From Calothrix membranacea FACHB-236 (GTDB lineage Bacteria; Cyanobacteriota; Cyanobacteriia; Cyanobacteriales; Nostocaceae): DNA of 46,400 bases. The notes beneath the pieces were generated by a model. That model was given only the letters and a program-made list of their open reading frames with translations. It ran no database searches and was not told the origin of the DNA. Both the position numbers and the translations under genes were made by a program. Location of the stretch: contig NZ_JACJPX010000065.1 of assembly GCF_014696315.1 (NCBI RefSeq), positions 1 to 46,400 on the forward strand, written 5' to 3'. Shown here in pieces: positions 1 through 46,400 of the stretch (position 1 is its first letter; every line of letters starts with the position of its first letter).

Positions 1-251
1 GCTTGGTGTTTCCTTGATTTGTACCCAGTAAACTCCGAATCAAAATCCTTGAAACCCTTGCTATGCATTGCACACGAATTTTGTCAAAGGGGGAAGTTCA
101 GTTTAAGGTGCTACACCCTCAGCAATAACAAAAAATCCAACTTTATATTTAATAGAAAATAATAAGCTGATACGCACCTAGATCAAATATTCTGTCGTTA
201 GGGCTGTCAAGGGTCAAGAGTAAATTATATAATCCATGCCCCATGCCCTTA

Positions 252-2060
252 CTAATTACCCTTCTGCTCGTTGGTTTGAGGAGATTTCAATTGCGGGTAT
301 ATATAGATAGCTGTCACTAAAGCAAACCCAACAGCAAAAACCACTCCTAAAATTAACCAAAAATTGCGAGCAGGTTTCTGTGTGGCTGAATTAGTGGTGC
401 GGCGTTGAAAAATTGTACTGCCATGTAGCATTGGCTCACCATTAGGCGAGGATGGACGGGATTGAATTGTCACTTCTGGTTGAGGCTGGGGTACAGGACG
501 GCGTTGAAACATTGTCCCCTCTGGCGTAGGTGGGGTTACAGGCCTTGTTTGAAAAATTGTCCCCTCTGGTAGATTTGGCGCGATCGCTGTTTGTGGCGGC
601 GGAACGTTTTCTTCTGTACCTGGATGTTGCACAGGTTGCGGGCGCAGAATCGTTTCTTCTTGGCCCCAACTTGGTTCTGTTGGCTGTAAAGGACGTAGAA
701 TTGTCGGTTCTTCTGTACCCGGATGATGCACAGGTTGCGATCGCAAAATCGTTTCTTCTTGGCCCCAGTTTGGTTCTGTGGGTTGCAAAGGACGGAGAAT
801 TGTCGGTTCTTCTGTACCCGGATGTTGCACAGGTTGCGATCGCAGAATCGTTTCTTCTTGTCCCGAGATTGGTTCTGTAGGTTGCAAAGGACGCAGAATA
901 GTTGGTTCCTCTACACCGGGATGTTGCACAGGTTGAAAGCGGAGAATCGTTTCTTCTTGGTCTTGCTGATACAAAGGCACAGTCGGAGGTAGAGTATCCT
1001 CTAGTCGAGTTTGTTCTACAGGCTGTGGTGATCGCTCAATTGTTTTGGACTTGACGACTGATTTCGGTACAGTGGGATGTAGCCCAATCTCTTCTTGATA
1101 CTCGGCACTCACATGGCCCCCTACTGATTTAGCAACCGTTTGTAAAGCCTGACTGAGTTCTTCAACAGTACTAAAGCGGTTATCAGGATTCTTGTGCAAA
1201 CACTTGAGGATCACAGCTTCTAGCTGTATAGAAAAATACTCACAACCAGGTTGCGATCGCAATGACTTTGGTGGCTCATAAGCATGAGCTAACACCCAAG
1301 ATGCTTCGCTAATATTATTCGCATTCTCGCTTAAACCAAAAGGATCTGCACCACTCAACATTTCATAGAGAATGAGTCCCAAGCTGTAAATATCTGCCCG
1401 CGCATCTAGGTTTTCATCACTTTGGATCTGTTCTGGCGCAGCGTAGCGGAATGTACCAATAAATGTATTTGTGATATTGGTTTGTTCTGAAGATTCATGA
1501 CGAATTTTCGCCACCCCAAAATCTAGAATCTTCACCCACTCTCCCAAATCTGTGGGTACAAGAAAGATATTATCGGGTTTTAAATCCCGATGGATGACTT
1601 GAATATGCTCGGCGGTTTTGCCACCTTCCCGTTGTAGAGTCACTCCCGCATGAGCTAGCTGTAGGCCCTTACAAACTTGAGCCATAATACGCACAGTTCG
1701 CTCAACAGATAACCGCTTTTCTTTGAGTAACACGTGGCGCAAGGTTTGCCCACGCAGATACTCCATAACATAAAATGGATAGCCCTCTTCTGTGACTCCA
1801 CAATCACTGATTTTAACAATGTGGTCGCTTTGCAGCGCTGCACAGACGGATATTTCTCGCTCAAAGCGCTTTCTCATCTCGGTTGAAGCTACTAGCGTAT
1901 CTTTGAGCAACTTCAATGCTACCTGCTGACCTACACGCGTATCTGTTGCTAGGAATACTTCTCCCATGCCACCACCAGCTAGCCGTTTGTCTAAACGGTA
2001 TCGCTGGTTATCACCTATAAAGCGCCCATGCCAGGAGTTTGATGATGGTAGGGATGTCAT
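252..2060 (-). CDS. Serine/threonine protein kinase with repeat tail and C-terminal TM anchor
   Basis: Hanks-type kinase of 602 aa. Seen in the sequence: glycine-rich loop LAGGGMGEVF (about residues 27-36), ATP-binding lysine in VALK (K50), catalytic HRDLKPDN (157-164), DFG (180-182) and APE (208-210), so the kinase core is complete and predicted active. Residues ~330-560 form a Pro/Gln/Thr-rich linker with about three and a half copies of a 33-residue repeat, each holding an EETILR and an EPTILR motif, followed by variants GTIFQ, GTMFQ, VTIQ and STIFQ. A hydrophobic segment at ~567-587 with a short polar tail makes a C-terminal membrane anchor, so the kinase domain should face the cytoplasm. 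The substrate is unknown. The repeat threonines are candidate autophosphorylation sites (inference). It stands alone: no operon partner is visible within the window. Confidence 0.93.
   Translation of the reverse strand: MTSLPSSNSWHGRFIGDNQRYRLDKRLAGGGMGEVFLATDTRVGQQVALKLLKDTLVASTEMRKRFEREISVCAALQSDHIVKISDCGVTEEGYPFYVMEYLRGQTLRHVLLKEKRLSVERTVRIMAQVCKGLQLAHAGVTLQREGGKTAEHIQVIHRDLKPDNIFLVPTDLGEWVKILDFGVAKIRHESSEQTNITNTFIGTFRYAAPEQIQSDENLDARADIYSLGLILYEMLSGADPFGLSENANNISEASWVLAHAYEPPKSLRSQPGCEYFSIQLEAVILKCLHKNPDNRFSTVEELSQALQTVAKSVGGHVSAEYQEEIGLHPTVPKSVVKSKTIERSPQPVEQTRLEDTLPPTVPLYQQDQEETILRFQPVQHPGVEEPTILRPLQPTEPISGQEETILRSQPVQHPGTEEPTILRPLQPTEPNWGQEETILRSQPVHHPGTEEPTILRPLQPTEPSWGQEETILRPQPVQHPGTEENVPPPQTAIAPNLPEGTIFQTRPVTPPTPEGTMFQRRPVPQPQPEVTIQSRPSSPNGEPMLHGSTIFQRRTTNSATQKPARNFWLILGVVFAVGFALVTAIYIYPQLKSPQTNEQKGN
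650..975 (-). repeat. 99-bp tandem coding repeat in kinase tail
   Basis: DNA period of about 99 bp (33 codons), roughly three and a half copies, inside the kinase gene. Copies differ at few positions (for example CAGGTTGCGATCGCAAAATC versus CAGGTTGCGATCGCAGAATC), and several carry a HIP1-like GCGATCGC or near match. It encodes the alternating EETILR / EPTILRPLQPTEP units. Confidence 0.85.
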
Positions 2061-2527
2061 CTGATGGAACCCATCCTACTTACTTTAATGTTTTAGTTGG
2101 CAACCAAAATAAACCTTTCTCTTATGGCAAATTTCTTTACCTAAGAATCATCAGATACGAGTATTTTTTATTACTGATGTGTATCTACTGATTTACGTTC
2201 AGCTTAACATAATCATAACTTCAAGCTCTGGGAGTTGTTTTCGCCAAATGCTTAATAAAACCTTACAAGCAAGACTAATGTGAGTATCAATTAGTTCCCT
2301 GTAGGAGTAGTTGCAATACGGTTCGGATAAGACAAATCAATTGACATTTAAATCCTGTAGAGACGCGATTTATCGCGTCTCCACAACCCCAAAATTATGA
2401 CGAAAATTTCTTAACCGAACCGTATTGGGAGTAGTTGGGGATGAGGGGAATAGCTTAACGAGCGATCGCTTTTGCCTATATGAGTGCGATCGCTCCAACT
2501 TTTAAGGTAGGATTCAGCAGAACCAAA
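2061..2527. other. Intergenic region (kinase / Uma2)
   Basis: 467-bp gap between two minus-strand genes. The part next to 2060 is AT-rich and should hold the kinase promoter. The middle holds the inverted-repeat element at 2314-2427. Two GCGATCGC sites lie at about 2462-2495. I see no convincing open reading frame. Confidence 0.6.
2314..2427. mobile_element. MITE-like element, 114 bp, with 10-bp direct repeats
   Basis: Terminal inverted repeats CAATACGGTTCGGATAAGA (2314-2332) and its inverse (2409-2427) match at 18 of 19 positions. Immediately outside are perfect 10-bp direct repeats GGAGTAGTTG (2304-2313 and 2428-2437), the signature of target-site duplication on insertion. The interior encodes nothing but carries a 22-bp perfect palindrome at 2360-2381 (arms GAGACGCGAT / ATCGCGTCTC) that recurs elsewhere in the window. 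It is non-autonomous and would need a transposase from outside the window. A 10-bp duplication is compatible with IS4-type transposases (inference). Confidence 0.8.
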
Positions 2528-3259
2528 TTATTCAGGTAACTCACCAAACCTTTCTCGATAACGAGCCAGCATAGCCTCCATTTCTGCAAGTTGCTGTTGC
2601 GCTTGTTCCCTTTCTTGTTCAGCTTTTTGGCGTTGTACTTGCTCTTGCTGTGCTGCTTCTGCTGGCGTGGGTATGAGTTTTCCATCAGCAGCGAAAAAGC
2701 GCAACTTTGATTCATGAATTCCCAAATATAACCCTAATTGCTGACTCCATAACAAACCAGCTTCATTTGCTTGGAGGGGTTGATAACGTCCATCTAATAA
2801 ATGAAAACCTTGAAATTCTAAACTTTCTGGGTCGAACCAAAAATAGTCAGGAGTCCGCCAAATATCTTGATAAATTTCTTTTTTCAATCCCCTATCAGTA
2901 GCGGCTGTTTTGTCAGAAAGAATCTCGACAATGACATTGGGATATTTACCCTCTTCTTCCCAAACTACCCAGCTTTTGCGAGTTTTCCGCTCGGTATTTA
3001 ACACGACAAAAAAATCAGGGCCTCGAAATTGCTCAGACTTGCGCTGACGGGGACTGTAATAAACCGTCATATTTCCACAAGCATAGAAATCTTGACGCTC
3101 TTTCCAGCACCATTCCAAACACTCAATTAATAGCAGTATTTGCCGCAAGTGTAGTTCTGTTTCCAAAGGCGGTTCATCACTGTATAAGTCACCAGGAGGA
3201 AATATAACATCTTCTGGTGCGTCTTCTGAAATTATGGCGAAATCTTGAGCAGAAGACAT
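2528..3259 (-). CDS. Uma2 family (DUF820) endonuclease-like protein
   Basis: 243 aa. Matches the Uma2/DUF820 family, a PD-(D/E)XK restriction-endonuclease-like fold that is highly expanded in cyanobacteria and mostly uncharacterised. Visible features: the RGPDFFVVL segment (acidic residue after the GPD turn), VIVEILSDKTAATDRGLKKEIYQDI (family core, E..K pattern), then a WFDPESLEFQGF strand region. Residues ~200-243 are a Gln/Glu/Arg-rich coiled coil (QEQVQRQKAEQEREQAQQQL), a common tail on members of this family. No neighbour suggests a specific role. Family assignment is firm; biological function is unknown. Confidence 0.85.
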   Translation of the reverse strand: MSSAQDFAIISEDAPEDVIFPPGDLYSDEPPLETELHLRQILLLIECLEWCWKERQDFYACGNMTVYYSPRQRKSEQFRGPDFFVVLNTERKTRKSWVVWEEEGKYPNVIVEILSDKTAATDRGLKKEIYQDIWRTPDYFWFDPESLEFQGFHLLDGRYQPLQANEAGLLWSQQLGLYLGIHESKLRFFAADGKLIPTPAEAAQQEQVQRQKAEQEREQAQQQLAEMEAMLARYRERFGELPE

Positions 3260-3645
3260 AATAAATTAGGAGTTACAACTATTAGGAAAAGATAAATTTC
3301 AGTTTAACGCAATTGCTTCATCTATAATTTATTGGACACAGATTCATTTTAATTGCTGGCTGCAAAGATTTAAATTTTTGTTAAACAGATAAATTCTTTG
3401 TAGGGAACATCCACAATATTTTGGGATATCAAATTATCTTACTGGTGCCGTGCCCCTACGACACCTTCTCTGGGAAACATACAAAAATTCCCGCAAAAAA
3501 AACCCTGGTATTGCTACCAGAGTTTTAAAGAGCTATTACCATTTCACTACATTTTTGTCAAGAATACTCCTCTCTTGCTTTCTCTGCGGCAGGCAGGATT
3601 GCAATAGTTCTCCTATCTTATCGCAAAAGTGACATGGTATAAATA
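3260..3645. other. Intergenic region (Uma2 / clpC)
   Basis: 386 bp. It holds the clpC terminator hairpin at 3495-3524 and a dispersed-repeat fragment around 3444-3463 (GTGCCGTGCCCCTACGAC, related to the hairpin at 40964-40984). The remainder is AT-rich and should contain the promoter of the Uma2 gene. No gene is seen. Confidence 0.5.
3495..3524 (-). terminator. Rho-independent terminator of clpC
   Basis: On the minus strand, the stem CTGGTA-GCAA-TACCAG (3505-3520) with extra outer pairs is followed by an eight-T run (A-run 3495-3502 on plus). It lies about 120 bp past the clpC stop. Confidence 0.8.
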
Positions 3646-6099
3646 TTAGCCAACATTTGCCAAGAGTAATTCGCGTTGTTCAGATTTACGGACTTGCACT
3701 TGACCGTCGTCGTCAACATCCACAATTGCTGTGTCGCCATTGGTGATTTGACCAGACAGTAGCGCTTCTGCGAGAGAATCTTCCAACAGGCGCATAATTG
3801 CTCGACGTAACGGTCTTGCACCGTAGCTGGGGTTGTAGCCTTCTTGTACTACCAGTTCTTTGAAGCGATCGCTCACTTCTAAAGTCATGCCTTTTTCTGT
3901 CAAGCGGACTGCAACTTCGCGTAATAAGATATCGGCAATTTGCGTAACTTCACCCTTAGAAAGCTGGGTGAAGACGATAATCTCATCAAGACGGTTGAGG
4001 AACTCTGGACGGAAGTATGCTTTGAGTTCTTCGTTCACCAAGTTGCGAATGCGCTGGTAACTAGCATCGGCTGCATTGTCGAAGTCGAAGCCTAATCCAC
4101 CGCCACCTTTTTCAATTACCTTGGAACCAATATTAGAGGTCAAGATAATTAAGGTATTCTTGAAGTCCACTTTCCGACCTTTTGCATCGGTGAGGTGTCC
4201 ATCATCCAAGAGTTGCAGCAGCATATTGAATACATCGGGGTGCGCTTTTTCGATTTCATCAAATAGCAGCACTGTGTATGGTTTGCGCCGCACGGCTTCT
4301 GTTAGTTGTCCGCCTTCGTCGTAGCCTACATAACCTGGAGGTGAACCAATCAGCTTAGATACTGTATGGCTTTCCATGTATTCGGACATATCTAGACGAA
4401 TCATGGATTCTTCTGAGCCGAAGAAGTAAGCGGCTAAGGCTTTAGCTAATTCTGTCTTACCAACACCTGTGGGGCCGGAGAAGATAAAGCTGGCGATGGG
4501 GCGATTGGGGTTCTTTAACCCTACTCTGGCGCGACGGATGGCGCGAGATACGGCGGTAACTGCTTGTTCTTGACCGATGAGTCTTTGATGAAGAGTGTCT
4601 TCCAAGTGTAACAGTAGCTCGGATTCGGATTCTGTGAGCTTGTTGACTGGTACACCAGTCCAGGAAGCGACGATTTGGGCGATGTCTTCTTCATCGACAA
4701 CGGGACTTTTTCTTGGTGTTCCCGTTTCTGACTCATCGTAGAGTTTGTTTTGCAGTTCCAACTCTTGATCGCGTAGCTGACCTGCTTTGTCAAAATCTTG
4801 GACTCTGACAGCATCTTCTTTGGCTTTGGTTACACCAGCGAGTTCGCGCTTGAGTTCTTTGTTAGAAGATAGCTGCGAGTTCCGCAAGCGGACGCGAGAA
4901 CCTGCTTCATCAATTAAGTCTATGGCTTTATCGGGCAGGAAGCGATCGCTAATATAGCGGTCTGACAATTCAGCGGCGGCTAATACAGCTGCGTCAGAAA
5001 TTGTCACTTTATGGTGTTGCTCGTAAGCACCCCGCAAGCCGTAGAGAATTTCAATAGTTTCTTCTACAGTCGGTTCGCCAACCATAATCGGTTGGAAACG
5101 CCGTTCTAGGGCTGCATCCCGTTCGATGTGCTGACGGTATTCATCCAAGGTGGTTGCGCCCACACATTGCAATTCACCTCTAGCTAAAGCAGGTTTGAGG
5201 ATATTGGCTGCATCTAAACCGCCTTCTGTACCCCCAGCACCAACTAAGGTGTGAATTTCATCAATTACCAGTATGATATTGCCGACAGAGCGAATTTCAT
5301 CGACGATTTTCTTGATGCGTTCTTCAAAATCACCACGGAAGCGAGTTCCCGCCACCAGCAAGCCCATATCCAGGCTGATAACTTGCTTGTCTTGTAGAAC
5401 TTCCGGCACATCTTGATTGATAATGCGTTGAGCTAGACCTTCGGCGATCGCAGTTTTACCAACGCCGGGTTCCCCAATCAAGACAGGATTGCTTTTAGTT
5501 CTACGTCCGAGAATTTGAATTGCACGTTCAATTTCTTTATCGCGGCCGACAATTGGGTCAATTCTGCCTTCTTGTGCTAGTTTTGTGAGATTTCTGCCAA
5601 ATTCTTCCAGGCTGAGAGTTTGGGTGCGCTTTTGACCACTATTACCTGCGGCAAAAACTGTGGTGTTGTCACCTAAATGGCGAACTACAGCAGTGCGTAC
5701 ACTTTTTAGGTCAACCCCCAGATTTTGCAGTACTTTGGCGGCGACACCTTCACCAGCCTCGGTTAAACCTAAAAGTAAGTGTTCTGTATTAATGTAATTG
5801 TGCCCCAAACTATGGGCTTCTTTAAATGATTGCTCAAAGAGGCTTTTTACTTTAGGAGTAAAAGGAATTTCTGGTGGTACAAACCCAGAACCCCTACCAA
5901 TAATTTTTTCAACCTCTCGACGTGCTTCTTTAAGAGTAACGCCCAATTCGGTCAGCACTTTAGCAGCAACCCCAGTTCCTTCTCCCATCAGCCCGAGGAG
6001 AATTTGCTCTGTTCCTACAAAGTTGTGTCCCAGGCGACGTGCCTCCTCCTGAGCTAGCATAATTACTTTAATTGCTTCGGAAGTGAAGTGTTCAAACAT
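3646..6099 (-). CDS. clpC: ATP-dependent Clp protease ATP-binding subunit ClpC
   Basis: 817 aa, close to the usual length of cyanobacterial ClpC. Domains in order: double ClpN repeat (~1-145, [20 protein letters not shown] start), AAA+ domain 1 with Walker A GEPGVGKT (209-216) and Walker B VIDE (278-281), UVR-type coiled-coil insert (~425-450), AAA+ domain 2 with Walker A GPTGVGKT (542-549) and Walker B LFDE (612-615), and the ClpP-docking loop LGF (~669-671). It forms a hexameric unfoldase feeding ClpP/ClpR and is essential for protein quality control in cyanobacteria and chloroplasts. It is a single-gene unit, divergent from the DUF3288 gene, with its own terminator at 3495-3524. Confidence 0.98.
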
Positions 6100-6388
6100 A
6101 GCGGGTTATTGCTCCCTTGCTGCTTGGACTTTGGGTGAAATAATATATCACCCTCATCTAAAGTTTCATGTATTTTCTTAATGACAATGTATCTTTATTT
6201 AAAGTTGAATGACAGTAGTGAGAGCCGTAAGAGTTAAGGTGTGGTAGCCGTCAGTAGGAATAGTGAGTTTCGTCAGGTTTCCGGTATTAGTAGCAAATTT
6301 GACAGAGTTTGCTGATTTTCTAGAGGTCTTTTCTGTACCTTTGCTCTCAGATAGACTTAAAACTCAGGAATCAGAACTAGGATTTACT

Positions 6389-6685
6389 ATGACTGAAGCA
6401 TCTGGCGGTAAAGATCAACAGCATCCGCTGCACAACCGCGATCGCCCTACTATTGATATTTTACTTGCTCAAGAGGCGACAGATTATAATTTAGCAGAAC
6501 TGGCTCGGTTGTGGATACGGTATCAAGGCTTTCCCGGTGCTAGAGATATTCAGCAAGACTTAAATAAAGTCCTACAGCGTTGGGGTTTGACCGAAGCTGA
6601 ATTATTTGCTAAGACTCGTCAACTTCATGATGTCGGTGGAATTTATAAAAGTCGCGGCAAGAAAGAAGAGCAAGATTGGAATTAG
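6389..6685 (+). CDS. DUF3288 family protein
   Basis: 98 aa from the ATG at 6389. The same frame is open upstream to 6263, but those 42 residues look noncoding, and the family normally begins near the MTEASGGKDQQHP segment. Motifs seen: QQHPLHNRDRPTIDILLAQEATDYNLAELARLW and a C-terminal YKSRGKKEEQDW. The family is small, soluble and cyanobacterial, with no known function. The gene is divergent from clpC and ends just before a patch of dispersed GC-rich repeats. Confidence 0.8.
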   Translation: MTEASGGKDQQHPLHNRDRPTIDILLAQEATDYNLAELARLWIRYQGFPGARDIQQDLNKVLQRWGLTEAELFAKTRQLHDVGGIYKSRGKKEEQDWN

Positions 6686-6798
6686 GTGTTGGGCATGGGG
6701 CATTGGGCATGGGTAATTGGTGTTAATTATTTCTCCCCTGCTCCCTGCTCTGCTCCCTTGCTCATCCCCCTCATCCCCAGTCCCCATTCCCCACTGTA
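6686..6798. repeat. Dispersed repeat patch (GGGCATGGGGCATTGGGCAT / CCCCAGTCCCCATTCCCC)
   Basis: Low-complexity mosaic of degenerate 7-mer units (GGGCATG, CTCCCTG, CCCCATT). The same mosaic recurs at 15820-15920, 17755-17925, 19085-19220 and 26220-26285. It is typical STRR-like intergenic material of Nostocales. Confidence 0.7.
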
Positions 6799-6871
6799 TA
6801 TGCTAAAACAACTGAGACTACTAAAATCAATAGATTAATTTTCGGGAAAACACATAGACGTGGAGAAAAGA

Positions 6872-8599
6872 ATGAGACACGAAAAACTCTCTCCTGGGCT
6901 ACTGTTGGCTTATCAAGACTATGAAAATGAAGGAGAGCAAGCTTTAACTACACATAAGCGATCGCTTGGCATAATTGCCCATAAAAGTCCTGTCAAGCCT
7001 ACTAAGAGTATTGTTTTTCTCTACTGCGAACCTGATGCAGACTTGAGCCATTTAGAACAATATGGAATTCGTGTTAATCAGGCTTCTGGTAGTGTGCGGA
7101 CTGCGTTTTTACCGCTACAGGCTTTAGATCCTTTATCAGAAGAAGATGTGATTCAGCGCATCAAACCATCACGCAAACTACATCTGCGGATGGATGTGGC
7201 ACCTGGAAAGGTGAAATTGCCAGAATTTAAAAACAAAACGGGATTGACTGGTAAGGGAGTACTCATTGGGATTGTCGATAGTGGCATTGATCCAAAACAT
7301 CCTGCCTTTGCTGGGCGGATTTTACGCATTTGGGATCAAACACTTCCAGGGCCAGGAGTCAAAGAAGGTGAGTACGGGGCTGAATTTACAGGCGAACAAA
7401 TGACCGTCTCTCAAGATACTGATGGTCATGGTACCCATGTTGCCGGAATTGCGGCTGGTGCAGATGAAACTTTTGCAGGTGTCGCACCAGAAGCAGAATT
7501 AGTCATCGTTAAGTCAGACTTACAGGATGCCCATATTGCCGATGCTGTGCGCTATGTTTTTCGTGTAGCAACAGATTTGGGACGGCCAGTAGTGTTAAAT
7601 ATGAGCTTGGGTGGACACGCTGATGCCCATGATGGAAGCGACTCCCTTTCTCGAATTATTGACGCGGAAACTGGGCCCGGCAGAATTGTCTGTTGTGCTG
7701 CAGGTAACGAAGGTAACGACAACATTCACGGACAAACCAATATAGCTGCGAAAAAGTCAGCCAGTATGCGCTTTAATGTGCCCTTAAATCAAGTAGGCAT
7801 AGTCTGGTTAAACGGTTGGTATGATGCCGACAGTGAATTAGAAATATCGCTGCGTAGTCCTAACGGTTTCGTCACCCCCTATCAAAAAATCATCACTGAC
7901 GGTAATCCCACCCAGGAATATCAATTACCCGATTCGCGGGTAGAAATTGTGACACCAGCACCAGATAAAGGCAACGGCGACCACAATTTCTTTGTGCAAA
8001 TTCGCGGTAATGGCCCTTCGCCAGTGATGGGAGGTATTTGGCAGTTACGAGTACGGAATACTAGTTCAACCGCCACACGCTTGGATGTATGGACTCTTGA
8101 CGATCATTCTTCAGTTTTCTTTACAGGTAAAAGTGTTAAGGATGCCGTAAAAATTGGCTCTCCGGGCGCTGCTAGTAGCGCAATTACAGTTGCAGCTTAT
8201 ACCACAAAAGTACAGTACACAGATATTGATAATCAAGTGCGAGACATGGGCTTAGAAGTGGATACCATGTCTGAGTTCAGTAGTGAAGGGCCATTGCGTA
8301 ATGATGCTCAAAAGCCGGATCTAGCTGCACCAGGAGCGATGATTGTTTCTGCTCTGTCTGCTAATGCTAGTCTCGATCGCTCCATGATGCTCAATTCTAA
8401 ATTTGTGGCGATGGCTGGTACTAGTATGGCGACACCATTCGTTACTGGTTTAGTAGCATTACTCTTACAACGTGACCCTAAACTTGACCCAAAGGCAGTA
8501 AAAGAATTACTACGTAAAAACAGTTCTATTCCTGGTAAACCCCCAGGAAGTTTTGATAGTAAATGGGGTTTTGGAGTGATTGATGCCGCAAATTTGTAG
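6872..8599 (+). CDS. S8 family (subtilisin-like) serine protease
   Basis: 575 aa from the ATG at 6872, chosen because GGAG sits 6 nt upstream (6862-6865); a GTG at 6860 is an alternative. Catalytic triad in this numbering: Asp136 (GIVDSGID), His186 (DGHGTHVAGIAAG), Ser518 (AGTSMATP), with oxyanion Asn279 (AAGNEGN). Residues ~1-110 form an N-terminal prodomain-like region ending LSEEDVIQRIKPSRKLHLR. About 150 residues (~290-440) are inserted between the Asn and Ser motifs, containing a beta-rich segment. No signal peptide is seen, so it may act intracellularly or use another export route. A terminator follows at 8618-8654. A small gene resembling the prodomain lies 1.9 kb downstream (10467-10766). 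Confidence 0.95.
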   Translation: MRHEKLSPGLLLAYQDYENEGEQALTTHKRSLGIIAHKSPVKPTKSIVFLYCEPDADLSHLEQYGIRVNQASGSVRTAFLPLQALDPLSEEDVIQRIKPSRKLHLRMDVAPGKVKLPEFKNKTGLTGKGVLIGIVDSGIDPKHPAFAGRILRIWDQTLPGPGVKEGEYGAEFTGEQMTVSQDTDGHGTHVAGIAAGADETFAGVAPEAELVIVKSDLQDAHIADAVRYVFRVATDLGRPVVLNMSLGGHADAHDGSDSLSRIIDAETGPGRIVCCAAGNEGNDNIHGQTNIAAKKSASMRFNVPLNQVGIVWLNGWYDADSELEISLRSPNGFVTPYQKIITDGNPTQEYQLPDSRVEIVTPAPDKGNGDHNFFVQIRGNGPSPVMGGIWQLRVRNTSSTATRLDVWTLDDHSSVFFTGKSVKDAVKIGSPGAASSAITVAAYTTKVQYTDIDNQVRDMGLEVDTMSEFSSEGPLRNDAQKPDLAAPGAMIVSALSANASLDRSMMLNSKFVAMAGTSMATPFVTGLVALLLQRDPKLDPKAVKELLRKNSSIPGKPPGSFDSKWGFGVIDAANL

Positions 8600-8617
8600 T
8601 TGAATAATCATTTGCTG

Positions 8618-8655
8618 AAATCGAGTTGATCCAAGTTGAGAACTCGATTTTTTTA
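8618..8655 (+). terminator. Rho-independent terminator of the S8 protease gene
   Basis: Stem AAATCGAGTT (8618-8627) / AACTCGATTT (8641-8650), with a T-run (8648-8654). Confidence 0.8.
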
Positions 8656-8668
8656 TTTAACTAAATAC

Positions 8669-8705
8669 CTTTTGGATGTCATTGAGAGCCAATGACATCC
8701 AAAAA
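8669..8705. repeat. Perfect 15-bp inverted repeat
   Basis: TTTTGGATGTCATTG (8670-8684), loop AGAGC, then its perfect complement (8690-8704). It could be a second bidirectional terminator or a small mobile palindrome. It is not followed by a clear T-run on the plus strand. Confidence 0.6.
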
Positions 8706-8841
8706 GTGAATCACAGGTATTAGGATAGGCGATCGCTGATTATGAAATATGGATAAAGGGGTAGCTCTTCAGGCTCTTGGAGAAGACTGCGATCGCACAA
8801 AGTCGGTAGCTCCCTGTCCATATTGATGCAAAATGTAAGGT

Positions 8842-9309
8842 ATGGAAATTAAAAATTTAATTTCACAGACTGAGTACGACATTTACACTGCGGTTTGTCA
8901 ACAAACAAACCTGTTTTTATTTCATCAGCCTGATACTATTTTTAATGATCACACTGCCGATGAGCAGTTTCATATAATTAATAACACACCACGATTTGGT
9001 GGCGCGTTTAAATACAAAGTAGTAAGACGCAAAGGTCTGATTGAGGATTACGAAGTCAAAAATGCGCGCCAGTGGACTCTGGAAAAGAGATTCTATTTTA
9101 AGAATGGATATTGCTTTGTTTCTGAGCTTACACATCAACAAACTGATAAACCTTGTGGAGTATTTACGCTGTCGCGTGTAGGGTTGAGTGCATCATTAGA
9201 TGATGCGCTTGTCCACATTGCTTACTCCATTTGTGGTTATTATTTATTGTTCCACCTCAATGGAAGCAACTGGGAGCAAGTTGGGTATCTCATGTCATAT
9301 TGTGTGTAA
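8842..9309 (+). CDS. Hypothetical protein (unrecognised)
   Basis: 155 aa, not recognised. No signal peptide or membrane segment stands out. It is rich in aromatic residues, with a possible alternating beta pattern (FKYKVVRRKGLIEDYEV, QWTLEKRFYFKNGYCFVSELTH), and ends in a Tyr/Cys-containing tail (VGYLMSYCV). The ATG is preceded only by a weak TAAGG close to the start. It lies between the protease terminator and a decayed gene remnant, so this stretch looks like variable DNA. Coding status is supported by the long uninterrupted frame only. Confidence 0.55.
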   Translation: MEIKNLISQTEYDIYTAVCQQTNLFLFHQPDTIFNDHTADEQFHIINNTPRFGGAFKYKVVRRKGLIEDYEVKNARQWTLEKRFYFKNGYCFVSELTHQQTDKPCGVFTLSRVGLSASLDDALVHIAYSICGYYLLFHLNGSNWEQVGYLMSYCV

Positions 9310-9643
9310 AGATTCAGGATGTCTTTATATGAGGGAATTACGACATTCAAGGGAAAACCGCTAGTATGAGCATTTAAGTTAAAGTCAGCTTTCATTGTCA
9401 CTCTGCTAAAAAGAGGCTTAAGTTTGCATACTAAATTCTTCAGGAGCAATACCCCAATTTACCTAACAAATAGCATCTTGTGCTGATTGAATATCAGGTG
9501 GTACGCGCAATACATGAATCCTTTGGGTGCTAGGACAGGTCATTTTCAACTTTTTTTCGCGATAATATTTAAACAGATGTTATGGAAAAATCAGCATAAA
9601 ATAGACGCAAAACTCACCTTAATATTAAAAATTAACAATAAAG
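9310..9643. other. Intergenic region with gene ghost
   Basis: 334 bp between the orphan CDS and the second Uma2 gene. Apart from the minus-strand remnant at 9418-9579 I see only AT-rich sequence, which must hold the promoter of the gene starting at 9644. Confidence 0.5.
9418..9579 (-). pseudogene. Remnant of a larger gene, C-terminal fragment (DUF6745-like) with internal stop
   Basis: On the minus strand one frame reads HLFKYYREKKLKMTCPST (from 9579), then QRIHVLRVPPDIQSAQDAIC, a TAG stop (~9465-9467), and VNWGIAPEEFSMQT before TAA at 9418. This resembles the conserved C-terminus of cyanobacterial proteins ending in ...LRVPP...A..W.N.GI.PEEF..QT, which I associate with the DUF6745 family (from memory, not searched). 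The frame is also closed by a stop just upstream of 9579. It is therefore a 5'-truncated fragment with an internal stop, a genuine gene ghost rather than a small gene. Confidence 0.6.
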
Positions 9644-10315
9644 ATGATCATGGTTAGCAGCCTTAAAGAACTAATTGATGAGCCAGAATTGGATCACGGT
9701 AACGATCCAGAAGAAAGGTTTATTAGTAGCGGTGTGAGTTGGGAAAGCTATGAATCGCTACTGGCGAAACTAGAAAATAACTCTCATTACCGAATTAATT
9801 ATTTAGATGGAATTTTAGAGATCGTGTCACCATCAATCAGACATGAAAAAATCAAAACGAATTTAGGGATGCTGTTGGAGCGTTTTTTCTACAGCAAGCG
9901 CATTCGCTTTGTACCTATGGGAAGCTCTACTTTTAAAGACAAAGCAAAAAAAGCTGGTGCAGAACCAGACGAGTGTTACTGCATAGGTGAAGAGAAAAAA
10001 GTACCAGATTTAGCTATAGAAGTAGTTTTGACTAGTGGCAGTGTTAGCAAACTGGAAATCTACCGCAGATTAGGAGTTGCAGAAGTCTGGTTTTGGGAAA
10101 GAAACCAATTTAAGTTATATCATCTACGTGACAATTCTCAGCAAGAGCAAGCTACTGTTTACCCTGATACTTATGGGTATGAAGCTCTCTCTAAAAGTGA
10201 GATACTACCAGAATTAGACATTTCTTTGCTCGAACAATGTCTGACAATCTCGGATTCAATTCAAGCTATTGACGAATTTGAGCAGGGGTTGAAAGCAGCC
10301 GATAAGCGCCAGTAA
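9644..10315 (+). CDS. Uma2 family (DUF820) endonuclease-like protein
   Basis: 223 aa, a second Uma2/DUF820 member in the window. The usual core is present: WESYESLLAKLENNSHYRINYLDGILEIVSPS (N-terminal family signature), the acidic catalytic-type segment AEPDECYCIG, and KVPDLAIEVVLTSGS...LEIYRRLGVAEVWFW (PD, E and K positions). Translation could start at 9644 or at the second ATG (9650). It lacks the coiled-coil tail of the copy at 2528-3259, and the two sequences are clearly different, so this is not a recent duplication. The fold is nuclease-like; the function is unknown. Confidence 0.85.
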   Translation: MIMVSSLKELIDEPELDHGNDPEERFISSGVSWESYESLLAKLENNSHYRINYLDGILEIVSPSIRHEKIKTNLGMLLERFFYSKRIRFVPMGSSTFKDKAKKAGAEPDECYCIGEEKKVPDLAIEVVLTSGSVSKLEIYRRLGVAEVWFWERNQFKLYHLRDNSQQEQATVYPDTYGYEALSKSEILPELDISLLEQCLTISDSIQAIDEFEQGLKAADKRQ

Positions 10316-10466
10316 TAGCCCTGACAATTAAAATCTGTAATTAGACGTAGGCAAGAGTATATTACGTCTGTATAAGGGTAGGTAATTAAAACCGATAAAT
10401 TTGATAGCTTGGTAATAAGATAGGTGACAATCAAAATTGCCTGTCTTAATTATCAAGGATTTGCTT

Positions 10467-10766
10467 ATGAATTATCAGAAGCTAGATGCTGCCCTAGCCA
10501 CAGCCCTTAATGATGTATCAGACCCAGAAACACCAAGTTTGACAGTATTTATCCACACCGAACCTATTTTAGATTCGGATGCAACGGCTGTTTTAGAAAA
10601 TCTTAATGTGGCTGGTGTAACTCCGGGAAAAGATACTTTTACAGCAACCCTTTCCGCCAATGCCATTGCTCAGTTATCTGAACAAGCTTGGGTGCAATAT
10701 ATAAAGTTATCGCAGAAATTGCATTTAGTTAACACCAGGTTAAATTTTCGGAAATTGGGTGTTTAA
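10467..10766 (+). CDS. Small protein resembling the subtilase prodomain
   Basis: 99 aa from the ATG at 10467, preferred over an in-frame TTG at 10437 because AAGGA (10455-10459) sits 7 nt upstream. The protein matches the N-terminal prodomain-like region of the S8 protease encoded at 6872-8599: here KLDAALATAL...FIHTEP...VLENLNV...LSEQAWVQYIKLSQKLHL, there KLSPGLLLAY...FLYCEP...HLEQYGI...LSEEDVIQRIKPSRKLHL. Family knowledge: S8 prodomains act as intramolecular chaperones and inhibitors, and free-standing I9-like versions can inhibit proteases in trans. I infer, without proof, that this protein could bind the neighbouring or another cellular subtilase. It has no signal peptide or catalytic residues. 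Confidence 0.75.
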   Translation: MNYQKLDAALATALNDVSDPETPSLTVFIHTEPILDSDATAVLENLNVAGVTPGKDTFTATLSANAIAQLSEQAWVQYIKLSQKLHLVNTRLNFRKLGV

Positions 10767-11211
10767 TTTATTCTTTGGCGATTTGGCGATCGCACTCTTG
10801 TTAGCTATGTTTCTATACAGTTAAACACTGCACATCAGAGTTAGCAAAGGCTAAGCAAAAATATTGTGAACAGAATTTGACAATTTTTCTTAAAACTATA
10901 AGTAGCTACTTTGTTCTTTGTAAAACCTGGGGCATAGTAAGGCTTACTGTCCGAGAAATTGGGTTTTGTTAAAAAAAGCTAAGTTGTGAAATAGAGAGAT
11001 TGCCGAGTTGTCAAACTTGATTGGCGATCGCATCTTTAAACCTAGTATTAATCAATACATACTTTTGGATGTTCTATTTATTGGCAGCGACATATATCAC
11101 CGACAGCATTCTGTAAAATTCACTAACGATAATCTTTGATCCCCCCTTACCTATGGTGGCAGACAGTCCTAAACTTAAGGTGAGAGTTGAAAGGCAGTCG
11201 GGAGACATTTT
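10767..11211. other. Long glgC upstream region
   Basis: 445 bp. AT-rich, with HIP1 sites near 10786-10793 and 11023-11030. It presumably holds the glgC promoter and leader. I could not place a convincing -10 box, riboswitch or ORF. Confidence 0.5.
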
Positions 11212-12504
11212 GTGAAAAAAGTTATAGCAATCATTCTCGGTGGTGGTGCAGGTACTCGCCTTTACCCGTTAACGAAACTACGTGCTAAACCAGCCGTACC
11301 AGTAGCAGGAAAGTACCGCTTAATCGATATCCCTGTCAGCAACTGCATAAATTCTGAAATATTTAAAATCTACGTCCTGACACAATTCAACTCAGCTTCT
11401 CTGAATCGCCACATTGCTCGTGCCTACAATTTTAGTGGCTTTAGTGATGGCTTTGTAGAAGTGTTGGCAGCACAGCAAACGCCAGAAAACCCCAACTGGT
11501 TCCAAGGTACGGCTGATGCTGTACGTCAGTACATCTGGTTGTTGGAAGAATGGGATGCAGAGGAGTATCTAATTCTTTCTGGTGATCACCTCTACCGTAT
11601 GGATTACCGCCAGTTTGTCCAACGCCATAGAGAAACGGGTGCCGATATTACTCTCTCAGTTATTCCGATTGACGATCGCCGGGCTTCGGATTTTGGCTTG
11701 ATGAAAATTGATCAAGCAGGTAGGGTGATTGACTTTAGCGAAAAACCCAAGGGTGAAGCTTTAACCCAAATGCGCGTTGATACTACTGTCCTGGGATTGA
11801 GTCCAGAAGAAGCCCAACGCCAACCCTACATCGCCTCGATGGGGATTTATGTCTTTAAAAAAGATGTTTTGATCAAATTATTGAAAGAATCTTTAGAAAG
11901 TACAGATTTTGGCAAAGAAATTATTCCTGATGCGGCTAAAGATTACAACGTTCAAGCTTACTTATTTGATGATTACTGGGAAGATATTGGGACAATTGAA
12001 GCGTTTTATAATGCTAACTTAGCCCTGACTCAACTACCTCAACCGCCCTTTAGTTTATACGATGAAGAAGCGCCAATTTATACCCGCGCTCGTTACTTGC
12101 CTCCCACGAAGATGCTAGATTGTCAGGTTACGCAATCCCTGATTGGTGAAGGCTGTATTCTCAAAAATTGTCGTATTCAACATTCGGTTTTAGGAGTGCG
12201 ATCGCGGGTTGAATCTGGTAGTATCATCGAAGAATCTCTAATTATGGGTGCCGATTATTACCAGTCTGCTATGGAACGCCGCCAATGCACCTTATTCCCA
12301 GATGAGATTTCTGTAGGTATTTGTGCAGATAGCATAGTGCGCCGTGCGATTATTGATAAAAACGCTCGCATCGGTCGTGATGTCAAAATTATCAACAAAG
12401 ACAACGTTCAAGAAGCAGATCGCGAAAGTCAAGGCTTCTATATCCGCAGTGGCATTGTCGTGGTGTTGAAAAATGCCGTCATTCCTGATGGAACAATCAT
12501 TTAA
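11212..12504 (+). CDS. glgC: Glucose-1-phosphate adenylyltransferase (ADP-glucose pyrophosphorylase)
   Basis: 430 aa, GTG start. Catalyses ATP + glucose-1-phosphate to ADP-glucose, the committed step of glycogen synthesis. Motifs: nucleotide-binding [12 protein letters not shown] (10-21), [20 protein letters not shown] (substrate and activator region), [21 protein letters not shown] (catalytic Asp), FSEKPKG, and a C-terminal left-handed beta-helix ending DGTII. Length and sequence match the cyanobacterial/plant small-subunit type, which is activated by 3-phosphoglycerate and inhibited by phosphate (family knowledge). Downstream is an STRR-derived hairpin with a T-run that may terminate it. 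The debranching enzyme of the same pathway lies 4.3 kb further on. Confidence 0.98.
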
Positions 12505-12651
12505 GAGTGCTGAGTGCTGTTAGCGGTAGCGGGGCGTTCAGCCCGTGCTGAGTGCTGAGTTGTCAGTTTGGAGTTATAAGTAAAACTGTTGTTCACTGTT
12601 CGGTCTTCACTCCCGACTCAGCACTTTTGACTCAGCACTCAGCACTTTTTT
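12505..12651. repeat. STRR inverted pair forming a terminator-like hairpin
   Basis: Heptamer AGTGCTG repeats at 12505-12519 and 12545-12560. The complementary CAGCACT repeats at 12617-12646 create a perfect 16-bp inverted pair (12545-12560 with 12630-12645), followed by TTTTTTT (12645-12651). Between the first two repeat patches lies another common dispersed sequence, AGCGGTAGCGGGGCGTTCAG. The fold could terminate glgC, and it overlaps the start of the next gene. Confidence 0.65.
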
Positions 12652-13145
12652 TACTGATTGGTCTTCCTGGTAGCGGTAAGTCAACTTGGGTAAAACAATT
12701 GCTTGCAGAATGCCCCCAGATACACCTGATTTCTACAGATGGTATTCGGGGGCAGTTGTTTGGCAATGAAACGATTCAAGGGCATTGGCTGCTGATTTGG
12801 CGAGAAATTCGGCGGCAATTACTCCAGGCTCAAAAGCAAGGAAAAACGGTGATTTACGATGCTACCAATGCCCAGCGCCGCCAGCGCCGTAAGGTTATCG
12901 CCCTAGCGCGTGGGTTCGGTTTTACCCACATTACAGGGCTATGGGCAGATACTCCAGTGTGGCTGTGTTTGGCACGAAATCGAAAACGCGATCGCCAGGT
13001 TCCCGAAGCAGTCATCTTCAAAATGCATCGTCAGCTACGGGATGCACCCCCAACCTTAGAAGAAGGACTCGACAGCATAATTCGTTTATCAGGATTGCGG
13101 GAGTACGGAAATTGCACTCATGCTACGAGCGAGAACCCCACTTGA
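12627..13145 (+). CDS. P-loop kinase-like ATP-binding protein
   Basis: 172 aa if begun at the TTG at 12627; the frame is open to a GTG at 12552, but that extension is made of STRR sequence. No ATG lies before the P-loop. Walker A GLPGSGKST (about residues 12-20) comes almost at once after the start. Then follow STDGIRGQLFG, VIYDATNAQRRQRRKVIALARGFGF (the D.TN...R pattern of polynucleotide/zeta-type small-molecule kinases) and ARNRKRDRQVPEAVIFKM. The family is soluble predicted kinases related to the phage T4 polynucleotide-kinase group; the substrate is unknown. The unusual start makes weak or coupled translation likely (inference). Confidence 0.75.
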   Translation: MTQHSALFLLIGLPGSGKSTWVKQLLAECPQIHLISTDGIRGQLFGNETIQGHWLLIWREIRRQLLQAQKQGKTVIYDATNAQRRQRRKVIALARGFGFTHITGLWADTPVWLCLARNRKRDRQVPEAVIFKMHRQLRDAPPTLEEGLDSIIRLSGLREYGNCTHATSENPT

Positions 13146-13266
13146 TTTTTGATGATGTTTGTTAATTTAAAATCAGAATCTATTTGCGGGGCATTATACC
13201 TGGCAAATAACATATCTAACATCTTAGAAAAAGAACATAACAGGAATTTCTAGAGGAGGCTGGTAG

Positions 13267-14262
13267 ATGGCTGCAACCGACTTCAAAGACTATTACGCAA
13301 TTTTGGGAGTTAGTAAGACTGCCAGTCCAGAGGAAATTAAACAAGCTTTTCGTAAATTAGCCCGCAAGTTTCACCCTGATGTCAACCCAGGCAATAAACA
13401 GGCAGAGGCGAGTTTTAAAGAAGTGAACGAAGCCTACGAGGTTTTGTCAGACCCAGACAAGCGCAAAAAGTACGATCAATTTGGTCAATACTGGAAACAA
13501 GCTGGTCAAGGCTTCCCCTCTGGCGCAGGTGTGGATATGGGTGGTTTTGACTTCAGCCAATACGGTAGTTTTAATGACTTTCTGAATGAGCTATTTGGTG
13601 GCGCTGGCCCTCGCAGTAGCCGTCAAAACTATTCTTATAGTACTTCCACAAATGCTTCTTCCAGAAGACCAGGTGGTTTTGGCGGTTTTAACGATTTTGG
13701 TTTCCAAGATGTTGGTGCAGGAGCTAGCCAAGATAGTGAAGCCACAATTACACTAAGTTTTGCTGAAGCATTTGCAGGCATTCAAAAGCGTTTTAGTCTT
13801 GGTAATGAAACCATAGATGTACGTATACCTGCTGGTGCGAAAGCTGGTACGCGTTTGCGTGTGCGCGGTAAAGGTCAAATTAATCCTATGACTCAACAAC
13901 GGGGTGATTTGTACTTAAAAGTTGAACTTCAGGCGCACTCCTTCTTCCAATTTGAAGGCGATAATCTTGTCTGTGAAGTTCCCATTACACCCGATGAAGC
14001 TGCCTTAGGCGCTTCTATTGATGTTCCTACACCCGATGGTTCAGTGAATGTGAAACTACCTGCGGGAGTACGTTCTGGACAATCCCTGCGTTTGCGTGGC
14101 AAAGGTTGGCCTTTAGCCAAGGGTGGACGTAGCGATCAGTTGGTGAAGGTGGCGATTGTTCCACCAAAAGATATGAGCCAACAAGAGCGCGAGTATTATG
14201 AAAAAATCCGAGCTATACGTACCTACAACCCCCGCAGTCATTTGCAGCAAATCAAGCTATAA
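13267..14262 (+). CDS. DnaJ/CbpA-type co-chaperone (J domain plus C-terminal domains, no zinc finger)
   Basis: 331 aa. The N-terminal J domain (~6-70) carries HPD at 36-38 in [11 protein letters not shown] Gly/Phe/Ser-rich linker (~80-155) follows, then two DnaJ C-terminal beta domains ([18 protein letters not shown] and [18 protein letters not shown]). The CXXCXGXG zinc-finger repeats of classical DnaJ are absent, so it is a type II (CbpA-like) J protein that stimulates Hsp70/DnaK ATPase. The start is supported by GAGGAGG (13254-13260) 6 nt upstream. A hairpin terminator follows at 14286-14307. Confidence 0.95.
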
Positions 14263-14285
14263 CTTTGCTGTAGTTGTAAATAAAT

Positions 14286-14307
14286 AAAGCCTGCTGATGC
14301 AGGCTTT
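14286..14307. terminator. Bidirectional hairpin terminator between dnaJ-type gene and GST gene
   Basis: AAAGCCTGC (14286-14294), loop TGAT, GCAGGCTTT (14299-14307). Perfect 9-bp stem between convergent genes. T-runs are short on both sides. Confidence 0.75.
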
Positions 14308-14398
14308 AAATGATTAAGTTTTCACTACAAAAAGCATTCAAAATTAATAAAAATTTTATCCGGACTTAATTTTGAATTTTGAATTCCGCGTAGCGGTG

Positions 14399-15070
14399 CT
14401 AGCTTGTAGCTTGCTTTGCCATTCTTGCCTCTACAACAGCTCTAAAATCTTTGATTATCTCTGGAGTAATTTGAGTAGCTTGCCACGATGGACGTGCTGT
14501 TAAGCGATCGCTCCAAGCACTCAATTTGGGATAATCACTTAAAGATATGCCCAGGCTAGGCAATACAGTTACTACAGTTCCAGCTACGACCTCTGCTAAG
14601 GTCAGGTTGTTACTACCAAAGTAAGGGCGATCGTCTAATAAACTCTCAAATAACTTAAGTACTACAGAAATTTTTTCCTGTGATTGCTGGATTTTTTCTG
14701 GATCTCCTGGGGGTAAGCCTAGCAACTGTGGTAAAAACGTGGTAGTTGGTGGCAAAAGTTCATTTACAGTTACCAGTTGTACCATCCGTGCGATCGCTAA
14801 ATCTTTTGGCTCTTCAGGTAGCATCACTGGATTGGGGTATTTTGCTTCTAAATAATCTAGAATCGCCAATGATTCGATTACTTTAAAGTCGCCATCTACC
14901 AAAGCTGGAATATGGTGTAAAGGATTAATTGCTAAAAAATCTGGTTTGAATTGTTCTCCATTGAGTTTGATTTCTACTAATTCAAACTCTAGCCCTTTTT
15001 CTATGAGTGTAATCCAAACTCTGCGAGAGTTAGGAGAAATCGGCGCATGATAAAGCGTTAACATAAGCAA
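14399..15070 (-). CDS. Glutathione S-transferase family protein
   Basis: 223 aa. N-terminal thioredoxin-like domain: LTLYHAPISPNSRRVWITLIEKGLEFE, with the cis-proline HIPALVDGDFKVIESLAILDYL (P of IPAL, and the ES pair that binds the gamma-glutamyl group). The C-terminal helical domain (~85-215) contains YFGSNNLTLAEVVAGTVV, the N-capping-like region of GSTs. The catalytic Ser/Cys position is SPNS, suggesting a serine/theta-like or beta-like bacterial class. It likely conjugates or reduces electrophiles with glutathione; the substrate is unknown. It lies in a minus-strand run with two peroxiredoxin-family genes. A 30-bp perfect palindrome sits about 90 bp upstream. Confidence 0.93.
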   Translation of the reverse strand: MLMLTLYHAPISPNSRRVWITLIEKGLEFELVEIKLNGEQFKPDFLAINPLHHIPALVDGDFKVIESLAILDYLEAKYPNPVMLPEEPKDLAIARMVQLVTVNELLPPTTTFLPQLLGLPPGDPEKIQQSQEKISVVLKLFESLLDDRPYFGSNNLTLAEVVAGTVVTVLPSLGISLSDYPKLSAWSDRLTARPSWQATQITPEIIKDFRAVVEARMAKQATS

Positions 15071-15156
15071 ACCTCATGACTTTTGAGTAAAGCAACCAAT
15101 GCCACTTTTCTACCTTACACCAATTTGTAATTTGGAATTTATAGTTCGTAATTCAG

Positions 15157-15186
15157 ATAAATACAGTTTATATAAACTGTATTTAT
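15157..15186. promoter_or_regulatory. 30-bp perfect palindrome upstream of the GST gene
   Basis: ATAAATACAGTTTAT (15157-15171) is followed immediately by its exact reverse complement (15172-15186), with no spacer. It lies between the stop of the Prx-like gene (15225) and the start of the GST gene (15070). Without a loop or T-run it suits a dimeric-repressor operator better than a terminator. The regulator is unknown. Confidence 0.5.
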
Positions 15187-15224
15187 TGGAAGTTTTTTGC
15201 AAATTTTATCAAACTACTACAAAG

Positions 15225-15758
15225 CTAAAACTTAGCTAATAGTGTCTCTATATTGGCATTATGATCCAAAAAGGAGAATAAATGATAATAACGGAGTTTT
15301 CCGTCTTTATCTAATACAAACTGCGCTGGCAAAGGCGCTCCTAAGGCTTGTCCTACTTGATATCTCCGAAATACGTTACAAGCGGGGTCACTCAATAACG
15401 GCATTTTTAAGCCTAAATCTTTAACAACAATTTGACTTTGCCTTTCATCAGTACTCGTAATCATCAAAACTTCTATCTCCCGCTTTTGAAATTCTTCGTA
15501 GTTCTCATTCAAAGATTTGATATGGGGATAGCAAAAAGGGCAATATTGCTTTTCTGTAAATATTCTTGTGAACGCCAATAAAACTGGTTGTTTGCCTCTG
15601 TAATTTGAAAGCTTTACCAAGGTGCCATTAGTAATATCTGGCAGTTGAAAATCTGGTGTTCCCACATCTAATCTTAGTTCATAGATAGCAGGAATCGGCA
15701 GAAAATTGCGGAAGAAGCGCTCATTGAATAAGCCGCTAAAATCTGTTGAAGTTAACAT
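15225..15758 (-). CDS. Peroxiredoxin-like (AhpC/TSA-type) thioredoxin-fold protein
   Basis: 177 aa. Thioredoxin-fold redox domain: GTPDFQLPDITNGTLVKLSNYRGKQPVLLAFTRIF, then a YCPFCYPH motif with Cys73 and Cys76 (CXXC), and the FVLDKDGKLRYYH strand. The CPFC pair differs from the PxxxTxxC of true 2-Cys peroxiredoxins, so it belongs to the redoxin/AhpC-TSA 'peroxiredoxin-like' group, whose exact reductant and substrate are uncertain. No signal peptide, so it is cytoplasmic. It lies between the GST and 2-Cys Prx genes on the same strand, in an apparent thiol-redox cluster, although gaps of 150-310 bp argue against one tight operon. Confidence 0.9.
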   Translation of the reverse strand: MLTSTDFSGLFNERFFRNFLPIPAIYELRLDVGTPDFQLPDITNGTLVKLSNYRGKQPVLLAFTRIFTEKQYCPFCYPHIKSLNENYEEFQKREIEVLMITSTDERQSQIVVKDLGLKMPLLSDPACNVFRRYQVGQALGAPLPAQFVLDKDGKLRYYHLFSFLDHNANIETLLAKF

Positions 15759-16072
15759 ATTTTATCTTTAATAATTTAACGTCAAAAGTCAAAAGTCAAA
15801 AGGGATGAGTGAGGCTTGGAAAATCAAGGGGGCAGGGAGCCGGGGAGAAATAACTTAATGACAAACACCAATTACCCATTACCAATTACTCAATGCTCTA
15901 TGCCCAATCCCCCATGCCCTAATTCCATCCTAAAACATGAAAAAACCACAGACAGGCACTGAAGTTAACACCGATTAATCTGGATCTGTGTTTATCTGTG
16001 GTTATCTGTGGTGATAATTGATACTGCTCTTAAATCCAGTATACTGCTTTGCAGTTTTCTGGCAAGAGAAAT
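15759..16072. other. Intergenic repeat-rich region (Prx-like / 2-Cys Prx)
   Basis: 314 bp. It contains a heptamer STRR (GTCAAAA repeated, ~15781-15801), a GGGGGCAGGGAGCCGGGGAG-type repeat patch (15826-15855), an ACCAATTACCCATTACC patch (15867-15892), and a Nostoc-type repeat with TTTATCTGTGGTTATCTGTG (15991-16010). No gene is seen. Confidence 0.6.
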
Positions 16073-16684
16073 CTAAACAGCGGAGAAGTAAACTTTAGAT
16101 TTCACTGGATCGGGATTCATGGTTTTGTCACCAGGTTGCCAACCAGCGGGGCAAACTTCATCGGGGTGAGATTGGACATACTGAATTGCTTGTAATGTCC
16201 GCAAGGTTTCATCAACGCTACGACCAAAAGCTAGGTTGTTAATGGTAGCGTGCTGGATAACACCATCTTTATCAATGATGAATAAACCGCGTAAAGCAAT
16301 ACCTGCTGCTGGATCAAGTACGTTATAAGCAGCACTTACCTCTTTTTTGATGTCAGCAACTAAAGGATAGTTTAGGTCGCCTACACCACCAGATTTGCGG
16401 TCAGTCTGAATCCAAGCTAAGTGAGAGAATTCGCTATCAACGGAAACACCCAAGATTTCGGTGTTAATTTTCTTGAATTCTTCGTAGCGATCGCTAAATG
16501 CTGTGATTTCAGTGGGGCAAACAAAGGTAAAGTCTAAGGGATAAAAGAATAAAACTACATACTTACCGCGATAGTCGGAAAGTTTGATTGTCTTAAATTC
16601 TTGATCCACTACAGCTGTTGCTGTAAAGTCTGGAGCCTGTTGACCAACGCGGAGGCATCCTTCTGTTCCGTAAGTGAGGGACAT
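16073..16684 (-). CDS. 2-Cys peroxiredoxin
   Basis: 203 aa, typical 2-Cys peroxiredoxin (Prx1/AhpC class), reducing H2O2 and organic peroxides with electrons from thioredoxin. Peroxidatic Cys56 lies in [14 protein letters not shown]; resolving Cys178 in [15 protein letters not shown] motif (99-102) and a C-terminal YF (KVYFSAV) are present, the pair linked to sensitivity to over-oxidation in eukaryotic-type and plant chloroplast Prxs. The thioredoxin route connects it functionally with ftrC at 28338-28703. Divergent from the debranching enzyme gene; a 25-bp dyad lies between the two starts (16783-16807). Confidence 0.97.
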
Positions 16685-16782
16685 GAACCTAATTCTCCTT
16701 CAACTTATATTTATTTACTAGCGTTGGAGTTCGGGTCAGGTAAAACTTACCCGTCCACGCTCTCACAGTTTAATTACGATCT

Positions 16783-16807
16783 GTTACGACTATATCATAG
16801 TCATAAC
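16783..16807. promoter_or_regulatory. 25-bp dyad between divergent Prx and debranching-enzyme genes
   Basis: Core GACTATATCATAGTC (16788-16802), perfect with a 3-nt centre. The symmetry extends to GTTA (16783-16786) and TAAC (16804-16807) with one mismatched pair. It ends 15 nt before the ATG of the debranching enzyme and about 100 nt from the Prx ATG. Likely an operator; the regulator is unknown. Confidence 0.5.
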
Positions 16808-16822
16808 GATTTTGAGTAGCAA

Positions 16823-19084
16823 ATGGCTAATTTAGATACAAGAGAATGGTTACTGACTAATGGTTTGGGTAGTTTTGCAAGTGGAACGGTTTCGGATATC
16901 CGTACACGTACCTATCATGGTTGGTTATTTGCCGCTACAAACCCACCATCTGGCCGCACCCTGCTACTTTCGCACCTAGAAGCTAGCTTGGAAGTCGAAG
17001 GGAAAGTTGTACCCTTAGGGACAAATTATTGGGACAGTGGTCGAATTGAACCGACTGGCTACCAACTGTTGCGCTCTTTTGAGCTTAACCCAGTACCAAA
17101 ATGGGTTTGGGGTCAAGATAATTGGCAACTCAGTAGACAGTTAATTATGCCCTATGGGTTAGAGCAGGGGAGCATAGAAGCAGGGGGGCAGGGTAGAGAC
17201 GCGATTAAAGATGTAATTAAAGACGCGATTAATCACGTCTCTACAAGCACGGGGGAAAATTCTCTTCAATCCCCCTCATCCCCCACCTTATGCCATCGCC
17301 TGTTAATCCAGTATCGCTATGAAGGAAGGGAAGTAGGTATTTTAAGGCTGCGGCTGCTGATTGGCGATCGCGACTTTCACCACCAGCAAACTGCTTCTCC
17401 AGAATTACACTTCTCACAAGTGCTGTTACCCCAACAAGTTTGCTTGCAAGCGATAATGGGTGGACAATTTGGTACACCTTGGCATTTGCGTTGGACACAA
17501 GGAGAGTATCGAGCTGACGCGGTGTGGTACTGGAATTACCGATTGTTAGAAGAAACCAAGCGAGGATTAGGCGATCGCGAAGACCTGTATAGCCCTGGTT
17601 ACTTAACAGTGACTCTCCAACCAGGGGATTCTGTCACCCTAGAAGTCAGATTAGGTTTCCCCGATTTAAAATTAGCGCCTCTGACTGACGACACTTTTAT
17701 AGAAGCAATTGAAGCAGAACAAGAAAGACTTTCTCAGATTTTTGGCTGGGATATCGAGGGGATTGGGGATGAAGGAGATGAGGTAAGGGGGCAGGGAGCA
17801 GGGAGCAGGGGAGAAATAATTAATGGCAAACCCCAAACACCAAACACCAAACCCCCAATTACCAATTACCAATTACCCATTACCAATTACCCATTACCAA
17901 TTCCCAATGCCCCATGCCCCATTTTGCAACAACTATTAAAAGCCAGCGATCAGTTTATTGTCTATCGCGCTTCAATAGCTGGCCCTACTGTTATTGCTGG
18001 TTATCACTGGTTCAATGACTGGGGGCGGGATACTTTGCTAGCTTTACCAGGATTGGCACTAGTTACCAAACGCTTTGAACTAGCAAAGGGACTATTACGG
18101 ACGTTTGGGCATTACTGTCGGCAAGGTTTAATTCCTAATGCCTTTCCTGATGTTGGTGGTGAGCCTTTTTACAACAGTATTGATGCGGCGTTGTTGTGGA
18201 TTGAAACTCTAGGTTTATATTTAGAAGCTACTCAAGATTGGCAGTTTTTAGCAGAGCAATTTCCTGTAGTGCAGCAAATTCACAAAGCATTTGTCGGTGG
18301 CACTCGCTACAATATCCATGTTGATGCTACTGATGGGCTAGTTGGTTGGGATGCTCATGGTGTCGCCTTGACTTGGATGGATGCGGTAGTTGGCGGCGAA
18401 CCTGTGACTCCCCGACTGGGTAAGCCAGTGGAAATTAATGCTCTGTGGTACTCTGCCTTATGTTGGTTGAGTCAGTGGGCAGAACGCTTGAGCCAAATTC
18501 AAAATGGAAATTCTTCCGAACGTTTGGCGAAGCAAGCGCAACGTTACGCCCAGCAAGCACAAGAGGTAAAAAATTCTCTACAAAAGTTTTGGAATCCCAA
18601 ACTCAGCTATTTATATGACACTATTGAGCTAGACGATGGACGGAATTCTCAAATTAGACCAAATGCCGTTTTAGCACTGTCTTTACATCATTGTGGGTTT
18701 TCACAACAACAAGGGCGTGAGGTATTGGCGCTAGCAGCTTCCAGTTTGCTCACTCCCTATGGACTGCGGAGCCTTGCTCCCAGCGATCCGCAATATATTG
18801 GCAAATATCAAGGAACTCCAGAACAACGCGATCGCGCTTACCATCAAGGTACTGTTTGGAGTTGGCTGATTGGCCCGTTTATTCGTGCTTGGCAACGTTT
18901 TTATCCAGAAGCCGCACCACCTTTTGATTGGCAACCCCTATTGAAACACTTCTCATCTGATGCTTGTCTAGGCTCAATTTCCGAGATTTTTGATGGCGAT
19001 GAACCCCACATACCCAAAGGGGCGATCGCTCAAGCTTGGTCAGTTGCAGAAGTGATTCGCTATTTGCCTAAGTCTCTGGGTTGA
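16823..19084 (+). CDS. Glycogen debranching enzyme (amylo-alpha-1,6-glucosidase), with repeat insertions
   Basis: 753 aa. The N-terminal glycogen debranching domain (~5-300) begins REWLLTNGLGSFASGTVSDIRTRTYHGWL. The C-terminal (alpha/alpha)6 catalytic domain contains YHWFNDWGRDTLLALPGL (~394-411, catalytic acid region), LIPNAFPDVG, SIDAALLWIETL and YHQGTVWSWLIGPF. It hydrolyses alpha-1,6 branch points of glycogen. Two segments look foreign: ~115-157 (RDAIKDVIKDAIN region) and ~312-366 (PITNYQLPITNYPLPIPN region). Both are encoded by dispersed intergenic-type repeats and kept in frame. They fall in the N-terminal domain and at the domain junction, so activity is probably retained (inference). 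It partners glgC functionally. Confidence 0.95.
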   Translation: MANLDTREWLLTNGLGSFASGTVSDIRTRTYHGWLFAATNPPSGRTLLLSHLEASLEVEGKVVPLGTNYWDSGRIEPTGYQLLRSFELNPVPKWVWGQDNWQLSRQLIMPYGLEQGSIEAGGQGRDAIKDVIKDAINHVSTSTGENSLQSPSSPTLCHRLLIQYRYEGREVGILRLRLLIGDRDFHHQQTASPELHFSQVLLPQQVCLQAIMGGQFGTPWHLRWTQGEYRADAVWYWNYRLLEETKRGLGDREDLYSPGYLTVTLQPGDSVTLEVRLGFPDLKLAPLTDDTFIEAIEAEQERLSQIFGWDIEGIGDEGDEVRGQGAGSRGEIINGKPQTPNTKPPITNYQLPITNYPLPIPNAPCPILQQLLKASDQFIVYRASIAGPTVIAGYHWFNDWGRDTLLALPGLALVTKRFELAKGLLRTFGHYCRQGLIPNAFPDVGGEPFYNSIDAALLWIETLGLYLEATQDWQFLAEQFPVVQQIHKAFVGGTRYNIHVDATDGLVGWDAHGVALTWMDAVVGGEPVTPRLGKPVEINALWYSALCWLSQWAERLSQIQNGNSSERLAKQAQRYAQQAQEVKNSLQKFWNPKLSYLYDTIELDDGRNSQIRPNAVLALSLHHCGFSQQQGREVLALAASSLLTPYGLRSLAPSDPQYIGKYQGTPEQRDRAYHQGTVWSWLIGPFIRAWQRFYPEAAPPFDWQPLLKHFSSDACLGSISEIFDGDEPHIPKGAIAQAWSVAEVIRYLPKSLG
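17193..17245. repeat. Palindromic GACGCGATTA repeat inside the debranching-enzyme gene
   Basis: Copy of the GAGACGCGAT...CGCGTCTC family with three 12-bp units (GACGCGATTAAA, GATGTAATTAAA, GACGCGATTAAT) before CACGTCTCTAC. In frame it encodes the DAIK-DVIK-DAIN repeat. Confidence 0.75.
17757..17925. repeat. STRR mosaic inside the debranching-enzyme gene
   Basis: Tracts GGGGCAGGGAGCAGGGAGCA and CCAATTACCAATTACC, the same as intergenic patches at 15826-15892 and 19151-19217, read through in frame as ~55 residues with TNYQLPITNYPLPIPN. No stop codon or frameshift occurs. Confidence 0.8.
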
Positions 19085-19220
19085 GATTGGGGATTGGGGA
19101 CTGGGGACTGGGGACTGGGGACTGGGGATTGGGGAAAGGGAAAAGGAAAATTACCAATTACCAATTCACAATTACCAATTACCAATTCACAATTACCAAT
19201 TACCAATTCACAATTACCAA
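19085..19220. repeat. Tandem heptamer and 21-bp repeats
   Basis: GGGGACT heptamers (about five copies, 19088-19135), then three perfect copies of a 21-bp unit (ACCAATTACCAATTCACAAT plus T), about 19151-19217. They lie between convergent genes (debranching enzyme and map). Confidence 0.85.
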
Positions 19221-19229
19221 ACCCCCAAC

Positions 19230-20054
19230 TTAAACATTTGTGCGATCGGTCAAAATTTCATAGCCTGTTTCTGTGACTAATACTGTATGCTCAAACTGAG
19301 CTGACAAAGCATTATCCACAGTTACGGCTGTCCAGCGATCGGCTAAAGTACGTGTATGTTTAGAACCTGCATTTAAAATTGGTTCAATTGCCAATGTCAT
19401 ACCAGCGCGTAGTTTTACATTTGGCATTTCGCGGGTGCGGTAGTTGAACACTGATGGTTCTTCATGTAGGTTACGTCCTACGCCGTGCCCTGTGAATTCT
19501 TCAACTACAGTAAAGCCGTTCATTTTGACATGATCTTCAATTGCGCCAGCAATATCCATCAAGTAAACGCCTGCTTTAACTTGTTCAATACCTTTATAAA
19601 GGGCTTCTTCAGCTACGCAAATCAATTTAGCTGCTTCTGGGGTAACTTCACCAACGGCGATTGTAATGCAAGAGTCGCCATGAAAACCTTGGTAATAAGC
19701 ACCCGTATCTACCTTTAATACATCACCTGTACGGATTACTTTCTTAGCGCTAGGAATTCCATGTACAACTTCATTGTTGATACTCGAGCAAATAGAACCT
19801 GGGAAACCGTGATACCCTTTAAAGCTTGGTGTCGCACCCATTTCACGGATGCGTTTTTCCGCATGAGCATCCAAATCAGCTGTAGTCATTCCTGGCTCTA
19901 CTAGCTCAGAAATTTCTTTAAGTACAGTTGCCACTATTTTTGCTGATTGCCGCATGATATCTATTTCCCGCGGCGATTTAATTTCAATACCTCGGCGTTG
20001 TTTGGGAGGGTTCGGCTGTACTGTTTGCGAAAGTAAGTTACTGAGAATGTTCAT
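19230..20054 (-). CDS. map: Type I methionine aminopeptidase
   Basis: 274 aa. Removes N-terminal methionine from nascent proteins; cytoplasmic dinuclear metalloenzyme. All ligands of the pita-bread fold are visible with correct spacing: His98 (VVHGIP), Asp116 (KVDTGAY), Asp127 (GDSC), His190 ([13 protein letters not shown]), Glu224 (AIEPIL) and Glu255 ([11 protein letters not shown]). There is a ~20-residue N-terminal extension ([15 protein letters not shown]) before the catalytic core, usual in some cyanobacterial paralogues. Cyanobacteria often carry several map genes, so this need not be the only copy. It is convergent with the debranching enzyme across the repeat patch. Confidence 0.96.
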
Positions 20055-20268
20055 GTGGGATTAAATAATGTTTGATGCTCTGTAGCTGAAGGTGAATTTT
20101 GTTCTAGCTTAGTTGAGAAATAATATCTATATTTAAATTAACTTATTTTTTTCTTTAGAATTTGCTACCTAGAATAAAGTGAGCTTACAACTAGGGAATC
20201 AGCTAAAAAATACTTTTATCTTGTGGTTGTGGATGCGATCGCTCGTGACGAAGCAAATGCCAATACCC

Positions 20269-20301
20269 AGATCCCCGACTTTTTCAAAAAGTCGGGGATC
20301 T
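20269..20301. terminator. Strong hairpin between cupredoxin and map genes
   Basis: Arms AGATCCCCGACTTTTT (20269-20284) and its perfect complement (20286-20301). It lies downstream of the minus-strand cupredoxin gene and probably terminates it. A close relative lies at 43544-43576, so it is also a dispersed repeat family. Confidence 0.7.
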
Positions 20302-20344
20302 AAATCCTGATCAAGTAACTCAAATTCTACTAGCTGAAAAAGTA

Positions 20345-20803
20345 TCAATTGCTAACAGTAATCTCACCAGTCATTCCCGCTTCTGCGTGTCCTGGAACAG
20401 TGCAACGCAGGCTATATTTTCCTGGCTTGAGAGGCACAAATACCCATTCGGCTGTTGCACCAGGTTTGAGTTCTACTTCGTGGATAGCTCCTTTAATTTC
20501 TACTTTGCCTGCTTCAACTTTTTGCGTCCAGATGCCATCGGCAAAATCTTTGGCAGTAAAATAGTGCTTTAGTTGACTAGGATTTGTCAGCCGAAGATTG
20601 TAGCGTTTTCCAGCTACAAATTCTAAGGTATTTGGCTCAAATTTTATTTCGTTAGCTGCATTTCCTAAACTCACAGGAATTTCTATAGCAGCTTGTTTTA
20701 GAACATCGCCAGAGATATTTGCTGCTAAGACTGGAGTTGTATTTATAACAGCAAAGCTTAGTATTAATACTAGTATGAAGTAAATGCGCTTAATTACTTG
20801 CAT
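20345..20803 (-). CDS. Cupredoxin domain-containing (plastocyanin-like) exported protein
   Basis: 152 aa from the ATG at 20803; an upstream in-frame TTG at 20812 is less likely. The N-terminal signal peptide MQVIKRIYFILVLILSFAVI ends near TTPVLAA, so it is exported to the periplasm or thylakoid lumen. The cupredoxin fold has candidate type 1 copper ligands: His in SQLKHYF, then Cys, His and Met in LRCTVPGHAEAGM, the order H...C-x(4)-H-x(4)-M. The sequence is not that of photosynthetic plastocyanin (it lacks its characteristic loops) and looks like the blue-copper-like proteins of unknown partner in cyanobacteria. A role in electron transfer or copper handling is inferred. Confidence 0.88.
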   Translation of the reverse strand: MQVIKRIYFILVLILSFAVINTTPVLAANISGDVLKQAAIEIPVSLGNAANEIKFEPNTLEFVAGKRYNLRLTNPSQLKHYFTAKDFADGIWTQKVEAGKVEIKGAIHEVELKPGATAEWVFVPLKPGKYSLRCTVPGHAEAGMTGEITVSN

Positions 20804-20922
20804 CTCAGGCAAATTGTTGATATTAATTCTGCATCTTAATCACAACCTGCAAGAAATTTTGAATAATTTTTGTAACTTTATCAAAGTTGCCTTTGCCCAT
20901 CCCCAGTCCCCAATCTGCAGCC

Positions 20923-23766
20923 CTAATGAATAGTATGATCTGCCAACACAGCTGGGCCAGCTGTTACCACAACAATTTTATCGGGGTGGAGTAATTCACG
21001 AGCAGCCTGATTAACTTGAAATAGGTTAACTTGCTGAATTTTATTAGTAAAAGAGCGCAGTTCCACTTCATCGAGTCCATAGACTTGATTCATGAGAATT
21101 TGTTTTGCTAATTCTTCTGGGTTTGCCAGTGAAACATTGTAGTTGCTGATCAGAGTCTGCTTTGCTGCTTCCAGTTCAGATGCGCTCACACCATACTGAT
21201 GAATTTGCTTTAATTGCTCATGAGTACTGGCGATCGCTTTATTAGTATCTTCTGGGCTGGTTTGCATTTCAATCCAAAATGTCCCAGCATTCTTGCCTAC
21301 CTTGAAGTAGCTATAAATTCCATAGGTTAAACCTTGGCGATCGCGCACTTCTGCTCCCAGCCTACTAGATAAGGTGTCGCCTCCCAAAATCTGATTCAAT
21401 ATTAAAGCTGCATAGAAGCGGGTATCTTGACGGTTAATGCCTGTGTAACCCATATAAGTAATAGCTTGGGCCTTACCTGGGAGGACTGAGTTAACACGCA
21501 CTACCTTTTCCGGCATTGATACTGGAGGATATTTTAAGCTTGGTGGTTCACCGCTAACTTTCCAACTACCAAACTCAGCTTCAATGAGCGATCGCACTTT
21601 TACAGGATCAAAATCTCCTACCAGTGCTAACACTGTAGTATCGGGACGATAATATTTTGCCTTAAACGCAATCACATCCTGACGCTTAATCCGCTGTAGG
21701 CTTTTTTCTGTTGGGTAAGTATGCAATGGATGGTTTTTCGGATAAATAGACTGAACAAAAGTTCTAATTGCTACTTCGTCAGGGTCATCTAAATCTAGTT
21801 TGAGGTTAGTCAAAGCTTGCTGGCGGTCTAATTCTAGCTCTGTTGCTGGGAATGTACTATTTTTAACTACATCTGCTAAGGTTTTTATCAGTACAGGCAA
21901 GTCGCCAGCTAAACTTTCACCCTCAATTCGCACACCTTCGCGATATGCTTCAAAATCTAGACTCGCACCTCTATCTTCTAAGGCTTTAGCAATTGCCAAA
22001 AAGTGCTTGGTTTTTGTACCATTCATCAAGTTATCTGCTACCAGCGATGCTAATCCGGCTTTATCTTCTGGATCAAATTCCATCCCTGCATTGATGTAAC
22101 CGCTGAGGGTAACTGTGGGGGTACTTTTATCAGGTAGTAGTAATAACTGCAAACCATTAGCCACAGTAAATTGTTGTGGTAGTTCGCGGGTGCTGAGATG
22201 TGTGGCTTCATCCACAGGCGGTAAGTACTTGATTACTTCCTGTGGTGCTAAAGGTGAACCAGGGGAAAATTTTTCTGTAGTTTGCGTGGATTGGATTTTG
22301 CTAGCAACTGCTTTTGTCTGCTTTTGGCTGGGTTCAAACCAGCCGACTGTACGTATTTCTGGTTTGAGATATTTATTCACTACAGCTACAACATCAGATG
22401 GATTCACTTTTCGGACACCATCCAAGTAGCGTTCTGTGTAGCGATAATCGCCAGTAGTAGTCTCATCATTACCCAATTGCATTGCTAGGTTGGTGAGATC
22501 GCGGTTACTTAAAATTACAGATGCTTCGAGTTGGGTTTTAGCTCTGTTAACTTCCTCAGATGTTACTCCTGTTTTTACGAGATTAGCGATCGCCTTATTC
22601 AACACTGCGTCAATTTTTGTCAAATTTTGCCTAGGAGCAGCAGTAACTAACAGTTCATACCAGCCAGACTCCCGTAAGCTAGAAACATAAGCACTGATGT
22701 CGTTAGCTAACCCTGATTCTACCAATGCTTGATAAAGGCGCGAACTTCGTCCTTCAGTCAAAATGTAATCCATCACTTGTAGCGCTGGTAGATCTGGGTG
22801 ATTCACATTTGGTAGGGGATAAATCACTTGCAAGAGTTTCCCTGCACCCGGTTCTCGCAGCACAATGGGACTGTTGACTGTTGACTGTTGACTGTTGACT
22901 GTTGACTCTTGTACAGACGCGATTGATCGCGTCTCCCCAACTGTTGACTGTTGACTCTTGGGTAATTTACCAAAGATTTCTTTTACTGTTTCTAAAGTTG
23001 AATCAGTTTGAAAATCACCGACAATCACCAAAATGGCATTGTCGGGAGTGTAAAATTCGCGGTAATACTCTTGTACCTGCGCGACTGTAAATTTTTCTAC
23101 ATCAGCCTGTGTACCACCAACAGGTAAACCGTATGCATGATTGGGAAAGGCTGCTTGCATGACGGCGCGATTGAGACGATATTCGGGACTATTTTCGTAA
23201 CCTTGTAGCTCAGAAATTACTACACGCTTTTCACTTTCTAGTTGTTCGGTATCAATGACAGCATTTTGCATCCGATCGGCTTCTAGAATTAAAAGTGATT
23301 TGAGCTTATTCCGTTCTACAGTACCGTAATATGCTGTTTGATCGTAGCTAGTAAAAGCATTTGAGTCGCTACCTAAAGCACTAAATAATCGCCCAAATTG
23401 AATAGGACGATTTTTAGTACCTTTAAACATCATGTGTTCCAACTGGTGAGCAATGCCATTTACACCTGGTTCTTCATTACGCGAACCCACCTTGTACCAC
23501 ACCTGCACAGTCACCACGGGTGCTGTATGCACTTCTTTTGTCAGCACCGTCAGGCCATTCTCTAGCAAAGTTTTGCGGACGTTGTCTGTCACTTTTATAG
23601 CTGTGGGTTTTTGTGCATTTACCATTGATTGATGATGTATCTGTTGGGACGCAAGCACCTGTTGATTATCAGCAGGTTTACCACTCAATAACAACACTGC
23701 AATCATCGAAAAAATCAACAGTAATAAAGGAAAACGATATCTATACAAGGTGGAAAACACAGACAT
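20923..23766 (-). CDS. M16 family (insulinase-like) zinc metallopeptidase
   Basis: 947 aa, two M16 halves. An N-terminal hydrophobic segment (~11-28) acts as a signal anchor, so it is probably periplasmic or membrane-attached. The inverted zinc motif HxxEH is seen as HQLEH (107-111) in GIAHQLEHMMFKGT; the third ligand Glu is probably E186 in RVVISELQGYEN. The C-terminal half (~540-940) is a second M16 module without the zinc motif, as usual for the noncatalytic clamshell. Around residues 271-300 the protein contains QQSTVNSPIV-type sequence encoded by a heptamer repeat and a palindromic repeat (22868-22960), absent from a normal M16 fold. The role is likely degradation of oligopeptides or signal and transit peptides (inference). 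Confidence 0.94.
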   Translation of the reverse strand: MSVFSTLYRYRFPLLLLIFSMIAVLLLSGKPADNQQVLASQQIHHQSMVNAQKPTAIKVTDNVRKTLLENGLTVLTKEVHTAPVVTVQVWYKVGSRNEEPGVNGIAHQLEHMMFKGTKNRPIQFGRLFSALGSDSNAFTSYDQTAYYGTVERNKLKSLLILEADRMQNAVIDTEQLESEKRVVISELQGYENSPEYRLNRAVMQAAFPNHAYGLPVGGTQADVEKFTVAQVQEYYREFYTPDNAILVIVGDFQTDSTLETVKEIFGKLPKSQQSTVGETRSIASVQESTVNSQQSTVNSPIVLREPGAGKLLQVIYPLPNVNHPDLPALQVMDYILTEGRSSRLYQALVESGLANDISAYVSSLRESGWYELLVTAAPRQNLTKIDAVLNKAIANLVKTGVTSEEVNRAKTQLEASVILSNRDLTNLAMQLGNDETTTGDYRYTERYLDGVRKVNPSDVVAVVNKYLKPEIRTVGWFEPSQKQTKAVASKIQSTQTTEKFSPGSPLAPQEVIKYLPPVDEATHLSTRELPQQFTVANGLQLLLLPDKSTPTVTLSGYINAGMEFDPEDKAGLASLVADNLMNGTKTKHFLAIAKALEDRGASLDFEAYREGVRIEGESLAGDLPVLIKTLADVVKNSTFPATELELDRQQALTNLKLDLDDPDEVAIRTFVQSIYPKNHPLHTYPTEKSLQRIKRQDVIAFKAKYYRPDTTVLALVGDFDPVKVRSLIEAEFGSWKVSGEPPSLKYPPVSMPEKVVRVNSVLPGKAQAITYMGYTGINRQDTRFYAALILNQILGGDTLSSRLGAEVRDRQGLTYGIYSYFKVGKNAGTFWIEMQTSPEDTNKAIASTHEQLKQIHQYGVSASELEAAKQTLISNYNVSLANPEELAKQILMNQVYGLDEVELRSFTNKIQQVNLFQVNQAARELLHPDKIVVVTAGPAVLADHTIH
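22868..22960. repeat. STRR plus palindromic repeat inserted in the M16 gene
   Basis: CTGTTGA heptamers (22870-22909, about five) and again at 22940-22959 flank a palindromic core (GACGCGATTGATCGCGTC, 22916-22933). Read in frame, they encode ~30 extra residues between the first M16 subdomains. Confidence 0.8.
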
Positions 23767-23909
23767 TGATTTTGCTGATACCCTGTAAACTAAGTTACAT
23801 TTTTTAGTATTGATGACTATAGTCTAATCTTTGCGCTCCATTGAACACCTACGCAAAACTACAGAGATGTGATATTTTATCAGCAAAAATCATCAATATA
23901 AAAGCGAAA

Positions 23910-24353
23910 TTAGTTGAGTTTTGCTAAAATCCGAATGAATTCCAAGGGTAATCCGTCATAATCTGCAATAAAAGCGACCTCATAGATGCGATCGCCTATC
24001 TGTTGTTGTGTAGGTTCTAAAAGCACCTTGAGAGGTTGAAATTGTTCTGGTTGGTTTTGGGCTGCTATTTTTAATTTTTCTTGTAAATTGTTGACCCAAC
24101 TAGGCAAGTCGGGAGTAATTTCTGTTAAATCAAATGAAAGATGATAGTAGCCCACATAATGCTCGTCTGCAAAAGCATCTGGGGCTGGTTTTGGTTCGGG
24201 AATTTGGATGAGTTCAATTCTGCCATTCAGTCCTTCCATCCAACAAGCTAGGGTGTAGCCTGTAGTGAAGCGTTCACAAACTGTAAACCCCAGTTGTTCA
24301 TAAAAGGCGATCGCTCGATGAATATTCGCAGTCCGAATAGAAGCGTGATGCAT
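23910..24353 (-). CDS. VOC family (glyoxalase/bleomycin-resistance-like) protein
   Basis: 147 aa from the ATG at 24353 (MHHASIRTANIHRAIAFYEQLGFTV). The frame stays open to 24392, but the 13 extra residues (MTNDPRQMTND...) come from a tandem repeat (ATTAGTCATTTGTC) and are probably not translated. The single VOC domain has the typical start HASIRTANIHRAIAFYEQLGF, an internal WMEGLNGRIELIQIPEP strand and a C-terminal YEVAFIADYDGLPLEFIRI. Metal ligand candidates are His near the start and Glu near the end. These proteins dimerise and act as lyases, dioxygenases or resistance proteins; the substrate cannot be told from the sequence. Confidence 0.85.
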   Translation of the reverse strand: MHHASIRTANIHRAIAFYEQLGFTVCERFTTGYTLACWMEGLNGRIELIQIPEPKPAPDAFADEHYVGYYHLSFDLTEITPDLPSWVNNLQEKLKIAAQNQPEQFQPLKVLLEPTQQQIGDRIYEVAFIADYDGLPLEFIRILAKLN

Positions 24354-24480
24354 AATTTTGTCATTAGTCATTTGTCTTGGGTCATTAGTCATTTGTCCTT
24401 GGGCGTTTGGTTTTTGTCATTTACTTCTCAGCAATGATCAATAACTCTTGACTAATAACTAATGACTAATGACTAATGGC
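24354..24480. repeat. Heptamer tandem repeats (ATTAGTC / ACTAATG)
   Basis: CATTAGTCATTTGTC appears twice (about 24363-24395), followed by ACTAATG heptamers (24449-24477). STRR material overlaps the N-terminus of the open VOC frame. Confidence 0.75.
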
Positions 24481-24483
24481 AAT

Positions 24484-24996
24484 TTACTCAAATAAACGGA
24501 AATAAGGGTAGCGTACAGGGACACCAGGCTCTTTTTCCAAATCAAAATTAATAACTTCCCAGCAGGGATCTTCTGTGGCTTCAGGGCTAAAGTCCACAGG
24601 TAAACCGTACAGCCTTGCTGAGGAATTTTCTGGCTGTCCAGAACGCCAAGGAGTGCTGCGTTCTAAATAGCCACTCATCAATTCCTGATAACGACGAGCG
24701 ATAATCACTCGCGTGGCTCGGAAACCTTGAGTATAGAGTTTGTCTAGTGCTTCGTGAATTTCAAACCGAATACCATCGGGATGGGTATGTTGCCGATACC
24801 ATTCACTATTCCACTTTCGCCAATGTCGTCCCGACTGTAAATGAATTAATTCTCCCGTTTTGGGATTAGCCTCGAACGCCCCATGACGCGGACACAAATA
24901 AGTATCTGTCAGTGTCAGCGCCGGAATTGTTTGGCGACAGTGGGGACACTGTATTTCTGGGCCAAATATTGGGTACTGCAAGCCTGGATTCATCAT
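24484..24996 (-). CDS. Conserved cyanobacterial zinc-ribbon protein (TIGR02652-like)
   Basis: 170 aa. The N-terminal zinc ribbon has Cys pairs IQCPHCRQTIP (CPHC, ~17-20) and, after ~15 residues, YLCPRHGAFEANP (Cys/His), suggesting one structural metal site. The rest is mixed alpha/beta with HTHPDGIRFEIHEALDKLYTQGFRATRVIIARRYQELM. I believe this is the cyanobacterial family annotated as TIGR02652 (from memory), function unknown. No membrane segment is seen. Two adjacent Met codons allow starts at 24996 or 24993. It is upstream of the VOC gene on the same strand, with the STRR patch between them. Confidence 0.75.
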   Translation of the reverse strand: MMNPGLQYPIFGPEIQCPHCRQTIPALTLTDTYLCPRHGAFEANPKTGELIHLQSGRHWRKWNSEWYRQHTHPDGIRFEIHEALDKLYTQGFRATRVIIARRYQELMSGYLERSTPWRSGQPENSSARLYGLPVDFSPEATEDPCWEVINFDLEKEPGVPVRYPYFRLFE

Positions 24997-25236
24997 GAAG
25001 TGCGTAGAAACATAATTTAGTCTTCACCAGCGCCAGTGGGTTGGATATTACACTTCGGCTCCACCACTTTGGTTTACCCGCTCACTGCTAAAAAGTCACT
25101 GACTGATGCAGGAACAGCATTCACTAGTGTCTTAATTCAGCATAGAAGCTTGACCCTGTGATATTCTGGTTTTTGCAACCAGCCCGAAATGTTGGAGTTG
25201 TTCCAGTGTTCCTGGGTACCATATTCATATTCTATC

Positions 25237-25764
25237 GTGTCTATCGCTTCTTACTGGCCATCTCCTGATTTTTCTCAAGCTGCCTTTGTTGCAGCCAATG
25301 CGAGCGTGATCGGTTCCGTAAACATAAGGGCAGGTGTGAGCATTTGGTATGGGGCAGTAGTCAGAGGCGATGTAGAACGCATTGATATTGGCGAATACAC
25401 GAATATACAAGATGGAGCTATTCTACATGGCGATCCTGGTTTTCCTACCATCTTAGAAGATCATGTGACCGTAGGACATCGTGCTGTGATACATTCTGCC
25501 TACATTGAGCGCGGCAGTTTGATTGGGATTGGTGCGATCGTGCTTAATGGGGTACGTGTCGGCACTGGTAGCATTATCGGTGCTGGCTCAGTAGTGACAA
25601 AGGATGTACCACCTTTGTCATTAGTCGTCGGCGTTCCCGGAAAAGTTGTGCGCCAATTATCAGACACCGAAGCTAAAGAATTAATCGAACACGCCGAACG
25701 CTACCAAAAATTAGCTTTAGTTCATGCTGGAAAGGGAACTGATATCGGGTTTACGCAAAAGTAA
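25237..25764 (+). CDS. Gamma-carbonic-anhydrase-like hexapeptide-repeat protein
   Basis: 175 aa if begun at the GTG at 25237 (SIASYWPSPDFSQAAFVAAN); the frame opens at an ATG at 25189, whose 16 extra residues look noncoding. Left-handed beta-helix hexapeptide repeats: AAFVAANASVIGSVNIRAGVSIWYGAVVRGDVERIDIG. Gamma-CA-type zinc histidines are present in order: one in ILHGDPG and two in VTVGHRAVIHSAYI (HxxxxH), as in CcmM N-terminal and YrdA-like proteins. A trimeric zinc or iron enzyme is expected; carbonic anhydrase activity is not assured. Downstream is psbY with its repeat frame. Confidence 0.9.
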   Translation: MSIASYWPSPDFSQAAFVAANASVIGSVNIRAGVSIWYGAVVRGDVERIDIGEYTNIQDGAILHGDPGFPTILEDHVTVGHRAVIHSAYIERGSLIGIGAIVLNGVRVGTGSIIGAGSVVTKDVPPLSLVVGVPGKVVRQLSDTEAKELIEHAERYQKLALVHAGKGTDIGFTQK

Positions 25765-25794
25765 TGGGATTGGGGATTGGGGATAAAGACTTTT

Positions 25795-25828
25795 TTGTAC
25801 AGACGCGATTCATCGCGTCTCTGTGACT
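25795..25828 (+). repeat. Palindromic repeat, left copy flanking psbY
   Basis: 34 bp, the exact reverse complement of 26166-26199. Core arms AGACGCGAT / ATCGCGTCT. It starts inside a T-run (25790-25796). Confidence 0.8.
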
Positions 25829-25947
25829 ATTGACCTAAATTGTAAATATTCTTTACACATGGGGCTGGAAAATTTGCCCACTTCAGCTAACAATAAAAAT
25901 GAGAGCAGTTGACAAAAGTTTAATTTATTTAACAGAGGGGTTCTAAT

Positions 25948-26073
25948 ATGGACATTGATTTTCGTGTAGCCGTTGTTTTAGCACCAATAGCCGTTGCTGC
26001 TGGTTGGGCTGTATTTAACATTGGTGCAGCTGCTTTACGACAAGTGCAAAACTTTTTAAACAGAGAAGCTTAA
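25948..26073 (+). CDS. psbY: Photosystem II protein Y
   Basis: 41 aa: [20 protein letters not shown], then [20 protein letters not shown], then A. Matches cyanobacterial PsbY, a single-span low-molecular-weight subunit at the periphery of photosystem II near cytochrome b559. One transmembrane helix (~8-30) and a basic/amphipathic C-terminus facing the cytoplasm are visible. AGAGG (25934-25938) is a good ribosome site 9 nt upstream of the ATG. A perfect 10-bp terminator stem follows at 26098-26134. The gene with its terminator sits between two exact inverted copies of a palindromic repeat (25795-25828 and 26166-26199). Confidence 0.93.
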
Positions 26074-26097
26074 ACTCTAATCAAACTTAACATTCTC

Positions 26098-26139
26098 GAA
26101 CCGACTGTTTCCCTTTTATGGGGGCAGTCGGTTCATTTG
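26098..26139 (+). terminator. psbY terminator
   Basis: GAACCGACTG (26098-26107) and CAGTCGGTTC (26125-26134), a perfect 10-bp stem, followed by ATTTG. The T-run is weak but the position, 24 bp after the stop, is right. Confidence 0.75.
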
Positions 26140-26165
26140 TATGAGGGTGTTTGGTGTTTGTCAAA

Positions 26166-26199
26166 AGTCACAGAGACGCGATGAATCGCGTCTGTACAA
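26166..26199 (-). repeat. Palindromic repeat, right copy flanking psbY
   Basis: 34 bp, the exact inverse of 25795-25828; core GACGCGATGAATCGCGTC. It lies within the open frame upstream of folC. Confidence 0.8.
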
Positions 26200-26287
26200 G
26201 AAAGTAAAGGGTAATAATTTCACCCATTCCCCATTGCCCCTTATCCCCAAAGGGGGCCCCGAGTTCCCCATTCCCCATTCCCCAATC

Positions 26288-27535
26288 GTGGATATCGACT
26301 CTCTATTACAATCCTTTCAACACTTCGGTATCAATCTGGGACTGTCACGCATTGTCAAACTCTTGGACAAGCTTGGTAATCCCCATCAGCAAGTGCCTGT
26401 AATTCATGTTGCTGGGACTAATGGTAAAGGTTCAGTTTGTGCCTATCTGTCCTCAGTTCTCACTCAAGCTGGTTATCGGACAGGACTTTATACTTCTCCC
26501 CATTTAGTTGATTGGACAGAACGTATTTCCGTTAATCAACAGCCAATTGCTGCAGAGGAATTGTGTAAATTATTACAAAATGTTAAAGATGCAATCGCAC
26601 ATGATGAAGAGTCACCCACTCAATTTGAAGTAATTACCGCCGCTGCTTGGTTATATTTTGCCCAGCAGCAAGTGGATATAGCCGTGGTAGAAGTAGGATT
26701 GGGCGGACGCTTAGATGCTACTAACGTTTGCTCACAGCCTTTAGTAACAGTCATTACTTCTATTAGCCGGGAACATTGGCAGCAATTAGGGCCGACTGTT
26801 GCCCATATTGCTGGCGAAAAGGCGGGAATTCTCAAGCCTGGATGTCCGGCTGTGGTGGGGCCATTACCTCAAGAGGCGGAAGCGGTTGTGCGATCGCGTA
26901 TTCAAGAATTAGAATGCCCGATATTTACACCCCAACCTGCGCGTTCTGTATCTTCAGGATGGGCGGAATACCAAACTCTGGATGGAAAATTAATTCAATA
27001 TCCGCTAGCTTTACAAGGGCAAATTCAGTTAACAAATTCTGCCTTAGCTTTAGCTGCGATCGAAATTCTGCAAAAACAAGGCTGGCACATTTCTCAAACC
27101 GCCATAATTAATGGCATGGCCAACACAAAATGGCCTGGACGTATTCAATGGGTAACTTGGAAAAAGCATAAATTATTGCTAGATGGTGCCCATAATCCAG
27201 CTGGCGCTGAAGTTTTACGTGATTATGTTGATACATTGGCTAACCCAAAAATAACTTGGGTGATGGGAATGATGGCAAATAAAGACCATGCTGACATTTT
27301 CCAGGCTTTGTTACGAGAGGGAGACAATTTATATCTCGTACCTATACCAGATACTTCTTCGGCCATTCCCGATGAATTAGCCAAGCTAGCTGTGGAAATT
27401 TGTCCAGGATTGAGTTTTTGCCAATCTTACCCCGATTTGACTTCCGCCTTAGAAACAGCTTTTGCTTCTCCTGAGGACTTAGTTGTTTTATGCGGTTCTC
27501 TTTATTTAATCGGGCATTTTTTCAGCATTAAATAA
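26288..27535 (+). CDS. folC: Bifunctional folylpolyglutamate synthase / dihydrofolate synthase
   Basis: 415 aa from the GTG at 26288 (DIDSLLQSFQHFGINLGLSR). The frame continues upstream to 26141, but those 49 codons read through a palindromic repeat and C-rich intergenic repeats, so I reject them. Mur-ligase superfamily features: ATP-binding HVAGTNGKGSVCAYLSSVL, YTSPHLVDWTERI, VVEVGLGGRLDATNV, HNPAGAEVLRDYV and C-terminal GSLYLIGHF. Cytoplasmic; adds glutamate to dihydropteroate and to folates, needed for one-carbon metabolism. Length fits FolC. No operon partner is seen. Confidence 0.94.
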   Translation: MDIDSLLQSFQHFGINLGLSRIVKLLDKLGNPHQQVPVIHVAGTNGKGSVCAYLSSVLTQAGYRTGLYTSPHLVDWTERISVNQQPIAAEELCKLLQNVKDAIAHDEESPTQFEVITAAAWLYFAQQQVDIAVVEVGLGGRLDATNVCSQPLVTVITSISREHWQQLGPTVAHIAGEKAGILKPGCPAVVGPLPQEAEAVVRSRIQELECPIFTPQPARSVSSGWAEYQTLDGKLIQYPLALQGQIQLTNSALALAAIEILQKQGWHISQTAIINGMANTKWPGRIQWVTWKKHKLLLDGAHNPAGAEVLRDYVDTLANPKITWVMGMMANKDHADIFQALLREGDNLYLVPIPDTSSAIPDELAKLAVEICPGLSFCQSYPDLTSALETAFASPEDLVVLCGSLYLIGHFFSIK

Positions 27536-27652
27536 TTTTAATTCTATATATCCCTACAACCTAGGTCTGATGATTAACTAGTACCGCAAGGCGGAAGTAT
27601 AACTACGATTCTTAATGTGCAACAAGCTCATATAGGAATCCGATTTAATTAG

Positions 27653-27793
27653 GACTTACGCAAGTGTCATATTTTTTTCGTTTAGGTTTGTCCAAGGTCA
27701 AATGTCAAGAGTCCAAAAAATCTAAATTTTTGACCCTTGACTCTTGACTCTTGACTCTTATCCCAGAGGATCACTGTGCCAGTTGCGTAAGTC
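27653..27793. mobile_element. MITE-like element, 141 bp, GACTTACGCAA ends
   Basis: Terminal inverted repeats GACTTACGCAAGTGTCA (left) and the inverse of a GACTTACGCAACTGGCA copy (right): 15 of 17 match. The interior has no coding potential but includes a heptamer STRR. I could not identify an unambiguous target duplication at the edges. Confidence 0.55.
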
Positions 27794-27842
27794 ATGTTAA
27801 TTTGTGAAAAAATCTCAGTAATGCACGAAAAGCTTTGGAACT

Positions 27843-27869
27843 GATGCGTTACGCTATCGCTAACGCATC
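27843..27869. repeat. GATGCGTTA hairpin repeat
   Basis: GATGCGTTA (27843-27851) / TAACGCATC (27861-27869) with a CGCTATCGC loop. Related foldbacks occur at 41042-41076, and partial versions near 38036-38072 and 43472-43482. This family is common in Nostocales intergenic DNA. Confidence 0.7.
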
Positions 27870-27945
27870 CTACTACGTGAACTCAAAGCCTTGTCCTGTC
27901 AGGATTCTTAATTTTGAATTTTGAATTGGTATTAGCCTTGATACT

Positions 27946-28341
27946 TCAGCCTTCTTGTACTAGCTCAATCCTGGGCAAAGGCAATGTGTCAGATTCACCC
28001 AGATCATCAGCAGCAATTTGATCTGGGCTAATTTTTTGTAATGCTTGCAACAATGCCACACTCTGGATTAATAAAGCTTCTAAATCGATGCCACCGTAAA
28101 TGGATGGGTAACGTCGCAGACGATTACTACCTTCTCCTAGTAGAATGACTGCACCCCGCCAGTTGTGATTACTCAAATGATAAAGTGCTACCGCAATTTG
28201 GAGAATCCCTTGATAAAAGGTTTTTTCTGGCTCGCTGGCTTCAATCCACAAAGCTTCTAAAGTGTCATGACAGGCATAGAACTGTCCAGTATTAAACTGT
28301 TCTACGCCTTGCCAAAACTCTTGGGGCATGGTTTCACTCAT
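27946..28341 (-). CDS. DUF309 domain-containing protein
   Basis: 131 aa. DUF309 signature QFWQGVEQFNTGQFYACHDTLEALWIEASEPEKTFYQGILQIAVALYHL, including the conserved His-Glu type pair (CHDTLEALW), then NWRGAVILLGEGSNRLRRY. All-helical, soluble family of unknown function, with a possible metal site. The start codon overlaps the stop of ftrC by 4 bp (ATGA, 28338-28341), so translation is probably coupled and it is co-transcribed after ftrC. Linkage to the ferredoxin-thioredoxin reductase subunit hints at a redox or photosynthetic context; that is inference only. Confidence 0.9.
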   Translation of the reverse strand: MSETMPQEFWQGVEQFNTGQFYACHDTLEALWIEASEPEKTFYQGILQIAVALYHLSNHNWRGAVILLGEGSNRLRRYPSIYGGIDLEALLIQSVALLQALQKISPDQIAADDLGESDTLPLPRIELVQEG

Positions 28342-28703
28342 GCCATGCTGTCTCTAACTTCTTTGATGGTTTCGAGAGTGATTTCTTGCTGTTCTCCGGC
28401 AAACTCGTTGTCTGTGGTGAGAAACAGCATACAATGGCACTCCTTACGTTCCCGCATCGGCACACAGGGACAGTTCCAATATGTGGCGTGTACTTCGGCT
28501 TCTTTATCTTCGTAGTGGCGGCAAGGGCATAAAGGCGCACCAAGTTCGTCTTTATGTTTAGCTAGCCCTTCAATCACGACTGCGGTAACCGAAGGTTCAG
28601 AACAGAAGTAGGTTCCAGTACGCTTGGCGTATTGTTCGGAAAAATGCCGCATTGCCTCTAGGCTTTTATCGCTGGATTTTGTATTCACTTCTGATGAGAT
28701 CAT
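28338..28703 (-). CDS. ftrC: Ferredoxin-thioredoxin reductase catalytic subunit
   Basis: 121 aa. Catalytic chain (FTR-beta) of the light-driven ferredoxin-thioredoxin system; it transfers electrons from reduced ferredoxin to thioredoxins. Conserved cysteines are all visible: CPC (59/61), CPC (78/80) and CHC (89/91). By analogy with the Synechocystis enzyme, Cys59, 78, 80 and 89 bind the [4Fe-4S] cluster and Cys61-Cys91 form the active-site disulfide. An extra Cys at 34 (TYFCSEP) is seen. It partners FtrV (not in the window) in the soluble heterodimer. It is first gene of a two-gene unit with DUF309. Thioredoxin targets include 2-Cys Prx, also present in this window. Confidence 0.96.
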   Translation of the reverse strand: MISSEVNTKSSDKSLEAMRHFSEQYAKRTGTYFCSEPSVTAVVIEGLAKHKDELGAPLCPCRHYEDKEAEVHATYWNCPCVPMRERKECHCMLFLTTDNEFAGEQQEITLETIKEVRDSMA

Positions 28704-28924
28704 TAGATCAGCCGCTCATAATTTAAACATTTCTTTGCATTGTACCTCAGCCCGATCGCGGTAATCTTGGGGAGATTTCCCCAACCTTTGTTACTAAATT
28801 TAAACAGGGTTTGCCCAAAGGCGGATATACCTGGGTTACTGCGGCAAAAAAATCTTGGAGTCATCAGAAAAGCTTAACTTGAAAGCAGACATTGAAATTT
28901 TCAATACATAAAATTGTCAGTAAT

Positions 28925-30085
28925 TTATGAGTGTAAGGATTTTTGTAGTTGTGGTTGTAATCCTTGCTCAGTTTGTATAACAATACCCGGATAATCTCGG
29001 TTAGCTATTACTGGTTCTGTGGCAGAAGGATTGTTCTCCCATAAAACCCAGCGGCTACCTAAAGGCAAGGAAGAAAGGCTTTGGGGGTTGGAAGTTAGCC
29101 ATATTAAGGGATAGCCTTCTGGAGTTGATGCGTTAGCATCTTCTTGAGTGGTAGTGGCTGCTAACGCTTCTTGAACTATGCGATCGCCTTTAATTAATCC
29201 TGTGAAGGCTGTCCACAGTTGGACTTGGATATTTTGCCGCTGGGCATAAAAATATAGTGATGCAGCAGCGATGACGGCTTGTTCAAAGTTTTCCTCTGCC
29301 CAATTCACCGCACTGTCAAGAGCAATAATAATTTCTTGACCGCTAGTAACTATTTCTAATTCCCGTACCCGTAATTCCCCGTAGCGGGCGCTAGTGCGCC
29401 AGTGAATCAGGCGAGTAGGATCACCTAAACGATAAGGACGAAGCGATCGCACTAGTCCAGTTGTCTCTGTTTGTAAGGTTTTGCCACGAAAGTTACTCAT
29501 GTCGCTTTCGTCTTGCCCCATTTCATCCACTAGCGGGCAGTAAGTTAGCGGTAACAAGCTAGGATAAACAATCGCTGTGGCGGCACATTCACGCTGACGA
29601 CGACACCAGAACAAGCCTAAAGGCGCACCGCTAACAAGTTCGACTGTATGCCAACGATAAACACCCCGGCGTGGGGTTTGTTGGTAGTATACCCAACGGT
29701 AATGCTCATGTGGGGCAATGGTTTCTATAGCCTTGGTTACTGGTTTCCCCAACACAAAAGGCAACATATCTTCAACTTGTAGCAAGTTAACAGCTTGCTT
29801 TGTCTGATTGTGAATTTCGATTTCTACCGTTAATTCATCTCCGGCTGTGACAGGCTTAATTTGACGGCGTTTCACAGATAAGCCAACAAGCGATCGCGGC
29901 GGCAAAATAGCAGCTATGGCTAACAGAGCAAAACTAACTCCACTGATGGCGTAAAGCCAACCAGCCATTGTATTAACAGCAGCGCCAAAAAAGCAGATAG
30001 CAATTCCTGCTAAAACCCAACCGCCGTATGCAGGGGCACAAGCGTGGGTTTGTAACCAGTTGATGGTGGGTGTAATGATTTTCAT
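28925..30085 (-). CDS. DUF58 domain-containing membrane protein
   Basis: 386 aa from the ATG at 30085 (MKIITPTINWLQTHACAPAYGGWVLAG); the frame opens 12 codons earlier at an ATG at 30121, which cannot be excluded. Two adjacent N-terminal membrane segments (~22-65 overall) are followed by a cytoplasmic region with the DUF58 signature LRPYRLGDPTRLIHWRTSARYGELRVRELE and a von Willebrand A-like IIIALDSAVNW segment. DUF58 proteins usually neighbour a MoxR-type AAA+ ATPase and transglutaminase; here none is adjacent. The function is unclear, often assigned to assembly or stress pathways. High confidence in family, low in role. Confidence 0.9.
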   Translation of the reverse strand: MKIITPTINWLQTHACAPAYGGWVLAGIAICFFGAAVNTMAGWLYAISGVSFALLAIAAILPPRSLVGLSVKRRQIKPVTAGDELTVEIEIHNQTKQAVNLLQVEDMLPFVLGKPVTKAIETIAPHEHYRWVYYQQTPRRGVYRWHTVELVSGAPLGLFWCRRQRECAATAIVYPSLLPLTYCPLVDEMGQDESDMSNFRGKTLQTETTGLVRSLRPYRLGDPTRLIHWRTSARYGELRVRELEIVTSGQEIIIALDSAVNWAEENFEQAVIAAASLYFYAQRQNIQVQLWTAFTGLIKGDRIVQEALAATTTQEDANASTPEGYPLIWLTSNPQSLSSLPLGSRWVLWENNPSATEPVIANRDYPGIVIQTEQGLQPQLQKSLHS

Positions 30086-30331
30086 AATTTCATTTCTAGC
30101 CCAAACATAAATGAAATTCATAGAAATTCATGGTTTCACTAAAGAATTGGTAAAGACCATCGTAAAAACGAAAATCTTACCTAAGTATGTTGTAGATTGA
30201 AAATCTAAGTAACTCCACGGTTGACCTCAGAAGAATTGATTAATCTACAAGTTCTATTAACTGCTAACTTTGGGCATCAAAGTTAAGTTTTAACCTGCTC
30301 TTTAACCAGATATTTACTATAGGAAATACTA

Positions 30332-31546
30332 ATGAACGGCGAATCTACCTCACAATATTTAATTCCCCAATTCCCAACTCTCCCAGCACCACCACCACCA
30401 CCATTTGCAATACAAAAAAAGGCAGTATCTATTCAACAGATGGTACATGATGCCTATAATCTGCAAGCTACCGATGTACATATTCGTGTCGGAGAATTGC
30501 CGCGCTTTCGCATTCGCGGACAGATGGAAGTTTACGAATTAGCAGGTGTAGTCACACCAAAAATATTTGAGGATTACTTAGATGAAGTTCTCTCTCCATC
30601 TGCCAAACAGCGATTTATCGAAACTCAAGAATTAGATACAGCAATTGTTTATCCTGGGCTGGTACGCTGTCGCATCAACTGTTTTGAAACATTAACTGGT
30701 GGTGCAATGGTGCTGCGATTAATTACATTGCACGTTCCTAGTATTGATAATTTGGGATTACCAGCAGTCCTCAAAAATATTGTTAATAAAAAACAAGGGT
30801 TAATTTTAGTTACCGGGTCAACTGGCTCAGGTAAATCTACAACCATAGCGGCAATGATCCGCTATTTAAATGAAACTCAACAAAAACATATCATCACAAT
30901 TGAAGACCCAATTGAATATGTTCATACTTCTCAAAATAGCTTAATTAGCCAAAGGGAAGTAGGTTTACACACCCACGAATTCCATGATGCTTTGCGGTCA
31001 GCATTACGGGAAGATCCCGATGTGATTGTAGTAGGAGAAATGCGCGATCGCATAACTGTTGATACTGCCATCAAAGCTGCACAAACTGGTCACTTAGTAT
31101 TAGGGACTCTGCACTCTAAAGATACAATAGGTGCAATTAATCGCCTCCTCAATCTCTATAATCCTGATGAGCAAGCAATCATGCGGGTACAAATTGTTGA
31201 TTCCCTAGTTGCTGTTGTTGCTCAACGTTTACTCAGCACAACAGATGGTGGTCGCACAGCACCTATGGAAATCTTAATTAACACACCCACTATGCAAGAT
31301 TATCTATTAAAGGGTGAAGACACAGAAGCATATCAACTGATAGAAGCTAGCCGCAAAGAAGGTATGCAAGTAATGAATGATGCCCTTTGCGAACTGATGT
31401 TAACTGGTCAAATCAGTATTGAAGATGCCTTCAACAATACACCAGATATCGGTGATTTACGTCGTCGTTCTCGCAACGAGGGATTAGATCCATCTCATTC
31501 AACTGGACGTAGTTTTTTCAAAGCTTATAACTATAGTTCCAACTGA
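30332..31546 (+). CDS. Type IV pilus retraction ATPase, PilT family
   Basis: 404 aa. PilT/GspE-family hexameric ATPase that powers pilus retraction. Walker A GSTGSGKST (162-170), Asp box IEDPIEYVH (190-198), Walker B DPDVIVVGEMRD (228-239), His box AAQTGHLVLGTLHS (249-262). The N-terminus has an unusual proline stretch (PTLPAPPPPPFAIQKK, 15-30) before the PAS-like domain. The gene stands alone, whereas pilT1 is normally within pilB-pilT-pilC, so this may be a second PilT (pilT2 type; inference). Nostocales use type IV pili for hormogonium gliding and DNA uptake. A terminator follows at 31589-31627. Confidence 0.93.
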   Translation: MNGESTSQYLIPQFPTLPAPPPPPFAIQKKAVSIQQMVHDAYNLQATDVHIRVGELPRFRIRGQMEVYELAGVVTPKIFEDYLDEVLSPSAKQRFIETQELDTAIVYPGLVRCRINCFETLTGGAMVLRLITLHVPSIDNLGLPAVLKNIVNKKQGLILVTGSTGSGKSTTIAAMIRYLNETQQKHIITIEDPIEYVHTSQNSLISQREVGLHTHEFHDALRSALREDPDVIVVGEMRDRITVDTAIKAAQTGHLVLGTLHSKDTIGAINRLLNLYNPDEQAIMRVQIVDSLVAVVAQRLLSTTDGGRTAPMEILINTPTMQDYLLKGEDTEAYQLIEASRKEGMQVMNDALCELMLTGQISIEDAFNNTPDIGDLRRRSRNEGLDPSHSTGRSFFKAYNYSSN

Positions 31547-33228
<1,682 letters not shown>

Positions 33229-33243
33229 GGATTGGGGACTGGG

Positions 33244-33315
33244 AATTTTAGATTTTAGATTTTGGATTTTAGATTTAAACTTAATCCAAAATCGCAAATC
33301 CAAAATCCAAAATTG
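33244..33315. repeat. Heptamer repeat foldback between eno and argC
   Basis: TTTTAGA heptamers (33246-33276) are followed by the complementary AATCCAAAATCC repeats (33292-33312), making an AT-rich foldback between convergent genes. It may work as a bidirectional terminator. Confidence 0.6.
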
Positions 33316-33332
33316 AATTGCCCCATGCCCAT

Positions 33333-34391
33333 TTACGGATAAAACCCAAGTTTGGGCAATCCCAAAGTTTCATCCCAACCCATCATGATGTTTAAACATT
33401 GAATGGCTTGACCCGCTTGTCCTTTAATCAGGTTATCGATTGCTGACATCACAATCACACGTCCGGTGCGCGGGTCAACTTCTATACCTATGTAGCAAAG
33501 ATTGCTGCCACTAGCCCATTTTGTTTGCGGGTAAACTCCACTGTCGCAAACTCTTACCCAAGGGCAATTACGGTAAAAAGCATTGTAAATTGTTACCATG
33601 TCATCCCTGACTAGACCGGGATCGCGCAGTGTGGCATAAACTGTCGCTAAAATTCCCCGCACCATCGGGATCAGATGGGGTGTAAATTGAACTTTGACTT
33701 CGTGCCCAGCGAGATCGCTACAAATTTGCTCAATTTCTGGAGTATGGCGGTGACGGGTAACTCCGTAGGGAGCAAGAGAGTTGTCTGCCTCAGCTAAGAG
33801 CATATTGATTTTGGCTTGTCGTCCCCCACCAGAGGTGCCAGATTTAGCGTCGATAATGGCGGTTTCGGGGACAATTAAGCCTTGTTTTAAGAGTGGTGAA
33901 AGCGCAAGCAGACTAGCAGTAGGATAACAGCCAGGACAGCCGACAAGCTGAGCTTCGCTAATGCGATCGCGATAAAGTTCTGGTAATCCATATACTGCTG
34001 TAGCCGCAGTTGATTGATCGCTACGCTCAGTGGCGTACCAAGTGGTATAGGTTGCCAAATCACTAAATCGATAATCGGCACTGAGATCTAGTACCTTACA
34101 TCCTTTTTCGATTAGTTTTGGTGTAATTTGGCAAGCCAGACCATTTGGTAGAGAGAGAAACACTGCTTCACAGCGTTGGGCGATGACTTCAGCATCTACC
34201 GCCTCGATTGGCAGGTTAACTGCATGAGCCAGATGAGGGTAGAGATCTGCAAAGGGTTTCCCTGCGCTACTCTCACCGCCTAAATAAACTAATTCGACCT
34301 CTGGATGATCCATCAGTAGCCGAACTAACTGCACTCCGCCATAGCCTGACGCGCCAACAATCCCAACTGGTACGCGTCCATTATTGCCCAT
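33333..34391 (-). CDS. argC: N-acetyl-gamma-glutamyl-phosphate reductase
   Basis: 352 aa. NADPH-dependent reduction of N-acetylglutamyl phosphate to the semialdehyde, third step of arginine biosynthesis. N-terminal Rossmann motif [18 protein letters not shown] (9-26). Catalytic cysteine in GCPGCYPT (most likely Cys155), substrate region SGTSGGGR, then [10 protein letters not shown]. Single gene facing eno and divergent from ribBA; arg genes are scattered in cyanobacteria. Arginine feeds cyanophycin in this group (family knowledge). Confidence 0.97.
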
Positions 34392-34820
34392 GATGATGAA
34401 ATCCTTATCAGCTTTTGTTTAATGAGTTATTAGCTATCAACATATCAGCGACCAGAGGCGCAACGCACAATCAGCCACGGACTGAAGCCGGGATGTTAGT
34501 GACTCTGCACTTAGTAGCGGCGAGATTTTATGTTCTCACCTAACGTTAATTTTTGAGATGTTTCCTCCCAAGGGGGCAGAAGCAGCTGTTTACATTCTTT
34601 AGTAAAGAGAGAATTAGACATTGGGAAAATACCAAATTCACGCAATTCCTGACATTTTCGGTCAGGAACGAGCCAGAAAGAATACTCTTGCTTTTAGCGT
34701 CTTACTGCCACACTTGAGTATTAAACCTCAATTTTAGGGCAGAAATTTTTTGTCATGTTATCAAATCATTGCTAGTGTACTTCTCTGCCTTATAAAGGAG
34801 TTACAATCTAAAAGAAGAAA
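34392..34820. other. Divergent promoter region argC / ribBA
   Basis: 429 bp. A hairpin TTCCTGAC (34646-34653) / GTCAGGAA (34661-34668) is the only clear structure. I looked for the conserved segments of an FMN riboswitch and did not find them. AAAGGAG (34794-34800) lies 20 nt before the TTG start of ribBA, further than usual. Confidence 0.5.
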
Positions 34821-36647
34821 TTGTTAAAAAAATTTACTTTTGGTAGCTGGAATTCCTCTGTGTCAAAGCCTAAGACTAAACGGCAGTCGCAAGCCACTCC
34901 CCTCAACTCTAGTGAACAGAGTACTGGGGTGGCTCCGCAAGTAGAGCAAGCCTTTCAGCAGTCGCCTGAGTCGGCTGATGGTGCTAGCACTGCAATTTCA
35001 TCCTTCAAGTTTGATTCAATTGACGCAGCTTTAGCAGATTTAAAAGCTGGCCGTGTCATCGTCGTGGTAGATGACGAAAATCGCGAAAATGAAGGTGACT
35101 TGATTTGTGCTGCCCAATTCGCAACACCCGACATGATTAATTTTATGGCGGTGGAAGCAAGAGGACTGATTTGTCTAGCGATGACAGGCGATCGCCTCGA
35201 TGAACTAGACTTACCTTTAATGGTGAGCAATATTACCGACACCAACCAAACTGCTTTTACAGTCAGCATTGATGCGGGGCCGCATTTGGGTGTCAGTACG
35301 GGGATATCAGCCGAAGACCGGGCGCGGACTATCCAGGTGACTCTGAACCCAGCCACACAACCCTCAGATTTACGCCGTCCTGGGCATATTTTCCCCCTGC
35401 GCGCTAAAGCTGGCGGCGTGCTCAAACGGGCAGGACATACAGAAGCGGCTGTAGACTTATCTCGATTAGCAGGGTTATACCCAGCGGGAGTAATTTGTGA
35501 AATTCAAAACTCCGATGGTTCGATGGCAAGGTTGCCCCAGCTAATTGAGTATGCTCATAGTCATAATCTGAAAATTATTAGTATTGCGGATTTAATTAGT
35601 TATCGTCTGCAACACGATCGCTTAGTAATTCGCGAAAGTATTGCCGATTTACCCACCCAGTTCGGTCATTTCAAAATCTACGCCTACCGCCATACTTTAG
35701 ATAATTGCGAACACGTAGCCATTGTTAAGGGCGATCCTGCTACCTTTAAAGATGAGCCAGTCATGGTGCGGATGCACTCGGAATGTTTGACTGGTGACGC
35801 TTTGGGTTCTTTGCGTTGCGACTGTCGGATGCAATTGCAAGCGGCACTCAAAATGATTGAAGCGGCTGGACAAGGTGTCGTAGTTTACCTGCGTCAAGAA
35901 GGGCGGGGAATTGGCTTAATTAATAAACTCAAAGCCTATTCCTTACAGGATATGGGGTTGGATACGGTAGAAGCCAACGAGCGCTTAGGATTCGCCGCCG
36001 ATTTACGAGACTACGGTATGGGCGCACAAATGCTCATGGATTTAGGAGTCAAGCAGATTCGTTTGATTACCAATAATCCCCGTAAAATTGCAGGGGTGAA
36101 AGGCTACGGCTTAGAAGTAGTAGATCGCGTACCGTTATTGATTGAAGCCAACGACTACAATTCCTATTACTTAGCAACCAAAGCTAAGAAGTTAGGACAT
36201 ATGCTGCTGCAAACTTACTTAGTAACAGTAGCTATTCACTGGCAAGATGATCCCCAATCGGTAACACAACGCTATGAACGCCTAGAAAAAATTCGGCATT
36301 TAGCGAAAAATCATCACCTGTTACTGCAAGAAGAAGCGCGACCACTAGCGATCGCTCTCTTCGACAAACCATCATTAACAGTACACTTGGGTTTTGACCA
36401 ACCGAAAGTTGCAGATGGCGATTGGTATCAGCAGAAAGGTCATCCTTATTTGCAAGCCATCTGCCAAATTCTCGATCATCTCGCAACTTTGCCTTATATC
36501 GAAAAGCTGGAATTCTTGATTTCTCCTGGTAGCGATCCGCTGACGAATTTGCAAGTACAGGTAGATCGTCAGACCTTTGAAGCGGGTACATTACCTTCGA
36601 CAATTTGCGATCGCCTAGAAACTCAGAAAATTTACAGCTTTAGCTAA
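34821..36647 (+). CDS. ribBA: Bifunctional 3,4-dihydroxy-2-butanone-4-phosphate synthase / GTP cyclohydrolase II
   Basis: 608 aa, TTG start; a GTG at 34860 is an alternative. Residues ~1-65 are a Ser/Gln-rich, poorly conserved extension. The DHBP synthase domain (~66-265) has [19 protein letters not shown] and the [11 protein letters not shown] region. GTP cyclohydrolase II (~280-460) has [19 protein letters not shown] (three zinc Cys) and [17 protein letters not shown]. It supplies both precursors of riboflavin. A further ~140 residues (~465-608) follow the catalytic domains; such a tail is seen in cyanobacterial RibBA but its role is unknown. A hairpin terminator follows at 36656-36694. Confidence 0.95.
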
Positions 36648-36655
36648 ATCCAATC

Positions 36656-36694
36656 AAACCCACGTCTCACTCATTCCACGAGCGTGGGTTTTGC
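36656..36694 (+). terminator. ribBA terminator
   Basis: AAACCCACG (36656-36664) / CGTGGGTTT (36683-36691), a 9-bp stem with an 18-nt loop, then TGCTTG. Confidence 0.75.
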
Positions 36695-36725
36695 TTGTGT
36701 GGAAGTAGTTTCTAATAACCATTGC

Positions 36726-37181
36726 TCAATTTATTCCAATGTTTTGCCACAAGTCGGCTGCGACAAACCTAGATAAATGACCAACATTAGTTGTTGCAAT
36801 CACTACATCAGGAACAGCGAGAGTGACAGCTTGAGCTACTAAAATTATGTCACCGTCAATTGTCTTATCACCAGATGTTGGTTGACCTTGTTGACGAGCC
36901 TGCGCCCAGAATAAAGCAGCTTGACGCATTGTTTCTGTTGTGATGGGCAAATATTCTAGTAATTGAGCTAATTCATCTAAGCGAGTAATACCTTTTAATT
37001 TGTTTGCGCGTAATAATTCTCGCCGCACTTCATAATCAGCTATTTCAGGAATGATCACCCGACTTCCTGAAGAAATCATAAGTTGCAGCCATTGACTACA
37101 AGCAATGCTTTCAGGAGACAACTTTGGATTTGTTACTAGACCTATTGGCCCTGAATCCAAAAGGATAACGCGACTCACCAA
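36726..37181 (-). CDS. PIN-domain (VapC-like) toxin
   Basis: 151 aa. PIN-fold ribonuclease pattern: Asp9 (ILLDSGP), Glu in IPEIADYEVRREL (46-51), Asp in TIDGDIILVAQAV (109-111), and a fourth polar position in VIATTNVGHLSRF. VapC-type toxins cleave tRNA or rRNA using Mg2+ held by these acids. It overlaps the upstream small gene by 7 bp (37175-37181), the typical antitoxin-toxin arrangement. The target is unknown. It borders the decayed SUMF1-type gene. Confidence 0.85.
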   Translation of the reverse strand: MVSRVILLDSGPIGLVTNPKLSPESIACSQWLQLMISSGSRVIIPEIADYEVRRELLRANKLKGITRLDELAQLLEYLPITTETMRQAALFWAQARQQGQPTSGDKTIDGDIILVAQAVTLAVPDVVIATTNVGHLSRFVAADLWQNIGIN

Positions 37182-37459
37182 GTAATACCCTTTAATTCAA
37201 CAGGAAATAACTTCCGATCGGATAATCTATCTTCATCCAGGGCATTAATTAAATACTCTCCTGTTTCTTGCTGCTCATCAGCATCACCTTCATCAATCCA
37301 AGACTGAAGCAAATTAACTAGCTGGGACTGTTTTTCTTGGGAAGAAATGTGGTTTGTCAGAATCTGTAAAGTATATGCTTCCAAAGAAAGCCCCTGCTGT
37401 TGAGCCTCTTGTGCTAGATACTGTTCTAATTCTGGTGGCAAGTTAAGGGTTAAAGTCAT
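37175..37459 (-). CDS. Antitoxin partner of the PIN toxin
   Basis: 94 aa. The N-terminus MTLTLNLPPELEQYLAQEAQQQGLSLEAYTLQIL resembles a ribbon-helix-helix DNA-binding domain (beta strand followed by two helices). The C-terminal ~45 residues are acidic (DEGDADEQQETGEYLINALDED), suitable for toxin binding. It overlaps the PIN gene by 7 bp and precedes it, so the pair forms a type II toxin-antitoxin operon, likely autorepressed by the complex (family knowledge). Confidence 0.8.
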   Translation of the reverse strand: MTLTLNLPPELEQYLAQEAQQQGLSLEAYTLQILTNHISSQEKQSQLVNLLQSWIDEGDADEQQETGEYLINALDEDRLSDRKLFPVELKGITW

Positions 37460-37490
37460 AAGTCTCTTTTCAGTGACACATATATTTTAA

Positions 37491-37988
37491 GCTCAACAAC
37501 AGCAACAGCAAGCCGAAAGATTACGCCAACAACGAGAAAGGGCAGAACTTCAACGACAGCAAGAAATACTATGGTCTCCACCTGTTTCGGAGCCTAAATC
37601 TCCCCCAGTTATTCAGACTAAGCCTTTTGAGTTTGACACTGCTACCTTAACGCTGGTAAAAAGCAAAGGATGGTTTGGAAGGGAAAAAATAAACTATGAA
37701 ATTAAACGCAGTCGGGGAAGCGCTGAGTTTTTTACAGAAAATCTTGGTAATGGCGTAGTTTTGGAAATGGTGGCAATTTCTGGTGGTAAATTTCTCATGG
37801 GTTCGCCAGAGAATGAGGAAGGACGACATGACTCAGAAAGTCCACAGCATAACGTTACCATTCAGCCCTTTTTTATGGGGAAATTTCCGGTGACTCAAAG
37901 CCAATGGCAAGCCGTTGCTGCTCTTGATAAAGTAAATATTGATTTAAATCCCGACCCATCAAATTTTTTTAGGTTTTTAGATGAGTGA
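37491..37988 (+). pseudogene. Truncated formylglycine-generating-enzyme (SUMF1)-type gene
   Basis: Open frame with no start codon (a TAA at 37488-37490 precedes it). It begins with a Gln/Arg-rich AQQQQQQAERLRQQRERAEL stretch, then FEFDTATLTL, then the SUMF1/FGE start VLEMVAISGGKFLMGSPENE, then SPQHNVTIQPFFMGKFPVTQ and QWQAVAALDKVN. It breaks down at PDPSNFF, where the family continues for ~180 more residues. This is the layout of Nostoc proteins with a C-terminal SUMF1 domain, often kinase fusions. Both ends are missing, so it is a remnant. It lies between the two toxin-antitoxin pairs. Confidence 0.8.
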
Positions 37989-37997
37989 TTTACTAAT

Positions 37998-38119
37998 AAT
38001 TCGTAATTCGTAATTCGTAATTCGTAATTAAAAACGTAGGGTGTGTTATGCCGGAGGCTAACGCACCTTTTATTGTAGAAAAGATTTTAGGTGCGGCGCT
38101 TGGCGACAAGACACCCTAC
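37998..38119. repeat. AATTCGT heptamers and GTAGGGTGT foldback
   Basis: Tandem AATTCGT (37998-38028), then an inverted repeat GTAGGGTGT (38036-38044) / ACACCCTAC (38111-38119) with GTGTTATGCCGGAGGCTAAC inside. It occupies the gap before the DUF433 gene. Confidence 0.7.
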
Positions 38120-38158
38120 ATTGAATTAATATTTAGATAAATAGTAGTGAATAGTTAT

Positions 38159-38488
38159 ATGACAGGAGCAGCGACTCTAGTAAAGCAATATATCGAACAA
38201 CGAGAGCAAGGTTATTGGATCGCAGGAACACGCATTTCTCTGGATTCAATTGTCTACTCTTTTTTAAATGGAGAATCACCAGAAAGTATTGCCCAAAACT
38301 TCCCATTACTTTCACTAGAACAAGTATATGGTGCTATAGCCTTCTATCTTGCTAATAAAGAGTTAATTGATGCGTACTTAAAAGCAGGAGAAGCGGAGTT
38401 TGAGCAACTACAAAATTCATTTAGAGAAAAGAATCCACTTCTGTATCAAAAATTGAAAGCTGCTGAAATCCGCACAAACAAAATATGA
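38159..38488 (+). CDS. DUF433 family antitoxin-like protein
   Basis: 109 aa from the ATG at 38159 (MTGAATLVKQYIEQREQGYW); a GTG at 38147 is an alternative. DUF433 signature GYWIAGTRISLDSIVYSFLNGESPESIAQNFPLLSLEQVYGAIAFYL: a winged/HTH-like helical fold. DUF433 proteins typically precede a DUF5615 PIN-like toxin, and here the stop overlaps the next start by 4 bp (38485-38488). Likely antitoxin and autorepressor; this pairing is supported by context. Confidence 0.85.
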   Translation: MTGAATLVKQYIEQREQGYWIAGTRISLDSIVYSFLNGESPESIAQNFPLLSLEQVYGAIAFYLANKELIDAYLKAGEAEFEQLQNSFREKNPLLYQKLKAAEIRTNKI

Positions 38489-38838
38489 CGGTAGTGCGAT
38501 TTCAAGCAGACGCAGATCTCAAGCAAGCAATTGTTACTGGTGCAGTTCGCAGACAACCAAATCTTGACTTTCAATCAGCCAACGCAGCCGGACTGGATGG
38601 AAAAAAAGACTCAGAAGTGCTGCAAATAGCTGCACAAGATGGCAGAGTTTTGGTAACTCACGACCGTAAAACAATGCCTACAGAGTTTGGTGCATTTATC
38701 ATGTCACAAACCAGTTCTGGAGTATTAATTCTTTCGCAAAATCTACCAATTAGTGATGCAATTGAATCACTTATTTTGGTTTGGGAAACTTCTATCGCTG
38801 AGGAATGGGTGAATCAAATCATGTCTATTCCTTTTTGA
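38485..38838 (+). CDS. DUF5615 family PIN-like toxin
   Basis: 117 aa. DUF5615/PIN-like: early acidic cluster RFQADADLKQAIVTG (two Asp), internal DSEVLQIAAQDGRVLVTHDRKTMP (two further Asp: DGR and THD), typical of the truncated PIN-like nuclease family. It overlaps the DUF433 gene by 4 bp (ATGA) and forms the second toxin-antitoxin pair within 2.2 kb. Ribonuclease activity is presumed from the fold, not shown. Confidence 0.85.
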   Translation: MTVVRFQADADLKQAIVTGAVRRQPNLDFQSANAAGLDGKKDSEVLQIAAQDGRVLVTHDRKTMPTEFGAFIMSQTSSGVLILSQNLPISDAIESLILVWETSIAEEWVNQIMSIPF

Positions 38839-38889
38839 AGTTTTACTTTGATATTGCATCAAAATTTTATTACTGAACTTTAGTGGTAT

Positions 38890-39753
38890 TTAACTCAGGC
38901 GCTGGCGATAGCTGTGAAGTAAATTAAAGAACTTGTCAAAATCAAAATTTATTGGGTCAACTTTTTGGCGTGAACGGTCTACAGCTTTATGGGTAGTAAT
39001 CCGCTCATCGGAAACTTGACTTTGAGCGATTAACCAAGCTAAGGATTGATATTGAGCTTCGGTATAGCCACTGTGATATTGTGCTGTGTTATCTCCCCAA
39101 GCTTCTGGCGGTGTTTCTAAAGAAACGTGATAAGCAAAGTTATTAACAGAAGATGGTAAATTGGGATTTGTTTTGACTGTTTCCTCGCCATTGGAGCCAT
39201 CAAACACCGAATTACCTGCACCAAAGGCCCGTTTATCTGGAGGAATGAGGTAAACGACCGTCCCATCTTGGGTAATTAAGGTGTGATAACTGGCTTGAAT
39301 ATTTTCATTATCATGGGGTGTTTGAAAAAAATTAACTGCGCTAGAAGCAGAATTACCAGTTTCATGTATGACTATAATTGGCTGATTGTGGAGAGTCACA
39401 CCATTAATATCTTTGGCGTAACGTTCTCCATAGTTGGTTGGGTTTACATGAGTGATAAGATATCGGGGTTTATAGCTAGCAAACGCTTGAGTAGTGCGAT
39501 ACATTCCCACAGCCTTTTGCTTTTTGGCAGGTGGTTTGATTGCAATCTGAGATTTATCCTCTGGATTTGTCGCTGATTGTAATTGTGCTTGCGGGTATTC
39601 ACTCCAGGCTATAACCTCTGGACTAGATATGGCAGTATTTTTCTCAATATTTGCTGATTTACCAGCAAATAACGCCAAAATTAGAGTGGCGAACAATAAA
39701 AAAATAAGCATTACTTTCGTCGCCCATTCTCTAAATCTCATTTTTTTATACAA
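38890..39753 (-). CDS. N-acetylmuramoyl-L-alanine amidase (amidase_2 / PGRP type)
   Basis: 287 aa. An N-terminal membrane anchor or signal (VMLIFLLFATLILALFAG, ~14-31) targets the periplasm. The catalytic domain spans ~115-280: IIVIHETGNSASSAVNFFQ (zinc His), ASYHTLITQDGTVVYLI, NFAYHVSLETPPEAW, and ERITTHKAVDRSRQKVDP (His and Asp ligands). It cleaves the amide between muramic acid and peptide in peptidoglycan. In filamentous cyanobacteria some amidases shape septal nanopores (AmiC type), but that is a different family, so this one is better viewed as a recycling or remodelling enzyme (inference). Confidence 0.92.
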   Translation of the reverse strand: MYKKMRFREWATKVMLIFLLFATLILALFAGKSANIEKNTAISSPEVIAWSEYPQAQLQSATNPEDKSQIAIKPPAKKQKAVGMYRTTQAFASYKPRYLITHVNPTNYGERYAKDINGVTLHNQPIIVIHETGNSASSAVNFFQTPHDNENIQASYHTLITQDGTVVYLIPPDKRAFGAGNSVFDGSNGEETVKTNPNLPSSVNNFAYHVSLETPPEAWGDNTAQYHSGYTEAQYQSLAWLIAQSQVSDERITTHKAVDRSRQKVDPINFDFDKFFNLLHSYRQRLS

Positions 39754-39970
39754 ATAAAATAGCTACTACTAATTTTAGTATCTAGATATTACTGAAAAAT
39801 ATACTATTAGTATACTTGTCTGGTCTAAGTATTTTTGTTAGGCTATAAATCTTTTCAGAAATTAATGGATAGGTTAAGCTTTCAGTATCCATGTTGGGTT
39901 GCGCTGCGGTTAACCCAACCTACATTTGCTATGTCTGCTGCTTCAGAGAAATGCAGGTTTAGCTATTACT

Positions 39971-40582
39971 CTATAAACCATCCCACTGGAATTCAGCTAA
40001 CATTAATAAACAAAAAGCCATAAAAGCGCCAGTAATGAGAAACTGCCAAGGGACAATATAAGGCAATAAAAAGATTAACAATAGGTGCAGTATACCTGTG
40101 AATATTAGGGCACGCGATCGCACTCCCAAACCAGTACAAATGTATCCTATAGCGCTTAACCCTAACCACAAAGCACAGAGATTTGATAGTATTTTACCCC
40201 AACCCAAATAAATACTCAAATCGGTTAAAACCACCCCAAAGAGCATTAGCATTACCCAGGAATACAGCACCCATCGCACTTGTCTCTCTTTTACCCAGTA
40301 AGTAGCCCAACTTACCATTGCTACTGTGCCGATACAACTGAGGATAGACCACAACGTCGCTTGCAAACTCCAACTAATAGGAAGAAACTGAGCATTTACA
40401 AATATTGTTAACAGTAGCAAACTCCAAAAGATACAAGCTTGATCGACGCAGGTGTAAAAAGTGGAATGAAGTTTAATTCTGCCGATTTGCCAGTTAATAT
40501 ACCTAATTCCTGTCTGAGTTTGAATTTCTATAATTGGCAGTTTACGGACTAAAAGGGGTTGTGAATAGTTAAAAAAACTCAT
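39971..40582 (-). CDS. Hypothetical polytopic membrane protein
   Basis: 203 aa, not recognised. About 5-6 hydrophobic segments: ACIFWSLLLLTIFVN (~50-65), SLQATLWSILSCIGTVAMVSWATYW (~72-96), WVLYSWVMLMLFGVVLTDLSIYLGWG (~104-130), LCALWLGLSAIGYICTGLG (~136-154), ALIFTGILHLLLIFLLPYIV (~158-177) and FLITGAFMAFCLLMLAEF (~181-198). A soluble N-terminal ~45 residues (PLLVRKLPIIEIQTQTGIRYIN) precedes them. It lies downstream of the polyprenol-kinase-like gene on the same strand but 509 bp away, so an operon is unlikely. Confidence 0.7.
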   Translation of the reverse strand: MSFFNYSQPLLVRKLPIIEIQTQTGIRYINWQIGRIKLHSTFYTCVDQACIFWSLLLLTIFVNAQFLPISWSLQATLWSILSCIGTVAMVSWATYWVKERQVRWVLYSWVMLMLFGVVLTDLSIYLGWGKILSNLCALWLGLSAIGYICTGLGVRSRALIFTGILHLLLIFLLPYIVPWQFLITGAFMAFCLLMLAEFQWDGL

Positions 40583-40794
40583 TAGGGAAATTTTTTACCA
40601 AGTTGATATAATCTTTTTTGTTATATATAAAATTATTTGAGTTTTAATCTAATCTCTCTTGGGTGATAAATTTAGCTTTGTTATATTCTGTATTTAGTCA
40701 TACTTTTGTAATTGTTTTTACAGAAACCTGGATGGATAAATAAACCTAAAGCCAGAAAATTTATCCAATGGCTAAATTATTATGATTTCATGAC

Positions 40795-40824
40795 AAAAAT
40801 TCCGACCTTTATACAGTCGGAATT
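40795..40824 (-). terminator. Terminator, minus strand
   Basis: Minus-strand stem AATTCCGAC / GTCGGAATT (40798-40806 with 40816-40824), followed by TTTTT (A-run 40795-40799). It lies about 270 bp past the polyprenol-kinase-like gene. Confidence 0.7.
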
Positions 40825-40963
40825 AAGATTTTTTAATAGTAATTGAGTCAATAAATCACAGCTAATCTTTCAACTTCTAACTGCGCTATTGGCTAATACT
40901 CATGTAACTTATAGAAGTTATACAAAATTAAATAATCGTGGCGACATATCAATATATTCTAGA

Positions 40964-40984
40964 GGGCAAGGCAGTGCCTTGCCC
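40964..40984. repeat. GGGCAAGGCA hairpin repeat
   Basis: Perfect 10-bp arms around one G (40974), followed by CCTACGATT. The GTGCCCCTACG fragment at 3450-3460 is a degenerate relative. Confidence 0.6.
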
Positions 40985-41041
40985 CTACGATTTGCGGCAT
41001 TATTTTGCAATTTGGTATGATTTTTGATTTTTGAAATTCAC

Positions 41042-41076
41042 GTAGGATGTGTTAGCGATAGCCTAACGCATTCTAC
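41042..41076. repeat. GTAGGATGTGTTAG foldback
   Basis: GTAGGATGTGTTAG (41042-41055) and CTAACGCATTCTAC (41063-41076) pair with two mismatches. Same family as 27843-27869. Confidence 0.65.
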
Positions 41077-41091
41077 ATGGTAATCTGATTT

Positions 41092-41796
41092 TTATATAGG
41101 AAAAAGCTGCATTAGCATAAATGCTAATGCAGCGCTACCTAAAGGAACTGTGAGATTATCAATTCCAAGAAACGAAAAAGCTTCTAAAGCTGTGGCTAAA
41201 ACTGCTACTACCAAGGATAAAACCCAAGTTTGCCAGATATTACCTTGACTACCAAGCAAAACTAAACTGCTGACTAGGTAACTTACAAGGGTCATCGTTA
41301 ATGAGCCTTCCCAGCTTTTTTGCGACCCAAAAACTTTATACTTATGTTTACCAAAGCGCTGACCAATTAAAGCTGCGAAGCCATCACCCCATGTCATTAC
41401 CAAAATTCCTAAAGCTGCGTACTGGGGTTGTTGCAAATACCAAAAGCAGCCAATTAAAATGCCGAAACTCAAAGAGTAAAAAAATGTCCCCAAACTCTGA
41501 CGACCGACACTATTAATACCAGGAAGAATTGGCAAGCGGTAAGACAATAAGGTAACGGCACTGGCTAAAATTGAAGCTGTAATACCTACAATTGCGGGAA
41601 TATTTAACCACCACGCCAGTAAAATCACATTACCAGTTCCAATGTGAACTATCTTGCGGACGATTTCTGGCTCTTTATTGGCGGAGCGATTTACCCCCCA
41701 AGCGATCGCTAAAATAAATAACACCCAAACTGCTGCGATCGCAATTTGTAGCCATAAAGGGGGAATAGACTCTAAACCAGGAATTGTAATCACCAA
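41092..41796 (-). CDS. Diacylglycerol/polyprenol (phytol) kinase family membrane protein
   Basis: 234 aa, ~7 predicted membrane segments. Family motifs: VRKIVHIGTGNVILLAWWL (~41-59), MTWGDGFAALIGQRFGKHKYKVFGSQKSWEGSLTMTLVSYL (~134-174), the SWEG and WGDG elements of the CTP-dependent dolichol/phytol kinase superfamily. Cyanobacterial members (VTE5/VTE6-like) phosphorylate phytol or phytyl phosphate to recycle chlorophyll-derived phytol into tocopherol and chlorophyll; whether this is phytol, polyprenol or diacylglycerol kinase cannot be settled here. Divergent from yidD. Confidence 0.85.
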   Translation of the reverse strand: MVITIPGLESIPPLWLQIAIAAVWVLFILAIAWGVNRSANKEPEIVRKIVHIGTGNVILLAWWLNIPAIVGITASILASAVTLLSYRLPILPGINSVGRQSLGTFFYSLSFGILIGCFWYLQQPQYAALGILVMTWGDGFAALIGQRFGKHKYKVFGSQKSWEGSLTMTLVSYLVSSLVLLGSQGNIWQTWVLSLVVAVLATALEAFSFLGIDNLTVPLGSAALAFMLMQLFPI

Positions 41797-41853
41797 AATG
41801 CTAGTAGAAAACTTGGCTCTTATTTACTACTTTATTAGATTTAGGTTATTGCG

Positions 41854-42090
41854 ATGAAACTATTATTGATTTGGCTGATTAAAGGCTACCGAATGTTTAT
41901 TTCGCCGCTGTTTCCGCCGACTTGTCGGTTTCAGCCCACTTGTTCAATGTATACTATCGAAGCAATTGAAAAATTCGGTGCATTGCGGGGTACTTGGATG
42001 GGTATTCGCCGGATTTTGCGTTGTCATCCCTTCCATCCTGGTGGTTACGATCCAGTACCGGAAGTTGTAGAAAAAGTAACTAAAGATTAG
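41854..42090 (+). CDS. yidD: Membrane protein insertion efficiency factor YidD
   Basis: 78 aa. Amphipathic N-terminal helix [23 protein letters not shown], then the family cysteines and signature [47 protein letters not shown] (three Cys). It supports YidC-mediated membrane protein insertion and usually lies near rnpA-yidC; here it is detached, as common in cyanobacteria. It ends ~43 bp before the dipeptidase gene, so the two may be co-transcribed. Confidence 0.94.
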
Positions 42091-42133
42091 CAATTTCTAC
42101 CGTATATTTTTTTAGCCTTTAGCTGCTGCGATA

Positions 42134-42847
42134 ATGAGACCATATCACCAAATCCCGATTTTAGAATGTGGTGAACCTTTAATAGCGATTCCCTTACAAC
42201 TATTTGCTGTGGAATCTCCCCATCCTTATGAAAAACTGGGTGCGCCTTATGGGGAACATTCTCCTTATTATCTACGGCAAAGCGTCCTTGAATGTTTAAT
42301 TCAAGCGCAAAATTATCTGCGATCGCAACATCCTCAATGGTACATCCAAATCTTTGATGCTTATCGCCCCGTTGCGGTGCAGCAGTTTATGGTAGATTAC
42401 AGCTTTGCCGAAGCACTGAAGCAAAGAGGACTGATTGAGGCGGAGTTATCGCCTAATCAACGCCAAGAAATTTGGGAAGCTGTTTATCAAATTTGGGCTG
42501 CGCCTAGCTTAGATGAAAAAACGCCCCCGCCTCACAGTACTGGCGCAGCAGTAGATGTGACATTGGTGGATAATACTGGAAAAACTGTGGATATGGGTTC
42601 ACCAATTGATGAATTGTCAGAGCGATCGCTTCCCGATTACTATGCCAATAGTGAATCCCCAGAGGCAAAACAGTATCATACTCACCGTGAGTTATTGCGA
42701 GATGTAATGTTAAAAGCCGGATTTTGCCGCAATCCTAGAGAGTGGTGGCATTTTTCTTATGGCGATCAAATGTGGGCTTGGTTAACTAATCAATCTCATA
42801 CCAATAATTCTTTTACAGCCCGCTATGGGCGTTTTCACATAAATTAA
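42134..42847 (+). CDS. D-alanyl-D-alanine dipeptidase (M15D, VanX-like)
   Basis: 237 aa. VanX/DdpX signatures: YLRQSVLECLIQAQNYLR, WYIQIFDAYRPVAVQQFM (Arg of the DAYRP motif), the zinc motif HSTGAAVDVTL (His and Asp), and REWWHFSYGDQMW (catalytic Glu, third zinc ligand His). All active-site residues are present. It hydrolyses D-Ala-D-Ala; in organisms without vancomycin resistance it usually serves peptidoglycan recycling, which fits the lack of VanH/VanA/VanS neighbours. No signal peptide, so it is cytoplasmic. Confidence 0.92.
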   Translation: MRPYHQIPILECGEPLIAIPLQLFAVESPHPYEKLGAPYGEHSPYYLRQSVLECLIQAQNYLRSQHPQWYIQIFDAYRPVAVQQFMVDYSFAEALKQRGLIEAELSPNQRQEIWEAVYQIWAAPSLDEKTPPPHSTGAAVDVTLVDNTGKTVDMGSPIDELSERSLPDYYANSESPEAKQYHTHRELLRDVMLKAGFCRNPREWWHFSYGDQMWAWLTNQSHTNNSFTARYGRFHIN

Positions 42848-43024
42848 TTTATCGTAATTAGCCTCAATTAATATTCAATAAATCTACTATTTCCAAGTAG
42901 TTAAGTGCTGATTAAATCTGTCCATCCTAGGCAAATATTAAATATTTTGAGGTAGATTAAGGGAAAAATTATTATAAATAATGTGAGAAACTAAATTTCA
43001 TATCTATTCTACTCAGGAGGTTGC

Positions 43025-43471
43025 TTGGCAAAGCGTTCTGCGGGATTGGTAACAATTGTTTGTTACAAAGCATTTGTTGCTTCGCTTTTAATGGTTACTT
43101 CTATAGCTTTATTATTGGCATTAAAAAATCATCAATATCTACAAGAATTTTCCGATAATTACGTATTAGAAGGTAAAACAAGCATTATTAATTGGGTTGT
43201 GGAAAAAATTCTAAATTATAATCGTAAAACCCTTGTATTTAGCGGTATTGCTTCAGGGATATATGCTATTGTGACAGCCATTGAAGCTATTGGATTATGG
43301 TACGAAAAACGTTGGGCACATATTTTAGTGCTTATACTAGTCGGTATTAGTATACCGCCAGAAATATATGAATTAATTCGGGGATTATCTCCGATAAAAT
43401 TAATTGTTTTAATAGTCAACTTAGGAGTATTTTGGTATTTATTAAAGAATTTCCCTAAGCATAAAAGCTAG
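43025..43471 (+). CDS. DUF2127 family membrane protein
   Basis: 148 aa with a TTG start preceded by AGGAGG (43015-43020) 4 nt upstream, the strongest ribosome site in this area. DUF2127 features: KAFVASLLMVTSIALLLALKNHQYLQEF, GIASGIYAIVTAIEAIGLWYEKRWAHILVLILVGISIPPEIYEL, then LIVLIVNLGVFWYLLKN. Four membrane helices. The function of the family is unknown. A GTAGGATGCGTTAG repeat begins right at its stop. Confidence 0.85.
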   Translation: MAKRSAGLVTIVCYKAFVASLLMVTSIALLLALKNHQYLQEFSDNYVLEGKTSIINWVVEKILNYNRKTLVFSGIASGIYAIVTAIEAIGLWYEKRWAHILVLILVGISIPPEIYELIRGLSPIKLIVLIVNLGVFWYLLKNFPKHKS

Positions 43472-43543
43472 TAGGATGCGTTAGCAACGAGAGTACGGCA
43501 TCAGCAACAAAGCTGAGATATTCTAAATCATTAGTAAAAAATT

Positions 43544-43576
43544 AGATTCCCGACTTCTCAAAGAAGTCGGGAATCT
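43544..43576. terminator. Hairpin between DUF2127 and TspO genes
   Basis: AGATTCCCGACTTCT (43544-43558) / AGAAGTCGGGAATCT (43562-43576), a perfect 15-bp stem with a 3-nt loop. Same family as 20269-20301. It lies between convergent genes and is suited to ending both. Confidence 0.75.
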
Positions 43577-43616
43577 AGACATCATGCATTTTCACAAATT
43601 ATCCCTTTTTGATAGC

Positions 43617-44090
43617 CTAAGCATCTTCTGGATTGAGATGTTTTAACTCATCAGTAGTATATGTCCCGATTGGACTCCAAACTAGATAAGGAACGAGTAA
43701 AAGCGCTGCCGCCCAAGAAATTGGCAAAACGAAAATTGCGAGAATCACACTTAAAATTAGACCACTCAGCCCTAAACTTTCCCCAATGTTGAGGCTATGA
43801 AATCTCAACATTGCAGGAATATAGGCAACGGTAATAATTTCTAGTAATAGGTACAAACCCATTAGTATCCAAGTAATTAAACTGCCTGGATTTTTTTGCC
43901 ACACAATATTAGCGGAAGCTGCACCACAAATAAAAATCGTTGTCCAGATAAATGGAATAAGTGGTTCAAAAACTAGCCAGCGAGGACGACTTAGCAGCGC
44001 GAACCATTTCACATCACGTGGTGTGATCAAGAAACTACCGAGTGCAATAAAGAATGTGACAGCACCAATCACCATCCAAGATTCAATCAT
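43617..44090 (-). CDS. TspO/MBR family protein (copy 1)
   Basis: 157 aa from the ATG at 44090, the position that aligns with the start of the neighbouring paralogue; a GTG at 44099 would add 3 residues. Five transmembrane helices as in TspO/MBR: MIESWMVIGAVTFFIALGSF, RPRWLVFEPLIPFIWTTIFICGAASANIVW (the conserved PRW...P..WT), YLLLEIITVAYIPAMLRF, ILSVILAIFVLPISWAAALLLVPYLVWSPIGTY. TspO proteins bind tetrapyrroles and respond to stress; in cyanobacteria they are linked to salt and osmotic stress (family knowledge). Tandem with copy 2, with 101 bp between them. Confidence 0.88.
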   Translation of the reverse strand: MIESWMVIGAVTFFIALGSFLITPRDVKWFALLSRPRWLVFEPLIPFIWTTIFICGAASANIVWQKNPGSLITWILMGLYLLLEIITVAYIPAMLRFHSLNIGESLGLSGLILSVILAIFVLPISWAAALLLVPYLVWSPIGTYTTDELKHLNPEDA

Positions 44091-44191
44091 GGTGTTCACC
44101 TTTGCCTGTACATTTTGTTAAGCCATACAATGCAAGTGTGGCAATTACAGGCATGAGTGAAATCAGTCGCGGGTGGGATCTGGATGTTGAT

Positions 44192-44665
44192 TTATGCTTC
44201 TTGCGGATTGAGGTGAAGCATCTGCCAAGTGGTATAAGTACCGATGGGACTCCAAAGCAAATAAGGAACTAATAAAAGTGCAGCCCAACCAGAAGTAGTT
44301 AAAACTGCAAGTGCCAATAGTAGACCAATAATAAAGCCTGTACTGCCGAGAATAGTACCCACTTTGAGGCTACGCAGGCGAAACATTACAGGTGTGTAAG
44401 CAATAGTAACAATCTCTAAAAGTAGATATATAGCCATTAATAGCCAAGTATTGTTGGTTCCTGGTGCTTTTTCCCACACAATGTAAGCAGACCAAGCACC
44501 ACAAATAAAAATTACAGTCCAAATAATCGGAATTGCAGCCTCAAAAGTTAGCCATCTAGGCCTTTGCAATCGCTGAAACCATTTGCGATCGCTAGGCGTA
44601 ATCAAGTTAGCGCCTAAAGCAACTACAAAAGCTACAGCCCCAATTACCATCCAAGATTTAATCAT
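44192..44665 (-). CDS. TspO/MBR family protein (copy 2)
   Basis: 157 aa; same five-helix layout as copy 1, more than half identical by eye over the full length (MIKSWMVIGAVAFVVALGAN; RPRWLTFEAAIPIIWTVIFICGAWSAYIVW; AALLLVPYLLWSPIGTYTTW). The C-terminus HLNPQEA also mirrors copy 1 (HLNPEDA). The PRW and WSPIGTY motifs are kept in both, so neither looks decayed. It is the upstream gene of the pair and could be transcribed with copy 1. Upstream lies the long gap before kdpA. Confidence 0.88.
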   Translation of the reverse strand: MIKSWMVIGAVAFVVALGANLITPSDRKWFQRLQRPRWLTFEAAIPIIWTVIFICGAWSAYIVWEKAPGTNNTWLLMAIYLLLEIVTIAYTPVMFRLRSLKVGTILGSTGFIIGLLLALAVLTTSGWAALLLVPYLLWSPIGTYTTWQMLHLNPQEA

Positions 44666-45499
44666 GCCGCCCTATCCTTTGCGATCGCTAGCAACCACTG
44701 AAATCTCACTTATTCAAGTGTAATCATGGCAATTTAGCCTCAATTTCTCATCATCCCTGGGTTTGATTAGCCAGGTAGGTGTGATTCAACCGAATTATAT
44801 AAAGTTTTATAATGTTTTTTGATTTAAATAATACCAATTGAAAATATAGGGAAACACAGATGTGCGTCCCTACTCATGTATTTGTCGTATTCTGCTTAGA
44901 AACTGGTGTAACATTCAGCTCATCTCACTTAATTTCATCAATGAGATTGCGCTACCAATACATCTGGATGTTGCATCACCAATCAATCTAAAATCCAAAA
45001 TTTAGAATTAAAACATTTGTTTTTACTAATAACCACACAGAACAGCAGATTAACATTCATACCTTAATGGCAAGGAATCAGTTTTGCTACCAGATTTTTG
45101 TGATTAATTTCGCCAAATTTTGGAAATATGCAATATAATTTTTTGCTAACTTCAGTTTGGCTGAGGCTCTTATCACAGAACTGTGTCGGCTGATACTATG
45201 TCGCCTAAAGCATGGGTAATAAAAATATCATCCTCCCTGATATAGCAGGATATATGTAAGTAGCAACATCAGAAAATGTATTGTATAAACAAATAGTACA
45301 CAGGAGACAGATTAATGACTAAAACTAAAATTTAAGTATTCTTGACCGAAACTTCAAGAACTATCTGGAAAATGGAAAATCATAAAAAAAGTTAATCCAG
45401 ATTAATCAATCGAGTTTATATGAGATATTGTCAGGCAGTTGATGTATTAGTTTGTATGAGTAACTGTCTAGAATTTAAATTTAATTGAGTAGAAAATAC
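44666..45499. other. Long intergenic region upstream of kdpA
   Basis: 834 bp. AT-rich; no credible gene. It contains a dyad near 45229-45257 (TATCATCCT...AGGATATA) and a ribosome-site-preceded six-codon frame (45315-45335). It must hold the promoter of the second TspO gene and of kdpA. I searched for a c-di-AMP (ydaO) riboswitch pattern and could not recognise one. Confidence 0.5.
45315..45335 (+). other. Possible leader mini-ORF (MTKTKI)
   Basis: ATG at 45315 preceded by AGGAG (45302-45306), spacing 8, then six codons and TAA. It lies 164 nt before the kdpA start. Chance cannot be excluded; it could be a leader peptide or the stump of a gene. Confidence 0.25.
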
Positions 45500-46351
45500 A
45501 TGGGACAAGGTTTTTTACAAATTGGGTTAACACTGTGTATTGTGATAGCAATCACATCAGTGTTCGGAAGATACATAGCACGTGTCTTCATGGGAGAAAA
45601 AACCCTGCTTGATTCCTTAATGAATCCCATAGAGCGAAGCATCTTCGTCCTAGCGGGTGTAAAACCGAAAGATAGTATGACAGGTGGGCAATATGCCAGG
45701 GCTGTAGTATACAGTAACCTCGTCATGGGCATTGTAGTGTATTTATTAATATTTTTTCAGAGATTTTTACCCTGGAATCCCAATAGCTTAGGTGCGCCAA
45801 CCTGGGATACACTACTGCACACCACGGTTTCTTTTGTCACTAATACCGACCAGCAACACTACGCAGGTGAGACGACCTTAAGCTATTTTAGTCAGGTAGC
45901 AGCTTTGGGGTTTTTGATGTTCACCTCCGCGGCTACAGGGTTGGCGGTAGGAATTGCCTTTATTCGCGGACTCACAGGTAGAAAATTAGGTAACTTTTAT
46001 ATTGACCTCACCCGTGCCATTACCCGCATATTACTACCAATATCAGTAGTGGGCGCGATCGCACTTCTCATATTAGGTGTACCGCAAACATTAGGTGAGA
46101 CTTTAGTGGTGAGAACCCTGGAAGGCGGGACACAGTATATAGCTAGAGGGCCAGTTGCATCCTTCGAGATGATTAAAATGTTGGGTGAAAACGGTGGGGG
46201 CTTTTTTGGTGTTAACTCTGCTCACCCCTTGGAAAATCCCAATGGTGCTTCTAATTTAATAGAGCTCATAGCTATGATTTCTATCCCCGCTGCTTTGATC
46301 CCACATTCCGCAGGTGCGATCGTAAATGCTGTATTTTTGAAAATGATGTAA
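45500..46351 (+). pseudogene. kdpA: Interrupted kdpA (K+-transporting ATPase subunit A), N-terminal half only
   Basis: Reading from the ATG at 45500 (MGQGFLQIGLTLCIVIAITS; a TTG at 45485 is an alternative), the sequence is clear KdpA: FVTNTDQQHYAGETTLSYFSQ, FTSAATGLAVGIAFIRGLTG, ARGPVASFEMIKMLGENGGG and FFGVNSAHPLENPNGASNL. KdpA subunits run to ~550-560 aa, but here similarity ends after LIAMISIPAALI (~46300) and the frame reaches TAA at 46349 after ~17 unrelated residues, giving 283 aa. Selectivity loops 3 and 4 are missing from the window. The rest of kdpA and kdpBC are not seen. This is either an insertion whose far end lies outside the window or a decayed gene. Confidence 0.85.
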
Positions 46352-46367
46352 ATGCTGCATTTTGGAA
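46322..46367. repeat. Paired near-repeats at the kdpA break
   Basis: GTAAATGCTGTATTTTTGAA (46322-46341) and GTAAATGCTGCATTTTGGAA (46348-46367) match at 18 of 20 positions with a 26-bp period. Such direct repeats near the end of an inserted element can be recombinase or transposase binding sites (inference). Confidence 0.5.
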
Positions 46368-46400
46368 GCATGACAGCTTCACCATTAGATATTAGAGTAC

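Follow-up and report, generated by a model that had tools for sequence, protein, structure and literature searches.

A free-standing paralogue of a subtilase prodomain, encoded near a Csp-like protease, as a putative trans-acting inhibitor in cyanobacteria

How a bacterial cytoplasmic subtilase is restrained once its prodomain has been lost is, to our knowledge, seldom known. The question is raised by a locus of Calothrix membranacea FACHB-236 in which a gene for an S8 protease is followed, on the same strand, by a frame for a 99-residue protein; it lies in the window, i.e. the whole stretch of 46,400 nucleotides analysed here. An earlier note on this DNA had likened the small protein to residues ~1-110 of the protease and suggested a duplicated prodomain acting in trans as inhibitor or chaperone. 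Because it is a prodomain copy and the two genes are retained together across many species, the small protein is probably the protease's own inhibitor: we give a probability of about 65% to its being a free paralogue of the nearby protease's prodomain and the dedicated intracellular trans-acting inhibitor of that enzyme.

Both frames lie where they had been placed (Table 1), that of the protease running from ATG 6872 to the stop at 8599 (575 aa) and that of the small protein from ATG 10467 to the stop at 10766 (99 aa). The mechanical frame of the protease opens at GTG 6860; its relatives align from ATG 6872. No signal peptide is apparent by eye in the protease, which is probably cytosolic, and it is in the cytosol that the two proteins would meet. 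Asp136, His186 and Ser518, which we take to be the catalytic triad, are invariant in 41 sequences; alignment A4 holds 40 of 61 proteases, chosen by hand. The enzyme resembles CspB in having an S8 catalytic domain with Asp, His and Ser and an internal insertion; where a CspB-like enzyme would have a jellyroll, this insertion is beta-rich in a low-confidence model of the full-length protein (pLDDT 49.6). Csp structures align to residues 116-533 and are among the best-scoring solved relatives, the top one being a Thermococcus-type subtilase and not a Csp. We call the protease Csp-like, and not Csp, since it scores below the curated NCBIfam cut-offs of the CspBA and CspC models that it matches and since none of 30 protease N-termini matches CspB_prodomain (PF18425). 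The prodomain/catalytic junction is placed at about 104-107, since residue 10 of mature subtilisins is aligned to residue 113 of the protease and that of the CspB chain to residue 116.

Table 1. Features of the locus (positions in the window)
Feature	Position	Strand	Basis
S8 (subtilase) protease, 575 aa, Csp-like	6872..8599	+	Peptidase_S8, 164.7 bits
Protease residues 1-105, the cis prodomain, homologous by profile to the small protein	6872..7186	+	hhalign
S-R-K-L-H-L at the prodomain/catalytic junction	7169..7186	+	S-Q-K-L-H-L in the small protein; sequences diverge directly after
S8 catalytic domain, first half	7250..7720	+	PF00082 match
Insertion splitting the catalytic domain, at the same place as in Csp proteases	7721..8128	+	Gap between two PF00082 matches; Csp alignments span the gap
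S8 catalytic domain, second half, with catalytic Ser	8129..8524	+	PF00082 match
Conserved leader of the small gene	10331..10466	+	Alignment A5
Leader hairpin, 18 nt before the ATG	10416..10448	+	Base pairing and covariation across 49 leaders
Free prodomain-like protein of 99 aa, putative inhibitor in trans of the S8 protease	10467..10766	+	ORF, profiles, predicted fold

The resemblance between the small protein and the front of the protease is real, as judged both by shuffling and by profile-profile alignment. Local alignment under BLOSUM62 scores 74, where shuffled sequences give 24.8 ± 4.2 and 0 of 5000 reach the real score. Of the 62 named small protein/protease pairs, 61 were scored (the other has a truncated protease); their median z is 8.7, and for 59 of the 61 none of 200 shuffles attains the score. 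In genome G152, whose pair is divergent, 21 of 5000 shuffles do. When the whole genome is searched with the single sequence, the protease (E 0.076) and an unrelated non-S8 frame (E 0.094) score nearly alike, so the significance of the homology rests on profiles. Profile-profile comparison (hhalign) relates the small protein to the prodomain with a probability of 95.9%, or 97.7% with wider alignments, residues 1-88 of the former aligning with residues 1-106 of the protease. A protease segment overlapping the end of the prodomain gives 84%, whereas five segments beyond it, like shuffled columns, give at most 0.5%. Judged by these profiles, the small protein is a homologue of protease residues 1-106, and the homology is confined to the prodomain and stops at the expected junction. 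That it ends at a domain boundary, and that all 61 small proteins examined fall in one clade of the tree, supports the suggested origin by prodomain duplication. Mirror-tree correlations (rho 0.63 for small protein vs prodomain, 0.76 for small protein vs catalytic domain, 0.81 for prodomain vs catalytic domain) indicate no coupling past shared ancestry, and the comparison is therefore not used as evidence.

The profiles are also specific. Across 2612 frames of at least 60 aa from 80 named loci, the small-family profile matches only the small proteins (80) and the N-terminus of S8 proteases (53 of 62); the prodomain profile finds S8 proteases (62) and 77 of the 80 small proteins, and nothing else. 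This bears on the target, which the earlier note had left as this or another subtilase. The genome holds eight other S8 frames (nine open frames in all, carrying 10 Pfam matches), and among its S8 genes only the window's protease matches the prodomain at E <= 1, which narrows the choice to it. It seems quite unlikely that the small protein serves a different partner, be it some other S8 enzyme or a target outside the proteases that is bound through the conserved N-terminal helix. Such a partner might be sought among the other S8 frames or in the non-S8 frame that scores near the protease, and the first 14 residues, among the best-conserved stretches of the small family, are conserved beyond the needs of an I9 core alone. 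However, the profile alignment finds this N-terminal segment in the protease prodomain too, the window's protease is the only other match to the small-family profile in the genome at E <= 0.001, and the small gene comes and goes closely with it (see below).

Structure prediction of the small protein alone (pLDDT 73.5) yields a fold that most resembles those of subtilisin proforms and of POIA1, an inhibitor that stands alone. A relation to Inhibitor_I9 (MEROPS I9, Pfam PF05922) is seen in part: 16 of 52 members of the small family match the profile (best E 0.014), but the window's protein does not, and it receives no name from Pfam or NCBIfam. Since the matches stay below the curated Pfam cut-off, we term the protein I9-like and not a Pfam I9 member. 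Searched by sequence against solved structures, neither the small protein nor the prodomain yields more than pentatricopeptide-repeat and other chance-like matches. The C-terminal segment of the small protein is conserved and forms a low-confidence helix in the model.

We envisage that the protease folds and matures by means of the prodomain that it carries in cis. The small protein would adopt the same I9-type fold and dock on the mature catalytic domain at the former place of the cis prodomain, its S-Q-x-L-x-L segment sitting in the substrate cleft. The enzyme would thus be restrained until the small protein is degraded or outcompeted.

The earlier note had named a differing fold, a missing profile relation to prodomains and a lack of co-occurrence as grounds against its reading; all three checks came out in its favour. 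The two genes do co-occur. In the family sample of 145 genomes, 96 have both, 3 the small gene only, 2 the protease only and 44 neither, so that 96 of the 101 genomes with either gene hold both; in the order sample of 388 the corresponding numbers are 42, 3, 3 and 340. The family, order and phylum samples overlap in genomes, and the first pass in the large samples scored 11-13 candidates per genome, so that copies may have been missed. In all 62 named loci with both genes, the small gene lies downstream of the protease on the same strand, at less than 500 nt in 51 of them and at 1.87 kb in the window itself.

Several unpaired genomes merit comment. Within the family, the small gene of G097 lies about 0.4 kb from a contig end, where the protease would sit; the genome of G135 is 54% complete; and in G032 the protease is absent from the 2.7 kb of contig upstream. 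G001 has two weak small-protein-like fragments (E about 0.5) directly after the protease, which may hint at decay of the small gene, and G139 has a protease with no trace of the small gene. In the order sample, G703, G707 and G740 have the small gene only, and G626 (88% complete) has the protease only. Outside the family, the protease frame is short or interrupted in G553, G695 and G732, and the small gene of G732 contains an internal stop.

That the small protein is a functionless duplicated remnant hitch-hiking beside the protease is hardly credible. It did arise as a copy of part of a neighbouring gene, and a few distant copies carry an internal stop. Yet dN/dS of the small gene is 0.09-0.19 in 12 comparisons, which shows purifying selection; its family is found in several families and in another phylum; and it is retained in the 12 of 96 two-gene family genomes where the genes are on opposite strands or different contigs, although some contig breaks may hide linkage. 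Alignment A1 leaves out one of 30 loci for an internal stop, and A3 comprises 51 of the 80 named small proteins, chosen by hand.

A conserved leader precedes the small gene and constitutes the intergenic gap where the two genes adjoin. It accompanies the small gene even where the protease is located elsewhere; nothing else in the genome matches it better than a stretch of 22 bases (E 0.3). Alignment A5 consists of 48 of 80 leaders plus that of the window, picked by hand as alignable-looking, which favours conservation. AAGGA occurs at 10455-10459, upstream of the ATG. No Rfam family reaches its gathering score in the window; the leader has two sub-threshold matches.

The earlier note knew of no described cyanobacterial case. 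The pair is not solely cyanobacterial, since a megaplasmid of Embleya (Actinomycetota) carries it as well, and our literature search found no bacterial subtilase paired with a free prodomain related to it in sequence. Two of four other plasmid S8 matches, one from Monoglobus and one from Rhizobium, were examined and have no free small protein by profile. The front of the Rhizobium enzyme itself weakly matches the profile (E 0.009-0.04). Among viral contigs, 97 pattern matches gave no confirmed relative. We tentatively suggest, at slightly less than even odds, an undescribed bacterial two-gene module, common to cyanobacteria and the actinomycete megaplasmid and kept or lost as a unit, in which a cytosolic, self-maturing CspB-like subtilase is joined by a free prodomain paralogue behind a conserved-hairpin leader. 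If so, the module would let the cell switch off an intracellular subtilase in a tunable and renewable way. The linked, sequence-related free prodomain offers a directly testable answer to the restraint of cytoplasmic subtilases, and the two proteins form a natural system in which a prodomain that chaperones in cis can be compared with a twin that would inhibit in trans.

Two bacterial systems invite comparison. Aeromonas sobria ORF2, as the portion of the source at hand describes it, is an external chaperone of the secreted, propeptide-deficient subtilase ASP and also inhibits it (PMC5638518). By analogy, the small protein might fold the protease in trans and inhibit it merely in passing, and the gene lies just downstream of its subtilase gene in Aeromonas, as it usually does in the 62 named loci; the prodomain of CspB can likewise act as a chaperone in trans (PMC3567191). 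We consider this unlikely and favour inhibition, because the protease retains its own prodomain. With an N-terminal domain that is complete, conserved and related to the small protein, the enzyme would seem to have no need of another foldase, and in G001, G139 and G626 the protease has been kept although no small gene is detected. A further difference from ASP is that no signal peptide is apparent in the enzyme.

CspB of Clostridium (PDB 4i0w) shares with our protease an insertion in the S8 catalytic domain, and its prodomain stays tightly bound and inhibits; the part of the source available mentions no free-standing prodomain gene (PMC3567191), such as the one paired with the protease here. 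Given a Csp-like enzyme, the small protein might conversely displace a retained cis prodomain and so activate the protease or set its threshold. This is very unlikely in our opinion, as the S-x-x-L-x-L segment common to both points to a shared way of binding, one that occludes the enzyme. An inhibitor remains the preferred reading.

Free propeptide-like inhibitors as such are already known, TgMIC5 being one from a eukaryote; our search of the literature yielded no bacterial counterpart in which the free prodomain is related in sequence to that of its enzyme. Other eukaryotic examples are the yeast peptidase B inhibitor YIB2, Pleurotus POIA1, Arabidopsis SPI-1 and Plasmodium SUB1-ProM (PMC6993865). 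The last, a demonstrated inhibitor of SUB1, is similar in standing alone at a conserved locus beside subtilase genes, and its target has its own propeptide (PMC6993865). SUB1-ProM is, however, eukaryotic and predicted to be secreted, whereas our putative inhibitor is bacterial, has no apparent signal peptide and is visibly related to the cis prodomain in sequence profiles. YIB2, POIA1 and SPI-1, which are well characterised, have the propeptide fold, according to the same partial text, without significant sequence similarity to propeptides (PMC6993865); the small protein, by contrast, is a recognisable and genetically linked paralogue of its presumed partner's prodomain.

Both genes lie where the earlier note placed them (see the table). 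The small gene, with AAGGA 7 nt ahead of its ATG, encodes 99 amino acids, while the Csp-like S8 protease has 575; no signal sequence is apparent when its N-terminus is read by eye. The N-terminal helix is conserved and is common to the two proteins.

Features of the locus and related loci (window coordinates unless a locus is named)
Feature	Position	Strand	Remark
DUF3288 gene	6263-6685		upstream of protease
S8 protease	6872-8599	+	prodomain, residues 1-105
Separating segment	8600-10330		lies between genes that adjoin in most relatives with both close together
Strong hairpin, 19 pairs	8667-8707		shortly after protease gene
ORF without family	8842-9309		in gap between protease and small gene
Uma2-family gene	9644-10315		in gap between protease and small gene
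Leader	10331-10466	+	ahead of small gene
Leader hairpin	10416-10448		within leader
Small gene	10467-10766	+	prodomain-like product
Small-protein-like fragments, weak	L184:5588-5777		directly after protease in genome G001, where the small gene was not detected
Embleya pair	L195:4168-6282		gene table of this record has only 7 features

The resemblance between the small protein and the protease N-terminus, first noticed in the sequence alone, is real: the pair has a local alignment score of 74, with shuffled sequences at 24.8 +/- 4.2 and none of 5000 as high. Because a single-sequence search of the genome with the small protein places the protease no better than E 0.076, close to the E 0.094 of an unrelated frame, the case for homology rests on profiles. 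A profile of 29 small proteins matches one of 30 protease N-termini with a probability of 95.9% (E 6e-9), aligning small-protein residues 1-88 with protease residues 1-106; with more diverse rows, an actinobacterial pair included, the match rises to 97.7% (E 2.5e-12). Five protease segments past the prodomain and eight column shuffles each gave at most 0.5%, and one control segment overlapping the prodomain end gave 84%. When 2612 frames taken from 80 named loci were scanned, hits of the small-protein profile were confined to the 80 small proteins and to 53 of the 62 protease N-termini, and those of the prodomain profile to the 62 proteases and 77 of the 80 small proteins. Nearly all named pairs (59/61) score above every one of 200 shuffles. 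The pair of genome G152 is divergent and weak, its score being equalled by 21 of 5000 shuffles. Overall, the likeness of the small protein to the protease prodomain is confirmed.

Protease residues 113 and 116 align with residue 10 of mature subtilisins and of the CspB chain, respectively, so that the mature enzyme should, by alignment, start at about residues 104-107. The S-x-x-L-x-L segment common to both proteins finishes at protease residue 105. Leu is found at +3 from the anchor Ser in 75/80 small proteins and 55/61 proteases, and at +5 in 75/80 and 58/61 (one of the 62 proteases lacks the Ser anchor and was left out of the junction count). The segment is followed by x-M-D in all 61 proteases, x being R in 53, and in small proteins mostly by V-N (V in 50/80, N in 67/80). 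Small proteins terminate 3-24 residues past the shared segment and so amount to hardly more than the prodomain. The picture is less tidy in one respect: in the predicted model of the small protein the segment is not an extended tail.

The expected co-occurrence was borne out. The window's family was sampled in 145 genomes: both genes are present in 96, the small gene alone in 3, the protease alone in 2 and neither in 44. Both genes share contig and strand in 84 of the 96, and in 72 of these 84 the small gene lies downstream, 1.7-4.0 kb start to start; in the other 12 of the 96 they are on opposite strands (four) or different contigs (eight). Samples of the order (388 genomes: 42 both, 3 small only, 3 protease only, 340 neither) and of the phylum (386 genomes: 16 both, 1 protease only) overlap with that of the family. 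Four further families (f4, f6, f10, f50) have both genes, some copies looking broken. Among the listed members of one genus, g39, two genomes (G079, G102) have both, two (G039, G116) neither and one (G139) the protease only, which fits joint loss or gain.

Among 72,556 plasmids, a translated search hit a single place, a megaplasmid of Embleya sp. NBC_00896. Its 93-aa ORF shares 36% identity across residues 1-86 (E 1e-4) and is retrieved at E 1.1e-15 among 300 frames by a profile made without the Embleya sequence. The gene directly upstream, on the same strand and 108 nt away, is of S8 type and shows 47% identity with the window protease over 99% of its length. Five plasmid records contain an S8 match at E <= 1e-30, and the Embleya one alone exceeds 31% identity. 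Chance or cyanobacterial ancestry alone is therefore hard to credit for the pairing, which points to interphylum transfer or to a wider spread beyond the sample.

The gap between the two genes is below 500 nt in 51 of 62 named loci holding both, and 1.87 kb in the window. From about 10324-10331 the window sequence matches the region after the protease stop in adjacent-gene genomes, down to the AATCTGTAATTAGA stretch, which there includes the last protease codons. It looks, from these matches, as if a once-adjacent pair was later split. The same leader precedes the small gene in the compared genomes where the protease lies apart. The 61 small proteins examined all group in a single clade, separate from prodomains, as expected from one old duplication, the origin that the earlier note had proposed.

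The leader combines a partly covarying hairpin with a conserved GTATAAGGGTAGGTAAT ... AAATTTGATA stretch, and a second full match to it was not found in the genome. Many of the relatives listed carry the hairpin some 18-33 nt ahead of the ATG, and in many leaders T-rich sequence follows it, with the ribosome-binding sequence close by. Across 49 leaders picked by hand, pairing holds in 86.9% of cells, and both-sided changes occur in 32 cells (shuffled, 13.0 +/- 3.7); no shuffle reaches either value. With the partner slid by 1-3 columns, no more than 56% pair. In these leaders the number of pairs that carry a double change (7 vs 6.0, reached by 187/500 shuffles) and that of further pair types (17 vs 15.4, reached by 92/500) are unexceptional. 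RNAalifold keeps five hairpin pairs at -3.4 kcal/mol. The leader may be an attenuator or promoter region, whose hairpin may decouple the small-protein level from that of the protease.

Prodomains of this kind help their own enzyme to fold in cis, after which they inhibit it; YIB2 is an inhibitor of yeast proteinase B. The prodomain of CspB, as described in PMC3567191, remains bound, with its final residues occluding the active site, in trans as well. By analogy, the small protein is best read as a free prodomain copy that keeps the core and junction segment and would inhibit after maturation. The protease has an intact catalytic triad and a conserved prodomain of its own; it would fold with this cis prodomain, and the free copy would then inhibit it. 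A purely chaperone role, such as that of ORF2 with ASP (PMC5638518), is less likely. As far as computation goes, the trans-acting prodomain copy suggested in the earlier note is supported. The open-access literature searched contained no report of a bacterial pair of this kind; PMC6993865 lists three stand-alone I9 proteins as well characterised, each of them eukaryotic, and TgMIC5 in addition. The kind is already known, and the version seen here appears new. SUB1-ProM is an inhibitor of SUB1 (PMC6993865). The proposed role of the small protein can be likened to that of YIB2 and of SUB1-ProM.
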